A stretch of DNA of 64,000 bases, taken from positions 1-64,000 of the forward strand of contig JAUIAH010000017.1 in the NCBI GenBank assembly GCA_030425385.1, read 5' to 3'. The notes beneath the pieces are model-generated. The model searched no databases. It was not told the DNA's origin and saw nothing but the letters and a program-made list of their open reading frames with translations. The translations under genes were made by a program, and so were the position numbers. The DNA comes from Verrucomicrobiia bacterium. Its GTDB lineage: Bacteria > Verrucomicrobiota > Verrucomicrobiia > Verrucomicrobiales > DEV007. Shown here piece after piece: positions 1 through 64,000 of this stretch (its first letter is position 1; each line of letters starts with the position of its first letter).

Positions 1-365
1 ACGCAGAGCGATTACTTTCGATTTAGGCTGGGGCTGGGAAGTTTTACGTCTCTTGTTAGTTTTCACACACCGATTAGACGGCGTGAGCTTTCCGGTTTCC
101 AGCTTTTCTTACGGGATGCCTGTGATCGTCTTTGGCACGCGTTTGCGGATCAGTTAGAGGATATCAAGCGCCAACACTCCTACCGAGAAATCGTCGCCAA
201 GCTCAACGTCACCGAAGCAGCCGCCCGATTCATCGGGTTTAAATTTCGCCAACCTTACCGCCTGTTTTTAGAGAGATTGTTGCCGATACCATCCCCAATC
301 GCGAAGAGGCGGCTGCCGAATGGAATCATCTTATTCGGATCTTCGATTCGTCCCGCATGGATTGA
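1..365 (+). pseudogene. 3' end of sigma-70/ECF-like gene with apparent frameshift
   Basis: Cut by the left edge. Frame 1 is open from base 1 and at about 172-264 reads like sigma region 4 (SYREIVAKLNVTEAAARF...RQPYRL), the helix-turn-helix that binds the -35 box. The usual C-terminal tail of this class (REIVADTIPNREEAAAEW, then a hydrophobic end) continues in frame 3 and stops at 363-365. The switch falls at a run of five T's at 265-269; one more T would join both parts into one protein. Upstream of about codon 55 the fit to sigma factors is poor. It may be a broken gene, a homopolymer sequencing error, or less likely programmed slippage. The sigma assignment rests on pattern only. Confidence 0.45.
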
Positions 366-424
366 ATTGAATGAGAAAAGTTCTCAACGAATGTGGTGGC
401 GTTGCGTATTGATTGGAAGGAACC

Positions 425-1126
425 ATGAATTCTCATCACCCACTTCTTGTCCTTTGCTGCACCCTTGCTTTGCATGGAGACGGCTTTTCGCAATCGCCGC
501 CCCCTCCTCCAGAGAGTGGATCCATCGGTGGACTCACGCCACCCCCACCTCCTCCACCCCCACCATCGGAGAGCACGGGAGACGGAACGTCTCCATCTAC
601 GCCACCCCCGCCCCCACCACCTCCACCCCCATCTGGGGGCGACGGCGGTGAGGTGCCGGAGCCAGTTGAACCCGTAGCGCCTGGGATTCCTGAATCCCTC
701 ACACTGAATGAGACTTTCTCCATTGGGAAAGCTACCCTCAAGCTCGGTTCCAAATTAGCCGACATCGATGCCTTCGGTGAGGTCCAGCAGAGTCCTGCGG
801 AATATTGGGAAGCTTCTGGGGAGTATGTCGAAGAGTGGGTATTTAGCGAGCATCAAATGAAAGTCGAAGCCGCTTCCTTCACGCGCAATGGAGCGAAGGA
901 AATTCGCAGCATTCGAGTCTTTGGAAATTGTCGACTGAAGACGTCAAAAGGCATTGGGATAGGCAGTTCGCGCCGTGAGTTGTTTCAGGCTTATGGTCAG
1001 CATTTCGATCCCGAAGACGGTGAGCCTGGCGCCGTGCTTGTCTTCGGATCGCGCTTTGATGGCTTGATCTTTCAGTTAGAAGATGGTGTGGTGAAAGCCT
1101 ACTTCGTGGGTGCCGCCTCCGAATAG
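425..1126 (+). CDS. Secreted polyproline-linker protein of unknown function
   Basis: I chose the ATG at 425, preceded by GGAAGG, because it starts a signal peptide (SHHPLLVLCCTLALHGDGFS) of about 20 residues. Next come three proline tracts of 5, 9 and 10 residues separated by Gly/Ser/Thr-rich spacers (about residues 22-80), then a folded domain of about 150 residues. That domain has alternating beta-like segments, a GIGIGSSRRELFQAYG motif and a FGSRFDGLIFQLEDGVV segment, a layout common in small secreted proteins of unknown function. The tracts probably form a stiff linker at the cell surface, and their translation would be expected to need EF-P. I do not recognise the family. Confidence 0.75.
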   Translation: MNSHHPLLVLCCTLALHGDGFSQSPPPPPESGSIGGLTPPPPPPPPPSESTGDGTSPSTPPPPPPPPPPSGGDGGEVPEPVEPVAPGIPESLTLNETFSIGKATLKLGSKLADIDAFGEVQQSPAEYWEASGEYVEEWVFSEHQMKVEAASFTRNGAKEIRSIRVFGNCRLKTSKGIGIGSSRRELFQAYGQHFDPEDGEPGAVLVFGSRFDGLIFQLEDGVVKAYFVGAASE

Positions 1127-1137
1127 TGCCGTGGCTC

Positions 1138-2292
1138 CTATTTCTTTGAATCAGTGACTCTGTGGGGCGCTTCGTCGAGGGCCAAGAGGCGAACGCCTGC
1201 AACGGTCATCGAGTGCCCCTCGGGGAAAGACAAGGTCATCTCCGTACGCACGTTCGTTTCTGGTCCTTCAACCTTGCTTGAAGATTCCAAGATCAAGTGA
1301 ACACGATCATCCGATTCAACGGAAAGGACATTGGTAAATCCGTGAATATCGTTGGAAGCAATTCCGTAGGGGTGCTTGGCGCGCTTGATCTCAGCTAGGG
1401 CTGTCGATTGGGCGGCTTCCGCCAAGTCGCCCACCGCACCTAAGCGCATGCCATGGATGCGATAGATGGGAGCCTCCATGGTCGTCCACTTCGTATCAAA
1501 CCGGAAGATCAAGAAGTCTTCCGAAGTATTCCAATGGGCTTGGTAGTCGATATGGTTTCCTTCGGGTAGTCCGGTAAAAAGCTTACCCAGAATCTGGCCA
1601 TCGACCGTTTGGGCCAATTCGTAAATGATGCGATTGGGATTGGTTGCGCTGGAGCGGCCTACCGCCACGTAGTGACCACTCGGTGAGAGTGTGTCTAGCA
1701 GAACCCGATCAAGATCCAGAGGGGCAGCATCGCCTGCAAAGGCGTGCGTCACTCGGATCATCAGATCACCGCGATCGACTGCTGTCCTGTAGAGTTCGCC
1801 CAAAGCGCGTGTCTCGATCTCGCTGGCAGGGGTAGTGAAGGATTCCAGGGAATCCGTGTTGATGGGTTCGTCCGGAGAGGTAGGGAAGGTGCCCTTCTTT
1901 GATCTGGTGGCGTAGAAGGCCTTTTCCCGAAAGTAGGTCCATTCTTCCTGATAGAATTTCTGGCTATCATTATCAGATTGTTCTGATTCATAGGTCGCGA
2001 TGAGAATGCCGTTGGGTGCGTAGTAGAACGATTCGTGAAACGCTCCAGAATGGGTGGATCGAGCATTCGTCACGCATGCCACGCTTCCATCATCTCTTAC
2101 AAAAGTGCGAATGATTCCATAACCGAATGCCTCATCTGCCTCAGCAGCATCGACGAGGAGTGGCTCGATCGTGGCAATCTCGTTGTCGATCTGTGAGATC
2201 TGTTGTGTGGACATTGCCAGGATCGCAGGATTCTGAGCTGAGGTGAGCGTGGCCGTCCCCAAGAGGCCGACGAAGGTGATACGAGCGATCAT
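1138..2292 (-). CDS. Exported protein of unknown function (cluster gene)
   Basis: A 384-residue protein with a short signal peptide (MIARITFVGLLGTATLTSAQ) and no further membrane segment, so probably periplasmic or secreted. The body has no motif I can name. It alternates beta-rich stretches with charged loops, for example SPSGHYVAVGRSS and FLIFRFDTKW, which look like beta-propeller or WD-like blades, but that is a guess. Its ATG overlaps the stop of the preceding gene by 4 bp, so it is probably translationally coupled and is the last gene of the minus-strand cluster that begins near 6170. Confidence 0.75.
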   Translation of the reverse strand: MIARITFVGLLGTATLTSAQNPAILAMSTQQISQIDNEIATIEPLLVDAAEADEAFGYGIIRTFVRDDGSVACVTNARSTHSGAFHESFYYAPNGILIATYESEQSDNDSQKFYQEEWTYFREKAFYATRSKKGTFPTSPDEPINTDSLESFTTPASEIETRALGELYRTAVDRGDLMIRVTHAFAGDAAPLDLDRVLLDTLSPSGHYVAVGRSSATNPNRIIYELAQTVDGQILGKLFTGLPEGNHIDYQAHWNTSEDFLIFRFDTKWTTMEAPIYRIHGMRLGAVGDLAEAAQSTALAEIKRAKHPYGIASNDIHGFTNVLSVESDDRVHLILESSSKVEGPETNVRTEMTLSFPEGHSMTVAGVRLLALDEAPHRVTDSKK

Positions 2293-3479
2293 GGTAACTG
2301 GGTGTAGTGGATGGGCGGGCTATTGATGATGGGCGGGACCCGATCGTAGTTGGGATTGATCTGAGCAGGGAGTTGTTCGTAGATGATCGGCCGCACAGGG
2401 CCAGCAGCAGGCCGACCCCGTTGGGCGAGTTGAGCGTGGTTCCGGCTGGGTGAAGCGGTAGCTGCGGCGGGATTGATCCGCCCTTTTAAGACATTGAGGG
2501 CGCGGCTTCTGGCCTTGGCGCTTTCGAGTTGAATGGAGGCACCGGTAGGAATGTCCACTGGTGTGATGTTCGGCACGGGTTGCGCTTGTAACTTTGCGAG
2601 GGTGGCTCTGGCATGGTCGCCATAGAGGTTTCCAGCCGGAAGGGCGGCTGCGGCTTTGAAATACCGGTTTCGTAAGTTGATGCCCTGAAGGCGAATGGGA
2701 AGACGTTCCGCCGTCATGAGCTGCCGGAGATGATTGGCCACCTGATCGGAATTGCCCAGCTGATCCCGATATCTCCGGATTTCCGCCATGCGCTCGGCCT
2801 TGTTCTTCAAGACCTTTGTCAGGACATGCAGATTCTGCGGCGCCCCACGCTGGCTGTAGCGCGACGCTGCGGCACGAATCTCTCGCAAGCCGATATCGCC
2901 GCGAGCGTAAGCGTCGAGTAGGGCATTGCCATTGCGATTGGCTTTCAGGTAGAGATTCTGCAGAACCGCTGCCGAGACGCATTCATGTGCATTCTTGATC
3001 GCTTGGGACGGGTATTCGTTGCCACCTGTTTCCGAGGTCTGTGTGGGTGCTAGCTCTCGGCGCAAGAGCTGGATCTTGTTGATCAACGGGCCGTCGCCTC
3101 GAGGGATCCTTTGGGCAACACTCTCCGTCGATGCGTTTCCCAATTCGCGATCAAGAGCACGGGCCATGGCGTCTTGAACGAGGCTTAGCTTCGCCCTCGC
3201 GGTGTTGCGATGTTTCTTGTTGGGGGAAGAGCGAGCCACGACCTTGATCGCTTCCAAGGCATACACCGTCCCACCGCGAGCGGCCTCATTGAGAATGTCT
3301 CGTGCCACATCGTTAGGATTCTCGCGAGTGGGCTGTCGATTTCGGTTAGGGCCTAGTTTCCGGATCTTCTTCTTGATCGCCGAGACGACGCCTTTCTTGG
3401 ACCGCTGCTGGGCCTGGGTGTCCTCATAGAGACAGAGTCCGAGCGAAAGCACTATTAGTAGCGTGAGCTGCTTGGTCAT
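2289..3479 (-). CDS. Exported basic helical protein, paralogue A
   Basis: A 396-residue protein with signal peptide MTKQLTLLIVLSLGLCLYEDTQAQ. The mature N-terminus carries SAIKKKIRKLGPNRNR, shared almost exactly with the next gene upstream (SAIKKRLKKLGPHRNR). The middle (about 55-310) looks all-helical with repeated Ala/Leu-rich amphipathic stretches such as ALEAIKVVARSS and ARATLAKLQAQP. The last 70 residues are proline-rich and low in complexity, ending with short YEQLP and YTQLP repeats. Paralogy with 3482-4702 is clear from the shared head motif, equal length and similar tail, implying a tandem duplication. Function unknown; a surface or envelope structural role is only an inference. Confidence 0.75.
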   Translation of the reverse strand: MTKQLTLLIVLSLGLCLYEDTQAQQRSKKGVVSAIKKKIRKLGPNRNRQPTRENPNDVARDILNEAARGGTVYALEAIKVVARSSPNKKHRNTARAKLSLVQDAMARALDRELGNASTESVAQRIPRGDGPLINKIQLLRRELAPTQTSETGGNEYPSQAIKNAHECVSAAVLQNLYLKANRNGNALLDAYARGDIGLREIRAAASRYSQRGAPQNLHVLTKVLKNKAERMAEIRRYRDQLGNSDQVANHLRQLMTAERLPIRLQGINLRNRYFKAAAALPAGNLYGDHARATLAKLQAQPVPNITPVDIPTGASIQLESAKARSRALNVLKGRINPAAATASPSRNHAQLAQRGRPAAGPVRPIIYEQLPAQINPNYDRVPPIINSPPIHYTQLP

Positions 3480-3481
3480 GG

Positions 3482-4702
3482 CTAGTTTCGAGGGTTTGCA
3501 GGGGCGGCCACGTATTGATTTCGGATCACCGCCGGCGGAGGCGGCGGGAGGTTTGCTACGATATCATTGATGCGCTGAGCCTCGGCGGCAGCTTCCGGTA
3601 ACCCCACATAGACAGCTCCGCGGGCAGGAGGTCTAAGCGATAGCTCCCCGTAGCTGCTGGGAATCAAGCTAAGCTGTCCGTAGCTGTTCGCACTTAGGCT
3701 GACGTCCCTTCCTGTAGTGTTAGCGTTGCCGATGTTGGCGAAGGTCGATTGGTATGGGTTCGGGATCATTTGCGCAACGGTGGTGCCTGGAGAGACTGCA
3801 AATTCAGGCACGCGAGCGTTGGGTTGCTGCCGTAATTTGGCATTGATCGATTCCAAGGCATCGCGTGCAAACTTGCCCTCGGGAAATCCTGGAGGAATAG
3901 CTTCAGCGGCTTTGGACAACGTGCTTGCGCTGACCATGGCCTTCGCTTTCACGGCTGGATTCCCAGAGGTGAGCGCATTCACCATCTCACTGGCCCAGCG
4001 ATCTGGAGTGCCAAGGTCCGCGAGCCGTTGCATATTCATCACTTGCCGAGCCTTACCATGTAGTGAACGCGTCGTGTTGCGCATCAAACCTGGTTTGTCC
4101 CTATAGTAACGCTCAGCTGCCCCTAGTTCGGCAAGATTGGTCTTGCCTTGAGACACTTCCAAGAGAACATTCGCTCCCGAGTCGACTAGCGCTTTGACAT
4201 GGCTGGCGGCAATCAACCGCTGGGCATCTTTGGTTTGACGATTCGTAGCGCTCTCTGCCCCCAGTTCATTACGTAGGAATGCGATTTGGTTCTTCAATGC
4301 GGGATTGCCGCGAACGAGTTCTGCAGCAATCTGATCAGCGGTTGAACCATTTGTTTGATCGAGAAAGGCCGTGGCCAGCATCACTTTCGCGCGGCCCAGC
4401 GCTTGAGTCGCGGTGTTGCGATCCCGCCGACTTGCCTGAGGATCGGTGCTCCGGGCCTTGAGACCTTGATAGGCTCTGGGTTGGCCGCCATTGGACACAA
4501 CATCCAAAGCGTCCTGCATCATGGCTGCATCGATGGGGATCTGCCGCGCACGGTTCCGGTGGGGTCCAAGCTTCTTCAGCCGCTTCTTGATGGCTGAAAT
4601 GGTCTTCTTGGCCCGTCCCAATTGAGCATCAACGGGCTCTGGCAGAAGGACGCTGGAGGTAAAGCCGACGACGAGGATAAGAATGAGAGTTCTCAACGTC
4701 AT
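3482..4702 (-). CDS. Exported basic helical protein, paralogue B
   Basis: A 406-residue protein with signal peptide MTLRTLILILVVGFTSSVLL. After it comes SAIKKRLKKLGPHRNR, then a helical middle (about 50-300) containing ALGRAKVMLATAF, LRNELGAE and ARDALESINAKLRQQP. These align with ARAKLSLVQDAMARAL, LRRELAPT and ARATLAKLQAQP of the downstream paralogue. The tail contains near-repeats YGQLSLIPSS/YGELSLRPPA and a PPPPP run. It starts 1 bp after the previous stop and ends 2 bp before the next start, so it belongs to one polycistronic unit. No catalytic motif was seen. Confidence 0.75.
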   Translation of the reverse strand: MTLRTLILILVVGFTSSVLLPEPVDAQLGRAKKTISAIKKRLKKLGPHRNRARQIPIDAAMMQDALDVVSNGGQPRAYQGLKARSTDPQASRRDRNTATQALGRAKVMLATAFLDQTNGSTADQIAAELVRGNPALKNQIAFLRNELGAESATNRQTKDAQRLIAASHVKALVDSGANVLLEVSQGKTNLAELGAAERYYRDKPGLMRNTTRSLHGKARQVMNMQRLADLGTPDRWASEMVNALTSGNPAVKAKAMVSASTLSKAAEAIPPGFPEGKFARDALESINAKLRQQPNARVPEFAVSPGTTVAQMIPNPYQSTFANIGNANTTGRDVSLSANSYGQLSLIPSSYGELSLRPPARGAVYVGLPEAAAEAQRINDIVANLPPPPPAVIRNQYVAAPANPRN

Positions 4703-4703
4703 G

Positions 4704-5792
4704 TTAGAGAAGGTCTTGTGGTGTGATAACGAACTCGAGCACAGGTGCAGGGGTGATCTCGAAGCTGCCGATCACCGTCTCGCGATCGCGCACGACCCAT
4801 GAGGTTTCGAGACCTGCGGAGACGGACAGTGTTTCGCCTGCCTTGAGCTCACCCCAGGGGATCAATTGATCTCCGGCCTCATCATCGAGGAAGAGCTGGA
4901 GCTTGCGCTTCGTTTGGTTCTGAAACAACGCCGTGACTTCTTGATCAGCCAGTTCAGGCGTCTTGGCCACGGCAGCATCGGAGACGATTTCAAAGCGTTG
5001 TCCAGTCATGGGCAGAACTCGAGCCGAACCGATGATTTGGTCATCGACGGTCATGGCCACGGTGACCCCTGCTGGGAGCTGCGTGCTTTGTTCTTGGCCT
5101 GGCCGGAGCGTCGCGATTTCGGTGAATCGTTCGGTCGCATTGGTGATGGTGTAGAGGGAAACATCGGTGAGTCGGCGATTGACGAAGGTGGCGGTGGATT
5201 TCTTTGGCTTGAAGGTGTGCTTCTGATGCCCCTTGCCCGTGGCCGTGATCATCTCCAAACGTATCTGACTCGCCGCCGCGCTCCAACGGAGGTCGGCATA
5301 AGTGTCTAAGGTGATGTCTTTGTCAGGACCAAGTGTGGCGATGAAATCGTCTTGCTCGAGATAGTCATCCCACGCATAAAGATCGAGGATCATGCCTGTT
5401 TGATTGCTGAACGTGATGGGACTGAGCGTGGCGCCTTCTTGGACCACTGGCTTTGCGGGATTCTGCGCAGCGGGATTGCCCGAAGCTTTCGGCAAGTCTC
5501 CGATGACATGTGTTTGCCCCTTTTGAGCGGTAATCAGACATTCACTGACAAAGTCGCTCTGGTGGTAGAATCGAAATCGTGTCTTCGGATAGGCATTGAA
5601 CGCTTTCGATTTCCCCGCCGCGATCCGCATGTCGTGGTAGGCGTTATTCTGATTATTCTCGCCAACCCAGTAGACTTGGACTTCTTTGGAGGTGGTGTTT
5701 TGAAACGTGCCTTCGACTTGAGCAAGCGCCGTTCCAAGAAGGAGATTCTGCGCTGCGAGCAGGCAAGCGGTGGTGAATGGTTTATTCATCAT
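4704..5792 (-). CDS. Exported protein with four VHL-beta-like repeats
   Basis: A 362-residue protein with signal peptide MMNKPFTTACLLAAQNLLLG..ALAQ. The mature part divides into four modules of about 65-75 residues, each starting with an F-x-N-x-T-x(3-6)-[LV]-x-[LV]-[YF] signature. They begin near residue 28 (GTFQNTTSKEVQVYWV), 121 (ITFSNQTGMILDLYAW), 200 (ATFVNRRLTDVSLYTI) and 288 (ALFQNQTKRKLQLFLD). The first resembles the beta domain of the von Hippel-Lindau protein (F-N-x-T...V-x-[VL]-YW...G...Y...F). In eukaryotes that domain binds ligands, but here only an extracytoplasmic beta-sandwich array can be inferred. The ATG lies inside the preceding small gene (11-bp overlap). Confidence 0.75.
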   Translation of the reverse strand: MMNKPFTTACLLAAQNLLLGTALAQVEGTFQNTTSKEVQVYWVGENNQNNAYHDMRIAAGKSKAFNAYPKTRFRFYHQSDFVSECLITAQKGQTHVIGDLPKASGNPAAQNPAKPVVQEGATLSPITFSNQTGMILDLYAWDDYLEQDDFIATLGPDKDITLDTYADLRWSAAASQIRLEMITATGKGHQKHTFKPKKSTATFVNRRLTDVSLYTITNATERFTEIATLRPGQEQSTQLPAGVTVAMTVDDQIIGSARVLPMTGQRFEIVSDAAVAKTPELADQEVTALFQNQTKRKLQLFLDDEAGDQLIPWGELKAGETLSVSAGLETSWVVRDRETVIGSFEITPAPVLEFVITPQDLL

Positions 5793-6009
5793 TGGGCTTG
5801 TAGTTGGTGAGGTTGTCGTAGTTCGGATAGTCTGGGAAAACGGGAGACCTGTCGCGATTGGACAAGGACGGTTGGGGCACCCGGTCGGTGGTCACGGAGT
5901 AATCCAGCACAAACTGACCAAAGCCACTGTCTTTGGTGGAAACAACTTCGTCATCAATCCTTCCCGCGAAACGAAGATCGGAAAGCGTGATGATCTTCTC
6001 GAAGGTCAC
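5782..6009 (-). CDS. Small hypothetical protein, coupled start
   Basis: A 75-residue product with no signal peptide or membrane segment. The GTG start at 6009 overlaps the TGA stop of the preceding small frame (GTGA), and the 3' end overlaps the start of the VHL-like gene by 11 bp; both overlaps are typical of coupled operon genes. The sequence is acidic at first (TFEKIITLSDLRFAGRIDDE) and ends in an Asn/Tyr/Pro-rich tail (DYPNYDNLTNYKPNDE). No family recognised. It may be the 3' remnant of a larger broken gene rather than an intact small gene. Confidence 0.4.
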   Translation of the reverse strand: MTFEKIITLSDLRFAGRIDDEVVSTKDSGFGQFVLDYSVTTDRVPQPSLSNRDRSPVFPDYPNYDNLTNYKPNDE

Positions 6010-6170
6010 AAAGCATCAGCGCCACCATCTTCATCAGCGATGACGCCTTCGATACGAAACCGAATCTGCTCATAAGCGTGATCCAGGGCGGGAACGGATC
6101 GACGCCCACTGGCGACATTGGGATTGGCAATGTGGGTTCCCCTGGTGCAATCCGACATTGATGTTCTCAT
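6006..6170 (-). CDS. Small hypothetical ORF (54 aa) heading the secreted cluster
   Basis: A 54-codon frame starting at an ATG (6170) that has AAGG seven bases upstream. It encodes MRTSMSDCTRGTHIANPNVA, then a stretch with LDHAYEQIRFRIEGVIADEDGG, and stops at a TGA shared with the GTG start of the next frame. Spacing and ribosome-binding site favour a real gene, but the same bases also lie under the 3' half of a longer frame in another phase (6070-6312), so only one is likely to be functional. No homologous family recognised. Confidence 0.35.
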   Translation of the reverse strand: MRTSMSDCTRGTHIANPNVASGRRSVPALDHAYEQIRFRIEGVIADEDGGADAL

Positions 6171-6312
6171 CAATGAGCCTTAGGAGGAGGACCATGAAAC
6201 CAGGCAGCCCTTCTGTATGGAAGAGCTCCTTGACGCTTGAGACGAGTTCATCCAGAGAGCATCCTTGCTCGGAAATACTGTTGGCAACTTTGACGGCAAG
6301 AGTAAACTGCAT
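6070..6312 (-). pseudogene. Possible transposase N-terminal remnant
   Basis: An 80-codon frame whose first 53 residues look like a genuine protein start: MQFTLAVKVANSISEQ, then LDELVSSVKELF and EGLPGFMVLLLRLIDENI. This opening (M-x-F-T-L-x(2)-K...GLPG...LL.L.DE) resembles the N-terminal helical region of a transposase type I recall from IS elements, though I cannot name the family with confidence. After residue 53 the sequence loses quality and the frame ends, with no DDE catalytic core following. A truncated insertion-sequence remnant is the simplest reading. No flanking inverted repeats were identified. Confidence 0.25.
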
Positions 6313-6329
6313 TGGCTTGAGTTTGTGTT

Positions 6330-6707
6330 GTGATTACCGGGGTGTTTACCCCACGCAGACTCAAGCCTTCAACCTCCTTTCCTCTCGGCATCCGAAACGC
6401 CCCCCAACTTTGGGACGTTACCAATGAATTTGATGGGAGTGATGATCCTACCTCTGCGGATACGGTTTGTTTCTGGTTAGGAGACCATGGGGCTGTCGAG
6501 GCGGCCTTTCGCTGTGCCTTTCTCTTTGATCCCATGAACGCCCAAACGGCGCGCTGGGTTTATGCGGATGACGAGTTTCTCTCTCCGCGCGATTTCGAGT
6601 CACGGATCTTCCCACGTGATCGCAGCAGTTTCTACTACCGCCATGGCGCTGCGAAGCCGGACTACATCGTCCCGTTGCCCTGGTGTGTGGATCTCATTGG
6701 CGAATAG
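6330..6707 (+). CDS. Hypothetical protein, possibly 5'-truncated
   Basis: A 125-codon frame opening with GTG at 6330 without a visible ribosome-binding site. The first 20 codons are weak, but from about residue 20 it looks like a compact folded domain rich in aromatic and acidic residues (APQLWDVTNEFDGSD, CFWLGDHGAVEAAF, RWVYADDEFLSPRDF, DYIVPLPWCVDLIGE). There is no signal peptide or membrane segment. It starts back-to-back with the putative transposase remnant, so it may be a gene fragment left by insertion and deletion. No family recognised. Confidence 0.45.
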   Translation: MITGVFTPRRLKPSTSFPLGIRNAPQLWDVTNEFDGSDDPTSADTVCFWLGDHGAVEAAFRCAFLFDPMNAQTARWVYADDEFLSPRDFESRIFPRDRSSFYYRHGAAKPDYIVPLPWCVDLIGE

Positions 6708-6760
6708 AAGAGGTCGCGGTTTCTCATTTGCCGTTTCCGTCACCCGCGTCACGGTGATCC

Positions 6761-7510
6761 ATGCACTTTCGCCTCTCCCTCCTTCTAGCAGTCATCTTCC
6801 TGAATGTCAGCGTTGCCGACGACATCCCGTATCAGCGTCAAGCGCGGTCGACGATTGGGGCGAAGGTGCTGAATGAGATCGAATGGGGCATCCAGGCGCA
6901 GCGAGCCGCGGGGCATCGCTCGTATTCGCCGGTGCATGTCTTCGTCGTCGATACGAAGAAACAACGCCTGTATGTGTTAGATCGCAAGCGGGGGAGTGTG
7001 GTGGTCAATATTGCCTGTGGGACGGGGAAACTGGGTCTGGGATTTGAGGACGGCCAAACGCCGACGGGCTTCTTCACGATGGGCGGGGTGCGCATTGCCA
7101 AGGACGGGAATGCGTCTATTCAGACGGGGGATACGAAGAAAGGAGTGTCTGGATTCTACGCTGAGATTCTCTTTCCCCCCAGCTACCCCCAAGCGGAACG
7201 GCGAGGACGAGTGCCCAATGGCGTTGTCATGCATTCTTACAATCCTAACGTGAGCACCATGCTGCGTGAACGCCGATCGAAGCGCCTTATCGGGCGTGTG
7301 CCGTGCACCACTGGCTGCCCTGTACCAGAGATCGAAGATGTGAAGACATTGATCCCCTACCTCAAGGCTAGCGCCGGGGCGTTTGATCCGGATGCCCGTC
7401 CCAATGCTGCGCTTCGTCGCCTCATCCGCCAGGGGCAGGTGAAGCAATACGCAAACAAGCAATTGGGAGCGGCCATCTTCATCATGGGTCCGCCCACACA
7501 GCCACGTTAG
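6761..7510 (+). CDS. L,D-transpeptidase-like secreted protein
   Basis: A 249-residue protein with signal peptide MHFRLSLLLAVIFLNVSVAD. It has a YkuD/L,D-transpeptidase_2-like core: VFVVDTKKQRLYVLDRK (about 60-76) is the typical first strands, GQTPTGFF (98-105) the substrate-side loop, MHSYNP with His158, and CTTGCPVP with Cys186 as probable nucleophile. This enzyme class forms 3-3 crosslinks in peptidoglycan or anchors proteins to it, acting in the periplasm. The motif around the cysteine is less canonical than SHGC, so a related acyltransferase activity is possible. The gene stands alone, with a minus-strand gene convergent 9 bp away. Confidence 0.65.
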   Translation: MHFRLSLLLAVIFLNVSVADDIPYQRQARSTIGAKVLNEIEWGIQAQRAAGHRSYSPVHVFVVDTKKQRLYVLDRKRGSVVVNIACGTGKLGLGFEDGQTPTGFFTMGGVRIAKDGNASIQTGDTKKGVSGFYAEILFPPSYPQAERRGRVPNGVVMHSYNPNVSTMLRERRSKRLIGRVPCTTGCPVPEIEDVKTLIPYLKASAGAFDPDARPNAALRRLIRQGQVKQYANKQLGAAIFIMGPPTQPR

Positions 7511-7519
7511 GATCGTGAT

Positions 7520-8524
7520 TTAATCGACGACGATGGTCGAGGGCTCAATCTCTTCGCCGTCATCATCGTCATCTGAATCAGCGTCTTTGGCAGCATTGGC
7601 CGAGGCGTCCGGTTTCGAGGATTCACCCGAGTGATCGTGGGTCTTGGAAGCGCGAGGCGCTACGGATTCGTCTGCCTGCGATACCTCTGCCTGGGTGGCA
7701 GAAGTGTCTTCGGTAGCGTCCTCAGCGTCCTCCTTGGGATCGGTCTCTTCGACGTCGTTGTCGTCCGTTCGGGAGGAGAAAGAGTCGCGTTCGCGGCGCG
7801 GGCGCTGTGGTCTTGCTGGGGGGCGTTCCTGCTGCTGCGCATGGCGGAGGAAGATTTCTGCTAGGCGGAAGCTGCGTTTGACGAGGCGGACCGCATCGGG
7901 GTCATCCACGTATCGGATGCCCTCCTCACACACTTCCGTCTTATAAATCTTCCATGCACGCGAGGCGACTTTCTTGGGATCCAAGGGCTCCTCTTGGCGG
8001 GGTGAAGGGACGCGGGTTTCCCGATCCGGGCGACGACTGCGACGGCTGCGAGAGCGCCTGTTCTCGCCATTTCCTCGATCTTGGCCTTGGTGAGATTGGC
8101 CGCCCCCTCTCTTTCGGGAGGACCCCTCTTGGGAGGACTCTGAACGTTCGCGGCCCTCTCTAGGCGGCTTCTCTGAACGCGGTGCATCCGATGGCTTGGA
8201 CTTTTCCTGATCGTTGTGGCCGTGGCCACTGGTAGCCGCATTCTCGTCACTCCGTTCGGAAGAGGGCTCTGATGATGGGTCATCGGCGCGCTTCTTCTTC
8301 GGGGGGCGGACGGCGGGTTGTTTCTCGGCGCTGGAGGCATCTTCGGGCTGCGATTCGCTCACGGGCGGGGAATCGTTGCCTGGGGTTTCCTCTTGTTTCT
8401 CGGCCTTCTTCCGAGCTTTCTTTCGAGGAGTGGATGCGCGCTTGCGGGAAGGTGCCTTCTTAGCAGGCTTGTCTAAAGGTTCTGAAGCTTCAGGAGGGGT
8501 ATCGGCGGAGGGGTCTTCGCTCAT
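7520..8524 (-). CDS. Disordered charged protein with small conserved core
   Basis: From the ATG at 8524 the product is about 334 residues, mostly low-complexity: Pro/Ser/Glu/Lys/Arg-rich blocks including KKARKKAEKQEE, RRSRSRRSRRP and a long acidic tail (DADSDDDDDGEEIE). One segment looks folded, KVASRAWKIYKTEVCEEGIRY...AVRLVKRSFRLAEIFLRH, about residues 190-235, a helical module I associate with verrucomicrobial proteins of unknown function. The alternating basic and acidic tails suggest binding to nucleic acid or ribosomes in the cytoplasm, but nothing proves it. No signal peptide. A start 39 bases upstream is possible but less likely. Confidence 0.6.
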   Translation of the reverse strand: MSEDPSADTPPEASEPLDKPAKKAPSRKRASTPRKKARKKAEKQEETPGNDSPPVSESQPEDASSAEKQPAVRPPKKKRADDPSSEPSSERSDENAATSGHGHNDQEKSKPSDAPRSEKPPREGRERSESSQEGSSRKRGGGQSHQGQDRGNGENRRSRSRRSRRPDRETRVPSPRQEEPLDPKKVASRAWKIYKTEVCEEGIRYVDDPDAVRLVKRSFRLAEIFLRHAQQQERPPARPQRPRRERDSFSSRTDDNDVEETDPKEDAEDATEDTSATQAEVSQADESVAPRASKTHDHSGESSKPDASANAAKDADSDDDDDGEEIEPSTIVVD

Positions 8525-8578
8525 GTGGAAGGGAATCCAACCAACACTAGCGACGATGTCCAATAAATTCTGGCGGGC

Positions 8579-9799
8579 TCAGGGAAGCTTCCATCCAATG
8601 GGCTGTGTCCAAGCCTGCTGCAATTGCCCACGAAAGGATGGATTGGGATGCGGCTTCGATGCCGTGACTGTTGCGCGGACATATAATTCTTTGCCAGTCA
8701 ACGGGTAGTGCACTTCAGGTCCGGAGATAGTCGCCAGTGTCTCTCCTGGCTTGTCCGGCGTGGTGCGATCCGTGCCGATGATCTTTGTTTCATAAACCAC
8801 GCCTGGTTGGGCATCGATGACAAACCGAACGGCCTCTTGAGCGGTCCCATAGTCGAGTTCTTTGAAGTGCACGCCACTGGATGCGTAGAAGGCTCCTTCC
8901 CGCATGGCGAGGATCAAGGTGTCCGCTTCCAGTTCAGTTGCATGCACCATGACCCACCCGCGACCAGGAGAGGCATCGCCACCATGATAGTGATGGGAAT
9001 CATCCGTTGCCACGCCATAGAGCGGCGGCGCTTGCAGTTCATGGAGGCGAATCGTATTGGCAATGTCCCAGAGGCGTTCATCACCTGGTCGTACGGGATC
9101 TCCCTCGTGATTGATGGCGGGATGGCCATTGTAGACTTCGAAGAATTGTTCTTCTAACACATGAGCTAAGTCTTCGGCGGTGAGAGACCATTGGAAGTTA
9201 GGGTGATTGATGTGTGTGAGGATCGGTTTGCCTAGTCGTTCTTCTTGCGCTTTGACCGCCCGCAAATTGTTACGCATGGTGGCCCTCACAGAATCACCTT
9301 TCTGTGGAGGGATCACTTCCTCCAGATTCAGCGCATTGATGTGGATCTGAACTTTCTCGAAGCTGTCCGTGATCTCTTCTGCCTGGATGAGTAGGAATTC
9401 TCCTGGCTTTTCAAAGCGCTCTTTCAGCTCTGGGAGATTCTTGAGGCGGACTTCCTGAGCATCGCCTTCTCCCCGAGTCTCCACCCAGCTGTCTCCAAAG
9501 TGTTTCTGATACTTTGAGAGAGTCGTTCGTCCCAGCGTGTGCCGCCGTTCTTGGATCTTGGTCACGGGCATCCATTTCTCTCCTTGGCTGAGAATATTGT
9601 GGTCCGAGAGCGCGAGGAAGTCGTAACCAGCCTCGACATACCACGCGGTGATCATGTCAGGGAAATCATTGCCATCGCTCCACAACGAGTGAGTGTGAGT
9701 ATTTCCGCGGTACCACTGTTTCTGACTCGAAGCTTCCTGACCTTGGCAAAGCGTGAGGATGCTGGTGAGGACGATGGTGGGCGGCAACAAGAATCTCAT
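8579..9799 (-). CDS. Secreted PHP-domain metal-dependent phosphoesterase-like protein
   Basis: The ATG at 9799 starts a signal peptide (MRFLLPPTIVLTSILTLCQG); the 406-residue product is probably periplasmic. The PHP signature is clear: RGNTHTHSLWSDG (first metal site), AGYDFLALSDHN (second), then AEEITDS, ILTHINHPNF, EVYNGHPAINHEGD and ATDDSHHYHG carrying the later metal ligands. PHP domains hydrolyse phosphoesters using two or three metal ions. Secreted stand-alone PHP proteins are common in this phylum and their substrates are unknown. The C-terminal 90 residues form an extra beta domain (VVYETKIIGTDRTTP). No operon partner is obvious; gamma-glutamyltransferase lies 80 bp upstream on the same strand. 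Confidence 0.75.
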   Translation of the reverse strand: MRFLLPPTIVLTSILTLCQGQEASSQKQWYRGNTHTHSLWSDGNDFPDMITAWYVEAGYDFLALSDHNILSQGEKWMPVTKIQERRHTLGRTTLSKYQKHFGDSWVETRGEGDAQEVRLKNLPELKERFEKPGEFLLIQAEEITDSFEKVQIHINALNLEEVIPPQKGDSVRATMRNNLRAVKAQEERLGKPILTHINHPNFQWSLTAEDLAHVLEEQFFEVYNGHPAINHEGDPVRPGDERLWDIANTIRLHELQAPPLYGVATDDSHHYHGGDASPGRGWVMVHATELEADTLILAMREGAFYASSGVHFKELDYGTAQEAVRFVIDAQPGVVYETKIIGTDRTTPDKPGETLATISGPEVHYPLTGKELYVRATVTASKPHPNPSFRGQLQQAWTQPIGWKLP

Positions 9800-9879
9800 G
9801 GAGGGATGATGGTCCCCATATGCCACTTCAACAAACAGAATCCGCAGGCATCCTCCAGGAAACGAAGGGAACGGTTGAC

Positions 9880-11592
9880 TCAGTAGCCCGCTGCCTGACC
9901 ATCTTTGCGGACCTCAGAGGCCCCATAGTAGATATCCTGCTCCGCATCGTAGCAGATGGCTTGGTAGCCTCCGTAGATCCCGCGCGCGTAGCCCACGCGG
10001 TGCCCTCGTTCTAACAAGGTGCGAATCGCTTCGTAGGCAAATCCGGATTCTAAGTTCACGGTGCCTCCATCGATCATCTCGTCACCGGTAGGCGAGGATG
10101 ATCCCGTGTGGACGACGCGAGGAGCATCGCCGGCTTCCTGGAGATTCATTCCGAAATCTATCATGTTGATGATGATCTGAGCATGCCCTTGTGGCTGGGT
10201 GGCGCCGCCCATCACCCCGAAGCTCATGAAGGGCTTGCCGTCCTTGGTGACAAAGGCAGGAATGATGGTGTGAAAGGGGCGTTTGTTAGGCGCATAACTG
10301 TTGAATCGGCCTTCACGAAGATCGAACAATTCTCCGCGGTCTTGTAGGCAGAATCCAAGACCGTCTGGGCAGAGTCCAGATCCGAACCCTCGGTAGTTGC
10401 TTTGGATCAGGGAGACCATGTTCCGGTCTTTGTCCGCCACAGTGAGGTAGATGGTATCGCCCTCTTCCAGGGCGGGATTTCCCGCTGCATAGCGCTTCGC
10501 CGCTTGGTGAGGATCGATGAGCTGTCGGCGTTCGTCGGCGTAGGGTTTGGAAATGAGTTCTTCCACCGGAAGACGATGAAAGTCAGGATCGGCATAAAAC
10601 TTGGCGCGATCTTCGAAGGCGAGTTTCTTGGCTTCGACAAACCAATGGAGATGGTCTGCGCTTCCGAATCCAGCCTTGGCAAGATCGTAGCCTTCGAGCA
10701 CATTGAGAATCTGTAAGGCCGCGATGCCCTGGCCGTTGGGTGGTAATTCCCACACATCATAGCCACGATAGTTTGCCGACACGGGATCGACCCAAGTGGA
10801 GCGATGCTCTGACAAGTCCTCGTAGCTGAGGAAACCACCCTCACGTTGAACGAAATCGGCCATCGTGCGCGCGATGTCACCTCGATAGAAGGCATCTCGA
10901 CCACTCTCGGACAGGGCGCGGAGTGTCTTGGCGAGCCCTGGATTGCGAAAGAGTTCGCCCTTCCTGGGGGCGCGTCCCTCTGGAAGGAAGGTCTCGGCGA
11001 ATCCTGCGTAGTCCTGGAAGACTTTGGCACCGGATGCCCAGGCATCGGCAATCACTTCGGAGACGGGAAACCCGGTCTCGGCATAGCGGATGGCAGGCTC
11101 TAGCAGAGTGCTCATGGGGAGTTTGCCAAACTTTTCGTGCAGCGCAAACCATCCATCGACGCAGCCCGGGACCGTGACGGGAAGAGGACCAAACTTGGGA
11201 ATGACGTCGAGACCGCGTTCGCGAAAGACCTCCATGGTCAAGCTGCGCGGAGAACGGCCACTAGCGTTTAGGCCATAGAGTTGCTGCGATTGCGCATCCC
11301 AGACAATCGCGAAGAGGTCCCCACCGATTCCATTGCCGGTGGGTTCCATCAAACCGATCGCAGCATTGGCAGCGATGGCCGCATCAATGGCATTGCCGCC
11401 CTTTTTAAGGATATCGAGCGCCACCTGCGTCGCCAATGGCTGACTGGTGGCCACCATAGCTTCCTTCGCAATCACTTCTGAACGCGAGGCAAAGCCTTTA
11501 CCCGTCAATCGATCATTTCCCATCGCATGCCACCATGGCAGGCCAAGGAGAAGCAGGGAAGCGGCAAGCTGGAGAAATCGGCACGGAATCAT
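9880..11592 (-). CDS. ggt: Gamma-glutamyltransferase family protein
   Basis: The ATG at 11592 begins a signal peptide (MIPCRFLQLAASLLLLGLPWW); the product is about 570 residues, the usual length for an autoprocessed periplasmic GGT. Family motifs: GGNAIDAAIAANAAIGLMEP, GIGGDLFAIVWD, and EEGDTIYLTV, where the Thr (about residue 380) would be the nucleophile formed by self-cleavage, followed by FGSGLCPDGLGF, NKRPFHTIIPAF and GGATQPQGHAQI. The classical T-T-H-x-S around the nucleophile is T-I-Y-L-T here, as in divergent members. It transfers or hydrolyses the gamma-glutamyl group of glutathione or related peptides. Divergent from the selenoprotein candidate, with about 90 bp between starts. Confidence 0.88.
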   Translation of the reverse strand: MIPCRFLQLAASLLLLGLPWWHAMGNDRLTGKGFASRSEVIAKEAMVATSQPLATQVALDILKKGGNAIDAAIAANAAIGLMEPTGNGIGGDLFAIVWDAQSQQLYGLNASGRSPRSLTMEVFRERGLDVIPKFGPLPVTVPGCVDGWFALHEKFGKLPMSTLLEPAIRYAETGFPVSEVIADAWASGAKVFQDYAGFAETFLPEGRAPRKGELFRNPGLAKTLRALSESGRDAFYRGDIARTMADFVQREGGFLSYEDLSEHRSTWVDPVSANYRGYDVWELPPNGQGIAALQILNVLEGYDLAKAGFGSADHLHWFVEAKKLAFEDRAKFYADPDFHRLPVEELISKPYADERRQLIDPHQAAKRYAAGNPALEEGDTIYLTVADKDRNMVSLIQSNYRGFGSGLCPDGLGFCLQDRGELFDLREGRFNSYAPNKRPFHTIIPAFVTKDGKPFMSFGVMGGATQPQGHAQIIINMIDFGMNLQEAGDAPRVVHTGSSSPTGDEMIDGGTVNLESGFAYEAIRTLLERGHRVGYARGIYGGYQAICYDAEQDIYYGASEVRKDGQAAGY

Positions 11593-11682
11593 GTCGCGAT
11601 CTTGCATGGCCGATAGGCGCTCGTAAAGGCGAACACGCGTTCAGTCTTTGACTCGCCCACCGAGCTGCGCGAGCATCTTGCC

Positions 11683-12636
11683 ATGAAGAGGAGCTTTGCG
11701 AGAAATCTGGTCGTGGCACTGCTCGTGGCAGTGGGTGTGCCTGCGACATTTGCCGATCCTGTGCCGACCTTCGCGTTGAAAGATCTCAATCCCCGTTCCG
11801 TGCGGTTTTCCCAGATGATCTCGCCGCAAGACTATCACTTGCAGGTGAGCGCCTATTACTTCGGATCCGCGGGGTGAGGCTATTGCCGGTCGCAGTTTGC
11901 GGCCTTAGAAGAAATCCTGGCAGAAATCCAAGCGGAGGTGTCAGATCTCAACGTGGAGGTGATTGGTATCAACCGTTCTGATCAAGCGGCGAACAACGGT
12001 TTGGTCGTGAATTACCAAACGCTTCCCTGGATCCAAGATACCAATGAAGTCGGCGTGTGGAACGCGTGGGAGGTCACTTGGCGCGATGTTAGGATTGTGA
12101 ACGGGCGGGGTGAACTTGCGGCGGTGCTGAATCTCACCAGCCACAACCTCTATGATGATAGCAACCGTTCCCTCATGAAACAGCTTCTGCGGGCGGAGGC
12201 TGTCGCCCGTGATGCCGATGCCGATGGCTTGCGCGATGATTGGGAAGCCCTCTATTTGCAAGATTTGGCTGCCATGTCAGGAGCGGATGATGATCCCGAT
12301 GGGGATGGCTACCGGAATGCTGTCGAGTACGCATTCGGTTCCGATCCGAGGAAGGGCAAGTCGGTGCCAGAGGTACGCGTCTGGTCGGGGACAACTGATG
12401 ACGGCCAGAAGATCCAACGTTTGTCGATGCGACGGCGCGCTGGCGATTCCATGATCTATGAATGGCAGCACTCACAGAATCTTCAAGACTGGGAGTTTGT
12501 GCAGGACCTGCCCTGGACCATCGAACCCATCTACGATGGCACGGGAACATTCCGGGAATCCGTCGATCGGCACCTCGAAGAGGAGGCCAAGACAACTTTC
12601 TGGCGGGGACAAGCGAGCGCCCCTCCAGGTGGTTAG
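11683..12636 (+). CDS. Candidate selenoprotein: exported thioredoxin-like protein, in-frame UGA as Sec
   Basis: One reading frame runs from ATG 11683 (signal peptide MKRSFARNLVVALLVAVGVPATFA) to the stop ending at 12636, interrupted only by TGA at 11875-11877. Both sides read as one protein: ..HLQVSAYYFGSAG-U-GYCRSQFAALEEIL... The UGA is the first position of a U-G-Y-C (residues 65-68), where thioredoxin-like proteins carry CxxC. After it come NVEVIGINRSDQA and TLPWIQD (redoxin-like strands), then a DADADGLRDDWE...DDPDGDGYRN calcium-type repeat and a beta-rich C-terminus. Total about 317 residues with Sec at 65. A hairpin resembling the E. coli fdhF SECIS lies just downstream of UGA. If UGA is only a stop, the product would be a 64-residue fragment. 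Confidence 0.75.
11875..11907 (+). promoter_or_regulatory. Putative bacterial SECIS element
   Basis: Immediately after the UGA, GGUCGCA (11888-11894) pairs with UGCGGCC (11898-11904), leaving a three-base GUU loop, a 7-bp stem with one G-U pair. Alternatively UGAGGC (11875-11880) pairs with GCCUUA (11902-11907) at the base while CGCA/UGCG keeps the apical stem. The 17-base apical block begins GGUCGCAGU, close to GGUUGCAGG of the known E. coli fdhF element, and the loop G is about 18 bases after UGA, within the bacterial SelB range. Recognition by SelB is inferred. Confidence 0.65.
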
Positions 12637-12861
12637 TAGGTTAGAATGGGGATCACCCAGGCGAGAAGCCCAGGCTTGTTAGGCTTGGGGATGCTCAGAA
12701 TTCGCCACCGATGTGTGGATTACGCCACCCGCTGACCAGCGTCGCGGGTAGATTCGGAGAATGTGGTGTCCGACGACATCTTTCATGGGCTTGAGGGGGC
12801 GCATGGCACTGGAAATGCTGCAATCAGAGCTGTCACAACAACTCCTGAACCACTTATTACT

Positions 12862-13551
12862 GTGTCTATCAATCCTCATCATTTCTTCCATTTCGCCGTC
12901 TGCGCGGTGACCACCGCTGCCCTCACTGCGGTGAGTTCTGCAGCTATCTCAAGGACCTCTCTCGGAGCGGTTGCCATGTCCTCAGGCCCGCTGACGTCTC
13001 CGACAGTGGTCGACTTTGGTTCCCTTTCGGGAGATGCTACTTATGAGTTCTCGTTCAACGCCGTCAAAGGCGGCGCATCCACGGCGATTGCGGGCAACGC
13101 CGCGTTTGCGATCAAACTTGATCAGTGGAATGAGACGGGAACGTTTGGGACGACCCAATTTGGTGTGGCCGATAACTTCTTCACAGCAATTGCTGGCAAG
13201 AGTGTGGACTCGATCTTCCAAGCGGATCTGCACGTCGCCATCGTGAATGACTCGGTCGCGTCCGAAGTGAAGCTTTATCTGAACGGAGAGCAAACCGGAA
13301 GCTTAAGTGGTTCTCTTGAACTAATGGATACTGTCACGGTGATGGGTGCCCGTGATCCAGTGATCGATCCCATGGGTGATGGCAGTGTGATGTATGGATG
13401 GGCCACGTATGATTCGGCCTTGTCGGACCTTGATATTGGTGAACTGGCGGTGACTGACTTTGAAGCTATTCCTGAACCATCGACCAGCGTGCTCTTCCTG
13501 CTGGGTGGTCTCGCTCTCGGATTCCGGCATCGTCGTCGAGTCGCCGCTTAG
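12862..13551 (+). CDS. PEP-CTERM sorting-domain protein
   Basis: Ends with the exosortase sorting signal: IPEPSTSVLFLLGGLALGF followed by HRRR, the PEP motif, one membrane segment and a basic tail that target the protein for removal of the anchor and probable export to the surface matrix. I chose GTG 12862 because it begins a plausible signal peptide (NPHHFFHFAVCAVTTAALTA); an ATG at 12763 would add 33 poor residues. The body (about 60-200) is beta-rich with LamG/concanavalin-like features (LDQWNETGTFGTTQFG, VKLYLNGEQTGSL). Function likely structural. The exosortase itself is not in the window. The intergenic 12637-12861 shows no further gene. Confidence 0.75.
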   Translation: MSINPHHFFHFAVCAVTTAALTAVSSAAISRTSLGAVAMSSGPLTSPTVVDFGSLSGDATYEFSFNAVKGGASTAIAGNAAFAIKLDQWNETGTFGTTQFGVADNFFTAIAGKSVDSIFQADLHVAIVNDSVASEVKLYLNGEQTGSLSGSLELMDTVTVMGARDPVIDPMGDGSVMYGWATYDSALSDLDIGELAVTDFEAIPEPSTSVLFLLGGLALGFRHRRRVAA

Positions 13552-13571
13552 CCGCGAGGCTTGACCTGATG

Positions 13572-13628
13572 AGGGGATCGGCTAGGAGGAAAGGATGAAC
13601 AGCGTCCTTCCCTTCCGACCGATCCCCT
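13572..13628 (+). terminator. Long hairpin after PEP-CTERM gene
   Basis: AGGGGATCGG (13572-13581) is the exact reverse complement of CCGATCCCCT (13619-13628). Between them, AGGAGGAAAGGA and TCCTTCCCTTCC extend the pairing imperfectly. It lies 20 bases after the stop; the following T-run is weak (GTCGTTTG), so it may be an inefficient terminator or a 3'-end stabiliser. Confidence 0.55.
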
Positions 13629-13644
13629 GTCGTTTGCCCTAACA

Positions 13645-14652
13645 ATGGCAGATGACTTTCAGTCACGGATCCCTCCTGGGCAGAGCCTGACGCGCAAGTT
13701 TCCGGTAACGGGAGAGAAAGAACCCTCACACATCCTCACCGAGTCTAACTGGGAATTGGATCTCGCGGGGCAACGACGATTGTCCCTAGCAGCATTACGT
13801 GCATTTCCTACGGAAACCTTCACGATGGATATCCACTGCGTCACCAGTTGGAGCCAACTGGGGATGAGGTTTACGGGAGTGCGTTTTCGTGATTTGGTGA
13901 GAGTGGTGACGATTCCGGAAGGGACGCGTTTCGTGCGCTTTGAGGCCTATTCCTCGCGTGGGCATGACACGAGCTTGCCCGTGGACGTGGCGCTGGAAGA
14001 CAGCTGGCTTGTCTACGAAGTCGACGGCCAGCCCTTGTCTGTGGCGCACGGATTTCCGGTGCGGGTGGTGACGCCCTCACGCTATTTCTACAAGAGCCTC
14101 AAATGGCTCAAGGCCATCGCCTTTCTGTCAGAAGACCGCTTGGGATTCTGGGAGCGTGGATCAGGCTATCACAATCGTGGGGATCCGTGGCGTGAAGAGC
14201 GCTTTGATGGCGAGCGCTTCACCTCATCGGCAGAAACCAACGACTTTCGAGCACGTGATGATTATTCCGATTGGCGAGGCCGCGTGGTGCTCAAGGCAAA
14301 TCTGCGAGGATGGGATCCCCGGTGCCGCGATTTGCGAGGCTTGGCCTTGAAGGCGTGTGACTTTCGCGACGCGGCCTTGCGAGGCGTGCGACTGGAGGGA
14401 GCCAATCTCACCCTGGCAAACTTCCAAGGAGCAGACTTGCGAGAGGTCGATTTCTCTGGAGCAGACCTGGAGGGGGCGTCGTTCTCGGGAGCGCGCCTCG
14501 ATGGTGCGGTGTTTGCTGACAACTACCTTTCAGCGGCTGTCTTTGAGGGGCTGGTGAGTTTCACGGGAGCCCGGATGACGAATCCAATGGGTTTGTTAGA
14601 AGCGCAAGAAGCCTACCTCCGTGAGATCGGTGTGCTCACGCAATCCCCATAA
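13645..14652 (+). CDS. Molybdopterin-binding (sulfite-oxidase-type) domain fused to pentapeptide repeats
   Basis: A 335-residue protein without signal peptide. Residues 20-195 match the oxidoreductase molybdopterin-binding domain: MDIHCVTSWSQLGMRFTGV contains the cysteine (about 65) that would ligate the Mo centre, followed by GHDTSLPVDVALE, GFPVRVVTPSRYFYKSLKWL and GFWERGSGYHNRGDPW, typical of YedY/sulfite oxidase relatives. Residues about 215-300 are pentapeptide repeats (ANLTLANFQGADLREVDFSG.., A[DN]LxxAxF pattern), which form a right-handed beta-helix. The lack of a Tat signal suggests a cytoplasmic enzyme. Substrate unknown. Its 3' end overlaps the convergent minus-strand gene by 17 bp. 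Confidence 0.8.
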   Translation: MADDFQSRIPPGQSLTRKFPVTGEKEPSHILTESNWELDLAGQRRLSLAALRAFPTETFTMDIHCVTSWSQLGMRFTGVRFRDLVRVVTIPEGTRFVRFEAYSSRGHDTSLPVDVALEDSWLVYEVDGQPLSVAHGFPVRVVTPSRYFYKSLKWLKAIAFLSEDRLGFWERGSGYHNRGDPWREERFDGERFTSSAETNDFRARDDYSDWRGRVVLKANLRGWDPRCRDLRGLALKACDFRDAALRGVRLEGANLTLANFQGADLREVDFSGADLEGASFSGARLDGAVFADNYLSAAVFEGLVSFTGARMTNPMGLLEAQEAYLREIGVLTQSP

Positions 14653-15703
14653 CCCCTTTCCACAGATCCAAGCATTCGCCGGAACGCATGTTCCAGTGAG
14701 GCGCACGCGTATCGTGAAGGGCCAGAGGAAGCCAACGATAAACGAACTCTGCTGGATACCGCCAACTGGGCTGACGGAGGCGAAGGCTTTTGACAAGATT
14801 GCGTGGCCATTTGGAGGGGACGTGTTCTTCTGGTTCGCGTAGTCCAGTCCATGCCGCGTAGTCCTCGATTTGGGGCCACGAGCGCTTGAATCGGCGTTCT
14901 TCGATGTGGAGGAACACTTGGACCCACTGGCGGCCAAGCATTTCCAAATCAAACGTTGTCGTGACTTCGTGAGGGGAGAATTTAAAGTGCAGCGCTTCTT
15001 GATAGAGATCGATCAGATCGAACTCGGCCACATCCGTGAACGTCCGGGCGAGTTCTCGGAAACGCTGATCGCGTCCTTGGTAAGGGGTGGCATAGCGTTC
15101 GTAGGCAATCAGCAGGGCGTCTCCCAAGGCGAGCGCAGCTTTCCAGTAGTTGCGCTTTGCGAAATCGTCATCTTCTGGCGGTTCGCACTCCCGTGCGATG
15201 CGCATGGCCCAGAGAAGACCCGCACCGCGGTTGATAAGCAAGCGACTCGCTTCGATGGGAGTCAGGGTGCCGCGGACGGAGGCGGGCACATGCTTTTCGA
15301 GAGTGTCAGGATCACCCGCGCTCGTGATGTAGCCATTCACGAAATCGTGCCACATCAACCATGGTGGCCATTTCGCCAGGTCATCGGTGGTGAAGGGCTG
15401 CGTGAAATCCACGTGCAAATGCGTGAGCGCTTCGTGCCGTTTCTTGATCGCACGCATGGCGTCCTGATCCACATCTCCTGGCCGATGCACCACTAGGAGG
15501 AAATCGAGGTCGTTGTAAGGCTGTTCCTCGTCATCGACCACGATGATGGCTCCCTCTCCGCGCCCGTAGCCGCCACCCAGGATGAGGGCGACCAGATTCT
15601 CACCGAGGGCATTCTCCACATCCTTGGCAACGGCCTGGACCATGCCATGGAAGCGTTCGTGAAAGGCGTCGGAACCGTGGTGGGTGTAGGTAGGGACGCT
15701 CAT
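14636..15703 (-). CDS. Nucleotidyltransferase-fold protein
   Basis: A 355-residue cytoplasmic protein. Residues about 35-75 contain LILGGGYGRGEGAIIV and PYNDLDFLLVV, equal to the GG-x(3)-RGE...DxD layout of the polymerase-beta nucleotidyltransferase fold, where the two aspartates bind metal. The rest is mostly helical with a region resembling accessory domains of such proteins (SRLLINRGAGLLWAMRIA, WKAALALGDALLIAYERY). The start at 15703 overlaps the stop of the glycosyltransferase gene by 4 bp (ATGA), so both are translated together. Likely transfers a nucleotide or phospho-group to a small molecule or sugar; the substrate cannot be read from sequence. Confidence 0.65.
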   Translation of the reverse strand: MSVPTYTHHGSDAFHERFHGMVQAVAKDVENALGENLVALILGGGYGRGEGAIIVVDDEEQPYNDLDFLLVVHRPGDVDQDAMRAIKKRHEALTHLHVDFTQPFTTDDLAKWPPWLMWHDFVNGYITSAGDPDTLEKHVPASVRGTLTPIEASRLLINRGAGLLWAMRIARECEPPEDDDFAKRNYWKAALALGDALLIAYERYATPYQGRDQRFRELARTFTDVAEFDLIDLYQEALHFKFSPHEVTTTFDLEMLGRQWVQVFLHIEERRFKRSWPQIEDYAAWTGLREPEEHVPSKWPRNLVKSLRLRQPSWRYPAEFVYRWLPLALHDTRAPHWNMRSGECLDLWKGVMGIA

Positions 15704-16596
15704 GGCTTTGTGATGGCGTATTCGCTCGCGAGACCTTCTTTAAATCCGGCCCATCGACCTAACAGTTGCGCGGTCCGGAAATAGGGTGAGGTGGGAATGG
15801 CGAGCAACTTGCCCCGCTTCAGGAAATAGCGAAGGTCACTCACACACTGACGGCCAAAGGGGAGGAGGGCAAAGCGCCACCAGGAACGTTCCCAGGTGGA
15901 CCAAGCAAAGATCTGGGCATCGGCCTTGCCTTCACCAAACTGACGTTTGTAGAATTGCTTCCACGTGTAGTTGTGTGAGTGCATGACCATGCCGTCTTGC
16001 ACATAGCGAATCGCATGCCCCCGTTGACGTGCGCGCCATGTCCAATCGATGTCTTCAGAATACTGAATCTCGGTGCGAAAGGGGAGATCGCGCCACACAG
16101 AACGTCGGATGGCAGAGAAGGCCATGGAGAAACAGTGTTTCCAATACTGCTGACGACTGCCGTCTCCGTAAGTGTCTTCCGTGTCCTTCTCGTAGACGGC
16201 CCAGCAGTCCGGATGCGCAATCTGGCGACCAAATACCGCTGCGATGTTAGGATCTCCCCGGAACCCGTCGACGAGGGCGCGAACGGCGGTGGCATGTTGC
16301 GCGATGCAATCAGAATTGATGAAGACCACGATTTCGTTCTCCGTCGCTTCCATGGCCTCATTCAGAACGCGTCCAGGAACGTAGGTGCCTGCGGGAACGT
16401 GATGGATGCGGTCTGTGTGTTCTGCTAGAAGTTCGCGAGTGCCATCATTGGAAGCATTGTCGAAGGCCGTGAGCCTCAGGGGGACGTCTTGGATCGCGAG
16501 TGCTTCCAATGTGTCGCGAATGATGGGCATATCATTGTGCGAACGAATGACCACGTCGACAGGCGTTTCGCCGATCTGTGAGGAAGAGTCAGGCAC
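15700..16596 (-). CDS. Family 2 glycosyltransferase
   Basis: A GT-A fold glycosyltransferase: VDVVIRSHNDMPIIRDTLEAL at the N-terminus, FDNASNDGTREL, NEIVVFINSDCIA (the DxD-equivalent is SDC here), then a DIDWTWRARQRG acidic motif typical of rhamnosyl and similar GT2 enzymes. I placed the start at GTG 16596, which overlaps the stop of the upstream phosphodiesterase gene by 8 bp; a longer frame reaches ATG 16659 but lies inside the upstream gene and has a poor N-terminus. About 298 residues, no clear membrane segment. Likely adds a sugar to a surface glycan, together with the coupled phosphodiesterase and nucleotidyltransferase-like genes. Confidence 0.8.
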   Translation of the reverse strand: MPDSSSQIGETPVDVVIRSHNDMPIIRDTLEALAIQDVPLRLTAFDNASNDGTRELLAEHTDRIHHVPAGTYVPGRVLNEAMEATENEIVVFINSDCIAQHATAVRALVDGFRGDPNIAAVFGRQIAHPDCWAVYEKDTEDTYGDGSRQQYWKHCFSMAFSAIRRSVWRDLPFRTEIQYSEDIDWTWRARQRGHAIRYVQDGMVMHSHNYTWKQFYKRQFGEGKADAQIFAWSTWERSWWRFALLPFGRQCVSDLRYFLKRGKLLAIPTSPYFRTAQLLGRWAGFKEGLASEYAITKP

Positions 16597-17773
16597 CAGC
16601 GGAAACGGGCTCAGACGGATTGAGAGCAAGGCTTTCCTCCATAAGCCCCCGCAAGTCATCGAGACGCGCGGGCATGGCTTCGAAGGAGCGATTGCTCATG
16701 AAGGTGGCAATGGAGTCTTTGTGATGGGGATCGAATCCATGCATGCCTGCGAGAGTGCGCGAACTCATGAAGCTGGGACAGAGGAGAACGCCTGGATCGA
16801 GGAGGAAATACAGTTCGCCGTAGCGTTGTCCGGGAAAGTTGCACCCGTAAGCTTCCAGCTGATCGGGCGTGAGGATGCGTCCCCGCGTCTCTTGCGCAAG
16901 CGCGCGCTCGATCTTGTCCCTAGCGGAATCGCGAAGAAACCAGAACCGAGCCATGGTGGAGTCATACACTGCCGCGTAGTCTTCGCCGAAGGTGAGACCC
17001 AGAGCATCGATCCTGGACATGAGATCGCAGTCTTCCACGGTATCGGTCATGCCGTGATCCGAGAAGACACAGAGATCTATCTCGTCGTAGTGATCGTAGG
17101 CGTGATTCAGTGTTTCTGTGAGGCGACGCTCATACCAGGCGAGCTTCTCATCCACCTCCGCGTGTTGGGTGCCGACCCGGTGGAGAACGCCATCGATATC
17201 GCTCAGAAAGAGGTAAGCCATGCGCATCTCGCGCTTGGGGAGCTCCGCTTCGAAGGCCTCAAGGCGCATGGGCTCCGGCAGGCGCCAGTTGGTGGCGTGG
17301 AAAGGAATGTTCCGGGCGATCAACTCATCAAAGACGGTCTCTTGGCCGCCATTGATACCACCAGGTTTGTAGAGGTCCCGTTTCTCCGAGTAGTCGAAGA
17401 GTGGCAGGTGCTCGAAAGGCATGTTGTAGAGCTGGAAGTAGCCCGTGTAGTCGAGCGTCTTCTCGACCGCGCGGCTGATCCATCCCCGTACTCGTCCACG
17501 GCTAGTGACGCTCTTGGGAAGATGGCGCAGCCAACGAACGTGTCCAAAGGGTGACCGCGGAGGATCGTAGAGGAAGAAAGAGAAATGGCCATGCACCTGA
17601 GGCATCTTTCCCGTTAGGATGGTGGGATCGCAGGAAGAACTGTAGCCGAAGACGGTATCCAACGGGCGCTTCACCGTGAGGACATCATTGAGAAACGGGC
17701 GATCTCGCATGATCTCCCATCCGAGAGCATCAATGAAGATGAAGAGTGACAGTTTCCCCGCTTTGGCTGGCAT
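16589..17773 (-). CDS. Type I phosphodiesterase/nucleotide pyrophosphatase family protein (AlkP superfamily)
   Basis: A 394-residue protein without signal peptide. AlkP-superfamily metal sites are visible: FIFIDALGWE near the N-terminus (first Asp), YSSSCDPTILTGKMP (nucleophile region, Ser/Thr), SDIDGVLHRVGTQHAEVD (Asp and His), CVFSDHGMTDTVEDCD (Asp-His) and LAGMHGFDP (last His). Such enzymes cleave phosphodiester or phospho-sugar bonds or transfer phospho-groups. First gene of a three-gene minus-strand unit with the glycosyltransferase and nucleotidyltransferase-like genes, which points to building or trimming a phosphate-containing glycan. Cytoplasmic location is unusual for a degradative phosphodiesterase. 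Confidence 0.8.
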   Translation of the reverse strand: MPAKAGKLSLFIFIDALGWEIMRDRPFLNDVLTVKRPLDTVFGYSSSCDPTILTGKMPQVHGHFSFFLYDPPRSPFGHVRWLRHLPKSVTSRGRVRGWISRAVEKTLDYTGYFQLYNMPFEHLPLFDYSEKRDLYKPGGINGGQETVFDELIARNIPFHATNWRLPEPMRLEAFEAELPKREMRMAYLFLSDIDGVLHRVGTQHAEVDEKLAWYERRLTETLNHAYDHYDEIDLCVFSDHGMTDTVEDCDLMSRIDALGLTFGEDYAAVYDSTMARFWFLRDSARDKIERALAQETRGRILTPDQLEAYGCNFPGQRYGELYFLLDPGVLLCPSFMSSRTLAGMHGFDPHHKDSIATFMSNRSFEAMPARLDDLRGLMEESLALNPSEPVSAGA

Positions 17774-17949
17774 GTCCCAACACTCTTACGCCTTTCCGAT
17801 GGGAAGACCAACTAATGAGTTCCTGAATTCGAGAGATTGAGAATGCGACTGTCCTTCTCAACTTGCGTGTTGTGTGGAATGCGGCGAGCAATGGGAACGT
17901 GGTTTCGCGTAGCCGTTAGGATTCTCGATTCTGCGAATCGCATCCCGTC

Positions 17950-18576
17950 ATGGATCTCATCGATATCCTTGTTCGCAATTGGCATCCAACGATTGGTGAC
18001 CCGTCGCCAATGGGCTGGTTCACAGTTGTGGCTTACTTTAGCGCGGCAGCTCTCTTGGCCTGGCAAATGAAGGGCGCACGCGTGCTCTATCGACAGAACG
18101 TGATGATGCACCAATGGATCCTTGCGGTCTTCGCAGTGATCATGATTCTGTTAGGAATTAATAAGCAACTCGATCTACAAACCTATCTTACGGACATCGG
18201 GAGAGACATATCCAAGGCCCAGGGGTGGTGGGAGAATCGACGTGTGGTGCAAGTCATTGTCCTGGGAGTCATTGGCATCGTTGGGTTGCTGTTAGGGATA
18301 TTGATCCTTCGCGCGCGCGGGCTGGTGCAGGGGCATCGCTTGGCCTTGTTAGGCTTTCTCTTTCTCATTGTCTTCGTCGTTACGCGGGCATCGTCCTTCT
18401 TTCAAATGGATCGCCTCATCAATTTCCGTGTCTTGGGTTTCCGCATGAACTGGTTTCTCGAACTGACGGGTATCGGCATCGTGGCGCTCTCGGCCGCGCT
18501 CGCCATCCGGCAGGCGTCCGAGATCAGGCGTCGCGAAAGCGATTCACATAGAGAAACAGAAGCGGGGCCGCGCTGA
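17950..18576 (+). CDS. Multi-pass membrane protein of unknown function
   Basis: A 208-residue protein with about five hydrophobic segments (FTVVAYFSAAALLAW, WILAVFAVIMILLGI, VIVLGVIGIVGLLLGILIL, LALLGFLFLIVFVV, LELTGIGIVALSAALAI) and a charged hydrophilic C-terminus. A conserved-looking loop NKQLDLQTYLTDIGRDI lies between segments 2 and 3. No recognised family. Its 3' end overlaps the convergent PrsW-like gene by 53 bp. The 176 bp upstream, back-to-back with the phosphodiesterase gene, should hold promoters for both directions; it contains a short GATTC/GAATC inverted repeat. Confidence 0.7.
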   Translation: MDLIDILVRNWHPTIGDPSPMGWFTVVAYFSAAALLAWQMKGARVLYRQNVMMHQWILAVFAVIMILLGINKQLDLQTYLTDIGRDISKAQGWWENRRVVQVIVLGVIGIVGLLLGILILRARGLVQGHRLALLGFLFLIVFVVTRASSFFQMDRLINFRVLGFRMNWFLELTGIGIVALSAALAIRQASEIRRRESDSHRETEAGPR

Positions 18577-20110
18577 GAAGCTGGCCGAAGGTGGCGACAT
18601 TTGCTTGATGAAAGCTTCCCATGGCGAGGGCGCTGGCAATGAGGGCGCACCCGAGGAGCGCCGCACCCCCCACCACGAAGACAGCAAGGGGCGAGAGGGG
18701 ATCGCGAATGGGTGGGCAGTGTTTGGCAATCTCATCCAGGAAGAAATAGGCCACCCCGACGAACACTACCATGGCCATGAAGGCACCGTCTTGGCCAAAG
18801 AAGCTGAGGAGGAAGTCGTAGCAGCCGTGAACGACGACGACGGCAACGAAGGTCCCCAGAAAGCGATCCCATTCGCGTTTGGGCGTGTAGAGGAAACGAA
18901 GAAACGCATACCCTAACGTTCCAGTCAACGCGAGGTGCAGGAAATTGGCCGAGACGAATCGGCCAAAAGCCGCTTCCTTGTGCACGTTCTCCTGACCAGC
19001 GAAGCCGAGACCCACACAGGCACACACGAAGAGGATCGTCTTGGGATCGCGTGAATGATAGAGCAAGGGCGCGAGCGGGAGGATGAAGAGAAATTTGATC
19101 GTCTCCTCTCGCACACCCACACCCACGACGAAATAGACGAAGTCATTCCACAGCTCGCCATTCTCGGTGAATCCCCAGACGCGGTCTTGCCAGATCACCG
19201 CGAAGAGCGTGGCAGAGGCGCTGAGAATGCCCAGGACCACCGCAACGCAGGCATAAGCGACGGCACGTGAACGCCAACGTGGGATGAAGCAGATCTTCTT
19301 GAGAATCCAGAACCAAAGAATGATCACGAGTGCCGCCAGTCCCCAGACGGAAAGGGGAATGTGGTGGTAGTCGTGGTTGATCACTCCGCGGAGAACGAAG
19401 GCGGGATCCTTGAGCGCGACACCCATCGCCAGCAAATCATGGGCGTTGTCCAACGAGTATCGCGGGTCCTCTATCAGTTGGGCCACCGCATCCCGATCAT
19501 TCGCCGCTAGGTGATGGCGGAGGACCTGACGCTTAGCGTAGGCTGCTCTCGGAAACTGCGTCTCGCGATCATAGTGGACGAGGGCATTGTCAGGGTCACC
19601 CTCCCATTGGTAGATGTCTCCCAGGCAGGCATTGGCAAATCGGGGCGGTGGCTGCTTGCTCGCTTCCGCTTTGAGCCATTCCAATTCGTCGACTTCCGCC
19701 TCGCCGCCGAGGGCTGCTCGACTATAGGCCATGAGGAGCGTTTGAAGATCAGGATCGTCCGTGTGTTTCTCGATGATGTCTCCACGAATGGCTTGCCAGT
19801 TGTAGGTATCGTGCCGACCGCGTAGCTGGAACAAGGCTCGCCGGATGATTTCGACGACCCATTCATTCTTCTTGATTCCAGCGTCCAAAGTGATCTCCGG
19901 GGGGCGCTCGGGAGGCGTGGGGAGGTCTGGTTGATCGAGCGGTCCATTGATGCTTTTGAGGCGTTCGAGGTAGGCGTCTAGGGGGCTCGCCAGTTGTTTG
20001 GAGCACACGAATGCGATAACCACGGCCACGCCGATGATGAGGATAGCGATCCGGCTGATCACGCCTGTATCGCGGCTCAGTCGATGGAGTTCTGGTTCGG
20101 TCAATGGCAC
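18524..20110 (-). CDS. PrsW-family intramembrane protease with N-terminal TPR-like extension
   Basis: A 528-residue membrane protein. The C-terminal half carries the PrsW/CAAX-protease-like signature: GVGVREETIKFLF (EExxK), GLGFAGQENVHKE (FxxxEN), FLHLALTGTLGYAF and VHGCYDFLLSFFG (His and Asp), within 7-8 hydrophobic segments. PrsW proteins cut membrane-bound anti-sigma factors in Bacillus. The N-terminal half is one membrane anchor (IAILIIGVAVVIAFVC) followed by about 200 soluble helical residues with repeats like ACLGDIYQWEGDPDNALVHY, resembling TPR helices. This extra domain may recruit the substrate. No anti-sigma factor lies adjacent. Confidence 0.8.
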   Translation of the reverse strand: MPLTEPELHRLSRDTGVISRIAILIIGVAVVIAFVCSKQLASPLDAYLERLKSINGPLDQPDLPTPPERPPEITLDAGIKKNEWVVEIIRRALFQLRGRHDTYNWQAIRGDIIEKHTDDPDLQTLLMAYSRAALGGEAEVDELEWLKAEASKQPPPRFANACLGDIYQWEGDPDNALVHYDRETQFPRAAYAKRQVLRHHLAANDRDAVAQLIEDPRYSLDNAHDLLAMGVALKDPAFVLRGVINHDYHHIPLSVWGLAALVIILWFWILKKICFIPRWRSRAVAYACVAVVLGILSASATLFAVIWQDRVWGFTENGELWNDFVYFVVGVGVREETIKFLFILPLAPLLYHSRDPKTILFVCACVGLGFAGQENVHKEAAFGRFVSANFLHLALTGTLGYAFLRFLYTPKREWDRFLGTFVAVVVVHGCYDFLLSFFGQDGAFMAMVVFVGVAYFFLDEIAKHCPPIRDPLSPLAVFVVGGAALLGCALIASALAMGSFHQANVATFGQLLSAAPLLFLYVNRFRDA

Positions 20111-20206
20111 GGGCTGGGAAGGTAGAGGTCATTTCTCTGCGGTGCGAGCGCGAAACAGGCATTCACACTCGACGCGGCGCAGTGGCCAGCGTAGGATCCG
20201 CGCCAC

Positions 20207-21085
20207 ATGAAGAAATTTCCCATTCTCCTCTCGATTGGCCTGCTAGCAATGTGGCTTGTGGCCCAAGCAGCAGACGAGCCAGAGCCGGTCAAGCCGCTCC
20301 GCGTGCTGCTCGTTGCGGGTGGCTGCTGCCACGACTACGCCATGCAGAAAGACGTGCTCAAGGCAGGGATCGAAGAGCGCCTGAATGCTACCGTTGACAT
20401 TGCCTATAATCCTGACAAATCGACGAAAGCCACGTTCGAAGTGTATGCGAAGAAGGATTGGGCAGATGCCTACGATGTGATCGTGCATGATGAGTGCTCG
20501 GCTGATGTGAAGGATGCCGCCTATGTCAAGCGCATCCTCGATGCGCATCGCGAGGGGAAACCTGCCGTGAACTTGCATTGTGCCATGCATAGCTATCGGT
20601 GGGGTGATTTCCGTAAACCGGTCACCTTGGGCGATGAGAATGCGGAGTGGTTCGAGATGATCGGCCTCCAATCCACTGGGCACGGCCCCAAGCTCCCTGT
20701 GGAAATCACGTTCACGGATACCAAGCACCCCATCACCGTGGGGATGAAGGATTGGACGACTGGGAATGAAGAACTCTACAATAATGTGCAAGTGTTTGAG
20801 ACGGCGCATCCCCTTGCCTCAGGAAAGCAATCGGTGCCGCCACGACGCAGACGAGGTGAACCGGCTGATCCAGATGCCAAACCGCGTGTGGATGAAGCGG
20901 TGGTGGTCTGGACGAATGCATTTGGACCTAAGAAGACGAAGATCTTTAGCACGACGTTAGGTCATTTCACGGAGACGGTGGCGGATGATCGCTATTTGAA
21001 TCTGGTGACGCGCGGCGTTCTATGGGCCACGGGCAACTTGAATGACGATGGCACGGCCAAGGAGGGTTATGGTGCGGCAAACTAG
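20207..21085 (+). CDS. ThuA-like secreted protein
   Basis: A 292-residue protein with signal peptide MKKFPILLSIGLLAMWLVAQA. The ThuA-like (class I glutamine amidotransferase-like) fold is indicated by LRVLLVAGGCCHDYAMQKD, AYDVIVHDECSADV, GKPAVNLHCAMHSYRWGD, a catalytic-cysteine-like position in LHCAMHS, and NAFGPKKTKIFSTTLGH. This family is linked to trehalose or other sugar utilisation, and periplasmic versions are abundant in Verrucomicrobiota and Planctomycetota beside dehydrogenases. The sugar dehydrogenase gene follows 28 bp downstream, so both probably act together on an exogenous carbohydrate. ATG start with GATCCGCGCCAC upstream, no strong ribosome-binding site. Confidence 0.82.
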   Translation: MKKFPILLSIGLLAMWLVAQAADEPEPVKPLRVLLVAGGCCHDYAMQKDVLKAGIEERLNATVDIAYNPDKSTKATFEVYAKKDWADAYDVIVHDECSADVKDAAYVKRILDAHREGKPAVNLHCAMHSYRWGDFRKPVTLGDENAEWFEMIGLQSTGHGPKLPVEITFTDTKHPITVGMKDWTTGNEELYNNVQVFETAHPLASGKQSVPPRRRRGEPADPDAKPRVDEAVVVWTNAFGPKKTKIFSTTLGHFTETVADDRYLNLVTRGVLWATGNLNDDGTAKEGYGAAN

Positions 21086-21113
21086 TGTTAGGTAACCACC
21101 CACGATCTATTTC

Positions 21114-22412
21114 ATGATGAAGCGTTCTCACATTCTACTCACAAGTATCCTGGCGGTATCACTCGCGACGGGATTCGCCGAGGTCTCACCTGTTGGACTG
21201 AAGAAGCTCGCCGACGGGTTTGTGGCCCCGGTGGGCTTGGTGCCTTTCCCTGGAACGACCGATCTCGTGGTGGTGGATCAGGCCGGCGTGGCCTACCTCC
21301 TGTCTGCAGATGGCAAGCGGGCCGAGGCTCCTTTGCTCGATGTGCGCTCCAAGTTGACGAAATTGAACGAAGGTTTTGACGAGCGTGGCCTGCTCAGTGT
21401 CGCCTTTCATCCCAAGTTTCCCGATGATCCCCGATTGTTTGCCTATTACAGTGGGCCGCTCCAGGAAGGGGCTCCTGAGGAGTGGAATCACACCTCCCAT
21501 GTGGCGAGTTTCGTGGTGAATGATAGAGCGGCTGATTTGAGTTCGGAGAAGGTGCTGCTCAAGATTGATCAACCTCAGTTCAATCACAACTCCGGCAAAT
21601 TGCTCTTCAGCGGTGATGGTCACCTCTTCATCACCTCGGGCGATGGTGGCAATGCGAGTGATGAAGGCAAGGGCCACGTCGAAGGCGGCAATGCGCAGGA
21701 TATTGAGCAATTGTTAGGGAAAGTATTGCGTATTCAAGTGGATGAGGGCGATCTCTACAGTGTGCCCGAGGACAATCCCTTTGTGGGAAAGCCCGGCTGT
21801 GATGAAATCTTTGCTTGGGGACTGCGAAATCCCTGGGGTGTGACCTTGAATCCTGACAATGGTGCCGAACTCATTCTCGCCGATGTGGGCCAAGATCGCT
21901 ATGCTGAGGTCAATGTGATTCAGCGAGGCAAGAACTACGGTTGGCGTATCCGTGAGGGGTTTCAAGGTTTTGACCATGAAGACAAACGAGCGCTCGACGT
22001 GGAACGGCCCAAGGTGGACCCACAGGGCAATCCTTTGGCTGATCCTGTCTTGACTTATAAGAATCGTAATCATCCTCAGTTCAAGGATGATGAGGCGGCC
22101 ATGGGGATCTCCATCACCGGTGGCGAGGTCTACACCGGCAAAGCCGTGCCAGCCCTCCAAGGGAAATATGTCTTCGGCGATTGGTCGCAGCAATGGGCTC
22201 CAGGCAAAGGGCGCTTGTTTGTAGCGGAGCGCACAGGAGATCAATGGAAGATGGAAGACTTACCGGTGAAAGATGCTCCGGGGGGAATGTTAGAGAATGC
22301 CTACATCACCGCTTTCGGCAAGGACGCTCAGGGTGAGGTCTACGTGCTCACCGCGGGGCAACCCGGCTTCGGAGCCACGTTAGGAGCGGTCCACAAGATC
22401 GTCGCGCCTTAA
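21114..22412 (+). CDS. PQQ-dependent sugar dehydrogenase (glucose/sorbosone dehydrogenase family)
   Basis: A 432-residue protein with signal peptide MMKRSHILLTSILAVSLATG. The six-bladed propeller of soluble glucose dehydrogenases is recognisable: GFVAPVGLVPFPG, DERGLLSVAFHPKFPDDPR (catalytic His region), LYVTS-equivalent HLFITSGDGGNASDEGKG, NAQDIEQLLGKVLRI, EIFAWGLRNPWGVTLNP, LADVGQDRYAEVNVI, KNYGWRIREG and KYVFGDWSQ. Oxidises sugars in the periplasm with PQQ or a related cofactor. PQQ synthesis genes are not in the window. Start is either 21114 or the adjacent ATG at 21117. In a probable operon with the ThuA-like gene. Confidence 0.88.
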   Translation: MMKRSHILLTSILAVSLATGFAEVSPVGLKKLADGFVAPVGLVPFPGTTDLVVVDQAGVAYLLSADGKRAEAPLLDVRSKLTKLNEGFDERGLLSVAFHPKFPDDPRLFAYYSGPLQEGAPEEWNHTSHVASFVVNDRAADLSSEKVLLKIDQPQFNHNSGKLLFSGDGHLFITSGDGGNASDEGKGHVEGGNAQDIEQLLGKVLRIQVDEGDLYSVPEDNPFVGKPGCDEIFAWGLRNPWGVTLNPDNGAELILADVGQDRYAEVNVIQRGKNYGWRIREGFQGFDHEDKRALDVERPKVDPQGNPLADPVLTYKNRNHPQFKDDEAAMGISITGGEVYTGKAVPALQGKYVFGDWSQQWAPGKGRLFVAERTGDQWKMEDLPVKDAPGGMLENAYITAFGKDAQGEVYVLTAGQPGFGATLGAVHKIVAP

Positions 22413-23026
22413 GAGAGGATCTCTCCCAGGCCGTCCACGCAGGCTTGAGACCAGGTTTCCAAGTGGTCGCGGCGTTCTAGCAGGGCATCCTTGCTGAGAA
22501 ACTGGAGATCGGCGATCTCGGTTTCATTGGCCTCGACGTCAGGTGAGTCGAGATCGAACAAGTGCACGACTCCTAGGTGGACGCGGCCGACTTCGTTGTC
22601 GTCGTGGTTCAGGAGGGCCACGATCCGTTGGGAATAGGTCCCGCCGAGCTTGAGCTCTTCATGGACCTCGCGTTCGACTCCGCGCAGGTAGGTTTCTTGT
22701 CCCAGTGGTTCGGGAGAATGGTCAGTGGTGTTGATATGGCCGCCGATGCCGATCGATCCTTTGGAGGCGAGGCGCTGTTCGCCGGATTTCTTGCCGCGGA
22801 CGTAGTGAAGGAATTGGCCTTCGTGGTGAAAGATGGCGTAAGGGATGATCTGCTTGTGTGAGGGATCATCCTCGGCGGCATCTCGCGGCATGAAGAAATT
22901 GTTTCCAGGATCGAGGAAGGTAGGCAGGTAACGGTCCACCTCGAATTGCAGCCCTTGAAAGCTCCCCAATTCGTCTAGTAGTGCTCGCGGGACCACCAAT
23001 ACTCGTTCGTCACCATATCGACTCAT
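22409..23026 (-). CDS. Nudix hydrolase
   Basis: A 205-residue cytoplasmic protein. YAIFHHEGQFLHYVRGK precedes the Nudix box GIGGHINTTDHSPEPL..YLRGVEREVHEELKLGG (about 98-130), matching G-x5-E-x7-REUxEExGU with an enlarged loop. The downstream VALLNHDDNEVGRVHLGVVH strand is typical. Nudix enzymes hydrolyse nucleoside diphosphates linked to another moiety; the substrate is not readable. Convergent with the sugar dehydrogenase gene (4-bp overlap of the 3' ends). Last gene of the minus-strand run that includes the lipase-like hydrolase and folA. Confidence 0.85.
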   Translation of the reverse strand: MSRYGDERVLVVPRALLDELGSFQGLQFEVDRYLPTFLDPGNNFFMPRDAAEDDPSHKQIIPYAIFHHEGQFLHYVRGKKSGEQRLASKGSIGIGGHINTTDHSPEPLGQETYLRGVEREVHEELKLGGTYSQRIVALLNHDDNEVGRVHLGVVHLFDLDSPDVEANETEIADLQFLSKDALLERRDHLETWSQACVDGLGEILS

Positions 23027-23062
23027 AAGCCGGTCATAAGTCGCGGTGAAGGCACTGGCCAG

Positions 23063-23899
23063 TCAAATTTCCCATTCTTTCAACCACGCGGCGATGGCGT
23101 CGAAGATGGCCTCGCGATCATCGCCGAAGTAGGGCTCGTGGAGGGCGCCATCGAGCGTCGCATAGGTCTTGTCCACACAGGGCAGATGGTCGAAGAACGC
23201 TTTTGATAAGGCGGGAGGGCACACGATGTCGGCGGAACCATGGGTCATGAGGAGGCGAAGATCTGGGGAGAATTGATGAGCCGAGGCGCGCAGAACCTTT
23301 GCGGCGTCCACGAGTACCGTTCCTAACCGAACGGTCAACGTGCGGTGCATGAGGGGATCGGGGGTGCCGGCATCTTTGCGGCATTGTGAAGTCTTGATCC
23401 CGCTATGAATGGGGAAACGAGGGCAAATAGCATTGAGAATGCGAGCCGCGCGTCGCTTGAGTCGTGAGGCGTTGGCTTCGGGATCGATCAAGGGAGAACC
23501 GATCCAGGCGAAGGAAGCGCTCTTGGGATATTGGCAAAGATGATAGAGAGCAAGGAAGGCACCCATGGAATGCCCTAACAGACCGATGGGTTTGCTGGGG
23601 CCGATGGATGCTGCTAGGAGCGAGTGTTGCTCATCGATGAGAGCGGTGATCAAAGCCATCGACTCCAAATGACCGCGTTGTCCGGGAGACCGGCCATGCC
23701 CAGGCCAGTCAAAGACGCGGCAATGCACCCCATGCTGAGCAAATAGTTCTAACAAAGGTGCGTGACGGCCGCCGTGCTCTCCCAATCCATGGAGCATGAG
23801 TGCACCCGCACGGGCGGTGGAAGGATTACCAAAGGTCCGTTCGAACACCTGTTTCCCAGTGGTGCTTTGGCGGAGACTGCCTTGGGTCATGCTGGGCAT
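23063..23899 (-). CDS. Alpha/beta hydrolase, monoacylglycerol-lipase-like
   Basis: A 278-residue hydrolase_4-type alpha/beta hydrolase: ALMLHGLGEHGGRHAPL (oxyanion loop), VFDWPGHGRSPGQRGHL, GLLGHSMGAFLALYHL with the nucleophile Ser in GHSMG (about residue 109), LLMTHGSADIVCPP (Asp) and TLDGALHEPYFGDD (His). This arrangement fits lysophospholipase/monoglyceride lipase relatives acting in the cytoplasm on ester lipids. A start at the second ATG (23890) is equally possible. The stop lies 36 bp upstream of the Nudix start and the start 15 bp from the folA stop, so co-transcription is likely. Confidence 0.85.
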   Translation of the reverse strand: MPSMTQGSLRQSTTGKQVFERTFGNPSTARAGALMLHGLGEHGGRHAPLLELFAQHGVHCRVFDWPGHGRSPGQRGHLESMALITALIDEQHSLLAASIGPSKPIGLLGHSMGAFLALYHLCQYPKSASFAWIGSPLIDPEANASRLKRRAARILNAICPRFPIHSGIKTSQCRKDAGTPDPLMHRTLTVRLGTVLVDAAKVLRASAHQFSPDLRLLMTHGSADIVCPPALSKAFFDHLPCVDKTYATLDGALHEPYFGDDREAIFDAIAAWLKEWEI

Positions 23900-23914
23900 C
23901 CTAGCGTCGTAACC

Positions 23915-24457
23915 TCACGTGTCCAAATGGCGATGGGGATCGCAGCGGTCCGTGACCACTGGTGCCGACTGTTGCCACCACTCGAACGTCATCGCGTGGG
24001 TGTTCTCAGCGTCCGCCTCGAAAGATTCATGATGGGTCCGGTGCCACCTACCATCATCGCGGAAGGGGGGGAAGCAGACTTTGCCCTCGATGGTGGCTTC
24101 TATGATCGTGAGTATCAGATGAGTGGCGATAGGGAGAGCGCTTTCATAAACCTGGCCCCCTCCGCAGACCATCAGCTCGTGGGCTCCGCGCGCTTCGGCG
24201 AGAGCGAGCGCGCTAGGAAGCGTGTCTGCACGCAGGCCGTTGGCGACCTTGTAATCAGACTGATGGGTGAGGACGATGGGAAGCTGGTTGGTGAACCAAC
24301 CATCCATCTCCTCGAAAGTGCGACGCCCTAATACGAGCACCTTTCCATCGGTCTGCTGACGGAAGTGCTGCTGATCGCGAGGGAGATGCCAGGGAATGCC
24401 CTCACCGGTGCCGAGCACCCGATGACGGGTCATGGCGGCGATCAACGTGATCTTCAA
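23915..24457 (-). CDS. folA: Dihydrofolate reductase
   Basis: A 180-residue DHFR of normal size. Key motifs: ITLIAAMTRHRVLGTGEGIPWHLPRDQQHF at the N-terminus with the substrate-binding acidic position shifted to the Asp of LPRD, KVLVLGRRTFEEM (NADPH-binding Arg-Arg-Thr), VLTHQSDY and ELMVCGGGQVYESAL. It reduces dihydrofolate to tetrahydrofolate for one-carbon metabolism. No thyA is adjacent; the upstream partner is PBP2 (8 bp). The C-terminal end (TDRCDPHRHLDT) is a little longer than usual. Confidence 0.9.
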   Translation of the reverse strand: MKITLIAAMTRHRVLGTGEGIPWHLPRDQQHFRQQTDGKVLVLGRRTFEEMDGWFTNQLPIVLTHQSDYKVANGLRADTLPSALALAEARGAHELMVCGGGQVYESALPIATHLILTIIEATIEGKVCFPPFRDDGRWHRTHHESFEADAENTHAMTFEWWQQSAPVVTDRCDPHRHLDT

Positions 24458-24465
24458 AAGGAAGG

Positions 24466-26544
24466 CTAACGTCCGAACAAGCGTCCCAGGAAGGACTTCT
24501 TCTTAGGCTTGGCCTTCACCGTTTGGGGGCGAGGGGCGGGCTTCGGTGCGGAGCGTGCCCGCGATGTGGAGCGTTTTCGGGAGCTAGCGGTGGAACGCTT
24601 GCGGGTGCGTTTCTTCTTGGAAGAGGAGGCGCGACTGCTGCTGCGAGAACTCGAGGCGCTGCTGCTCGACTTTACCTTATCTCCGCCCGGAGTGCGCACG
24701 AGGGCAAACATGTCGCGGCTAGGATTGCGGCGAGAATAGAGGGAATTGAAGAAGCGTTTGGCGAGTGGCGCGGCGGTCTTGCCACCGCTGGAGCCGCCTT
24801 CGTAGGCGACTGCGAAGGCGAATTGGGGATCGTTGGCTGGCACAAATCCGGCGAACCAGGTCATCTTCTTGTCACCTTTCCATTCAGCGGTGCCCGTCTT
24901 CGCGGCGACCTGGGCATGGCTGCAGTAGCCCTGTTTCCCCGTGCCGTGGCCGGCGTGGACGACATCCACCATGCCTCGTCGAATGGCTGCCAGAAGTTTA
25001 TCTGACATTTCCACACGACCGATGGCTTCCTTCTTGGAAACGTCGATCACTTGATTCAGATGGTCTTGCTTCTGCTTGATGAGACGGGCGCGCCAAACGT
25101 CTTTCCCGTTGGCGATACCGGTCATTGATTGAGCGACTTGGAGGGGCGTGGCCTCAATGTAACCTTGACCAATGGCGAAGTTAGCAATGTCGCCAAGATA
25201 CATGTGATGCCCGTGATTCTCCATCATCCAGGCATTGGTCGGCAGCAATCCAGGACTCTCGTCGAGTGGGATCTTGGTGAGCTGCCCGAACCCGAAATTC
25301 CGTGCCTCGCGGATCAGGGGTTCTGATCCGACTTTCTGACCTACTGTGTAGAACCAGGTATTGCACGAGCGTGCGATCGCTTTCTGCAGAGTCATCTTGC
25401 CTTCGTTGCTAGAGTGCCAGTTCCGCTTGTAGTGCGCCCCAACGCGGATCTTGCCCGGACAGTCGAAATAGGAATTCGGTGTGATGGTGCCTTCTTTCAA
25501 GGCGGCCAGAGTGATTGGCACCTTGAAGGTCGAGGCCGGGGGATAGCCGGCTTGGAAGGCGCGGCCGTAGAGCGGGTTGTTGGGATCTTCTAGCAGTTTG
25601 CTGAATTTCTCTTGAGAAATGCTAGGGACGAAATCGTTGAGATCGTAGCGCGGGAAGGAGGCCATGGCCAAGATCTCGCCATTGTCCGTGTCTACCACCA
25701 CCATCGAACTCCGATAATAAAGGACGTCCTCGGCCAGCTTCTGCATGTTGGCGTCTAACGTTGTCACGATCGTGTTGCCAGCCATGGGCTGCTGAAGCAT
25801 ATCGCGCTCAATCTCCCGGCCTTCGGCATCGAAGATGATGTTCAGTTTGCCAGGGGTTCCCCGAAGTTCCTCGTCGAAGGAAGCCTCCAAGCCAGCCTTG
25901 CCCTCCCATTCGTAGAAGAGCGGGTCGCCATTCTCGATCGGCCCGGTGGGGAGCGGCTTCGTGAGACCGGTGTAACCGATGATGTGGCAGGCCACTTTCC
26001 CGCGGGGATAGTGTCGAAGGTAGACCGGATGGGCGATCAATCCGAAGGAACTCAGCTTATCCTCCACCGCTTTGCGCTGGCGATCTGTGAGTTCGTGACG
26101 GCCCACTAACAGATAGGGAAGCCAATGGCGATTGTGATAGTGATCAACGAAGTCCTGGGATTCCTTCACCCAGTAGTCAACCTGATCAGATTCTTTGCCA
26201 CCAAAGCAGAGGATATTCAATTGCTCCAAAGCAGCTTGGCCGTAGGCGGCGATTTCTTGATCGGTCGCGTTGGAGAGATTGGGAAACTTGAGCGCAGGGA
26301 AATAGCCCACGCGATTGGTGGCCAGGGGACGTCCGTCGCGATCAACGATCTGGCCACGAGGGGCGGGGATTGTCAGCAGCAGGGTGCGGGCTCCGCGCTG
26401 GGTTTCCCAGGATGGGGTCACCCCGGTGGGAACGCTTTCTTCGGCTTCCGCTCCGGCCGCCTTCTCCTCGGTCGCCGGGGCGGCGTGGAGAACGGCGGAG
26501 AGGCACCACAAGAGCGTGAGAAAGCAGATGGGGAACGATTTCAT
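24466..26544 (-). CDS. mrdA: Penicillin-binding protein 2 (elongation transpeptidase) with basic Ser-rich tail
   Basis: A 692-residue class B PBP. The N-terminal segment MKSFPICFLTLLWCLSAVLH is a signal/anchor; APRGQIVDRDGRPLATNR starts the dimerisation domain. The transpeptidase motifs are YPPASTFK (Ser338, Lys341), SCN at about 393 and KTGTAEWKG near 549. It crosslinks peptidoglycan during elongation with RodA/MreB (not in the window). Unusual: the last 80 residues form a low-complexity Ser/Arg/Lys tail (SSSASSSRSSSRASSS, KKKRTRKRST) ending in KKKSFLGRLFGR, placed in the periplasm, where a basic tail may bind teichoic or anionic polymers. The tail is absent from ordinary PBP2. Confidence 0.9.
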   Translation of the reverse strand: MKSFPICFLTLLWCLSAVLHAAPATEEKAAGAEAEESVPTGVTPSWETQRGARTLLLTIPAPRGQIVDRDGRPLATNRVGYFPALKFPNLSNATDQEIAAYGQAALEQLNILCFGGKESDQVDYWVKESQDFVDHYHNRHWLPYLLVGRHELTDRQRKAVEDKLSSFGLIAHPVYLRHYPRGKVACHIIGYTGLTKPLPTGPIENGDPLFYEWEGKAGLEASFDEELRGTPGKLNIIFDAEGREIERDMLQQPMAGNTIVTTLDANMQKLAEDVLYYRSSMVVVDTDNGEILAMASFPRYDLNDFVPSISQEKFSKLLEDPNNPLYGRAFQAGYPPASTFKVPITLAALKEGTITPNSYFDCPGKIRVGAHYKRNWHSSNEGKMTLQKAIARSCNTWFYTVGQKVGSEPLIREARNFGFGQLTKIPLDESPGLLPTNAWMMENHGHHMYLGDIANFAIGQGYIEATPLQVAQSMTGIANGKDVWRARLIKQKQDHLNQVIDVSKKEAIGRVEMSDKLLAAIRRGMVDVVHAGHGTGKQGYCSHAQVAAKTGTAEWKGDKKMTWFAGFVPANDPQFAFAVAYEGGSSGGKTAAPLAKRFFNSLYSRRNPSRDMFALVRTPGGDKVKSSSSASSSRSSSRASSSKKKRTRKRSTASSRKRSTSRARSAPKPAPRPQTVKAKPKKKSFLGRLFGR

Positions 26545-26579
26545 GGTTTTGTGAGCGTAGATGATGTCTGGGGGAAAAG

Positions 26580-28193
26580 CTAGGATTGATGCGTTTCGAG
26601 GTAGTGAAGAATCTCACGCGCGCTCTTCAGACTGAATCCTGGAAGCGCTGCGATGTCCTCCACAGGGGTGTTTCGCAGACGGGCCACGGAGCCGAAGGCC
26701 TTCAGCAGAGCGGCTTTGCGTCGCTGACTCACGCCCGGGCAGTCATCGAGCACGCTCTCGGCGATGCGGCGTTTCATCAGCAACTGATGATAGCCGTTGG
26801 CAAAGCGGTGCGCCTCGTCTCGAATCCGTTGCAGGAGGCGGAGCGCGCCCATGTCGTGCGGCAAGATGAGCGGATCCGAGACCCCTGGGCGGTAGATTTC
26901 CTCAAACTCCTTCGCCAAGCCAATGATAGGTAACGCGCTCAGCCCCAGGCGCTGAAGCTCACGGCAGGCGCTGGAAAGCTGGCCTTTCCCGCCATCGACG
27001 ATCACGAGATCTGGCAAGCGTACGAGGGGCTTGCCCCGAGCGTCCTTCCGCTCTTCCAAATCAGCGCCGAGCCGTTGCATCACCTCGACGGGTGATTCCT
27101 GGCTGGACGCAGACACCTCAGGATGGGCATCGGCTGCTTGGGAAAGAATCCGAGCGTAACGACGCCGGACCACCTCCGCCATGCTTGCGAAATCATCCTG
27201 GCCTTTCACCGTCTTGATTCGATAGCGGCGGTAGTTCGCATTGTTTGGCAAGCCATTGGCGAATCGCACCATGGAAGCGACGACATGCGTGGTGGAAATA
27301 TTCGAAATATCGAAACATTCCATTACCAAGGGAGCTGTTTCCAAGTGCAGGACCTCCTGCAATTCTTCCACATCACGTAGGGCCTCGGCCTCTTTGTTCT
27401 CGGGCAGCCCGCGTTTGGTGCGCGTGAAGCGTCGGGCCGGGCTCAAGGTCTTCTTGAGATGATCAAGCACATCGCGCAACTCGGCCGCGCGTTCGAACTG
27501 CAACGTCGCTGCGGCCGACTGCATCTGCTCTTCCAACTCGCCTAACAATTCCCTCGATTTCCCTTCCAGAAACGCACAGGCCTCCTCCACGCGTTGAATG
27601 TAGGCCTCGCGGGAGATCTTGCCAATGCAGGGCGCGGTGCAATTCTTGATCACATCGTCATGACAATGCTTGTAGTCCTCTTCCCCCGGATTGAGCGGGC
27701 GGCAACTCCGGAGTCCGAAGCGACGGTTCACCCAGGCCACGGTGGTCCGCAGTGCGCCAGAGTGCGCAAAGGGTCCGAAGTAACGGGCCCCGTCTTCCTT
27801 CCGTACCCGTGAGAGTTGGAAACGGGGAAAGGGATCTTCCAAATGCACCTTGAGCAAGAGGAAGCGTTTATCGTCGCGGAAACTGACATTGTACTTGGGG
27901 CGAAATTCTTTGATCAGTTTGCCCTCTAACAGAAGGCTCTCCGCTTCATTGCGCACCTGGTGAATGTCGAAATCGTAGATGCTCTTGATCAGCGCGCGTG
28001 TCTTTAAGTCCGCCATCGTTTGCCGTGAAGGCGTGAAATATTGGCTCAGACGCTTACGTAAATCCCGCGCCTTCCCCACGTAGATCACGCGATTGAGTCG
28101 ATCGCGCATGAGGTAGACACCGGGCTGATGTGGGACTTCCTGCAGTTTCTTACGCAGGTCCGCCTTCTCACGCGGGGCGGGTTGGTCAGGCAT
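26580..28193 (-). CDS. uvrC: Excinuclease ABC subunit C
   Basis: A 537-residue UvrC, shorter than the usual 600 because the C-terminal HhH region is compact. The GIY-YIG nuclease starts at PGVYLMRDRLNRVIYVGKA; a Cys-containing HCHDDVIKNCTAPC segment follows, then the UVR motif (ATLQFERAAELRD) and the RNase-H-like endonuclease domain with ECFDISNIS (catalytic Asp), VIVDGGKGQLSSA and RIRDEAHRFANGYH. It ends in helix-hairpin-helix motifs (LLKAFGSVARLRN, IAALPGFSLKSAREIL). Makes both incisions in nucleotide excision repair with UvrAB. 36 bp precede PBP2 and 21 bp separate it from the upstream M23 gene. Confidence 0.94.
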   Translation of the reverse strand: MPDQPAPREKADLRKKLQEVPHQPGVYLMRDRLNRVIYVGKARDLRKRLSQYFTPSRQTMADLKTRALIKSIYDFDIHQVRNEAESLLLEGKLIKEFRPKYNVSFRDDKRFLLLKVHLEDPFPRFQLSRVRKEDGARYFGPFAHSGALRTTVAWVNRRFGLRSCRPLNPGEEDYKHCHDDVIKNCTAPCIGKISREAYIQRVEEACAFLEGKSRELLGELEEQMQSAAATLQFERAAELRDVLDHLKKTLSPARRFTRTKRGLPENKEAEALRDVEELQEVLHLETAPLVMECFDISNISTTHVVASMVRFANGLPNNANYRRYRIKTVKGQDDFASMAEVVRRRYARILSQAADAHPEVSASSQESPVEVMQRLGADLEERKDARGKPLVRLPDLVIVDGGKGQLSSACRELQRLGLSALPIIGLAKEFEEIYRPGVSDPLILPHDMGALRLLQRIRDEAHRFANGYHQLLMKRRIAESVLDDCPGVSQRRKAALLKAFGSVARLRNTPVEDIAALPGFSLKSAREILHYLETHQS

Positions 28194-28213
28194 GGTTGGC
28201 GTGAAGGGAAATG

Positions 28214-29242
28214 TTAGAAACGTCCAGCGACGAGTCTAACATAGCGGTCTCCGCTGGATGTGAGTGCTCTGCCCGAGCTGTTCAGGCGTTTGCGCGTTTG
28301 GCTATAGTGTGATTTCTGAGAATCCTTCACCCAACTGAGGCTGGGTCCCGCTGGCATGATCTCGGGGGAGACGCTGGTGACTTGGAGGGGCAGGCCAGAG
28401 CCATCAAAGGCGATTTCCCAACAGCTACCATGACCGTGATCGCTATCGAGGAGCCAGTGATAACGCGAGAGGAGATCGAGACGGCTGCCTTCCTTGGGAA
28501 TGAGGACTTTGTAATGAGGCGAGCGGCTCTTGAGGAAGGCGGAAATGGAGAGATTCGGTTGAGCGCGGCAGGCGAGGAGATACTCGGCGACAGGTATGCC
28601 TGCAAGGTTCAGCCCATTGTAGATGCCATGGGGATTCCCCGTCCCATCGATGGTGCCGTGCCAGGTATTGAACTCTCGGTCTAACAAAAGGTTGATCTCA
28701 AAGTGGAGATGGGCGCGGGTCCGATCAAGCCCAGGACCAGTGTGACCGAGGATCCCTAACGGAGTGCCTGCGTGCACTTCCTGACCGATGTCCACATCAG
28801 TGGTGCGGAGATGGGCGTAGAGCGAGTAGTAGGGGCCATCCTCACACACATGCTCCACCACGACATACTTGCCATAGGAGCTGAACTTCGTCACCGGATT
28901 GACGTGGACCACCTGTCCGGGAGCCACGCTCCAAACGAGGTCTAACGGTTCCCCTTGCCGATCGCGACGAGTAGGTTTGATGTCGAGGCCTTCATGAAAT
29001 TTCGCGTAGACCACGGAGCCCTTGCTCCCGACTGGCGTCCGGGTGAACCCGTACTGGCCACCCTGCCACACGTTGTAAGTCTTATTGTCCCAGTAGCGGG
29101 GCACATACATGTAGAAGCTCTCGTAGTCTCCCGAGTAGAGGGCTCGATTGGCCGTCGGGAGAATCCACGTTTGCTGTGCAGCAAGCGGCGCAAGCGTGAA
29201 GAGGCACGCGAAGACCGACGCGACGCAGATGGTCCTCACCAT
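28214..29242 (-). CDS. Exported M23-family (LytM/peptidase) metallopeptidase
   Basis: A 342-residue protein with signal peptide MVRTICVASVFACLFTLAPLAA. The LytM catalytic sites are present: KFHEGLDIKP (first His and Asp zinc ligands), PYYSLYAHLRT, and GHTGPGLDRTRAHLHFEI (last His). It would cut peptide crosslinks in peptidoglycan or act as an activator of amidases. An extra 120-residue C-terminal part (about 220-342) contains SRYHWLLDSDHGHGSCWEIAF. The ATG follows directly on the stop of the upstream gene (29243), implying co-translation. The neighbouring PBP2 fits cell-wall remodelling. Confidence 0.88.
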   Translation of the reverse strand: MVRTICVASVFACLFTLAPLAAQQTWILPTANRALYSGDYESFYMYVPRYWDNKTYNVWQGGQYGFTRTPVGSKGSVVYAKFHEGLDIKPTRRDRQGEPLDLVWSVAPGQVVHVNPVTKFSSYGKYVVVEHVCEDGPYYSLYAHLRTTDVDIGQEVHAGTPLGILGHTGPGLDRTRAHLHFEINLLLDREFNTWHGTIDGTGNPHGIYNGLNLAGIPVAEYLLACRAQPNLSISAFLKSRSPHYKVLIPKEGSRLDLLSRYHWLLDSDHGHGSCWEIAFDGSGLPLQVTSVSPEIMPAGPSLSWVKDSQKSHYSQTRKRLNSSGRALTSSGDRYVRLVAGRF

Positions 29243-29698
29243 TTATTGAAACTGCGAGAACTTCTTCTCGAACACTTCCATGTCTTCAGGGCGAAGCTTC
29301 TCCCAGATCACGATCTGGCCATCATCATTGTGATAGTCAATTCGCGTCACCGCGCGTGGCTCTCCTTGCACCACGGCGAGGAGTAATTTGCCTGAATGCG
29401 TCTGGGTGATCGCCTGGAGCGAGTTTCGTCCACCAGTGGTGAGACGGAAGACCACACCCCAGCCGCCGTCGTCGCCATCGAAGGGGGCAAAGCTGCGGAT
29501 CTGGCGATGATGAATGGTGGGCGATTTCTCGTAGAAGAAGCCAGAACCTGCTGGCCACTCGAAGACGCGCTTGCTCCCTGCATACTGGGCGTCCGTCTGG
29601 GCGTGGAAAGACACAATGTGCTTGGAGGCGCGGCGGCCCATACCCAGGCAGCTAAGCCCCAGGATCAGGACGAGGAGGAGGGCGAAACGTCTTCTCAT
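29243..29698 (-). CDS. SecDF P1-head-like exported protein
   Basis: A 151-residue protein with N-terminal signal (MRRRFALLLVLILGLSCLGMG; the Cys may be lipidated but the lipobox is imperfect). The rest resembles the isolated P1 head subdomain of SecD: HAQTDAQYAGSKRVFEW, an RQIRSFAPFDGDDG segment, then GVVFRLTTGGRNSLQAITQTHSGKLLLAVVQGE, which matches the V-F-LT-G..L...T..N.GK.LA...DG layout. No transmembrane channel part follows. Its role is unknown; a small periplasmic chaperone-like or surface role is possible. First gene of the minus-strand run towards uvrC. Confidence 0.6.
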   Translation of the reverse strand: MRRRFALLLVLILGLSCLGMGRRASKHIVSFHAQTDAQYAGSKRVFEWPAGSGFFYEKSPTIHHRQIRSFAPFDGDDGGWGVVFRLTTGGRNSLQAITQTHSGKLLLAVVQGEPRAVTRIDYHNDDGQIVIWEKLRPEDMEVFEKKFSQFQ

Positions 29699-29830
29699 GG
29701 GCTAAACAAATCGCGAATGGCGCGAGAATGCAATGGCAAAGTCCGCTGGGGGCGGCGCTTGACCCAGGCTCCAGGGAAATTTCTCGCAATTCACGTGACG
29801 ACCGCTTTGGTGGAAGCCGTCTGAGTTATC

Positions 29831-32239
29831 ATGGCGACGCCTACTATCTTCATCGGCCTCGGGACCACGGGATTGCGTGTGCTCGAGGATCTGCAGCGAT
29901 TCTACTACGGCACCTTTGGCAAGAACAAGCCGGACCACGTGGAGATGATCTTCACGGAGACGGATACCGCTGTGGAACGGCATCCAACGCCTGCGGGGGA
30001 TTCGATCGAGGCGGTCTACACGCCTTTGGAATCGCCTTCGAAAGCGGTGGAATACCTGCAGCAGACCCCCTTGAAGCCTGATATGAGTTGGGTCCCCGAT
30101 CCAGGATTGCTCAATCACGAAGGGGTCGGGGCAGGGGGCATGCGCTGCTTTGGAAGGTTGGCTCTCTGGAGCATGCCTCGAAGCGTGGGCAAGGACATGC
30201 ACATGGCGCAGTTGGAGGAGAAGATTCGTCAGGCCCATGCGCGCCTAGGCCACGCGCCAGACGTGCATGTGTATGTCGTCAGTTCCTTGGCTGGTGGCAC
30301 GGGCTCGGGGACCTTCATTGATGTCGCCTACCTGACGCGATTCTGCATCACGCCCAACCAGGATGGCCAGACGCGCATCTATGGCGTCTTTCTCTTGCCG
30401 CCGAGTTATCACAAGAATGATCGGATGTTGGCGAATGCCTACGCCTGTTTGCGGGACTTGAAGAACCACAGTCGTCCGGACTTTGCCTATAATGGGCGTT
30501 GGCCCATCAGTTCGCGGCCTCCTGAAGGATTTCCGAAAGGATTGGGTCCCTATGAATTGACGACCTTCATTTCGCCCGATTGGGGTGGGAATCAAACCGT
30601 CGACTACCATCATTTGCTCAAACTAGCGGCTGTCTTTCTCTTCACGGGAAGTCTTGGGTTTTCCAGTTATCGTGGCGCGCGCATTGTCGATGCGCAGAAT
30701 TTCAATAAGGAGGGGCGATTTGGGAAACACTCTTTCGTGAGTCTCGCGAGTGTGTTGTATCCGACTTTAGAAGTGGAAGAAGCGGTGGCGACAACCTTTG
30801 CCATCGAGCATTTGCAACGCCTTTATGATCCCGCCAACTGTTATGGTCACCGGATTAAGGGTGATATCGGTGCGGAAGCCAATCGGCGACCGATTGCGCG
30901 TGACATGGATGCGGTGGTCTTGGCGGCCTTTGCAGAAATGACGGATGCGGGCCCGCGTGGGGACCTGGAGGCCTACCTCGACGAGAAGGTGAATCAATTG
31001 ATCCGCAAGGATATCACGGAATCTCCTAGAGAATTCATTTATCGACTCTTTCGCAGCGAGGAGCGTGAAGAAATGTATGAATTTGTTCGCAATAAGGTGA
31101 GTCAAGCTGAGAAGGTCATCATTGATCGGCTCCATCACTTTGTGAAAGAGGCGGTAGAGGATTCGGAATCACTCAGCTATGGGAAGTTACAGCTCAAGCG
31201 TGCGCACGACTATCTTGAACAGACGGCCACTTATTGGAACAACTTTCAAATCGAGAAGTGGGACAAACGGCTGCGTGGGCTGGCGAAATGGGTGGTGGAA
31301 GGCACGCCGCGTTATATTCCCGGAGAGAAGCGCCAGGTGATTGTGGAGCGGTTGCGGTCGGTGTTAGAGCTGCTCAAGATGCATCATCTCCAGCCACGCT
31401 TACTCGCAATCTGCAAATACATCGAGCAGGGGCAATCGGGAGACTATATGACAACGCCCTTGCCGACCCTCTATCAGGTGAATGACATGATCACCAAGGC
31501 GCGTTTAGCGACGGGAGAAGCTTCAGAGACGGTTGATACGAAACCGACTTTGGTGCTGAATCTAGGTAAGAAGCGCGATGAATTGCTCAATCGCAGAGAT
31601 TCGCCGCGGCAGATCCACGAACATTATCCCACCGGATCTTTTGCCAATGAGGTGAAGGAGGCCACGACACGCTTCAATGCGGCAAGAGGCACGGAAGGAG
31701 AGGAATCTGAGAGCAAGCGTGTGTTTGGATACACGGATTCGCTGTGGGAACACTTGCGGGCGGTACAACGGGAGGAAACGCTGGACGCTCTCTTCTATGA
31801 GCGGCCTGTGCAACGGTATATGACACGGCTACGAGCACATCAGTGTGTTCCCGATTTCGATATAGGAAAGTTCATTCGGGAGAAACCGGGAGAATTGAAG
31901 CATTTGGCGGAATTAGCGGTAATGAATCCAATCATGTTGGAACGGGCCATTGTGAATGCTGGGAATGATTATCCCAAAGTAATCATCGCTCCCGATCAAG
32001 CGACTGAGAACGATGCAAAGAAAGCCTTGGAGAAACAAGGCTGTGATTTGTTCAATAACAATGGGCCTCATGCCTTTGTCGCCTGTCCTGACATGCGGAA
32101 CATGATTGTCTTTCTCGATGAACGCGGTGATTTCAATCCGCTAAACGATATTTCGAACATTGAGACCTGGAAGACGAATGCAAATGCGGAGAATCCCGCT
32201 AAGATCAATGCCTATCGGACAGGGGCTGCTGATGAATAA
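29831..32239 (+). CDS. Large tubulin/FtsZ-superfamily protein (Tubulin_2-like)
   Basis: An 802-residue protein. The N-terminal 300 residues fit a tubulin-like GTPase: PTIFIGLGTTGLRVLEDLQ (phosphate-binding loop 1), EMIFTETDTAVERHP, and VYVVSSLAGGTGSGTFIDV, where LAGGTGSGT (153-161) is the G-box equal to the tubulin signature GGGTGSG. Length and an extended helical C-terminus (about 430-660) separate it from FtsZ and BtubA/B, and match the 'tubulin-like' family PF13809. No membrane segment. Such proteins are thought to form filaments or scaffolds, but function is largely unknown. Two MacB-like permease genes follow 6 bp downstream, suggesting a joint envelope function. Confidence 0.8.
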   Translation: MATPTIFIGLGTTGLRVLEDLQRFYYGTFGKNKPDHVEMIFTETDTAVERHPTPAGDSIEAVYTPLESPSKAVEYLQQTPLKPDMSWVPDPGLLNHEGVGAGGMRCFGRLALWSMPRSVGKDMHMAQLEEKIRQAHARLGHAPDVHVYVVSSLAGGTGSGTFIDVAYLTRFCITPNQDGQTRIYGVFLLPPSYHKNDRMLANAYACLRDLKNHSRPDFAYNGRWPISSRPPEGFPKGLGPYELTTFISPDWGGNQTVDYHHLLKLAAVFLFTGSLGFSSYRGARIVDAQNFNKEGRFGKHSFVSLASVLYPTLEVEEAVATTFAIEHLQRLYDPANCYGHRIKGDIGAEANRRPIARDMDAVVLAAFAEMTDAGPRGDLEAYLDEKVNQLIRKDITESPREFIYRLFRSEEREEMYEFVRNKVSQAEKVIIDRLHHFVKEAVEDSESLSYGKLQLKRAHDYLEQTATYWNNFQIEKWDKRLRGLAKWVVEGTPRYIPGEKRQVIVERLRSVLELLKMHHLQPRLLAICKYIEQGQSGDYMTTPLPTLYQVNDMITKARLATGEASETVDTKPTLVLNLGKKRDELLNRRDSPRQIHEHYPTGSFANEVKEATTRFNAARGTEGEESESKRVFGYTDSLWEHLRAVQREETLDALFYERPVQRYMTRLRAHQCVPDFDIGKFIREKPGELKHLAELAVMNPIMLERAIVNAGNDYPKVIIAPDQATENDAKKALEKQGCDLFNNNGPHAFVACPDMRNMIVFLDERGDFNPLNDISNIETWKTNANAENPAKINAYRTGAADE

Positions 32240-32245
32240 AGGCGC

Positions 32246-33466
32246 ATGAAACTGCTGCGTGAATTCGGTGAAAGCCTGCGTATTGCGCTGGGATCCGTAT
32301 TCGCGCACAAATTGCGTGCTGCTTTGGCGACGCTTGGAATCGTCATCGGTGTGTTCACAGTCACGCTCATGGCCACCGCCATCCAGGGGTTGAATACCGC
32401 TTTTGCCAATAGCATCTCTGCAATTGGATCAGACGTGCTTTATATCCAACGCTTCTCTTGGGGGCCTTCGGATGACTGGTGGAAAGTGCGCGCCCGGCAA
32501 CCGATCACGATGGCCCAAGCGGAGCGCTTGGCCGAGCGCGCGACATTGGTGGAAGGCGTTTCTGTGGAATCGGGTTATGGGGGCTCGGTCACCTTTGAGG
32601 ATCGCGTGGCGAGCGGCGTGCGTGTGTTAGGCCAAACGGCGCAAGCGGCACGCGTGCATGGGGTCGAACTCACTGAAGGGCGCTTCATCAGCGAGGCGGA
32701 GTCCGACGGAGGGCGCCCGGTCGTGGTGCTGGGGGCAACCTTGGCAGCGAATCTGTTTCCCTACGGGGGGGCTTTGGGGGAACGCGTTCGCATTGGAAAC
32801 CTCGGATTTCGCGTGATCGGGGTTGCTGCGAAAGTGGGCGACTTCGCATTCGGTGACCTCGACAACCAAGTGACCATTCCCCTGCGACGTCTTGCCAGCG
32901 ATTTCCTCACCAACCCCGAAGTGACCATTGCCGTGAAAGTCGCCGCGGGGGTGCCCCTGGATGAGGCGAAAGAGGAACTTCGCTGGGTCATGCGGGACGT
33001 TCGCAAGGTTCCGTTAGGCAAGGATGATGATTTCTCGGTGAATGATCAGCGGTCGATTCTGGATGTCTTCGGCACAGTGACCGGAATCGCGGGGTCCGCG
33101 GGACTCTTCATCACGGGGCTCTCTCTCTTTGTCGGAGGAATTGGGATCATGAACGTTATGTTTGTTTCCGTGACCGAGCGCACGCAAGAGATTGGCGTGC
33201 GCAAGGCGCTTGGCGCGAAGTATCGCGCCATTCTTTCTCAATTCTTGGCGGAAGCCGCGACCATCTGCGTCTTTGGGGGTCTGCTAGCGTTGGCCATGGC
33301 GTGGGGAGCCACCTTCATTGCCCAGCGCTGGCTGCCAGTCACCATTTCGCCCATGATCGTGATCCTCGCTTTGTCCGTTTCGGCGATCACTGGCTTGATC
33401 GCGGGATTCTTACCAGCACATCGGGCTGCACGCATGAAACCTGTGGATGCCTTGCGCAGTGAGTGA
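32246..33466 (+). CDS. MacB/FtsX-type ABC permease 1
   Basis: A 406-residue membrane protein. One N-terminal membrane segment (AALATLGIVIGVFTVTLMAT) is followed by a large extracytoplasmic domain of about 220 residues (MacB_PCD: VSVESGYGGSVTFEDRVASG, ELTEGRFISEAESDGGRPVVVLG) and three C-terminal segments (GLFITGLSLFVGGIGIMNVMF, FLAEAATICVFGGLLALAMAW, VILALSVSAITGLIAGFLP). The coupling motif VTERTQEIGVRKALGAKYR is present, which normally docks a LolD/MacB ATPase. Mechanotransmission ABC proteins move or eject lipoproteins and drugs across the envelope. No ATPase is encoded adjacent. Confidence 0.88.
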   Translation: MKLLREFGESLRIALGSVFAHKLRAALATLGIVIGVFTVTLMATAIQGLNTAFANSISAIGSDVLYIQRFSWGPSDDWWKVRARQPITMAQAERLAERATLVEGVSVESGYGGSVTFEDRVASGVRVLGQTAQAARVHGVELTEGRFISEAESDGGRPVVVLGATLAANLFPYGGALGERVRIGNLGFRVIGVAAKVGDFAFGDLDNQVTIPLRRLASDFLTNPEVTIAVKVAAGVPLDEAKEELRWVMRDVRKVPLGKDDDFSVNDQRSILDVFGTVTGIAGSAGLFITGLSLFVGGIGIMNVMFVSVTERTQEIGVRKALGAKYRAILSQFLAEAATICVFGGLLALAMAWGATFIAQRWLPVTISPMIVILALSVSAITGLIAGFLPAHRAARMKPVDALRSE

Positions 33467-34757
33467 TGCAGTCCTAACAGAGCCGCGGAGGTTGCCTCGC
33501 ATCTCGGGCTGGCATCGATTCCTGGCAGAAATGCGAGAAAGCTGCCGCATGGCAGCCGATTCCGTCATTTCCCACAAGCTACGATCGGCGCTCACGCTAC
33601 TAGGCATCCTCATTGGTGTCTTCTCTATCATTGTGGTCATGACGGTATTGCGAGTGCTCGATCGCAATGCGCAGGAAGCGCTCACCCAGTTGGCGCCGCA
33701 CACGTTTCAGGTGAAGCGCTCGCCTCCCTTTGTCTTCTCGGCCCCTGGATCCCGCGGGGGATCGTGGAAGCGAGAACCCATCTCCTGGCGACAGTGCCAG
33801 CAACTGATGCGGCGGGCACTGCTTCCCGTGAATACGGGAGTGGAAGAAGGGTTCTCTTCAGGAACGGTGCGTTCCGCTTATGCGGAAACCAACCCGGATG
33901 TGGGATTGCGCGGCGTGACGCCGGGGATCTTTGCAGCCAGGATGTGGGATCTGGAAGATGGACGTCCCATTCAACAAAACGATGTGGATAGTGCGCGCCT
34001 CGTCTGTGTGTTAGGTTCGGGACTGGCGAAGAAACTATTTCCTTACAGCAGCGCGGTGGGAGAACGCATCACTTTCAATGGCCTGGCCTATCGTGTGGTG
34101 GGCGTCCTGGCCTCGCGGGGGCAGATGATGGGGGATGGGGAAGATAACTTTCTGGTGGTGCCTCTTTCCACAGGATTGCAGCGCTATGCATCTCCCTGGG
34201 TGAGCTTGAATCTGGTCGTGCAAGCGTCAGGAGAAGAGCAGTATGAGGAGACGCTCGATGAAGTGCGCGGGATCATGCGGATCCTGAGACGGACTCCCTT
34301 GGGCGAGCCTGACGATTTCGAGATGGTCTCTAACGATTCCCTCATGCAGCAATTTCGCGAAGTCACTTTCGCTGTTCGTGCAGGGGCCGCCATCATCAGC
34401 TCCATTGCCCTTCTCGCGGCTGGGATCGGCATCATGAATATCATGCTCATCTCCGTCACAGAGAGGACGAAGGAGATCGGGGTGCGTCGTGCTATCGGCG
34501 CGCGCAAGCGGATGATCCTCACCCAATTCATCGTGGAGGCCGTCCTTCTCTGTCTCATCGGCGGGCTGGCAGGCGTGATCCTCGGTGTAGGTGCTGGCAA
34601 TATCCTCTCCGTGTATTTCAAAACCCCTGTGGTCATCCCGTTCGATTGGGTCGGCTATGGATTGGGCATCTGTACCTTTGTTGGCGTGCTCTTTGGCGCC
34701 TACCCTGCCTTCAAAGCCGCGAATGTGGATCCGATCGATGCCCTGCGCTACGAATGA
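33447..34757 (+). CDS. MacB/FtsX-type ABC permease 2
   Basis: A second MacB-type permease, clearly homologous to the first: SHKLRSALTLLGILIGVFSI, periplasmic domain (EGFSSGTVRSAYAETNPD.., LEDGRPIQQNDVDSARLVCVLG), and the coupling motif VTERTKEIGVRRAIGARKR before the last membrane segments. The frame opens at ATG 33447 inside the first gene. GTG 33459 or ATG 33531 (beginning MRESCRMAADSV) would give a better-matching N-terminus, so the start is uncertain. The pair probably forms a heterodimeric channel. Confidence 0.87.
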   Translation: MPCAVSDAVLTEPRRLPRISGWHRFLAEMRESCRMAADSVISHKLRSALTLLGILIGVFSIIVVMTVLRVLDRNAQEALTQLAPHTFQVKRSPPFVFSAPGSRGGSWKREPISWRQCQQLMRRALLPVNTGVEEGFSSGTVRSAYAETNPDVGLRGVTPGIFAARMWDLEDGRPIQQNDVDSARLVCVLGSGLAKKLFPYSSAVGERITFNGLAYRVVGVLASRGQMMGDGEDNFLVVPLSTGLQRYASPWVSLNLVVQASGEEQYEETLDEVRGIMRILRRTPLGEPDDFEMVSNDSLMQQFREVTFAVRAGAAIISSIALLAAGIGIMNIMLISVTERTKEIGVRRAIGARKRMILTQFIVEAVLLCLIGGLAGVILGVGAGNILSVYFKTPVVIPFDWVGYGLGICTFVGVLFGAYPAFKAANVDPIDALRYE

Positions 34758-34815
34758 TGGCGCGTAATGGCGGAAATGCTTGAAGGAGAGGGGAGTTGGT
34801 GTAGAATGGCGGGAA

Positions 34816-36255
34816 ATGAGTGCCAACGACGTTGAAACCACCATCTTACGCGCCATTGGACGCAGCTATCAGCCGCTCTCGGCTGCGCGCGTCGATGCGC
34901 TCGGTTGCACGCGTTCACGGCGGACAACGCAACGCATTCTGCATGGAATGGTCGATCGCGGGCTTTTGGAAAGGGTTGGGCGAACGCGCGCCACGAGCTA
35001 CCAGCTCACGGAGGCGGGCAAAGCCATCCTGCGAGAAGCCTCGCCCCGGCTGGTACCAGATTTCGAGCCCGACTTGGCGGGACCGTTTCTCCTGCGCGAA
35101 GAACCAGAGACCTACAGGGAGCCTGATGATGAACTGCGAGCCCTTCGCGAGCGGATTCGGAAGCCGATGGCCGAGCGGACGCCGGTGGGCTACACGCGTG
35201 CGTTCTTGGAGGCTTACGAACCTAACAAGACGCGCTACTTGCCAGAGGCACTTCGTGAGGAACTCCACCGTCTGGGGCAATCCGAACACATGGCAGCGTT
35301 GCCTCCGGGTACGTATGCGAGGCATGTCCTGGATCGGCTATTGATAGACCTCTCTTGGAATTCGTGTCGGCTCGAAGGAAATACGTATTCGCTGTTGGAG
35401 ACGGATCACCTCCTGCGGCTAGGGAAGACAGAAGACTTTCAACGGGCACGGGATGCGCAGATGATCCTCAATCACAAAGGTGCTGTCGAGTTTCTTGTGG
35501 AGGATCCGATGGACTTGGGATTCAACCGTTACACGTTTCTGAATCTCCATGCGATCCTAACGGAAGGCCTACTTAAGAATCCGGCCGCGGAAGGGCGCCT
35601 CCGCGATGTCCCTGTGGGTGTCGGTGGAACGGTCTATCATCCGGTGAGCACGCCCTCTGTGCTAGAGGAGTGTTTCGATCTCATTCTGGAGAAGGTCGCG
35701 CTCATTGAGAATGGGTTAGAGCAAGCCTTCTTTCTCATGGTGCACTTGCCCTATCTCCAGCCATTTGAAGATGGGAACAAACGCATGTCGCGTGTCTCGG
35801 CAAACCTACCATTGATACAGAATAACCTGGCTCCTCTGTCCTTTGTGGATGTCTCTGTAAGAGACTACGTTGACGGCATCCTGGCGGTGTATGAATTGAA
35901 CCGCGTGGACCTGTTGCGTCAGGTGTTCGCCGAAGCCTATCGGAAGTCTGCGGGGCGCTATGCCAATTTGCGGCAAGAGTTAGGAGAGCCTGATCCATTC
36001 GCTCTGCGCTACCGCTCTGAGATCAAGGAGCGCATTCGGCATGTAGTGGTCCGGCAGATGGATAAGCTCGAAGCTGCTGATCACTTGCGCCAGTGGGCTG
36101 GCAGAGAGGTCACGGCATCAGATCAAGCGCGATTTGTGGAATTGGTGGAGGCGCAACTCCTGCAACTCCATGAGGGGAACCTCGCGCGGGTGCGTCTCCG
36201 CCCGTCGGAGTTCGCCGCGTGGCAGCCGCGGTGGTCCGGGCAATGGAGCGAATAG
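34816..36255 (+). CDS. Fic-domain protein with winged-helix N-terminus; catalytic His replaced by Gln
   Basis: From ATG 34816 the protein has 479 residues. Residues 1-75 look like a winged helix-turn-helix (TILRAIGRSYQPLSAARV.., TRSRRTTQRILHGMVDRGLLERVG). The Fic fold begins near 165. SWNSCRLEGN (183-188) fits the inhibitory (S/T)xxxE(G/N) helix placed before the core, as in class II Fic proteins. The core motif is LPYLQPFEDGNKRMSR (311-325) in place of HxFx(D/E)GNGRxxR: the His is Gln315 and the second Gly is Lys322. Fic enzymes AMPylate hydroxyl groups; without His that chemistry is doubtful. I have seen this YLQ.F..xNKR variant in related families, so loss seems ancestral. It may act as a DNA-binding sensor. 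Confidence 0.8.
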   Translation: MSANDVETTILRAIGRSYQPLSAARVDALGCTRSRRTTQRILHGMVDRGLLERVGRTRATSYQLTEAGKAILREASPRLVPDFEPDLAGPFLLREEPETYREPDDELRALRERIRKPMAERTPVGYTRAFLEAYEPNKTRYLPEALREELHRLGQSEHMAALPPGTYARHVLDRLLIDLSWNSCRLEGNTYSLLETDHLLRLGKTEDFQRARDAQMILNHKGAVEFLVEDPMDLGFNRYTFLNLHAILTEGLLKNPAAEGRLRDVPVGVGGTVYHPVSTPSVLEECFDLILEKVALIENGLEQAFFLMVHLPYLQPFEDGNKRMSRVSANLPLIQNNLAPLSFVDVSVRDYVDGILAVYELNRVDLLRQVFAEAYRKSAGRYANLRQELGEPDPFALRYRSEIKERIRHVVVRQMDKLEAADHLRQWAGREVTASDQARFVELVEAQLLQLHEGNLARVRLRPSEFAAWQPRWSGQWSE

Positions 36256-36257
36256 TT

Positions 36258-36286
36258 AGGCTGGTCGCTTGGCAAGCGGCCAGCCT
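36258..36286 (+). terminator. Strong hairpin after Fic gene
   Basis: A near-perfect 13-bp stem, AGGCTGGTCGCTT pairing with AAGCGGCCAGCCT across the three-base loop GGC, with one G-U pair. It begins just after the Fic stop codon (36253-36255). No clear T-run follows, so termination would be inefficient or need help. Confidence 0.6.
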
Positions 36287-36319
36287 CGTGTCAATTAAGT
36301 TCAGAGGCGCATTCGATCA

Positions 36320-37534
36320 ATGAAATCCGGTTTCTTAGACAAGCTCATCGCACGTATTGGAAAGTTAGGCCCAGAGGAGGTTCAGAACGCTTTGGTACGT
36401 CTGGTGCAGGAGAAGGGCTTTCTTGAGAAGGTATTCGATTCGCTTCAGGAAGGGGTGATCGTGATGGATGCGGAGGGGCACATCAATTACATCAACCGAG
36501 CGGCTTGTGGGTTCTTCGGCCTGGAAGCCGAAGAGGTGATCGATAAGAAGCTCGATTCCCAGATCCGGGGATTGGACTGGTCAGCCTTGCTGGCGGAAGG
36601 TCAGGTGGTTTCGAGGGACATCGAGGTCTACTATCCAGAGAATCGCTTTCTCAATTTCTATCTTTCACCGATCGAGGACGAGGCGATTGATGAGGAGTTG
36701 GGTTATGTGATGATCGTGCGCGACATCACCCTGACGCGGAAAGTGACAGAGGAGAAGATCGAGTCCGAGCGCCTCTCCGCACTCACATTGCTTGCGGCGA
36801 GCGTGGCTCATGAGATAGGCAATCCTCTCAATTCTCTTAACATCCATCTACAATTGGTGGAACGCCGCTTGCGCAAAGCGCTGCCAGACGTGTATGAGGC
36901 GCAGTTTGAGGAATTGCTAGACATTGCCAAGGGTGAAGTCGAGCGCTTGGATTTCACCATCGCGCAGTTCCTCAAAGCCATCCGCCCGACGAAGCCGTTG
37001 CTGGAGCGCCACGATGTGAACGCTATCATTCGCGAATCGGCTCATTTCTTGGAACGCGAGCTCAAGGATCGCGGCATCGCGGTGAAGCTTGAGTTGAGAT
37101 CGAACATCCCGCCCATGATGCTGGACGCTAATCAATTGAAGCAGGCATTCTATAACATCATTCGTAATGCGATGCAGGCGATGTCGAATGAAGGCCAGCT
37201 CACGATCCGATCAGACATGGACGCTTATGAAGTGGTGATCGCCTTTTCGGATAATGGGCCCGGCATCCCTGCGGAAGCGATGGCGCGAGTCTTCGAGCCG
37301 TATTTCACGACCAAGAAATCGGGTTCTGGCTTGGGACTGCTGATCGTGCGTCGAGTGGTACGGGAGCATGGCGGCGAGATCGAGCTGAAGAGCAAGCCGA
37401 GCGAAGGCACGCGAGTGATCGTGCGGTTGCCGCGGGCGCAGCGCTCGCCGCGTCTCCTGCCAGGCGGGGACGAGGATGCGGCGACTCCGAAGGAGAAATC
37501 GCCCGAGAAGGGGCAGGTCATCGAGGTCGAGTGA
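36320..37534 (+). CDS. Soluble PAS-domain sensor histidine kinase (NtrB/AtoS-like)
   Basis: A 404-residue kinase with no membrane segment. Residues about 35-145 are a PAS domain (VFDSLQEGVIVMDAEGHINYINRAACGFFGLEAEEVIDK...GYVMIVRDIT). Then comes the HisKA dimerisation helix with phospho-accepting His in SVAHEIGNPLNSLNIHL (about 165) and HATPase motifs NIIRNAMQAM (N box), DNGPGIP (G1), and GSGLGLLIVRRVVREHGG (G2). The C-terminus is Pro/Glu-rich. HEIGNPL is typical of NtrB-like kinases that work with sigma-54 regulators. No response regulator is adjacent, so the partner is elsewhere. Confidence 0.9.
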   Translation: MKSGFLDKLIARIGKLGPEEVQNALVRLVQEKGFLEKVFDSLQEGVIVMDAEGHINYINRAACGFFGLEAEEVIDKKLDSQIRGLDWSALLAEGQVVSRDIEVYYPENRFLNFYLSPIEDEAIDEELGYVMIVRDITLTRKVTEEKIESERLSALTLLAASVAHEIGNPLNSLNIHLQLVERRLRKALPDVYEAQFEELLDIAKGEVERLDFTIAQFLKAIRPTKPLLERHDVNAIIRESAHFLERELKDRGIAVKLELRSNIPPMMLDANQLKQAFYNIIRNAMQAMSNEGQLTIRSDMDAYEVVIAFSDNGPGIPAEAMARVFEPYFTTKKSGSGLGLLIVRRVVREHGGEIELKSKPSEGTRVIVRLPRAQRSPRLLPGGDEDAATPKEKSPEKGQVIEVE

Positions 37535-37599
37535 ACACCTGTGAGAACCGGCACTCTCAGGGCTTGCAATCGTCTAGCGGGCCCTCAGAATGCCGCACT

Positions 37600-38610
37600 A
37601 TGAATGCACGTGTGATTTCTCTCTTCCTGGTAGTGGCGGGTGGTTTCCTGGCCGGTTGCGGTGGTGGTGGCGGGGGAGGCTCTGATGTGGTGCAGGCTGG
37701 CAAGTTTACGATCCTTGGAACGCGGACCGACGGGGCGGATCGAGCCGCTGCGAAAGCCAATGCGGAGAACACCTTGGTTCGGTATCCTGACATCGATGCG
37801 ATGGTGGGTCTGTGGGCCTACAATGCGCCTGCCTGTCTCGAAGCCTTGCAATCTGCAGGAAATACGGAGGTGAAGCTATTCTCCTTCGATGAAGCTGATG
37901 CGGCCCTGCAAGGAATCGTCGACGGGCGGATCGAGGGTACCATTGTCCAACAGCCTTACGAGTTTGGGTATCAATCGATCCGTTATCTGAAGGAGATCAA
38001 CGATGGGAAAGAGATAGCGGTCCCTGATAATCAGCAAATCGACATTGAGGCCAAGACCATCACGAAGGATAATGTCGAGACATTCTGGGCGCGGTTGAAA
38101 GAGCTACAAGCCATTGGGGCCCAGGCCAAAGAGGCGCCTGCACCCGCGAGCGATACGCGTTTCGCTTTCGTCATTAATAATCCAGATCCCTTCTGGGAAT
38201 ATGCGAGAGCCGGTTGTTTCAAGGCACAGCAGGACTTTGGAGTGACCGTGGATTTCCAAGCACCTCCGACGGGAGAGTCGGCAGAGCAGAATCGTATTCT
38301 GGAGGATATTCTAACCAAGGGTGGCTATCAGGGGGTCGCCTTGAGCCCCCTTGACCCTGCCAATCAGACGGGGATCATTAATAAAGTGGCAGATGCGATG
38401 CCCCTTCTTTGTCACGACAGTGACGCGCCGGAGAGCAAGCGGCGATTCTATCTTGGCACCAATAACTACGAGGCTGGAAGATTGCTGGGTAAGTTGATCA
38501 AAGAGCGCATGCCGGAAGGTGGCAAGCTCATGATCTTTGTGGGGAATCTCGATGTGCTCAACGCGCAGCAGCGTCGCGCAGGCCTGATCGATGAGTTGAA
38601 AGAAGGTTAA
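37600..38610 (+). CDS. Ribose-type substrate-binding lipoprotein with swapped halves
   Basis: From ATG 37600, 336 residues. The lipoprotein signal MNARVISLFLVVAGGFLAGC has LAGC with lipidated Cys20, then a Gly-rich linker. The type I periplasmic-binding fold is out of order: residues 35-170 are the usual C-terminal half (KFTILGTRTDGADRAAAKAN, IDAMVGLWAYNAPACLEAL, KLFSFDEADAALQGIVDGRI, GTIVQQPYEFG), and residues 185-336 are the usual N-terminal half (FAFVINNPDPFWEYARAG, QNRILEDILTKGGYQGVALSP, CHDSDAPESKRRFYLGTNNY, AQQRRAGLIDELKEG, end). In RbsB the end of the latter joins directly to the start of the former, so this is a circular permutation with linker AKEAPAPAS. It would deliver a sugar or nucleoside to the permease below. 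Confidence 0.85.
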   Translation: MNARVISLFLVVAGGFLAGCGGGGGGGSDVVQAGKFTILGTRTDGADRAAAKANAENTLVRYPDIDAMVGLWAYNAPACLEALQSAGNTEVKLFSFDEADAALQGIVDGRIEGTIVQQPYEFGYQSIRYLKEINDGKEIAVPDNQQIDIEAKTITKDNVETFWARLKELQAIGAQAKEAPAPASDTRFAFVINNPDPFWEYARAGCFKAQQDFGVTVDFQAPPTGESAEQNRILEDILTKGGYQGVALSPLDPANQTGIINKVADAMPLLCHDSDAPESKRRFYLGTNNYEAGRLLGKLIKERMPEGGKLMIFVGNLDVLNAQQRRAGLIDELKEG

Positions 38611-38619
38611 GCCGCTCCT

Positions 38620-40122
38620 TTGGAAAGAACGCCTCTCATCGACGCACGCGGGATCCATAAGCGATTTCTCGGTGTGCACGCTTTGAACGACGTCAGTGCG
38701 TCGTTTTATCAGGGCGAAGTCGTGGCGGTGATGGGCGAGAACGGTGCCGGCAAGAGCACCCTGATGAAGTGCCTCGCGGGGGTTCACGTTCCCAATGAAG
38801 GGAGCATTTATTTCGATGGAAAGCCGGTTTCCATTCCCAATGTCAATCGCGCGACCGAGCTAGGCGTGGCCTTCATTCACCAAGAGTTGAACCTGGCGGA
38901 TAACCTCTCCGTCGGTGCCAATATCTTCTTGGGGCGTGAGCCGACCAAGGGCGGGTTCATTGATCGTGCCACCATCCGGTCACGGACGAATCGATTGATC
39001 GAACAACTAGGCATGCAATTCACGGCGGACACCCGCGTGAGCGATCTATCTATTGGGCATCAACAGATGGTGGAGATCGCCAAGGCGCTCTCTCAGGAGG
39101 CTCGTTTATTGATCATGGATGAGCCCACGAGCAGTCTGACGCGTCATGAGACCGATGTCCTCTTTGAATTGGTGCGTGATTTGCGAGCGAAAGGGCTTTG
39201 CGTGGTCTTCATCTCGCATCGGCTTGCGGAAGTACAAGAGATTGCGGATCGCGTCATTGTCTTGCGCGACGGAAAGAATAGCGGCGAATTGCCGAAGGAA
39301 CGCATTGATCATGACAATATGGTGGCCCTGATGGTGGGGCGAGATCTGGCTTTTCCCGAGAAGAAGGTCACCACCCTGGGAAAAGTGCTATTGGATGTGC
39401 AGGACTTGCGCGTGGCCCATGCACCGGACGAGCGCGTCAGCTTCCAGTTGCGTGCTGGCGAAGTGGTTGCCATGGCCGGCTTGGTGGGAGCGGGACGGAC
39501 CGAACTGGCGCGAGCGATCTTTGGCATCGATCGCATATTTGGTGGAACTCTCAAAGTCGATGGGACGCCAGTGACGATCCGCGATCCCCGCGATGCCATT
39601 GCTGCTGGGATCGCCTACGTTCCTGAAGATCGCAAGCAGCATGGGGCGATCGTCGAAATGACCATTCGAGACAATGTCGTCATGGCTGGTCTGGATCGGT
39701 ATCAGCGCCTTGGCTTTGTCCAGCAGGACCAGCATGAGACTGTGGCAGTGGAGGCTAAAGAGAAGCTGCGCATCAAGGCGCCGACGGTTGCCAAGGAGGT
39801 TGGCCTTTTGTCAGGGGGAAATCAACAGAAGGTGGTCTTAGCAAAGTGGATATCCCTCGGACCGAAAGTCTTTCTGCTCGATGAGCCCACGCGGGGGATC
39901 GATATTGGGTCCAAGAGTGAGATCTACGAAGTGATCGAGGAAATGGCGGAGGAAGGAGCGGCCATTCTTTATATCTCCAGTGAACTGGAAGAAGTACTAC
40001 GAGTGGCTGATCGGATCCTTGTCATGCATGAGGGGCAGTTGGCGGGTGAATTGACTGGGGAGGAGATGACGGAGGAGCGTGTCATGCAATTGGCAACCGG
40101 GATGGACGATTCAATCTCTTGA
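38620..40122 (+). CDS. Sugar ABC transporter ATPase (RbsA/MglA family)
   Basis: A 500-residue tandem ATPase. First domain: GENGAGKSTLMKC (Walker A), LSIGHQQMVEIAKALSQ (signature), LLIMDEPTSSLT (Walker B). Second domain: GLVGAGRTELARAIFG (degenerate Walker A, usual for RbsA), YVPEDRKQHG, LLSGGNQQKVVLAKW and FLLDEPTRGIDIGSKSEIYE. The arrangement is that of ribose/galactose/xylose importers. TTG 38620 is the first start in frame and lies 9 bp after the binding-protein stop. It energises the permease encoded next. Confidence 0.92.
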   Translation: MERTPLIDARGIHKRFLGVHALNDVSASFYQGEVVAVMGENGAGKSTLMKCLAGVHVPNEGSIYFDGKPVSIPNVNRATELGVAFIHQELNLADNLSVGANIFLGREPTKGGFIDRATIRSRTNRLIEQLGMQFTADTRVSDLSIGHQQMVEIAKALSQEARLLIMDEPTSSLTRHETDVLFELVRDLRAKGLCVVFISHRLAEVQEIADRVIVLRDGKNSGELPKERIDHDNMVALMVGRDLAFPEKKVTTLGKVLLDVQDLRVAHAPDERVSFQLRAGEVVAMAGLVGAGRTELARAIFGIDRIFGGTLKVDGTPVTIRDPRDAIAAGIAYVPEDRKQHGAIVEMTIRDNVVMAGLDRYQRLGFVQQDQHETVAVEAKEKLRIKAPTVAKEVGLLSGGNQQKVVLAKWISLGPKVFLLDEPTRGIDIGSKSEIYEVIEEMAEEGAAILYISSELEEVLRVADRILVMHEGQLAGELTGEEMTEERVMQLATGMDDSIS

Positions 40123-40135
40123 TCAACTCTTGACT

Positions 40136-41140
40136 ATGGAAACCCAAGACCCGTTTCTTAAACGTCTCGTCCGAGGCAATCAGAAAACTTTTGGCATTAT
40201 TGGCCTCTTGCTCCTTATCTTTGTCGTGACTGGATTGGTAGAGCGCTCCTATTGGAGTCCCGCCAATCTGATGAACATGTTGCGCTACATCGGCCTTTAC
40301 GGAATCATCGCGATTGGCGTTTCATTCGTGATTATCACGGGAGGTATCGATCTTTCCATCGGGGCGCTGATCGGATTGACGGGAGTTTTATTCCCAATGC
40401 TGTTGATTGAGATCATGCCTGACGCTCCCGTGCTTGTGGCTTTTGCGATCATCTTGGCGTTGTCATTGGTGGTGGGGTTGGTGCATGGGTTGCTGATCAC
40501 GAAGTTGAGGCTTCAGCCGTTTCTCGTCACCTTGTGTGGATTGTTCATTTATCGGGGAATCGCGCGCTCGGTGGCCAATGACTCCACCAAGGGTTTCGGG
40601 AACGATTTCACTGCTCTTCGGGAAACCTTGGTGAAAGGTGAGCTCTTCGGGATGATTCCCATGCCCTTTGTCATTGTCCTCCTCATTGGCGTGATTGCGG
40701 CGGTCTTGCTCAATATGACGACGTTTGGACGCTATCTCCTCGCTCTTGGACGCAATGAACAGGCTGCTCGATTCAGTGGGATCCACACGGATCGGATGAA
40801 GATTTATGCCTACATGATTTGTTCCTGCCTGGCTGGATTTGGGGGCATCATGTTTGTGCTCGACACCAACGGAGCCACGCCATCGAAGTTCGGTAATTTC
40901 TATGAGCTTTGGGCAATTTCGGGTGCAGTGTTAGGTGGGTGTAGCTTGCGAGGAGGTGAAGGATCCATAGCTGGGGTGATTTGTGGTGCGGCGCTGGTGC
41001 AAGTCACCACCACTGCGGTATTCTTCTTGGGGGTTTCTGACACGCATAAATTCACGGTGATCGGCGCGTTTATTCTCATTGGAGTGACCGTAGACGAATT
41101 GCTCAACCGCTATGCAGCTCGACGTCGGGCATTGGTCTGA
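40136..41140 (+). CDS. Sugar ABC transporter permease (RbsC family)
   Basis: A 334-residue protein from ATG 40136, with 8-10 membrane segments (FGIIGLLLLIFVVTGLV, IIAIGVSFVIITGGIDLSIGALIGLTG). The hallmark of this permease family is ITGGIDLSIGALIGL, followed by GRYLLALGRNEQAARFSGIH (coupling helix) and ISGAVLGGCSLRGGEGSIAGVICGA. It imports monosaccharides such as ribose, or nucleoside-like compounds. An ATG in an upstream frame (40079) overlaps the ATPase gene and gives a poor N-terminus. The last base overlaps the upp start. Confidence 0.92.
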   Translation: METQDPFLKRLVRGNQKTFGIIGLLLLIFVVTGLVERSYWSPANLMNMLRYIGLYGIIAIGVSFVIITGGIDLSIGALIGLTGVLFPMLLIEIMPDAPVLVAFAIILALSLVVGLVHGLLITKLRLQPFLVTLCGLFIYRGIARSVANDSTKGFGNDFTALRETLVKGELFGMIPMPFVIVLLIGVIAAVLLNMTTFGRYLLALGRNEQAARFSGIHTDRMKIYAYMICSCLAGFGGIMFVLDTNGATPSKFGNFYELWAISGAVLGGCSLRGGEGSIAGVICGAALVQVTTTAVFFLGVSDTHKFTVIGAFILIGVTVDELLNRYAARRRALV

Positions 41141-41778
41141 TGAGCGCTTCCTTTGAGAATGTCCAGGTGGTGACGCATCCGCTGATCAAGCGGAGCCTCA
41201 CTGTGCTTCGCAATGCAGAGACAGCTTCGGCGGCATTTCGACAACATCTTCGATTGATCGCTCGCCTGATGACACTGGCGGTGACCGAGAGCGTTCCCGT
41301 AGCACCGGTGCAGGTGCGCACTCCTTTGGCGGATACCTCTGGAGTCACGCTTGCCCATCCCATTGTCCTAGCACCTATCTTGAGGGCTGGGTTGGGCCTG
41401 GCGGATGGGGTGCTTGAAATGATCCCCGACGCACAGGTGGCACATTTGGGGTTGTATCGTGATGAAGAAACGCTGGCTCCGAAGGTTTATTATCAGAACT
41501 TTCCTAGCGGATTCTCTGAGAGCGATGTGATTCTGATTGATCCCATGTTGGCGACGGGAGGGAGTAGCATTGCGGCGGCGAGCCTATTGAGGGAACAGGG
41601 TGCACAGACGATACGATTCCTCAATCTCGTGAGTTGCCCTCCGGGTATTGAGGCTTTTCAAAGGGCGCACCCAGACATCCCGGTGATCACGGCGGCGATC
41701 GATCCTGAATTGGACGAACGGGCCTACATTGTCCCAGGATTAGGGGATGCAGGTGATCGCACCTTTGGGACAGCCTGA
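41140..41778 (+). CDS. upp: Uracil phosphoribosyltransferase
   Basis: A 212-residue UPRT of standard size: VVTHPLIKRSLTVLRN at the N-terminus, LAHPIVLAPILRAGLGLADGVLEMIPDAQVAHLGLYRDEET (substrate-binding hood), the PRPP loop VILIDPMLATGGSSIAAASLL, and LVSCPPGIEAFQRAHPDIPVITAAIDPELDERAYIVPGLGDAGDRTFGT, the family's C-terminal uracil-binding signature. Salvages uracil with PRPP to UMP. The start overlaps the permease stop (TGATG), so it belongs to the importer operon. This suggests the importer carries ribose or a pyrimidine nucleoside, linking uptake with base salvage. Confidence 0.93.
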   Translation: MSASFENVQVVTHPLIKRSLTVLRNAETASAAFRQHLRLIARLMTLAVTESVPVAPVQVRTPLADTSGVTLAHPIVLAPILRAGLGLADGVLEMIPDAQVAHLGLYRDEETLAPKVYYQNFPSGFSESDVILIDPMLATGGSSIAAASLLREQGAQTIRFLNLVSCPPGIEAFQRAHPDIPVITAAIDPELDERAYIVPGLGDAGDRTFGTA

Positions 41779-41854
41779 GCGTTTGGAAACGGGGCGATAC
41801 AATCTGTAGCAGCGTAGCAAGTGCTTTCTGTGAGGCCTTTCGTAGGGTGTTTTC

Positions 41855-43042
41855 ATGAAAGCGAATGCTGAATGGAACCCCTCACGACGGCGCTTCTTAC
41901 AGGCAGCGGGGGCTGCTGCGGGATCTCTAGCATGGCCTCGGGGGGGCACTGCGGAAACCCGTCTGCCTGATTATTCAGGACCTAATGTCATCATTGTTCG
42001 CTTTGGCGGAGGTGTGCGCCGACGCGAGACCATTGATCCGGAGCATACGTACGCACCCTATTTGTGTAAGGAACTGCGTTCTAAAGGGACACTTTATAAG
42101 AACATGGTGCTCGATTCCATCGAAGATGTGGAAACCAGCCACGGGCAAGGCACGCTTTACATTCTCACTGGCAAATACGAGAAGTACAAAGATGTGGGCG
42201 GTGCTGTCTTGGGAGAACGATTTGAAGCCAATGTGCCTACTGTCTTCGAATATTTGCGAAAGACGTATCAAGTTCCCGAACATCAGACACTGATCATCAA
42301 CGGCGAAGATCGGAAACAGGAAGAGTTCTACAGCTTTAGCAATCACCATTTGTTCGGAGTGCGCTACAAGTCAGAGGTGCTCTCCCTCTTTCGCTATAAA
42401 GTGTATTTGCTCCGGCAACAGTTGGCGGAAGGGAAGTGGGAAGGGAAAGAGCGTGCGGCCAGAGAGAAGGAATTGCGCGAAATGGAGGCGCTGGATTATC
42501 GTGCGGCAGGCCAGCGGGACCAGGCCGGGCCTGTGGAGGCATTCTGGGAGAAATGGCGACGTTTTTATGGAGAGAACGGCTTTGTCAATCCACGTGGTGA
42601 TCGGCTCCTGACGGAGTTGACTTTATGGTCGCTGCGTCATTTGCGGCCAAAGTTGCTCATGGTGAACTACAACGATCCCGACTACGTGCATTGGGGAAAC
42701 ATGAGCCACTACACGCGCGGGATATCGATCATCGATCAAGGCATTCGAGAATTGGTTTCGGCAGTGGAGGCAGATGAGGCTTATCGAGACAATACAGTCT
42801 TTGTGATGGTGCCAGACTGTGGTCGCGATAGCAATCCGTTCATCTCGGTGCCGTGTCAGCATCATTTCAATTCGCGATCGGCTCATGAGATATGGGCGTT
42901 TCTCATGGGGCCGGGGATACGCAAAGGCATTGAGATTGAGCATCAAGTGGATCAGATCAGTGTGGCGGCGACGGTGGGGCAATGCATGCGGATGGAAACG
43001 GCTTTCACAGAGGGGCCGGTCCTGGAGGAGGCCATCGCATGA
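41855..43042 (+). CDS. Tat-exported AlkP-superfamily protein
   Basis: A 395-residue protein with a Tat signal (SRRRFLQAAGAAAGSLAW). The AlkP-like (sulfatase/DUF1501-like) fold is suggested by NVIIVRFGGGVRRRETID at the first metal position, TLYILTGKYEKYKD (the nucleophile may be Thr), KLLMVNYNDPDYVHWGNMSHYTRG, DNTVFVMVPDCGRDSNPF (Asp) and NSRSAHEIWAFLMGPGI (His). Periplasmic hydrolase of phosphate or sulfate esters or a carrier protein; the exact activity is unclear. The ATG of the membrane-protein gene overlaps its stop, implying joint action. Confidence 0.7.
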   Translation: MKANAEWNPSRRRFLQAAGAAAGSLAWPRGGTAETRLPDYSGPNVIIVRFGGGVRRRETIDPEHTYAPYLCKELRSKGTLYKNMVLDSIEDVETSHGQGTLYILTGKYEKYKDVGGAVLGERFEANVPTVFEYLRKTYQVPEHQTLIINGEDRKQEEFYSFSNHHLFGVRYKSEVLSLFRYKVYLLRQQLAEGKWEGKERAAREKELREMEALDYRAAGQRDQAGPVEAFWEKWRRFYGENGFVNPRGDRLLTELTLWSLRHLRPKLLMVNYNDPDYVHWGNMSHYTRGISIIDQGIRELVSAVEADEAYRDNTVFVMVPDCGRDSNPFISVPCQHHFNSRSAHEIWAFLMGPGIRKGIEIEHQVDQISVAATVGQCMRMETAFTEGPVLEEAIA

Positions 43043-44229
43043 TCGCGGAGACGATCTCCGAGAGTCAGGTCGTTTCTCAGGAAGCTGCCCCGAAGACTCG
43101 AACGCGCTTGAGATTCGTAGTGCGGACTGGGTGGGGACTGTGGAAATGGTTGCTGGGTGCCTTGAGCTGTCAGACAGCGATTTCGGCGGTGGTTGGGGCA
43201 GGGTGGGGATACCGCATGGCCAAGCGCAGCACATTGAAGACGTGGTGGAAGTGCTCTGAAGGAAACGGAGAATCATTTCGAAGCTATGCGCGCTCGCAAC
43301 CATGTTATGCTGCCTACGAACGAACGCCTCATTGGATCGTCGGGCAGACAAAACGTGAGAGATGGCGCTGGGTGGGCTCGTTGCGCGCCAATGGGTGGAT
43401 TGGCTTTCGTGCCTGGATACACGCCTCTCTCTTCCTCGTGGTGCCTGCCTGTCTGATGATGTTCTCGTGGTACTCGGGTTGGGACAACTCCTTCAATAAG
43501 GGCTACGAACAATTCAGCGTCGGGGCGGTGTTAGGCTGGATAGGAATGCTTCTCTTTGTAGGGGTGATGTTGTATCTGCCGATGGCGCAGGCGCGCTTTG
43601 CCGTGACCAATGAGATACGATCATTCTATCAATTTCGCCTACTACGAGCGGTGATCCGACATCGTTGGCTGGGATGTGTCCTCTTAGCGGGTGCTTACTC
43701 AGTGATTCATCTACCGCTCATGGTGATGGGGAGCTTTCTTGGAGTGGCTGCGGCAGAATCCGATATCACCGATCCAAACGCCTTGGCGGCGCTGAGCCCA
43801 CCGGAAGCGTTGGCTTTCTTGAAGCAGTATTTCTTTCTCTGGGGATTCTATGCCTTCGTTGCTTTCGTTGCTTTGCGTGTGTTAGGCGCCAAGGTTTATG
43901 CGCATGGGCTCTTGGCAGCCGCGAGACGGGGCCGGCTTGCTCATGGGGCGTTGCATCCCTGGGAGAGAGAAGCGCTGCAACGTTTGGGCTTGGGCGAAGA
44001 GATCAGCCCGCGTGGGGTCATGCGACGTGCAGGCAACACCATCGCGCGGGCAGTCCTAGGAGGAACCTTGGCCGTTCTGTTATGGACGAGTCTAGCGCTG
44101 CAAGGATACGTGACGCAATTCTTCACCTACCAACCGGAGATCCGACGATGGGGAAATCAGCCACTGATCCAGATTCCCTGGATCCGTCACCTTCCAAAAC
44201 CCTTGCTTGAATCGCAGAGAGAATCCTAA
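43039..44229 (+). CDS. Multi-pass membrane protein (DUF4013-like)
   Basis: From ATG 43039 (sharing bases with the upstream TGA), 396 residues. The N-terminus is hydrophilic and Trp-rich (TGWGLWKWLLGALSCQ). Several hydrophobic helices follow (ASLFLVVPACLMMFSWY, VGAVLGWIGMLLFVGVMLYLP, WLGCVLLAGAYSVIHLPLMVMGSFLGVAA, YFFLWGFYAFVAFVALRVLGAKV, AVLGGTLAVLLWTSLALQG). The layout resembles DUF4013 membrane proteins. It may anchor or cooperate with the Tat-exported AlkP-type protein. 3' end convergent with pilT (4-bp overlap). Confidence 0.72.
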   Translation: MIAETISESQVVSQEAAPKTRTRLRFVVRTGWGLWKWLLGALSCQTAISAVVGAGWGYRMAKRSTLKTWWKCSEGNGESFRSYARSQPCYAAYERTPHWIVGQTKRERWRWVGSLRANGWIGFRAWIHASLFLVVPACLMMFSWYSGWDNSFNKGYEQFSVGAVLGWIGMLLFVGVMLYLPMAQARFAVTNEIRSFYQFRLLRAVIRHRWLGCVLLAGAYSVIHLPLMVMGSFLGVAAAESDITDPNALAALSPPEALAFLKQYFFLWGFYAFVAFVALRVLGAKVYAHGLLAAARRGRLAHGALHPWEREALQRLGLGEEISPRGVMRRAGNTIARAVLGGTLAVLLWTSLALQGYVTQFFTYQPEIRRWGNQPLIQIPWIRHLPKPLLESQRES

Positions 44230-45332
44230 CCTTCGCTCGGACCGCCTCCCGAGGCGTGGCCGACCGCTGCTTCTTCAGCGCTGAGGTATTGCTTGAAGCG
44301 ATTCTTATCAATCGCCTTCATGTAGGCTTCCATGGGAGAGATCATCTTGGCCTGGAGCTTCTCATTGATGGCTTCGTCCATGAAGACCATGCCGCGGCCC
44401 TTGCCGCCTGTGATCACGTCATACAGTTTCTGGGTGGCACCTTCACGGATGATCGACCCCACCGCAGGCGTCGAAACGAGAATCTCGTTCACTGCGCACC
44501 GGCCACCGCCATCGCAGCGCTTACAAAGCAGCTGAGCGACCACACCTTGGAGCGAGGCGGCCAACATCGTGCGCACCTGAGATTGCTGATCGGATGGGAA
44601 GACGTCAATGATCCGGTCAACCGTCTTTCGGGCGTTGTTCGTGTGGAGTGTTCCGAACACTAACAAGCCGGTTTCCGCGGCTGTGAGAGCGAGCGAGATG
44701 GTTTCCAAGTCGCGCATCTCACCGACGAGCACAATGTCAGCGTCCTCACGCAAAGTGGCCCGCAAACCATCGGCAAACGTAGGAGTCTGGATAGGAACTT
44801 CCCGCTGCGTGATGATCGACTTCTTGTTCGAGTGCACGAACTCAATCGGTTCCTCGACCGTGATGATGTGGCGCGCGAAATTGGTATTAATGTAATCGAT
44901 CAGTGCGGCTAACGTGGTGGACTTGCCGGACCCAGTGGGTCCCGTGACGAGGACCAAGCCACTCCGGAGATGGCCGAATTCCTTCACCACCGAAGGAATG
45001 CCGAGCTGCTCCAGGGTCGCGATCTTCGTGGGGATCAATCGGAAGACTGCCGCCACCCCGTGACTTTGCTTGAGGTAGTTGCAACGGAAACGAGATTCTT
45101 CGTCCATTTCATAAGCGAAGTCGAGGTCGCCTGTCTTCATGAAGCGCTCCCAGGCTTGCGGATCGCAGATTTCCTGCAACATGGGATGAATGATCTCTTC
45201 CGTGAGAATCTCATCGGAGATGGCAGAGATATTCCCATGCAAGCGGTATTTGGGAGGGGAACCTTGACTGAGGTGGAGATCGGAGGCGCCCTGCTCGACG
45301 AGCAGCTTGAAGTATTGGTCAATGACAGCCAT
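44226..45332 (-). CDS. pilT: PilT-like twitching ATPase 1
   Basis: A 368-residue hexameric secretion/retraction ATPase. N-terminal PAS-like domain (MAVIDQYFKLLVEQGASDLHLSQGS), Walker A GPTGSGKSTTLAALID at about 131, Asp box IITVEEPIEFVH, Walker B VLVGEMRDLETI, and His box GTLHTNNARKTVDRI. PilT proteins power disassembly of type IV pili, producing twitching. The C-terminal domain shows LCKRCDGGGRCAVNEIL, four cysteines around a Gly-rich turn, which resembles the zinc site of PilB/GspE ATPases more than a typical PilT. ATG 45332 follows a 59-bp gap after the second pilT-like gene. Confidence 0.92.
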   Translation of the reverse strand: MAVIDQYFKLLVEQGASDLHLSQGSPPKYRLHGNISAISDEILTEEIIHPMLQEICDPQAWERFMKTGDLDFAYEMDEESRFRCNYLKQSHGVAAVFRLIPTKIATLEQLGIPSVVKEFGHLRSGLVLVTGPTGSGKSTTLAALIDYINTNFARHIITVEEPIEFVHSNKKSIITQREVPIQTPTFADGLRATLREDADIVLVGEMRDLETISLALTAAETGLLVFGTLHTNNARKTVDRIIDVFPSDQQSQVRTMLAASLQGVVAQLLCKRCDGGGRCAVNEILVSTPAVGSIIREGATQKLYDVITGGKGRGMVFMDEAINEKLQAKMISPMEAYMKAIDKNRFKQYLSAEEAAVGHASGGGPSEG

Positions 45333-45391
45333 GGAGTCTTAAAAGAATGTTAGCGGGAGTTGCTTGGGTGAATTGGGCGTTGCGCGCTTGG

Positions 45392-46474
45392 TTAGGCTTC
45401 GAAGTGCTTGCGCATGTTGACCTGGTCTTCGGCGCGGCTCATACACTCGTCCTGTGAGATGAGGCCTTGGTTGTAGAGATCTTTGAGAGAATCGTCCATC
45501 GTGATCATGCCCACGTTCTTACCCGTCTGCATGATACCGCCGAGCATGAAGGTCTTGCCCTCACGAATACAGTTGGAGACAGCGGGTGTGTTCACGAGAT
45601 ACTCAAGAGCGAGGACACGACCGGAACCATCCATCGTGGGAATGAGCTGCTGACTGACAATACCACGGAGCGATTCACTCACCATGATACGAATCTGGTC
45701 GCGCTGATCGACCGGGAACACGTCGAGCACACGGTCGAGCGTCCGGGGAGCATTTCCCGTATGCAACGTTCCCAGCACCAAGTGACCCGTTTCCGACGCC
45801 GTGATGGCGAGCTGAATGGTCTCAAGGTCCCGCATCTCCCCGACCATGATGATGTCAGGGTCTTCCCGCAGGGCTCCACGAAGGGCGGCAGGGAAAGACT
45901 CGGTGTGGGTGTGGACTTCCCGCTGATTCACGTGGCAGGCTTTCGACGAAAGGATGTATTCGATCGGATCCTCCAGCGTGATGATGTGGTCTTGGCGTGA
46001 TTTGTTCACCTCGTCCACCATGGCGGCGAGGGTGGTTGACTTGCCGCAACCGACCGATCCCGTGACGAGGACCAGGCCATTGTGATACTGCGTGAGCGGC
46101 TTGAGCGTCTCCGGTAGATTCAGATCATCCATCGACCGGACATCGGTATTGATGATCCGGAAAGCCATATCGAGGCCCAACCGTTGGCGCACCACACTGG
46201 CTCGGAATCGGCCTAACTCATTGGCGTAGGCGAAGTCCACGTCGCCCGTCTTCTCTAGACGAGCGAGTTCGCGCTCACCAAGGAAACTCTTGGCGAGGCG
46301 TTCGGTGTCTTCCGCTGTCAGCTTGTCGGCATCATCCCAAATGGGACTGAGCGTACCAAAGCGTCGCCAGTGAGGCTGACTATTGACAGGCAGGTGGATA
46401 TCGGAGGCTTCGTAGTCCTGGCCGATCTTGAGGTAACTATCGACGTGATCGAGGGTCTTAACAGTTTCAGACAT
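45392..46474 (-). CDS. PilT-like twitching ATPase 2 (PilU-like)
   Basis: A 360-residue paralogue of the downstream gene: KIGQDYEASDIHLPVNSQP, Walker A GSVGCGKSTTLAAMV, IITLEDPIEYIL, Walker B IMVGEMRDLETIQLA, GTLHTGNAPRTLDRVLDV. It lacks the four-cysteine motif seen in the other copy (LIPTMDGSGRVLALEYLV instead), so the two are not simple duplicates and may be PilT and PilU homologues. The start overlaps the stop of the yqjK-like gene by 8 bp, making it part of the same minus-strand unit. Confidence 0.92.
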   Translation of the reverse strand: MSETVKTLDHVDSYLKIGQDYEASDIHLPVNSQPHWRRFGTLSPIWDDADKLTAEDTERLAKSFLGERELARLEKTGDVDFAYANELGRFRASVVRQRLGLDMAFRIINTDVRSMDDLNLPETLKPLTQYHNGLVLVTGSVGCGKSTTLAAMVDEVNKSRQDHIITLEDPIEYILSSKACHVNQREVHTHTESFPAALRGALREDPDIIMVGEMRDLETIQLAITASETGHLVLGTLHTGNAPRTLDRVLDVFPVDQRDQIRIMVSESLRGIVSQQLIPTMDGSGRVLALEYLVNTPAVSNCIREGKTFMLGGIMQTGKNVGMITMDDSLKDLYNQGLISQDECMSRAEDQVNMRKHFEA

Positions 46475-46841
46475 GAGTCGTGGATGGCTTTCGCGGGCTC
46501 GCGGTGCGGTCCTTTAGCACGCTCGCAACGAGGGGTTCAAATGCTAAAAGCATTGTTTTGAGGACGGTGCCCGTCATGAAGCGAGAAAGTGGCGAACCTG
46601 CTCGGTGAAAGGAAGGTTTTTTATCGGTTGGAGGAGATTTTTTCCGAAAGATGAGACGGGCAGCGAGCAGGCCGAATCCGGCAGCGCCAATGCCCCAGGT
46701 CGAGGGACGATTCTTAATAGAACGCTGAAGTTGGCCTTTCACGCTCAGTTTGTGGGAAAGATCGTCACCGAATGCGCGTGAGTCGCGGCTGATTTGCCAG
46801 CGTGCGCTGTCGAGCTGGGCGATGAGTTCTTCTTTCGTCAT
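46467..46841 (-). CDS. YqjK-like / DUF3618-like small membrane protein
   Basis: From ATG 46841, 124 residues: an N-terminal helical region MTKEELIAQLDSARWQISRDS (coiled-coil-like), a hydrophobic segment WGIGAAGFGLLAARLIF, a basic loop, and a second hydrophobic stretch FMTGTVLKTMLLAFEPLVASVL. This resembles DUF3618/YqjK-type proteins that follow yqjD and yqjE in E. coli. ATG shares bases with the upstream TGA (ATGA). The position supports the assignment as much as the sequence. Function unknown. Confidence 0.6.
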   Translation of the reverse strand: MTKEELIAQLDSARWQISRDSRAFGDDLSHKLSVKGQLQRSIKNRPSTWGIGAAGFGLLAARLIFRKKSPPTDKKPSFHRAGSPLSRFMTGTVLKTMLLAFEPLVASVLKDRTASPRKPSTTHV

Positions 46842-47251
46842 GGCGTCGGGTTCTTCGAATTGGAGAGCCACTCGCGATCTTTCTCAAGCTCTCGGATGGA
46901 GTCATCGAAGAGGCGGACGGAGGGCGGGCGCTTGCAGAGGCGCACAAAGATGTAGCCAATGACCAGGTGAACGGGGGCGAGGAGGAGGCAGACAAACCAC
47001 CAGGGCACGCGGGTGAAGCGATCAATGACCACAATGGCTCCCCCGAGGAAGAGCGCGTAGCCGAAAGCGATGAAGAGAAACGCAATGAAGGCGAGGACGA
47101 GTCGCTTGGAGAGGAAATGGACGGCGTCCTTGGCCTCAATCAGGAAGAGCTGCTGCCGGGCCTGCAGGTAGAGCACGATCCCACCGAGCACTTTCTGGAA
47201 GCGCGCCTGGAGGGATCCGCTGTCTTCGTGAGCCTCGTGCGGGGAATTCAC
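46838..47251 (-). CDS. YqjE-like (phage holin 3_6 / DUF1469) membrane protein
   Basis: A 137-residue protein with an amphipathic N-terminal helix (LQARFQKVLGGIVLYLQARQQLFLIEAKDA), two membrane segments (LVLAFIAFLFIAFGYALFLGGAIVV and WWFVCLLLAPVHLVIGYIFV) and a short charged tail. This matches the YqjE/holin 3_6 family found after YqjD. Members are inner-membrane proteins of unknown mechanism, linked to stationary phase or stress. The adjacent yqjD-like and yqjK-like genes give the family context. Confidence 0.72.
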   Translation of the reverse strand: MNSPHEAHEDSGSLQARFQKVLGGIVLYLQARQQLFLIEAKDAVHFLSKRLVLAFIAFLFIAFGYALFLGGAIVVIDRFTRVPWWFVCLLLAPVHLVIGYIFVRLCKRPPSVRLFDDSIRELEKDREWLSNSKNPTP

Positions 47252-47292
47252 GCGTGGACGAGTTCCGCTCGGTGATCGGGAAAGGTGCTGAT

Positions 47293-47622
47293 CTACCGGC
47301 GAAAGAGAAGACCGAGAACGAAACCGACGCCCAAAGCGGAAGCGACCGATTTGCCGGGATTCTCACGGACATAGGCTTCACCCTCTTGCAGCAGGTCTTG
47401 CATCTTCACCTTGGCCTCCTCCCAGCCCGTTTCTGCGGCCTGGCGGATTTGTTCGGCGCGATCAGCGGTGATATCCACGGCCGCCGATGCGTGTTTCTCC
47501 ACGGCTTGCCCGAATTGATTTGCCTGACTGGCGGCAGCAGAACGCAAATCTTCCGCCGCCTGGGCGGCCTGGGACTTGTGCTCCAGAGCGTTGTTCGGGT
47601 CCATAATGTGGGAATCATTCAT
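47293..47622 (-). CDS. YqjD/ElaB-family (DUF883) C-tail-anchored protein
   Basis: A 109-residue protein: a long Ala/Gln/Glu-rich helix (ALEHKSQAAQAAEDLRSA.. AAVDITADRAEQIRQAAETG) followed by the DUF883 signature VRENPGKSVASALGVGFVLGLLFRR, a single C-terminal membrane anchor with a GxGxxxGxL motif and an Arg-Arg end. In E. coli YqjD, ElaB and YgaM bind stationary-phase ribosomes and tether them to the membrane. First gene of the yqjD-yqjE-yqjK-pilT-pilT minus-strand run; 41 bp separate it from the yqjE-like gene. Confidence 0.82.
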   Translation of the reverse strand: MNDSHIMDPNNALEHKSQAAQAAEDLRSAAASQANQFGQAVEKHASAAVDITADRAEQIRQAAETGWEEAKVKMQDLLQEGEAYVRENPGKSVASALGVGFVLGLLFRR

Positions 47623-47821
47623 GATGATGCGTGGGTGGCTAAGGTTGAGGGGTCTGGACCATCTTGGAGCTGAATGCGATTGAAATCAACCCCACGGGCA
47701 TGGAGGCAGTGAGATCATGTCGGCAACGCCTTGCTGGAGGAGTCAGGAGCACGACTGTGTTATTTAAGGAATATGCTAGAGATCGTGGCCCGACACGCAG
47801 TTGAGCACGAATTTATATTGA

Positions 47822-48022
47822 ATGCTGCTGATTGTGGTTATTCACGAAGCTCGTGAAAGTCAGATGTTGGAGGACATCAATTTCGACTCACTTGTTGTCT
47901 GCGCCTCCATGGATGAGGCCAGTGATGCGATCGAGGCCTTTGAGAAGACCCTCGGCGCTTCGTTGAGGCGTTATACAATTAGCGCTGTAACCAGGGATCG
48001 ATTCCCCGAAAGCGTCAGTTGA
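47822..48022 (+). CDS. Small hypothetical ORF (66 aa)
   Basis: An ATG-started frame of 66 codons with no clear ribosome-binding site, coding MLLIVVIHEARESQMLED and an acidic helix-like stretch (MDEASDAIEAFEKTLGA). No membrane segment beyond the short hydrophobic start and no family recognised. Located in the 500-bp intergenic gap between the yqjD-like gene and gap, where nothing else is evident. It may be a real small gene or chance. Confidence 0.3.
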   Translation: MLLIVVIHEARESQMLEDINFDSLVVCASMDEASDAIEAFEKTLGASLRRYTISAVTRDRFPESVS

Positions 48023-48112
48023 CGGCCTGTAGGCGACCTGCTAAGTAGCCGCGACTCTCGGAAAGAGCCTCACCAATCGAGGCGTCCGAGCCACTGCAAA
48101 CGCACTGATTGA

Positions 48113-49129
<1,017 letters not shown>

Positions 49130-49160
49130 CAAGAGGCCCCCTTCTTCTTCTCCAGACAGC

Positions 49161-50363
49161 ATGCCCAAGCTCAGTTATCGCGACCTCGATCCCAAGGGGA
49201 AGCGTGTTCTCATTCGTGTCGACTACAATGTCCCGTTGCGGGATGGCGTCATCACTGACGATACTCGGATTCGTGCCAGCTTGCCGACGATTCAGGACCT
49301 CCTGGATCGTGGCGGGCGGCTGATCCTGGCCTCGCACCTGGGACGCCCCAAGGGTGAGCGCAAATCCGAGTTCTCTCTGGCACCCGTGGCGAAACGGTTA
49401 GGGGAGTTGGTCGATGCGAAAGTGCACTTCCTCGGAGAGACCGTGGGCCCTGAAGTGGAGAAGGCCGCCGCCGATTTGGGAGAGGGAGAAATTCTTCTAT
49501 TGGAGAATGTCCGCTTCTTCCCTGGGGAAACGAGTAACGATCCTGAGTTTGCGAAACAGTTAGCATCCCTAGCCGATGTTTATGTGAATGACGCCTTCGG
49601 GACGGCACACCGCGCGCACGCCTCGACGGCAGGCGTTGCGGAGCATGTCAGTGCCGCGGCGATGGGGGCTCTAGTGGAACGCGAGTTGCGCTATCTGCAA
49701 GGAGAGTTGGAACAGCCTGAGCATCCTTTTGTCGTCATCCTGGGGGGCAAGAAGGTGAGTGATAAGATCGGGGTCATTAGTGCGTTGTTAGACAAGGCCG
49801 ACACGATCCTGATTGGCGGTGCCATGCAGTATGCCTTTCGAAAAGCGCAAGGGCATGCGATTGGCAAGAGCTATGCAGAGGACGAGGACATCCCTATCGC
49901 CAAAGACTTGCTCGCCCAGGCCGAGGCAAAGGGGACCACGCTATTGCTGCCAGCGGACAGTTTGGAGGCGGATGACTTCTCCAATGAGGCGAACACTCAC
50001 AATATCACCCCATACGCCGAGGGCGGTGGGATTCGTGATGGGTGGGAAGGTCTCGATATTGGTGAGAAAGCCATCGAAGAGTTCTGCGCGGTTCTCAAGG
50101 ATGCCAAGACGGTGGTTTGGAATGGTCCTATGGGCGTCTTCGAAATTGACGCCTTCGGCAAGGGAACCAAGGCCGTGGCGGATGCCCTGGCTGCCAATGC
50201 AGAAGCGACGACCATCATTGGTGGTGGGGACTCAGTGACCGCTGTGAACAAATTCAATCTTGGCGATAAGATGACCTTCATGAGCACCGGCGGAGGTGCC
50301 TCGCTTGAACTCCTTGAAGGAAAGGTCTTGCCCGGGGTTGCCGCCCTTTCAGACAAGGCCTAA
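49161..50363 (+). CDS. pgk: Phosphoglycerate kinase
   Basis: A 400-residue PGK from ATG 49161. N-terminal domain: KRVLIRVDYNVPLRDGVITDDTRI, LILASHLGRPKG (substrate Arg/His), LLLENVRFFPGETSND, NDAFGTAHRAHAST. C-terminal nucleotide domain: VVILGGKKVSDKIG, ILIGGAMQYAFRK, TVVWNGPMGVFEIDAFGKGT, TTIIGGGDSVTAVNKF and STGGGASLELLEGK. It makes ATP from 1,3-bisphosphoglycerate, the step after GAPDH. An in-frame start at 49113 overlaps the gap gene and lacks conservation. Confidence 0.96.
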   Translation: MPKLSYRDLDPKGKRVLIRVDYNVPLRDGVITDDTRIRASLPTIQDLLDRGGRLILASHLGRPKGERKSEFSLAPVAKRLGELVDAKVHFLGETVGPEVEKAAADLGEGEILLLENVRFFPGETSNDPEFAKQLASLADVYVNDAFGTAHRAHASTAGVAEHVSAAAMGALVERELRYLQGELEQPEHPFVVILGGKKVSDKIGVISALLDKADTILIGGAMQYAFRKAQGHAIGKSYAEDEDIPIAKDLLAQAEAKGTTLLLPADSLEADDFSNEANTHNITPYAEGGGIRDGWEGLDIGEKAIEEFCAVLKDAKTVVWNGPMGVFEIDAFGKGTKAVADALAANAEATTIIGGGDSVTAVNKFNLGDKMTFMSTGGGASLELLEGKVLPGVAALSDKA

Positions 50364-50409
50364 GATCGCTTTCCTATTCCAACCCTCCTTGTCGATTCCT
50401 AAGATTTCT

Positions 50410-51195
50410 ATGAAACGCAAACCAGTCATCGCGGCGAATTGGAAGATGCATATGACGCCTGGAGAGACCGAACGGTTTCTCAAGTCCTTTGTGCGGCTTC
50501 TCGGTTCTCGCGATCAAGTGGAAGTGGTGGTGGCTCCGCCATTCACCTCGCTCGCGGCCGCTCAGGCCGTCGCGCGCCATGCCACCAATGTCGCCCTTTC
50601 CGCCCAGAACATGTCTCCAGAACCCGCTGGTGCCTTCACCGGGGAGATCAGTGCCATGATGATCAAAGATCTCGGGTGTGAGTTCGTGATTCTCGGTCAC
50701 AGCGAACGCCGGACGCTCTTTGGAGAAACGGATGCCTTCATCCAGCGGAAAGTTGCCGCCGCCCTTGAGGCTCGCATCAACCCTATCCTATGCGTGGGGG
50801 AAACGTTAGAAGAGCGCGATGGGAATCAAGTGGAAGCGGTCCTCGAACGGCAGCTCAAGGAAGGCATGAATGGTGTCAATCGCTCTCGGGCGCTCGATGT
50901 GGTCATTGCTTATGAGCCTGTCTGGGCCATTGGGACCGGACGCACGGCGACTCCCGAGCAAGCACAGCAAGCACACGCCTTCATTCGCAAAGTCTTGACG
51001 GATCTCTATGATGGGGAGACGTCGGCACGGATTCGCATTCAGTATGGTGGCAGTGTGAAGCCTGGCAACATGGCTGAACTCATTGCTCAGGAAGACGTGG
51101 ACGGGGCTCTTGTAGGTGGCGCTAGTTTGGAGCCAGAGAGTTTCTTTGGCATTGTGAAAGCTGCCGACGAACATGTGAAAGGGACCGCAGCCTAG
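50410..51195 (+). CDS. tpiA: Triosephosphate isomerase
   Basis: A 261-residue TIM from ATG 50410: KPVIAANWKMHMTPGET with catalytic Asn-Lys, VALSAQNMSPEPAGAFTGEIS, FVILGHSERRTLFGE with catalytic His, ILCVGETLEERDG, VIAYEPVWAIGTGRTATPEQAQ with catalytic Glu and loop 6, and RIQYGGSVKPGNMAELIAQEDVDGALVGGASLEPESF closing the barrel. Interconverts dihydroxyacetone phosphate and glyceraldehyde-3-phosphate. Last gene of the gap-pgk-tpiA operon. Confidence 0.96.
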   Translation: MKRKPVIAANWKMHMTPGETERFLKSFVRLLGSRDQVEVVVAPPFTSLAAAQAVARHATNVALSAQNMSPEPAGAFTGEISAMMIKDLGCEFVILGHSERRTLFGETDAFIQRKVAAALEARINPILCVGETLEERDGNQVEAVLERQLKEGMNGVNRSRALDVVIAYEPVWAIGTGRTATPEQAQQAHAFIRKVLTDLYDGETSARIRIQYGGSVKPGNMAELIAQEDVDGALVGGASLEPESFFGIVKAADEHVKGTAA

Positions 51196-51230
51196 GACGC
51201 GCTTTCTTCATCAAGCATTTGATATTCATG

Positions 51231-51268
51231 CAAGGGAAGCCGCGGTGAGGCTTCCCTTGTTTCGTTTT
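51231..51268 (+). terminator. Rho-independent terminator of the glycolytic operon
   Basis: CAAGGGAAGCC (51231-51241) pairs exactly with GGCTTCCCTTG (51249-51259) across a 7-base loop, followed by TTTCGTTTT. It lies 35 bp after tpiA and 18 bp before hisH, separating the two transcription units. Confidence 0.93.
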
Positions 51269-51285
51269 AACTTTAGGTATCTGTC

Positions 51286-51894
51286 ATGAATATTGGACTT
51301 ATCGACTATGGCGCTGGCAACTTGCACAGCGTGGAGAATGCCCTCTCCGAGATCGGGGCGCCCTGCCGCTGCATTCGCGAGCCGGGTGAACTTGAAGGCA
51401 TTGATCGTCTCATTCTGCCGGGTGTGGGCGCTTTTGGCGATTGTGTGAGTCAATTGAAGACGCAAAGGTTATGGGAACCCTTGCGGCGTTGGCTTGCCGA
51501 GGATAGGCCCTATCTTGGGATCTGCCTTGGATATCAGATCCTCTTTGAGCACAGTGAGGAATTTGATGGAGCCGAAGGATTAGGCGCTTTGTCAGGAAAA
51601 GTGGTGCGATTTCCCACTTCAGATTTGAAAGTGCCACACATGGGGTGGAACACGCTTTCCCTGGTAAATCCGAGTGACCCCTTGTGGGCAGGGCTTCCCG
51701 AGAACCCGTACGTGTATTTCGTGCATTCGTATTTCCCGCAACCAGACGAGGCCTCAGTGGTCAGTGCCCACTGTGATTATGGCCTTCGCTTTGCCGCGGC
51801 GATCCGGCGCGGACAAACGGTGGCCACGCAATTTCACCCGGAGAAGAGCCAGGCACTGGGCTTGCAAATCTTAGCGAACTTTGTTAGGGAATAA
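51286..51894 (+). CDS. hisH: Imidazole glycerol phosphate synthase glutaminase subunit
   Basis: A 202-residue class I glutamine amidotransferase: MNIGLIDYGAGNLHSVENAL start, RLILPGVGAFGDCV, RPYLGICLGYQILFE with the nucleophile Cys80, VPHMGWNTLSL, PYVYFVHSYF (HisH-specific) and TVATQFHPEKSQ with His and Glu of the triad. Supplies ammonia to HisF for IGP and AICAR formation in histidine synthesis. Unusual only in being alone: hisF, hisA and other his genes are not beside it. Confidence 0.94.
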   Translation: MNIGLIDYGAGNLHSVENALSEIGAPCRCIREPGELEGIDRLILPGVGAFGDCVSQLKTQRLWEPLRRWLAEDRPYLGICLGYQILFEHSEEFDGAEGLGALSGKVVRFPTSDLKVPHMGWNTLSLVNPSDPLWAGLPENPYVYFVHSYFPQPDEASVVSAHCDYGLRFAAAIRRGQTVATQFHPEKSQALGLQILANFVRE

Positions 51895-51923
51895 CCTAAC
51901 AATGAGCGGAATCGTCCACTTGC

Positions 51924-52400
51924 CTACTGGCGACCTGAGGTCTCCCAAGAGACCACCTTGTCGTTGAGGAATTCCACGGAGCCTGTTTTGACTGGAATGT
52001 AAGTGGTGGAAACGGACGGGTGAAAGCCGAAGTGTGGGTGCCGATAGTAGCGTCCCCGGTAATAGGGGTAGTAGGGGTCCAGTCCATACCCGTAGCCGAG
52101 TGAAAGGTGCGTGCGCGAGTGGGCCCTGAAGTTGGTGTAATGCCAGGTTTCATAGGGCACGCCGCTCTTACTTCCCTGGCGGACATCATCTGGCCGGCCC
52201 CACGCGAGAAAGACTCCTTGTTTGGGCATGCCTTCGCGGATCCGTCCTTCTCGAGCAAGCGCGGCGTCGTCCTCCGAAAGTTCAGCCACGATCGAAGGAT
52301 TCGCCTCGAACCGGCGTTCCCGCATGGAAGTATTGGTGGCGCAGCTGCAGAGAAAGATGATCCAGCCTGCCAGGGCAATGGTGGTGAGGGGGCGATTCAT
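51924..52400 (-). CDS. Lipoprotein with SmpA/OmlA-like motif and Tyr/His-rich tail
   Basis: From ATG 52400, 158 residues, lipoprotein signal MNRPLTTIALAGWIIFLCSC with Cys20. The mature part has SIVAELSEDDAALAREGRIREGMPKQGVFLAWGRPDDV, where G-M-x(4)-V...W-G-x-P resembles the SmpA/OmlA (BamE-like) helix-turn. A glycine/tyrosine/histidine-rich stretch follows (YGYGLDPYYPYYRGRYYRHPH) and a final beta strand pair. Probably anchored in the outer membrane. Function unknown. Confidence 0.7.
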   Translation of the reverse strand: MNRPLTTIALAGWIIFLCSCATNTSMRERRFEANPSIVAELSEDDAALAREGRIREGMPKQGVFLAWGRPDDVRQGSKSGVPYETWHYTNFRAHSRTHLSLGYGYGLDPYYPYYRGRYYRHPHFGFHPSVSTTYIPVKTGSVEFLNDKVVSWETSGRQ

Positions 52401-52497
52401 GATGGAAAGGAAAGTACGCACCATCTTAGACGCACGCAAGGTGTCGATTCGTCACCACGCACTTGCCCAGCTGGGCGGGAAAGCGCCTCCTTTCAGT

Positions 52498-53667
52498 TCA
52501 CGGCGTGTGGTGCGCGAGACGCACCGATGGGCGCTTGGGCGGCTCAAGAGGCGCTTGGTCCCAGTCCCGCTCGATGTTGGGCAATGGGCCGATGGGGCCA
52601 AGGTTCATCGTGAGGCAATGAAAGGCCCCTCCCGATTGGATCACGTCACTAGCATCCATGCCAATGATGTCCCAACCCGGGAGCGCTCTTCGAAAGGTTT
52701 CCATGGCGACACGGCGGCCCGATGGATCGACTCCTGGATAGACCGGCACGAGAACGGCACCATTGACGTAGACCGCATTCGTGTAGCTTCGCCAGAGTTC
52801 TCCATCTCGAGGGGGCATTGGAATGCGGTGAACCTTGAGTGGGCCTCCAGACGTGCGCGCGCACTGAAGGCTAGCAGCATTGCGATTGAGGACGGCGGCA
52901 TTGTCAGGATCCTCATCTTCACGGTAGCTCCCCACGAGTATCGTATCGGCCGAAGTGAAGGTGGCAAACATGTCGACGTGGCCAGTCGGTTCATCGATCA
53001 GGCTTTCGAGAACGAGGACATCGTCGAATCCATAGTAGTGCTTCAGAGCCGCCACATAGCGGGCCTTGCCTCCCGGGCCGAAGTCCTCCTCGATCCAGTG
53101 CTTGCCCGCAACGATGGCAAGTCCTCGGCCATTGGTGAGGAGATTGCCTCCCTCAAGTGGGAGAGGAACGGCCATGCGGTCTTTGGATAAGCGGCTCGCG
53201 AGAGTCGTGGGCACGCGATCATCCAGAGGTCTGTCAGAGTCATAGACAGCGTCTAACAGCACGGCGTCGCCATTGGGGCGACGCACCACCAAGGGTCCAT
53301 AGTCTCTTGCCCACATCGTGTCGTGGGGGACTTGCACGAACGACACATGATCCCACAAACGGCTGTCTTCCTTTAGGATGTGACGGGCCAAGCGCAACTC
53401 GTCGGCGTCATTGACCAGAGCTACCAAGGGGACGCGACCATGAGTCGCTCCGACCAAGGAGGAGAAGACGTTTGGCATGTCGCGGACAAGTTCATGACAG
53501 CCGATCAAGAGGGCATCTTGTTTCTCATACTCACCAGGGAGTCGCCAGGATTCCTGAGACCAGGTGGTCGCAGTTGCGAGAAGCAGGAAACAAAGCAGGG
53601 CGCCTGCTCGAAGGCGTGCCCGCGATGACTTCAAAGAAATGGGCGGGAAAGGCTTCCCTCGGTTCAT
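52498..53667 (-). CDS. Agmatine-deiminase/porphyromonas-type PAD family, secreted
   Basis: From ATG 53667, 389 residues with an N-terminal hydrophobic signal (RLRAGALLCFLLLATATTWS). The PAD_porph fold is seen in DTMWARDYGPLVVRRPNG (substrate Asp), PLEGGNLLTNGRGLAIV, DEPTGHVDMFATFTSADTILVG (catalytic His and Asp) and VIQSGGAFHCLTMNLGP with the nucleophile Cys. This family includes agmatine deiminase and peptidylarginine deiminase; a signal peptide suggests a periplasmic role acting on peptide arginine or agmatine taken from outside. Divergent from the marR gene with an inverted repeat between them. Confidence 0.85.
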   Translation of the reverse strand: MNRGKPFPPISLKSSRARLRAGALLCFLLLATATTWSQESWRLPGEYEKQDALLIGCHELVRDMPNVFSSLVGATHGRVPLVALVNDADELRLARHILKEDSRLWDHVSFVQVPHDTMWARDYGPLVVRRPNGDAVLLDAVYDSDRPLDDRVPTTLASRLSKDRMAVPLPLEGGNLLTNGRGLAIVAGKHWIEEDFGPGGKARYVAALKHYYGFDDVLVLESLIDEPTGHVDMFATFTSADTILVGSYREDEDPDNAAVLNRNAASLQCARTSGGPLKVHRIPMPPRDGELWRSYTNAVYVNGAVLVPVYPGVDPSGRRVAMETFRRALPGWDIIGMDASDVIQSGGAFHCLTMNLGPIGPLPNIERDWDQAPLEPPKRPSVRLAHHTP

Positions 53668-53714
53668 AGGCACATGAGCGGGTGGCGACAACCGCCAAGT
53701 CTAGCGTAAGAAAT

Positions 53715-53743
53715 TTCGATGTCAAACTATTTGATATCGAAAC
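53715..53743. promoter_or_regulatory. Inverted repeat, probable MarR operator
   Basis: TTTCGATGTCAAA and TTTGATATCGAAA flank a 3-base spacer CTA. The 13-bp arms are reverse complements with one mismatch. It is located in the 135-bp space between the divergent deiminase and MarR starts, matching the size and position of operators bound by MarR dimers. Binding is inferred. Confidence 0.65.
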
Positions 53744-53802
53744 AAATACGCCCAAGGAGCGATTGTATTCGCCGATGGCATCGTGTTTCGGTGTTCCGCC
53801 GC

Positions 53803-54306
53803 ATGTCTTTGGAAGACCAAATAGATGAAACCCTCCTTGATTGGGCGACCCAACGCCCGGATCTCGACACGACAGGATTGGGAGCCGTGCTCCGTCTCCA
53901 ACTCCTTTCCAAGATCCTCTTGGAGCAATTGACGGAGCAATTGGCTACCTTTGGCCTGGAGTGGTGGGAGTATGATGTGCTTGCGGCCCTCCGCCGCCAA
54001 GGATCACCCTATCAAATGCCAGCTATGGAGATCGCCGAGAAGACCCGGATCTCGCCAGGCGCCATGACCAATCGCATTGATCGGCTAGAAGTGGAAGCGC
54101 TCGTGGCTCGGGTGGAAGATCCAGCGGATCGGCGCCGAGTCTTGGTTCAGCTGACGCGTAAAGGGCGAGGCCTAACGGATCGGGCGACGGAGGCGCGCTT
54201 CGCCGCCGCCGCGGAAGCCTTGCAATGCCTCACAGAGAAACAGCGGAAAGAGCTGGACGAATCGCTTCGACTATTGGTGCTGACCAATGACTCCCGTCCG
54301 GCGTGA
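53803..54306 (+). CDS. MarR-family transcriptional regulator
   Basis: From ATG 53803, 167 residues. Dimerisation helices LGAVLRLQLLSKILLEQLTEQL, then the winged helix: EWWEYDVLAALRRQGSPYQMPAMEIAEKTRISPGAMTNRIDRLEVEALVARVEDPADRRRVLVQLTRKG, with the wing DPADRRRVLVQLT typical of MarR. It has no cysteine pair as in OhrR. Probably represses itself and the divergent deiminase gene through the inverted repeat at 53715-53743. Confidence 0.9.
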   Translation: MSLEDQIDETLLDWATQRPDLDTTGLGAVLRLQLLSKILLEQLTEQLATFGLEWWEYDVLAALRRQGSPYQMPAMEIAEKTRISPGAMTNRIDRLEVEALVARVEDPADRRRVLVQLTRKGRGLTDRATEARFAAAAEALQCLTEKQRKELDESLRLLVLTNDSRPA

Positions 54307-54404
54307 CGCTAACGAGGTCATTGTTAGGTCGGATCGGAACGATCGATGAGGAAAGATGATGATTGAGGCTTCCAGGGGAGACGGGATCCGCTATGCTGCC
54401 CCCC

Positions 54405-56849
54405 ATGAAGTGGTGGTCGATTGCCTGTCTGTCCGTGTTCGTCTGGGCTTTCCTTGTGGAAGCTTGGGCCGAGGAACGCTGGTGGGCCTTTGAGCCTCCC
54501 GTTGAGGCGAAGGTTCCCGTATCGAATCAGCGATCTCCTGTCGACGCCTTTCTGAAGAGGCGGTTGGACGAGAATGGACTAACATTCTCTGAGGAATCGG
54601 ATCGGCTGACATTGTTGCGTCGTTTATTTCTGGTCGTATTAGGGGTCCCGCCTGAAGCTGGCGACATCGAAGCCATGGTCAATGCGCGAGGGCCGCTCTC
54701 TGAAATTTGGCCGCAGTGGGTAGATCGTGCTCTTGGGGATCCGCGTTGGGGTGAGCGCTTGGGGCAGCACTGGCTGGATGTGATCCGCTGGGCTGAGACC
54801 GTGGGGTTCGAGACAAATGCGCCGCGTCCGAATGCCTGGCGGTATCGCGATTGGGTGATTGACAGTCTCAATGAAGACATGCCTTATGATGTCTTTCTGC
54901 AGCGACAGTTGGTGGGGGATCAATGGGCGGATGATGCGGCCTTGGGATTCCTGGTCGCTGGTCCGGCAAACTTGCCGGGACAGATTGGGCGTGATGTCGA
55001 GGCGATGCGCCAGGCACGCCAAGATGAACTAGATGAAGTGGTGCGCACGGTGAGCCAGGCCTTCTTGGGACTGACCATTGGGTGTGCGCGCTGCCATGAC
55101 CACAAGTTTGATCCCATCTCGGCGCGTGACTATTACAGTCTGCAAGCCGTCTTTGCAGGGTTGCGTTATGGTGATCGCCGCCTGCGAGGGCCTGAGAATG
55201 ATCGCATGCAGGCTGCCGTTCCGGCTGCCGAAGCGCGCCTCACGCAATTGGAAGCCGAGCGCGAGAGACTGCGGAACGAGTTGAATTTGCTGCCGAGTCT
55301 AGCATCACCGCAAACAGAGGAATTTGATCCTAGGAAAGTGTCAGCAATTCGAATGGTCATCAATGCCACGACCAATGGACAGGCGGCATCGCTCTATGAA
55401 TTGGAGGCATGGACAGCTGAAAGCGAACCGCGCAACGTGGCTCTGGCTTCTGCAGGTGCCGTGGCCACGGCATCTAGCTTTGCGCTTGAGAATCAGACCC
55501 GCCACCCGGATTGCCTCAATGATGGGTCGGTGGATTTGCGCCAGGCTTTTCCATGGCGGGCGGGGAAAGGGGGCGAGGCGTGGGTGCAAATCGTATTTGC
55601 GGAGTCGGCGCTCGTTGACCGGATCGTGTGGCACGAAGGCTTTTCCATGCCAGCCGACTATGCCGTCGAGGTGAAGATGTCAGGGCGTGATCATTGGCAA
55701 GAGGTGGCCCACTCACGAAGACGCTTTCCTCACGCGAGCGATACACGTTCTGAGAAGGCGATGATGTTAGATGGTGTCGCAGAAACCTCTCTGGCTCAGA
55801 TCGTGCGTCAGTTAGCCGAGATCCGCTCGATGCGTGGTCGTCTTCATGGTTTGCGTGCGGGGCCGCAAGTCTACGCGGCGGGCTTTGTCGCTGATCCCGG
55901 TCCAACATTTCTCTTGAATCGCGGGGACCCCATGCAGCGGCGAGAGGAGGTGCCACCGGGTGTCCCTGTGGTGCTGGGTGCCTTGGATGGCTCTCTTGCC
56001 GCATCGGAGGAATCTGCCCGGCGTACGGCCTTGGCCCATCATCTCACGGATCCAAGGCATCCTCTCGTAGCGCGAGTGCTAGTGAATCGTGTCTGGCAGC
56101 AGATCTTCGGAACCGGCCTGGTCGATACGCCCTCGGACTTTGGTAAGATGGGCAGCAAGCCCAGTCACCCGGAACTCCTGGATTGGCTTGCTTTGGAGTT
56201 TGTGCGTCATGAGTGGTCCTTGAAATGGCTCTATCGTGAGATTCTCGTTTCTCACGCCTTTCGCCAATCTGATCGTCCTGACAACGAGGCGCTTGCCATC
56301 GATGCCAATGCTCGATTGCTCTGGCGCTTTCCTCCGCGCCGGATCGAGGCTGAGGCGCTGCGCGATAGTTTGCTCGCGCTGAGTGGTCAGCTGAATCGCC
56401 ATGCGGGAGGGGTGGGCTTCGATTTCTTTCGCCAGCGAGGCGGCCTTTCAGACTATCATCCACACGAAATGTTTGACCCAGATGGATGGCGACGCATGGT
56501 CTATGCCCGTAAGATTCGCATGCAAGCGGTGCCGATCTTCGGCGGATTCGACTGCCCAGATGCTGGTCAAATGACTCCCAAGCGCACGCGTTCCATCACA
56601 CCCCTTCAGGCACTGAGCCTCATGAACAGCCCCTTTGTGCATCGACAGGCCGACTTCTTCGCAACACGGTTGCAGCGAGAAAGTGGAGGCTCTGTCAGTG
56701 ATCAGGTGCGGCAGGCGATCCGACTAGCATTCTCTCGCGATGCTACTGACGAGGAACTGGAGCGGCTCGTCACCCTGACGGAAACACACGGTTTGGCGGT
56801 GCTCTATCGTGTCCTGGTGAATACGAGCGAATTTCTAATGATCCCATGA
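54405..56849 (+). CDS. DUF1549/DUF1553 (PSD1-type) cytochrome-like protein
   Basis: From ATG 54405 a signal peptide ([22 protein letters not shown]), 814 residues. Typical domains in order: DUF1549 ([44 protein letters not shown]), the CxxCH motif [22 protein letters not shown], which may bind haem or metal, a middle beta domain similar to a discoidin/F5-F8 fold ([16 protein letters not shown]), and DUF1553 ([51 protein letters not shown]). Stop overlaps the start of the DUF1501 gene by 4 bp. The pair is widespread in Planctomycetota and Verrucomicrobiota, often tied to polysaccharide or organosulfur use; mechanism unknown. Confidence 0.88.
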
Positions 56850-58294
56850 GTGCTTTTCCCTCAAGAACCGGTCTCGATCTGATCCAAACGCGGCGATCTT
56901 TCCTTCAGCGATCCGTGGGAGGATTGGGAGGCGTGGCCTTGGCGCATCTGCTAGCTCAGCACAGTCGCGCGGTCGATCTATCGGATCCATACGCGGCGCG
57001 CTCCTCACCGGCGGCGCCCAAAGCTCAGCGCGTCATTGTGATCTTCTGTTCGGGGGCGTTGAGCCACGTGGATACGTTTGACTACAAACCAGAACTGATT
57101 CGGCGTCATGGGCAAGATCTTCCCGGACACGCGAATTTGGTCTCTTTCCAGGGCCCCAATGGCAAGCTCACGCAGCCTCTGTGGGACTTCCGACCGCGTG
57201 GGCAATGTGGCAAGATGACGTCTGACTTGCTGCCTCACATTGGCGCCATGGCCGATGATCTTTGTTTCTTCCATGCCCTGACAAACAAGTCAAACACCCA
57301 CGGTCCTGCGGAGAACGTGATGAACACCGGATTCACCTTCGATGGGTTTCCGAGCATGGGCGCATGGATCAGCTATGCCTTGGGAAGTGAGAATGACAAC
57401 TTGCCAGCATTCGTGGCCATTGAGGATCCCCGAGGGATGCCACAGTCTGGACCTAACAACTGGGCAAATGGCTTTCTTCCAGCAGCCTTCCAAGGAACAC
57501 CTTTCAGTAGCACGAAACCAGTGCACTACTTGCAGCGACCGGATGCCGTCTCTGCCCAGTCCGATGTGGCAACGCGCGAAGCCATGCGTTTTCTCAATGA
57601 GCAGCACGCAGAACGCTTCTCTGGAGATCCGGCATTGGCCGCGCGGGTGGCAAGCTATGAATTGGCCGCGCGAATGCAACTGTCGATCCCGGAAGCCTCG
57701 CAGATCGAAGATGAACCTAACCATGTGAAGCGTCTCTATGGTGTTGATGCCAGTCATCCACACAAGGCGGCATTTGCGAAGAATTGCCTCTTGGCTCGGC
57801 GCCTGATCGAACGCGGGGTGCGCTTTGTCCAGCTCTTCAATGGGGCATACGCCTCCGGTGGCAATCTCAATTGGGACGGGCACAGTCGCCTGAAAGAGCA
57901 GTATGATGAGCACGGTCATATCCTCGATCAGCCCACAGCAGGACTTCTCAAAGATCTCAAACAGCGAGGATTGTTAGAGTCCACGCTCGTCGTCTTTGCC
58001 ACCGAATTTGGGCGCATGCCCATGTTTCAAGCGGGTACTCTCGGTCGGGATCACAACCCTCACGGATTCACCTGTTGGCTGGCTGGTGGAGGAGTGAAGG
58101 CGCCGTTCTCCTATGGCACGACCGATGCCTTCGGCTATGCTGCAGAAGAGAATCCAACCAGCGCTCACGATTTCCATGCGACGATTCTCCACCTGTTAGG
58201 CATCGATCACGAAGAGCTGAGCATCTATCACAATGGCATTGAACGGCGTCTCACAGACGTGCATGGCTATGTGATCCGTGATGTGTTGGCATGA
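56846..58294 (+). CDS. DUF1501-family Tat-exported protein (AlkP-like)
   Basis: A 482-residue protein with Tat-type start ([22 protein letters not shown]). DUF1501 features: [98 protein letters not shown], and [38 protein letters not shown], which carries metal-binding residues as in AlkP-superfamily proteins. Translationally coupled to the DUF1549/1553 gene. Periplasmic; substrate unknown. Confidence 0.9.
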
Positions 58295-58319
58295 GTAATG
58301 CGCATAGATCGGGGTAGCC

Positions 58320-59816
58320 ATGCGATGGCGAGTCGTGGCAGAATGTGCCATCGACGCCAATGCTTCCAATCCCACACCGCCTGCCTCAGCCGCGCGTTGG
58401 CTGGCTATTCTTGGACCCGGGGCGATCATCGCCTCACTCACTATTGGATCGGGTGAGTTGGTCTTCTCGTCGCGTGGTGGCGCGCTCTTTGGGTATCGCA
58501 TGCTTAGCGTCTTCTTGCTGGTTTGCCTCTTCAAGTGGGCGCTCACCTTTGCCACGGCTCGTCATTTGGTGCTGACGGGCGCGCACCCCTTTCAGCGCTG
58601 GGCTTCTCTGCCTGGACCACATGCTTGGCTGCCGTGGGTCTTTCTATTGTTGGCGATTCCTGCGTTTCCAATCTTTGTCAGCTTTCATGCGGGCACCTTG
58701 GGGACCTTAGGGGCCGCCTTGACATCTACCACGGATGCCTTGGGTGGGGCGAGTTATCTTGTTTGGGGAATTGGCGTCTTGTTAGTGATGTTCATGCTTG
58801 CATGCACGGGAGGTTACGAGCGCCTCGAACGGATCCAGCTGGTAGTCGTTGCGTTGCTCTTAGGCGCTACGGGAGTAGCTTTGCTAGTGCTCCAGCCGGA
58901 TTGGGGAGGCCTTATCGGTGGTTTCTTCACGTTTCCAGCCCGAGCTTATCCCGACTGGGTGCAGGCCTACCCCGAGATCAGCGAGCGTGCGGTGTGGGTG
59001 GAGTTGACCACTTATGTGGGGATTGTGGGCGGGTCAGGATACGACTACCTGGCTTATGGCGCCTTTCTACGAGAGAAACATTGGGGACATGCGGGCAAGC
59101 AGGTTCCAGTGGATGAGGCATCGATGGAAAGCGCGCGATCTTGGCTGCGGGCGCCGCTCACCGATTGCACGATTAGCTTCGCCATCGTTCTTCTCTTCAG
59201 TGCAGCCTTCGTGGCGTGTGGTGCGGAGATCCTGGCAAAGCACCAAGAGATTCCTCAGGGCGATCAGCTGTTGACGCTGCAAGCCGAGTTTGTGGCGGTG
59301 GTGTCGCCTTGGCTCAAACCCTTGTACTATCTTGGCGCCATCCTCGCCATGGCGGGGACGCTCTATGGAACCATCAATGTTGCTCCTGCCATCGGGCGCG
59401 AATTGGGGCGTGTCCTTTTACCGGGAAGGCGACTGACAGAAGCACGTCTCGTTCGCGGGACCATCGTGTGGGTCTGTTTGGGAGGATTGACCGTACTCTT
59501 GTTGAAACTGGTCTTGGCTGAAAGCGGACAATCGCCTGCTCTCGTGGCGCTGGTCACGCCGGCGAATCTCTTCACGGGCGTGTTTGCCTGCGGGATCATC
59601 GCCTGGCTGGCAGTATGGGCGGACAGGCGATTCCTCCCAAGCAATCTTGCCCCGTCTCCGGTCCTCGTCGGGCTCAACCTCATTGGTGGAGCGGGCTTTC
59701 TGGTCCTTGGTGTGAAAGGATACTGGGACCACAGCGGTGGCATGGCGTTGTTGATCCTTGGGGGAACGTTGGCGATCGGGTGGTTCGTTGCGTGGTCGAT
59801 GGAGCGGCGGGGCTGA
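58320..59816 (+). CDS. Nramp-like divalent-ion or related transporter
   Basis: A 498-residue protein with about 11 membrane segments. The Nramp fold is suggested by the first core segment WLAILGPGAIIASLTIGSGELVF, with repeated spacing later (GIVGGSGYDYLAYGAFLREKHW). The metal-binding DPGN of true Nramp proteins is GPGA here and no clear MPH in TM6 is seen, so Mn/Fe transport is doubtful. The start is ATG 58320, 25 bp after the DUF1501 stop, so it may share that operon. Likely a planctomycete/verrucomicrobial Nramp-related branch with a different substrate. Confidence 0.75.
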   Translation: MRWRVVAECAIDANASNPTPPASAARWLAILGPGAIIASLTIGSGELVFSSRGGALFGYRMLSVFLLVCLFKWALTFATARHLVLTGAHPFQRWASLPGPHAWLPWVFLLLAIPAFPIFVSFHAGTLGTLGAALTSTTDALGGASYLVWGIGVLLVMFMLACTGGYERLERIQLVVVALLLGATGVALLVLQPDWGGLIGGFFTFPARAYPDWVQAYPEISERAVWVELTTYVGIVGGSGYDYLAYGAFLREKHWGHAGKQVPVDEASMESARSWLRAPLTDCTISFAIVLLFSAAFVACGAEILAKHQEIPQGDQLLTLQAEFVAVVSPWLKPLYYLGAILAMAGTLYGTINVAPAIGRELGRVLLPGRRLTEARLVRGTIVWVCLGGLTVLLLKLVLAESGQSPALVALVTPANLFTGVFACGIIAWLAVWADRRFLPSNLAPSPVLVGLNLIGGAGFLVLGVKGYWDHSGGMALLILGGTLAIGWFVAWSMERRG

Positions 59817-59817
59817 C

Positions 59818-61932
59818 TCACTCGCTATCAAACTTTTCTAGCAGTTTCGCCTGATCGATTTCCGCGATCTGGGCCTCAAGGATGGCTTGTTTCGCTGCGG
59901 ATTCATTCGAAGTTTTCCAGCTGTCGACGGTCTGCTCCAGCGCTTTGAAACGGTCGTGCTCGTCTTGAATCGTGCTGGCCCAGAGGAAAGCGCGTTCGGG
60001 ATCGGTGCCGCGAATGTTCTGGGCCAATTGGCTGGCGGCGGCATCTCTTTCTGGGCCTTCAGAAAGGCCGCCGATCCATTCTGAGGCTCCCACGGGGTCA
60101 AATTGGCTCCAACGTCCCGCCACATTTCCGATGGCTTCCTTGCGTGCCTTGGGACTTGCAAGATCATTCGCCCAGGCGGCTGCCGCCTGGGGATCGCTGG
60201 CCGTCCATGTTGCGGCCACACTGGCTGCTGTGGTCGCGAGTTGCGTCTCGCCGGCACCTGAGGCGAGTAGTCGTTCCACCTCTCCCGATGCCTTGACGGG
60301 ATCTTCGGAAGCCGTTGCTTGGATGACGGCCCCTAACGCTTTGTCGCGTGCGTCACCGCTCAAGCCCTCCGCCCATTCCATTGCGCGCTCGGGATCATTG
60401 GCTGCCCATGCTTGGGCAATGCTGCCCACCGCACGATGACGCTGATCCTCGTTCTCCAATGTCAAGGCGCGTTCGGCGGCCTGTTCGGGCTCTCGGTAAG
60501 CCCAGGAGCGATACACATCAGCCATCACTTCTGACCGAGCGGAAGTGCTAGAAATGCTGTCTACCCAATCTAGGGCTTTGTCAGGATCTTGATTGACATA
60601 ATGATAGCCGAGAGTCTCGAAGGCACGCTTGTTGCCATCAGTGATGGCGACGTTGTCGAGCACGGCTTGAAATCCTTCGGGGTCTCCTTCTGCCAACCCC
60701 CAAAGACTTCCTTTGCCCAACAAACGCCCCTGCATGTCTGCTGGAAATGTCTTCAACCAGGCAAGCCCTTCTTCTGGGTCATTCCACGCCCAGTTGGAGA
60801 GGATGTTTCCCATGAAATCGTACTTCTGTTCACCCGCTGGTAGGTCTTTGACTAACGTGTATGCTAACTCTGGGTCTTCCCACAAAAGGGAATGGGCACT
60901 ACTGTAGAAGAGGCGGAGACGGTCAGCCTGATTCGGTTTGGTATCGATCCATTGCATGGCGGCTTCGTGATCGTGCTCAAACCAGACGCTCAATGCCGTC
61001 TGCTCAAGACGTCTACGATCATGTCGGGATTCTTGTGCCACCAGCGTCATTGCCTGCTCGGAGTCCTCAGCGGCAATGCTACGAATGACAGTCGAGACGG
61101 CATCGCGACGCAATCGGGAGTCGCTCAGGTTTCGGGCCCATTGCAAGGCCTCGTCTGGCGCGTGTCCTGCCCAAGCATAGGCCACCCCTGCAATCATGCG
61201 ATCCCGTTTGCGGCCAGGCAGCAAGCTGGCAGCGTAGGCGCTGGCCTGAGCTGGATCTCGTCGTCCCCACTTCGTGGCGATCTCGTTGAAAGCATAGTCA
61301 CTAGCGGAGGCACCATGTTTCTCTAACATGCTGATGCCTGCTCTGGGATCCTTATCGGCGAGCCCTTGAGCGAGTGCTCGGAGCGCTGTCTTCTGCAGAC
61401 TGCGAGGATTGAGTGAGGCAAGTTGGCTTTCTGCGAGGGCGGGATTGGTGCTCGCAAGTTGCGTGAAGACCGCTCCCACCGCGTTGGAACGGCTGGAACC
61501 GCTCAGTCCTTTGGCGTAGGTGAGGGCTTCGGCGGGTGCGATCTCAGCCCAGCGAGAGAGGATGGTAGACTGCACATTCCACGCCCGCCAGTCGCGGCGC
61601 GCGAGAAGATCGGCTTCTCGCGCCATGGTCGCAAGTTGATCGCGACTGAGGCGTTCGACCGCCAAGTAAAGCTGCGCGTTCGCTCGACCGTGATTTGCCG
61701 ATTGCGTCGCCTGCAGCAACTCCTTCGCAGAGGTCGCTTGTGGGACATCCTCGGTCAGCGGCTTCTGCTCTTTGTTGGCGGAGGCACGCTTGTCTATGAG
61801 CGAGGCCGTTTCCCCTGACGCATCCGTGTCGTTGGTCGAAGTCGCCCTGAAGGCAGGGTCTCCCCAGCGGCCTAACGCGAAGCCGATTCCAAGGAAGATG
61901 ATGGCGAGGAAAGCGGCAGCGTAGGGCTTCAT
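59818..61932 (-). CDS. Exported alpha-solenoid protein with W..DP..A repeats
   Basis: A 704-residue protein with an N-terminal signal or anchor (MKPYAAAFLAIIFLGIGFALG). From about residue 120 to 690 it consists of 15 or more helical repeats of 33-36 residues with pattern W-[AS]-x(2)-[DE]-P-x(2)-A-x(2)-W...L...R..A, for example IAQAWAANDPERAMEWAEGLS, YRSWAYREPEQAAERALT and AGRWSQFDPVGASEWIGGLS. This resembles TPR/Sel1-like solenoids, a repeat type frequent in Verrucomicrobia. Probably a periplasmic binding scaffold; partners unknown. Lies 6 bp after the PEP-binding-domain gene on the same strand. Confidence 0.82.
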   Translation of the reverse strand: MKPYAAAFLAIIFLGIGFALGRWGDPAFRATSTNDTDASGETASLIDKRASANKEQKPLTEDVPQATSAKELLQATQSANHGRANAQLYLAVERLSRDQLATMAREADLLARRDWRAWNVQSTILSRWAEIAPAEALTYAKGLSGSSRSNAVGAVFTQLASTNPALAESQLASLNPRSLQKTALRALAQGLADKDPRAGISMLEKHGASASDYAFNEIATKWGRRDPAQASAYAASLLPGRKRDRMIAGVAYAWAGHAPDEALQWARNLSDSRLRRDAVSTVIRSIAAEDSEQAMTLVAQESRHDRRRLEQTALSVWFEHDHEAAMQWIDTKPNQADRLRLFYSSAHSLLWEDPELAYTLVKDLPAGEQKYDFMGNILSNWAWNDPEEGLAWLKTFPADMQGRLLGKGSLWGLAEGDPEGFQAVLDNVAITDGNKRAFETLGYHYVNQDPDKALDWVDSISSTSARSEVMADVYRSWAYREPEQAAERALTLENEDQRHRAVGSIAQAWAANDPERAMEWAEGLSGDARDKALGAVIQATASEDPVKASGEVERLLASGAGETQLATTAASVAATWTASDPQAAAAWANDLASPKARKEAIGNVAGRWSQFDPVGASEWIGGLSEGPERDAAASQLAQNIRGTDPERAFLWASTIQDEHDRFKALEQTVDSWKTSNESAAKQAILEAQIAEIDQAKLLEKFDSE

Positions 61933-61938
61933 GGGCGG

Positions 61939-64000
61939 CTATGGATGCGTTATCAGAGGTCGGATTTGTTTGAACATGACCACGTCATCTTTCCCACCAT
62001 CGCCATCGGGTACTTCCATGACTTTGAATTCGATATCGACCCCGGATCCTGGGGGAGCCTTTTGATAGGCTTGAAATTTGGGAACAGCCACTTCAAGGAG
62101 CGTCATCAGCTTCTTCTGATCGTTGCGACTGAGGATCGTCTCTCCGCTGAGGGCAAAGCAACTGCTAGGACTGATCTGGTGGGCATCCGCGGAGGTGATG
62201 CGATGCATCTCTGGAGTGAGTCCGGCAATGCGTGGGTTCTGCACATTCTCATTCCCTGCATTCACTGCGATTTCGATGTTGTGTGGTCCATGGTAGTAGA
62301 TGACGCCTGTGGATTCTTCTTTGCGATAGCTGGGATGCACCAAGATGCCCATGCGGACACTGGATTGATCGATACTGGCGCGTTGGCGTGCCTGATAGGC
62401 TTCCGGTTTCCACAGAGAGGCCCACACGCGCTTGATGGCATTGGAAATGTCTTCTTCTGAGTTGGAGGCGAAGCCATGATTGGCTTCGTAGAAGGCAAAG
62501 TGGCTTTCGTATAAGCCGGCACCACTGAAGTCGCGGTTGTCTTCCGCGTTGGAGGAGCTCCGAAAGCGCAACTTCAGCGCCTCGCCCTTGGCTAGTGGGT
62601 GCTGGGGTAGCAATCGCGTGTTGATCTGGGCCATGACCGCAGTGATATGCGAGCGGAGAAAGCGGCCGTGAAGGATTTGCGCACGGATGCGCTCTAGGTA
62701 GTTCTGGACGATGCCAGGATTCTGAACACGAGCGAGACCGGCGATGAGTTCTTCTACACCGTTCCGTTGAAGGTGCGTTTCGTAATAATGAAAGGGGATG
62801 GCAAAGCCTGGATAAATATGTTGCACCCCGCGGCTTTTGTCCAAAGGCAGTGTGCTGCGAAGGAAGGCGTAATTAGCGGCCTTGGCGCCGGCATGGGCGT
62901 GAAGATGTCGGCATTCTTCTGCCGTCTTGGGGGTATCGATCTCTAACAGATCGGCTGCCTCACGGGGAACAGCCAGGGACACCTGAGGTGTGGCCTGGGT
63001 GGGCGCGGCGCTGGGGAGGGCCGCTTCTTTGAGGGTCACTGAACCTCCGGCGGACGCGCTCGCTTCGAGTCTGACATGTTTGCGATCATAGCTAGCATAT
63101 TTCTCGGCTGCCCCAGGGATCTGGAGGAGGGGAAGAGGAGGGGATTGGCTGCGGGCGTAGCCGTCGTAGTGTGAGGCTTTCATGATGGGGTCCTCCAGGA
63201 TGATGGCGGCGAAGGATCCTTCATTGGGCATGGTCAAGCCAGACTTCAACACCCAGATCGTGCGCGCGCCATTCTCGGGGTCTTCCCGTAAGTGGCGCTC
63301 CATTTCCTGTTGTGATCGGAACACGCGAAGGAGGCCGTGGGCGATGCCTGGCAAATGAATATCATTCTTTCCAGCGAGGATGGATTGGTGGTTCTGGTAG
63401 AATTCCTGCTGAAGCTGCCCTAGCACTTGCAGGGCACTCTTGCGTGCTTCGAATTCGAGGTAGCGTTCAGCGTGCGTCGAATGCGCCGTGAATGCTCGCG
63501 CGGCCTTGCCTAACGCTTCGTCCATCTTCGCGTAAGCGAGGCCATGCATGTAATTGAGAAAGGCATGGAAGGCACGCGTCTCTGACATGTGTCCCTTGCC
63601 GAGTGAGGGTGCTTTGGAAAGCTCGCCCATGAGAGCTTTACGGTCTTTCTTGCTGTAGAGCCCTTCAATGAAGAGCAGATCAACCAGGGTGCGTGCTTGA
63701 TCGATGGGTGACCGTTGAGCGCGGGCAGATGCGAAGAGTCCGGTGGCACTCGTGGCGATTTCAGTGAGTTTCTTGAGGTGATCGATCTCTTCCTCATCAC
63801 CCCAACCGGAGGGAGCCCGTTTCGCGCGAAGCGCGCTCAGATGCTCGCGCAATTCAAGACCGACGGTGATGAAGCTATCGGCGAGATCACCCGGGGAAAG
63901 GTTGTGATAGCCTTCTTTGAAGAGAGCTGTGTAGGTATCGCTCTGAAACGTCCCTGGCTTGCTAAAGATCGTCTCGTAGCGAGCCGACGCACCAGCGCCT
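61939..64000 (-). CDS. PEP/pyruvate-binding (PPDK_N) domain protein, partial
   Basis: The frame continues through the right edge of the window (..ETIFSKPGTFQSDTYTAL.. upstream), so the start is outside. The last 250 residues carry the ATP-grasp PEP/pyruvate-binding domain: LRFRSSSNAEDNRDFSGAGLYESH, IKRVWASLWKPEAYQARQ, MGILVHPSY and DIEFKVMEV. PEP synthase and PPDK have this domain first, followed by a His-carrying swivelling domain and a PEP-binding barrel; here it sits at the C-terminal end with none after it. The N-terminal 400 visible residues are helical and unrecognised. The protein may phosphorylate something using the ATP-grasp domain alone, in the way of glucan-water-dikinase or rifampin phosphotransferase relatives. 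Confidence 0.8.
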   Translation of the reverse strand, partial: GAGASARYETIFSKPGTFQSDTYTALFKEGYHNLSPGDLADSFITVGLELREHLSALRAKRAPSGWGDEEEIDHLKKLTEIATSATGLFASARAQRSPIDQARTLVDLLFIEGLYSKKDRKALMGELSKAPSLGKGHMSETRAFHAFLNYMHGLAYAKMDEALGKAARAFTAHSTHAERYLEFEARKSALQVLGQLQQEFYQNHQSILAGKNDIHLPGIAHGLLRVFRSQQEMERHLREDPENGARTIWVLKSGLTMPNEGSFAAIILEDPIMKASHYDGYARSQSPPLPLLQIPGAAEKYASYDRKHVRLEASASAGGSVTLKEAALPSAAPTQATPQVSLAVPREAADLLEIDTPKTAEECRHLHAHAGAKAANYAFLRSTLPLDKSRGVQHIYPGFAIPFHYYETHLQRNGVEELIAGLARVQNPGIVQNYLERIRAQILHGRFLRSHITAVMAQINTRLLPQHPLAKGEALKLRFRSSSNAEDNRDFSGAGLYESHFAFYEANHGFASNSEEDISNAIKRVWASLWKPEAYQARQRASIDQSSVRMGILVHPSYRKEESTGVIYYHGPHNIEIAVNAGNENVQNPRIAGLTPEMHRITSADAHQISPSSCFALSGETILSRNDQKKLMTLLEVAVPKFQAYQKAPPGSGVDIEFKVMEVPDGDGGKDDVVMFKQIRPLITHP

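Follow-up and report, generated by a model that had tools for sequence, protein, structure and literature searches.

The window, by which we mean the whole stretch of 64,000 nucleotides analysed, carries on its forward strand a frame interrupted by a single TGA at residue 65 (Table 1). The 317-residue protein reads, in order, as a signal peptide, a redoxin region, the motif U-G-Y-C, DxDxDG repeats and a C-terminal region. A first-pass annotation had described the frame, the TGA, the motif, the signal peptide and the DxDxDG region just as we read them in the sequence. A divergent gamma-glutamyltransferase-like gene (9880-11607, minus strand) lies 75 bases upstream, a pairing not seen in relatives. 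Further downstream, the frame at 13645-14652 (plus strand) reads by eye like a fusion of pentapeptide repeats to a molybdopterin domain of the sulfite-oxidase type. We found no conserved gene neighbourhood among the 17 loci compared, and the neighbours name no partner.

Table 1. Features of the predicted selenoprotein gene, in window coordinates.
Feature	Position	Strand	Basis
Predicted selenoprotein gene, complete (317 aa plus TAG stop; UGA at 11875 read as Sec)	11683..12636	+	frame open before and after the UGA in relatives
Putative signal peptide, residues 1-24, cleavage after ...ATFA	11683..11754	+	read from sequence
TlpA/ResA-like redoxin domain with U65-G-Y-C68	11755..12210	+	NF053656 match, residues 27-170; Foldseek/VIA
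In-frame UGA, predicted Sec65	11875..11877	+	UGA at this position in each of the 27 UGA-bearing sequences compared
Predicted bacterial SECIS hairpin, 6-bp stem GGUCGC/GCGGCC, loop AGUUU	11888..11904	+	folding, covariation, RNAalifold
Arg134, cis-Pro position	12082..12084	+	alignment with Pro of NRX/TlpA relatives; strand 135-139 next
TSP3-like DxDxDG repeats with putative Ca binding, a link between redoxin domain and C-terminal module	12205..12348	+	weak Pfam match
C-terminal all-beta module	12352..12633	+	six-strand model, pLDDT 83.5

The redoxin domain matches NCBIfam NF053656.1 (redoxin_TUGYCR) at 176.6 bits (cut-off 100, E 2.7e-52), covering 144 of the 146 model positions. The active site of this family, U/C-x-x-C followed by [R/Q]xQF, is present as UGYCRSQF, and all ten members of our family alignment also match the model. 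The family is therefore not new, being already curated by NCBI as 'TUGYCR motif thioredoxin fold (seleno)protein'. This refines the first-pass annotation, which was right in calling the protein a selenoprotein.

The flanking parts of the protein point outside the cytoplasm. The predicted signal peptide would be cleaved between MKRSFARNLVVALLVAVGVPATFA and DP; residues 1-21 have low pLDDT in the AlphaFold2 model (pLDDT 87.7 for the protein), and relatives also have a hydrophobic leader. Behind the redoxin domain, the match to Pfam TSP3_bac (residues 204-222) is weak (21.5 bits, cut-off 25). The C-terminal module is, in the model, a small beta-sandwich; its matches in the PDB are weak and Ig-like only, and we therefore claim no fold name. 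Four further weak copies of it occur in the same genome, in other large proteins. In one relative (L085, 1940-2587) a PEP-CTERM-like tail replaces both the TSP3 repeats and the beta-module, and another (L082) has a leader that reads as lipobox-like. Together, the C-terminal variants and the leader suggest an extracytoplasmic placement throughout the family.

Conservation of the UGA and selenocysteine machinery

Six TGAs in the window have at least 60 open codons before them and at least 200 after. Because of this, an open frame around a TGA is weak evidence when taken alone, and the case is decided by the relatives. Two other TGA-separated frames, near 23917 and 23065 on the minus strand, were considered and rejected as selenoproteins: they are adjacent ordinary genes in the same frame, reading as DHFR-like, alpha/beta-hydrolase and NUDIX proteins.

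Ten clear matches, every one with a single TGA, came from a search of 38 related genomes; they lie in nine genomes, counting that of the window itself. When 387 genomes of the order were searched with a profile, 20 genomes gave 21 matches, of which 20 have one TGA and one has none; phylum-wide matches outside the order were generic redoxins below the family cut-off and were discarded. The UGA falls at the same position in the relatives (YYFGxxxUxYCRSQF), including those of other genera and families, and full-length members continue for about 240-285 open codons after U, to the same C-terminal region. The named contigs with family members are MAGs of Verrucomicrobiales/Verrucomicrobiia. More distant members are labelled, one each, as Neomarinimicrobiota, Nealsonbacteria (the bin name may be wrong) and 'uncultured bacterium'. 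The one on the Neomarinimicrobiota contig (L090:2947-4869) adjoins two genes, one for an AhpC-type peroxiredoxin and another that begins MKKQYIEAHCDGPCG and resembles a nickel superoxide dismutase.

Codon comparison indicates purifying selection before and after the UGA: in both parts, nonsynonymous changes are fewer than synonymous ones. For example, the redoxin part after the UGA has dN 0.013 against dS 0.071 between L083 and L089, most other pairs being near saturation at synonymous sites. These observations bear on two ways in which the UGA could be a stop. The first is an ordinary CxxC redoxin turned into a pseudogene, or made to look like one, by a nonsense mutation or a sequencing error. 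TGA is indeed one base from TGC and TGT, and TGA-separated open frames are not rare in the window. However, the TGA occupies the same codon in independent genomes of several genera, selection persists beyond it and the hairpin that follows it covaries (see below). The relatives already refute this explanation, whose probability we regard as negligible, and they bear out the earlier view that a simple nonsense mutation was unlikely. The second is a programmed truncation, in which the UGA would mainly terminate translation to give a short exported peptide, with rare read-through. Sec insertion generally competes with termination, which lends this some plausibility, but purifying selection acts on the 252 downstream codons, which encode the remainder of the redoxin fold, and we consider it very unlikely.

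The genome also encodes the means to insert Sec. It has SelA (1.2e-119), SelB (283 bits, cut-off 242), a tRNA-Sec with anticodon TCA (UCA) and selD, so that all four sel genes sought after the first-pass annotation are present. The selD gene (L049, G000:C23:120876-121799) has an in-frame TGA of its own, and SelD is therefore probably a selenoprotein itself. In-frame TGAs in both genes could also be accounted for by an alternative code, with TGA a sense codon genome-wide. Yet TGA ends 19 of the 38 open frames of at least 300 codons in the window, and tRNA-Sec, SelA and SelB are all there, which leaves a genome-wide sense TGA exceedingly improbable.

selA is found in all 19 UGA-carrying genomes (in one as an edge fragment). 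Homologues with U or Cys at the site had been proposed as a check: the relatives read on past the UGA and keep U, and there is one natural Cys form (L068, G046:C21:52667-53152; YYFSQEYCPTCQAQF), the sole such homologue among the 21 order-wide matches. We detected no selA in its genome, an absence that is not certain because this genome is 86% complete. In the DNA of the Cys form, two of the six stem pairs are kept and four are broken, so that the hairpin is lost, and Leu replaces Arg134. Arg134, Sec, the SECIS and selA may have been lost together in the one Cys lineage seen, a comparison that comprises a single genome (G046).

A covarying hairpin downstream of the UGA

The hairpin GGUCGC-AGUUU-GCGGCC has a folding energy of -10.7 kcal/mol for the 24-nt core (z -2.7), and within its loop A-U can close a GUU triloop. 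Bacterial SECIS elements are described as having a loop of 3-9 nt, a stem of 4-16 bp, a G in the first two loop positions and a spacing of 16-37 nt (PMC13188914). The hairpin after the UGA agrees with these rules in its 6-bp stem, AGUUU loop and 16-nt spacing. It had been noticed in the first-pass annotation and is real, although its loop starts 16 nt after the UGA and not about 18; the likeness to E. coli fdhF pointed out at the time carries less weight than two traits of the family itself, its own AGUU[U/C] loop and the fixed spacing.

We analysed covariation across 27 sequences in an alignment that is gap-free from the UGA and was not fitted to the structure. Stem pairing is kept in 92% of the cells, against 66% in shuffled data, and 44 cells have changes on both sides of the stem, against 15.6. 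The covariation score is 0.679, compared with 0.200 +/- 0.035 after shuffling and at most 0.141 in a slid register. RNAalifold, unprompted, returned exactly the same six pairs. Covariance at 11875-11915, which had been suggested as a test of the locus, is therefore found, together with agreement with the bacterial SECIS rules. In three members (L067, L069 and L070) three or four of the six pairs form in the fixed register, and other pairings nearby fold. Searches of Rfam at E up to 10 over 11850-11960 gave chance matches only, and RF00031 had no match in any control genome either, so that this model is uninformative here.

The feature is real beyond chance because the UGA is conserved in relatives and the hairpin covaries. 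We conclude from the sequence comparisons that the TGA is very probably a selenocysteine codon and the gene that of an exported selenoprotein of family NF053656. The selenoprotein reading made at first pass is upheld by the kept UGA, the Cys variant, the covarying hairpin and the sel genes of the genome. Sec-tRNA(UCA) made by SelA would be delivered by SelB, presumably through recognition of the AGUUU hairpin 16 nt downstream of the UGA. Sec would thereby enter at residue 65, as conservation, covariation and machinery all indicate.

Active site, proposed function and known systems

The closest folds found by Foldseek/VIA are ResA and DsbE, with Z 17.6 to 3gl3 and 17.5 to ResA 1st9; TlpA/ResA-type matches superpose at 2.1-2.3 A over 132-137 residues (Z about 17). 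Peroxiredoxins align at Z about 15. In the model, the first long helix (66-85) starts right after U65. Strand 135-139 follows immediately on Arg134, which shares its alignment column with the cis-proline of nucleoredoxin- and TlpA-like relatives, an assignment made by alignment and secondary structure rather than by coordinates. In all 26 UGA members that are long enough to be compared, the Arg is present and the next residue is Asp or Glu (R-[D/E]). Peroxiredoxins have Arg where the cis-Pro would stand, and this residue lowers the pKa of their peroxidatic Cys (PMC2757866). The equivalence rests on this work and on the NRX/TlpA alignment, because our peroxiredoxin yardstick (Prx_L090) was misaligned by MAFFT near Arg134. 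Judged from the aligned sequences, the combination of a thioredoxin-type UxxC with an invariant Arg that replaces the cis-Pro in the manner of peroxiredoxins is a modest new point. The literature searched holds no written description of this feature or of the AGUUU SECIS of the family and no paper on NF053656, and the motif name TUGYCR occurs in none of its 5.39 million papers.

After export, the TlpA/ResA-like domain would use U65-x-x-C68 as a redox pair: the Sec65 selenolate would attack an oxidised substrate and C68 would resolve the selenenyl-sulfide. By analogy with the peroxiredoxin Arg, Arg134 would reduce the pKa of the selenol; besides disulfides, plausible substrates therefore include small oxidants such as peroxides. 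Retention at the cell surface or envelope is probably the task of the TSP3 repeats and the beta-module, and the C-terminal part may confer Ca-dependent stiffness or anchoring. We give roughly even chances to this functional part of the explanation, an extracytoplasmic thiol/peroxide reductant. More tentatively, the family may be a functional hybrid, in which a peroxiredoxin-type Arg, standing where the cis-proline is otherwise conserved, activates a thioredoxin-type UxxC outside the cell; the resulting Sec-dependent enzyme would act as a reductase or peroxidase on envelope or extracellular substrates. It could also be that Sec is inserted as proposed but the enzyme is mainly a Prx-like peroxidase and not a thiol-disulfide oxidoreductase. 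The best Pfam match (AhpC-TSA), the Arg at the cis-Pro position and the alignment to peroxiredoxins agree with such a role; against it, Sec takes the first-Cys position of thioredoxin (UxxC) and not that of the TxxU listed for selenoprotein Prx, and the closest folds are ResA and DsbE. We see a mainly peroxidatic enzyme as a real possibility, if the less probable one.

An apparent verrucomicrobial pseudogene is, in all likelihood, an intact selenoprotein gene, from a family that is curated yet lacks a paper description in the literature searched. Its covarying SECIS (27 sequences) could be used to find and correctly annotate other members. The thioredoxin-like active site with a peroxiredoxin-like Arg, on an exported Ca-repeat protein, would offer a concrete test of Sec use outside the cytoplasm.

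How does the protein compare with known systems? NF053656 is a domain model with the motif TUGYCR in its name, whereas our protein has GUGYCRSQ, and its record is silent on the TSP3 repeats, the C-terminal module, the SECIS and Arg134. The family is absent by name from a 2026 table of 119 prokaryotic selenoprotein families, unless it stands under the generic 'Redoxin family protein' entry. Generic Pfam redoxin models score under their cut-offs. The Prx-like thiol:disulfide oxidoreductase selenoprotein (PF00578, UxxC) of Zhang and Gladyshev's lists shares UxxC in an AhpC/TSA-like redoxin fold (PMC13188914), but our protein falls below the PF00578 cut-off (21.8 against 26 bits, still its best Pfam match) and belongs to a distinct NCBIfam family. 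Similarly, the Redoxin family selenoprotein (PF08534, UxxC; table of PMC13188914) has UxxC and redoxin in common with it, while the score is 16.9 bits against a cut-off of 26.6; its representative HEU0032618.1 may be of the same family. Of the peroxiredoxin AhpC/TSA traits, the Arg at the cis-Pro position is present, and the PxxxTxx[C/U] motif is absent: in YFGSAGUGYC, Sec takes the place of the Thr, and the residue four positions ahead of it is not Pro. With ResA, TlpA and DsbE (CcmG) the protein shares the fold, export and UxxC in the place of CxxC. It differs from them in Sec for the first Cys, in Arg134 where TlpA/ResA proteins have the cis-Pro before the third strand, in the added C-terminal TSP3 and beta modules, and in an identity of about 15-18%.
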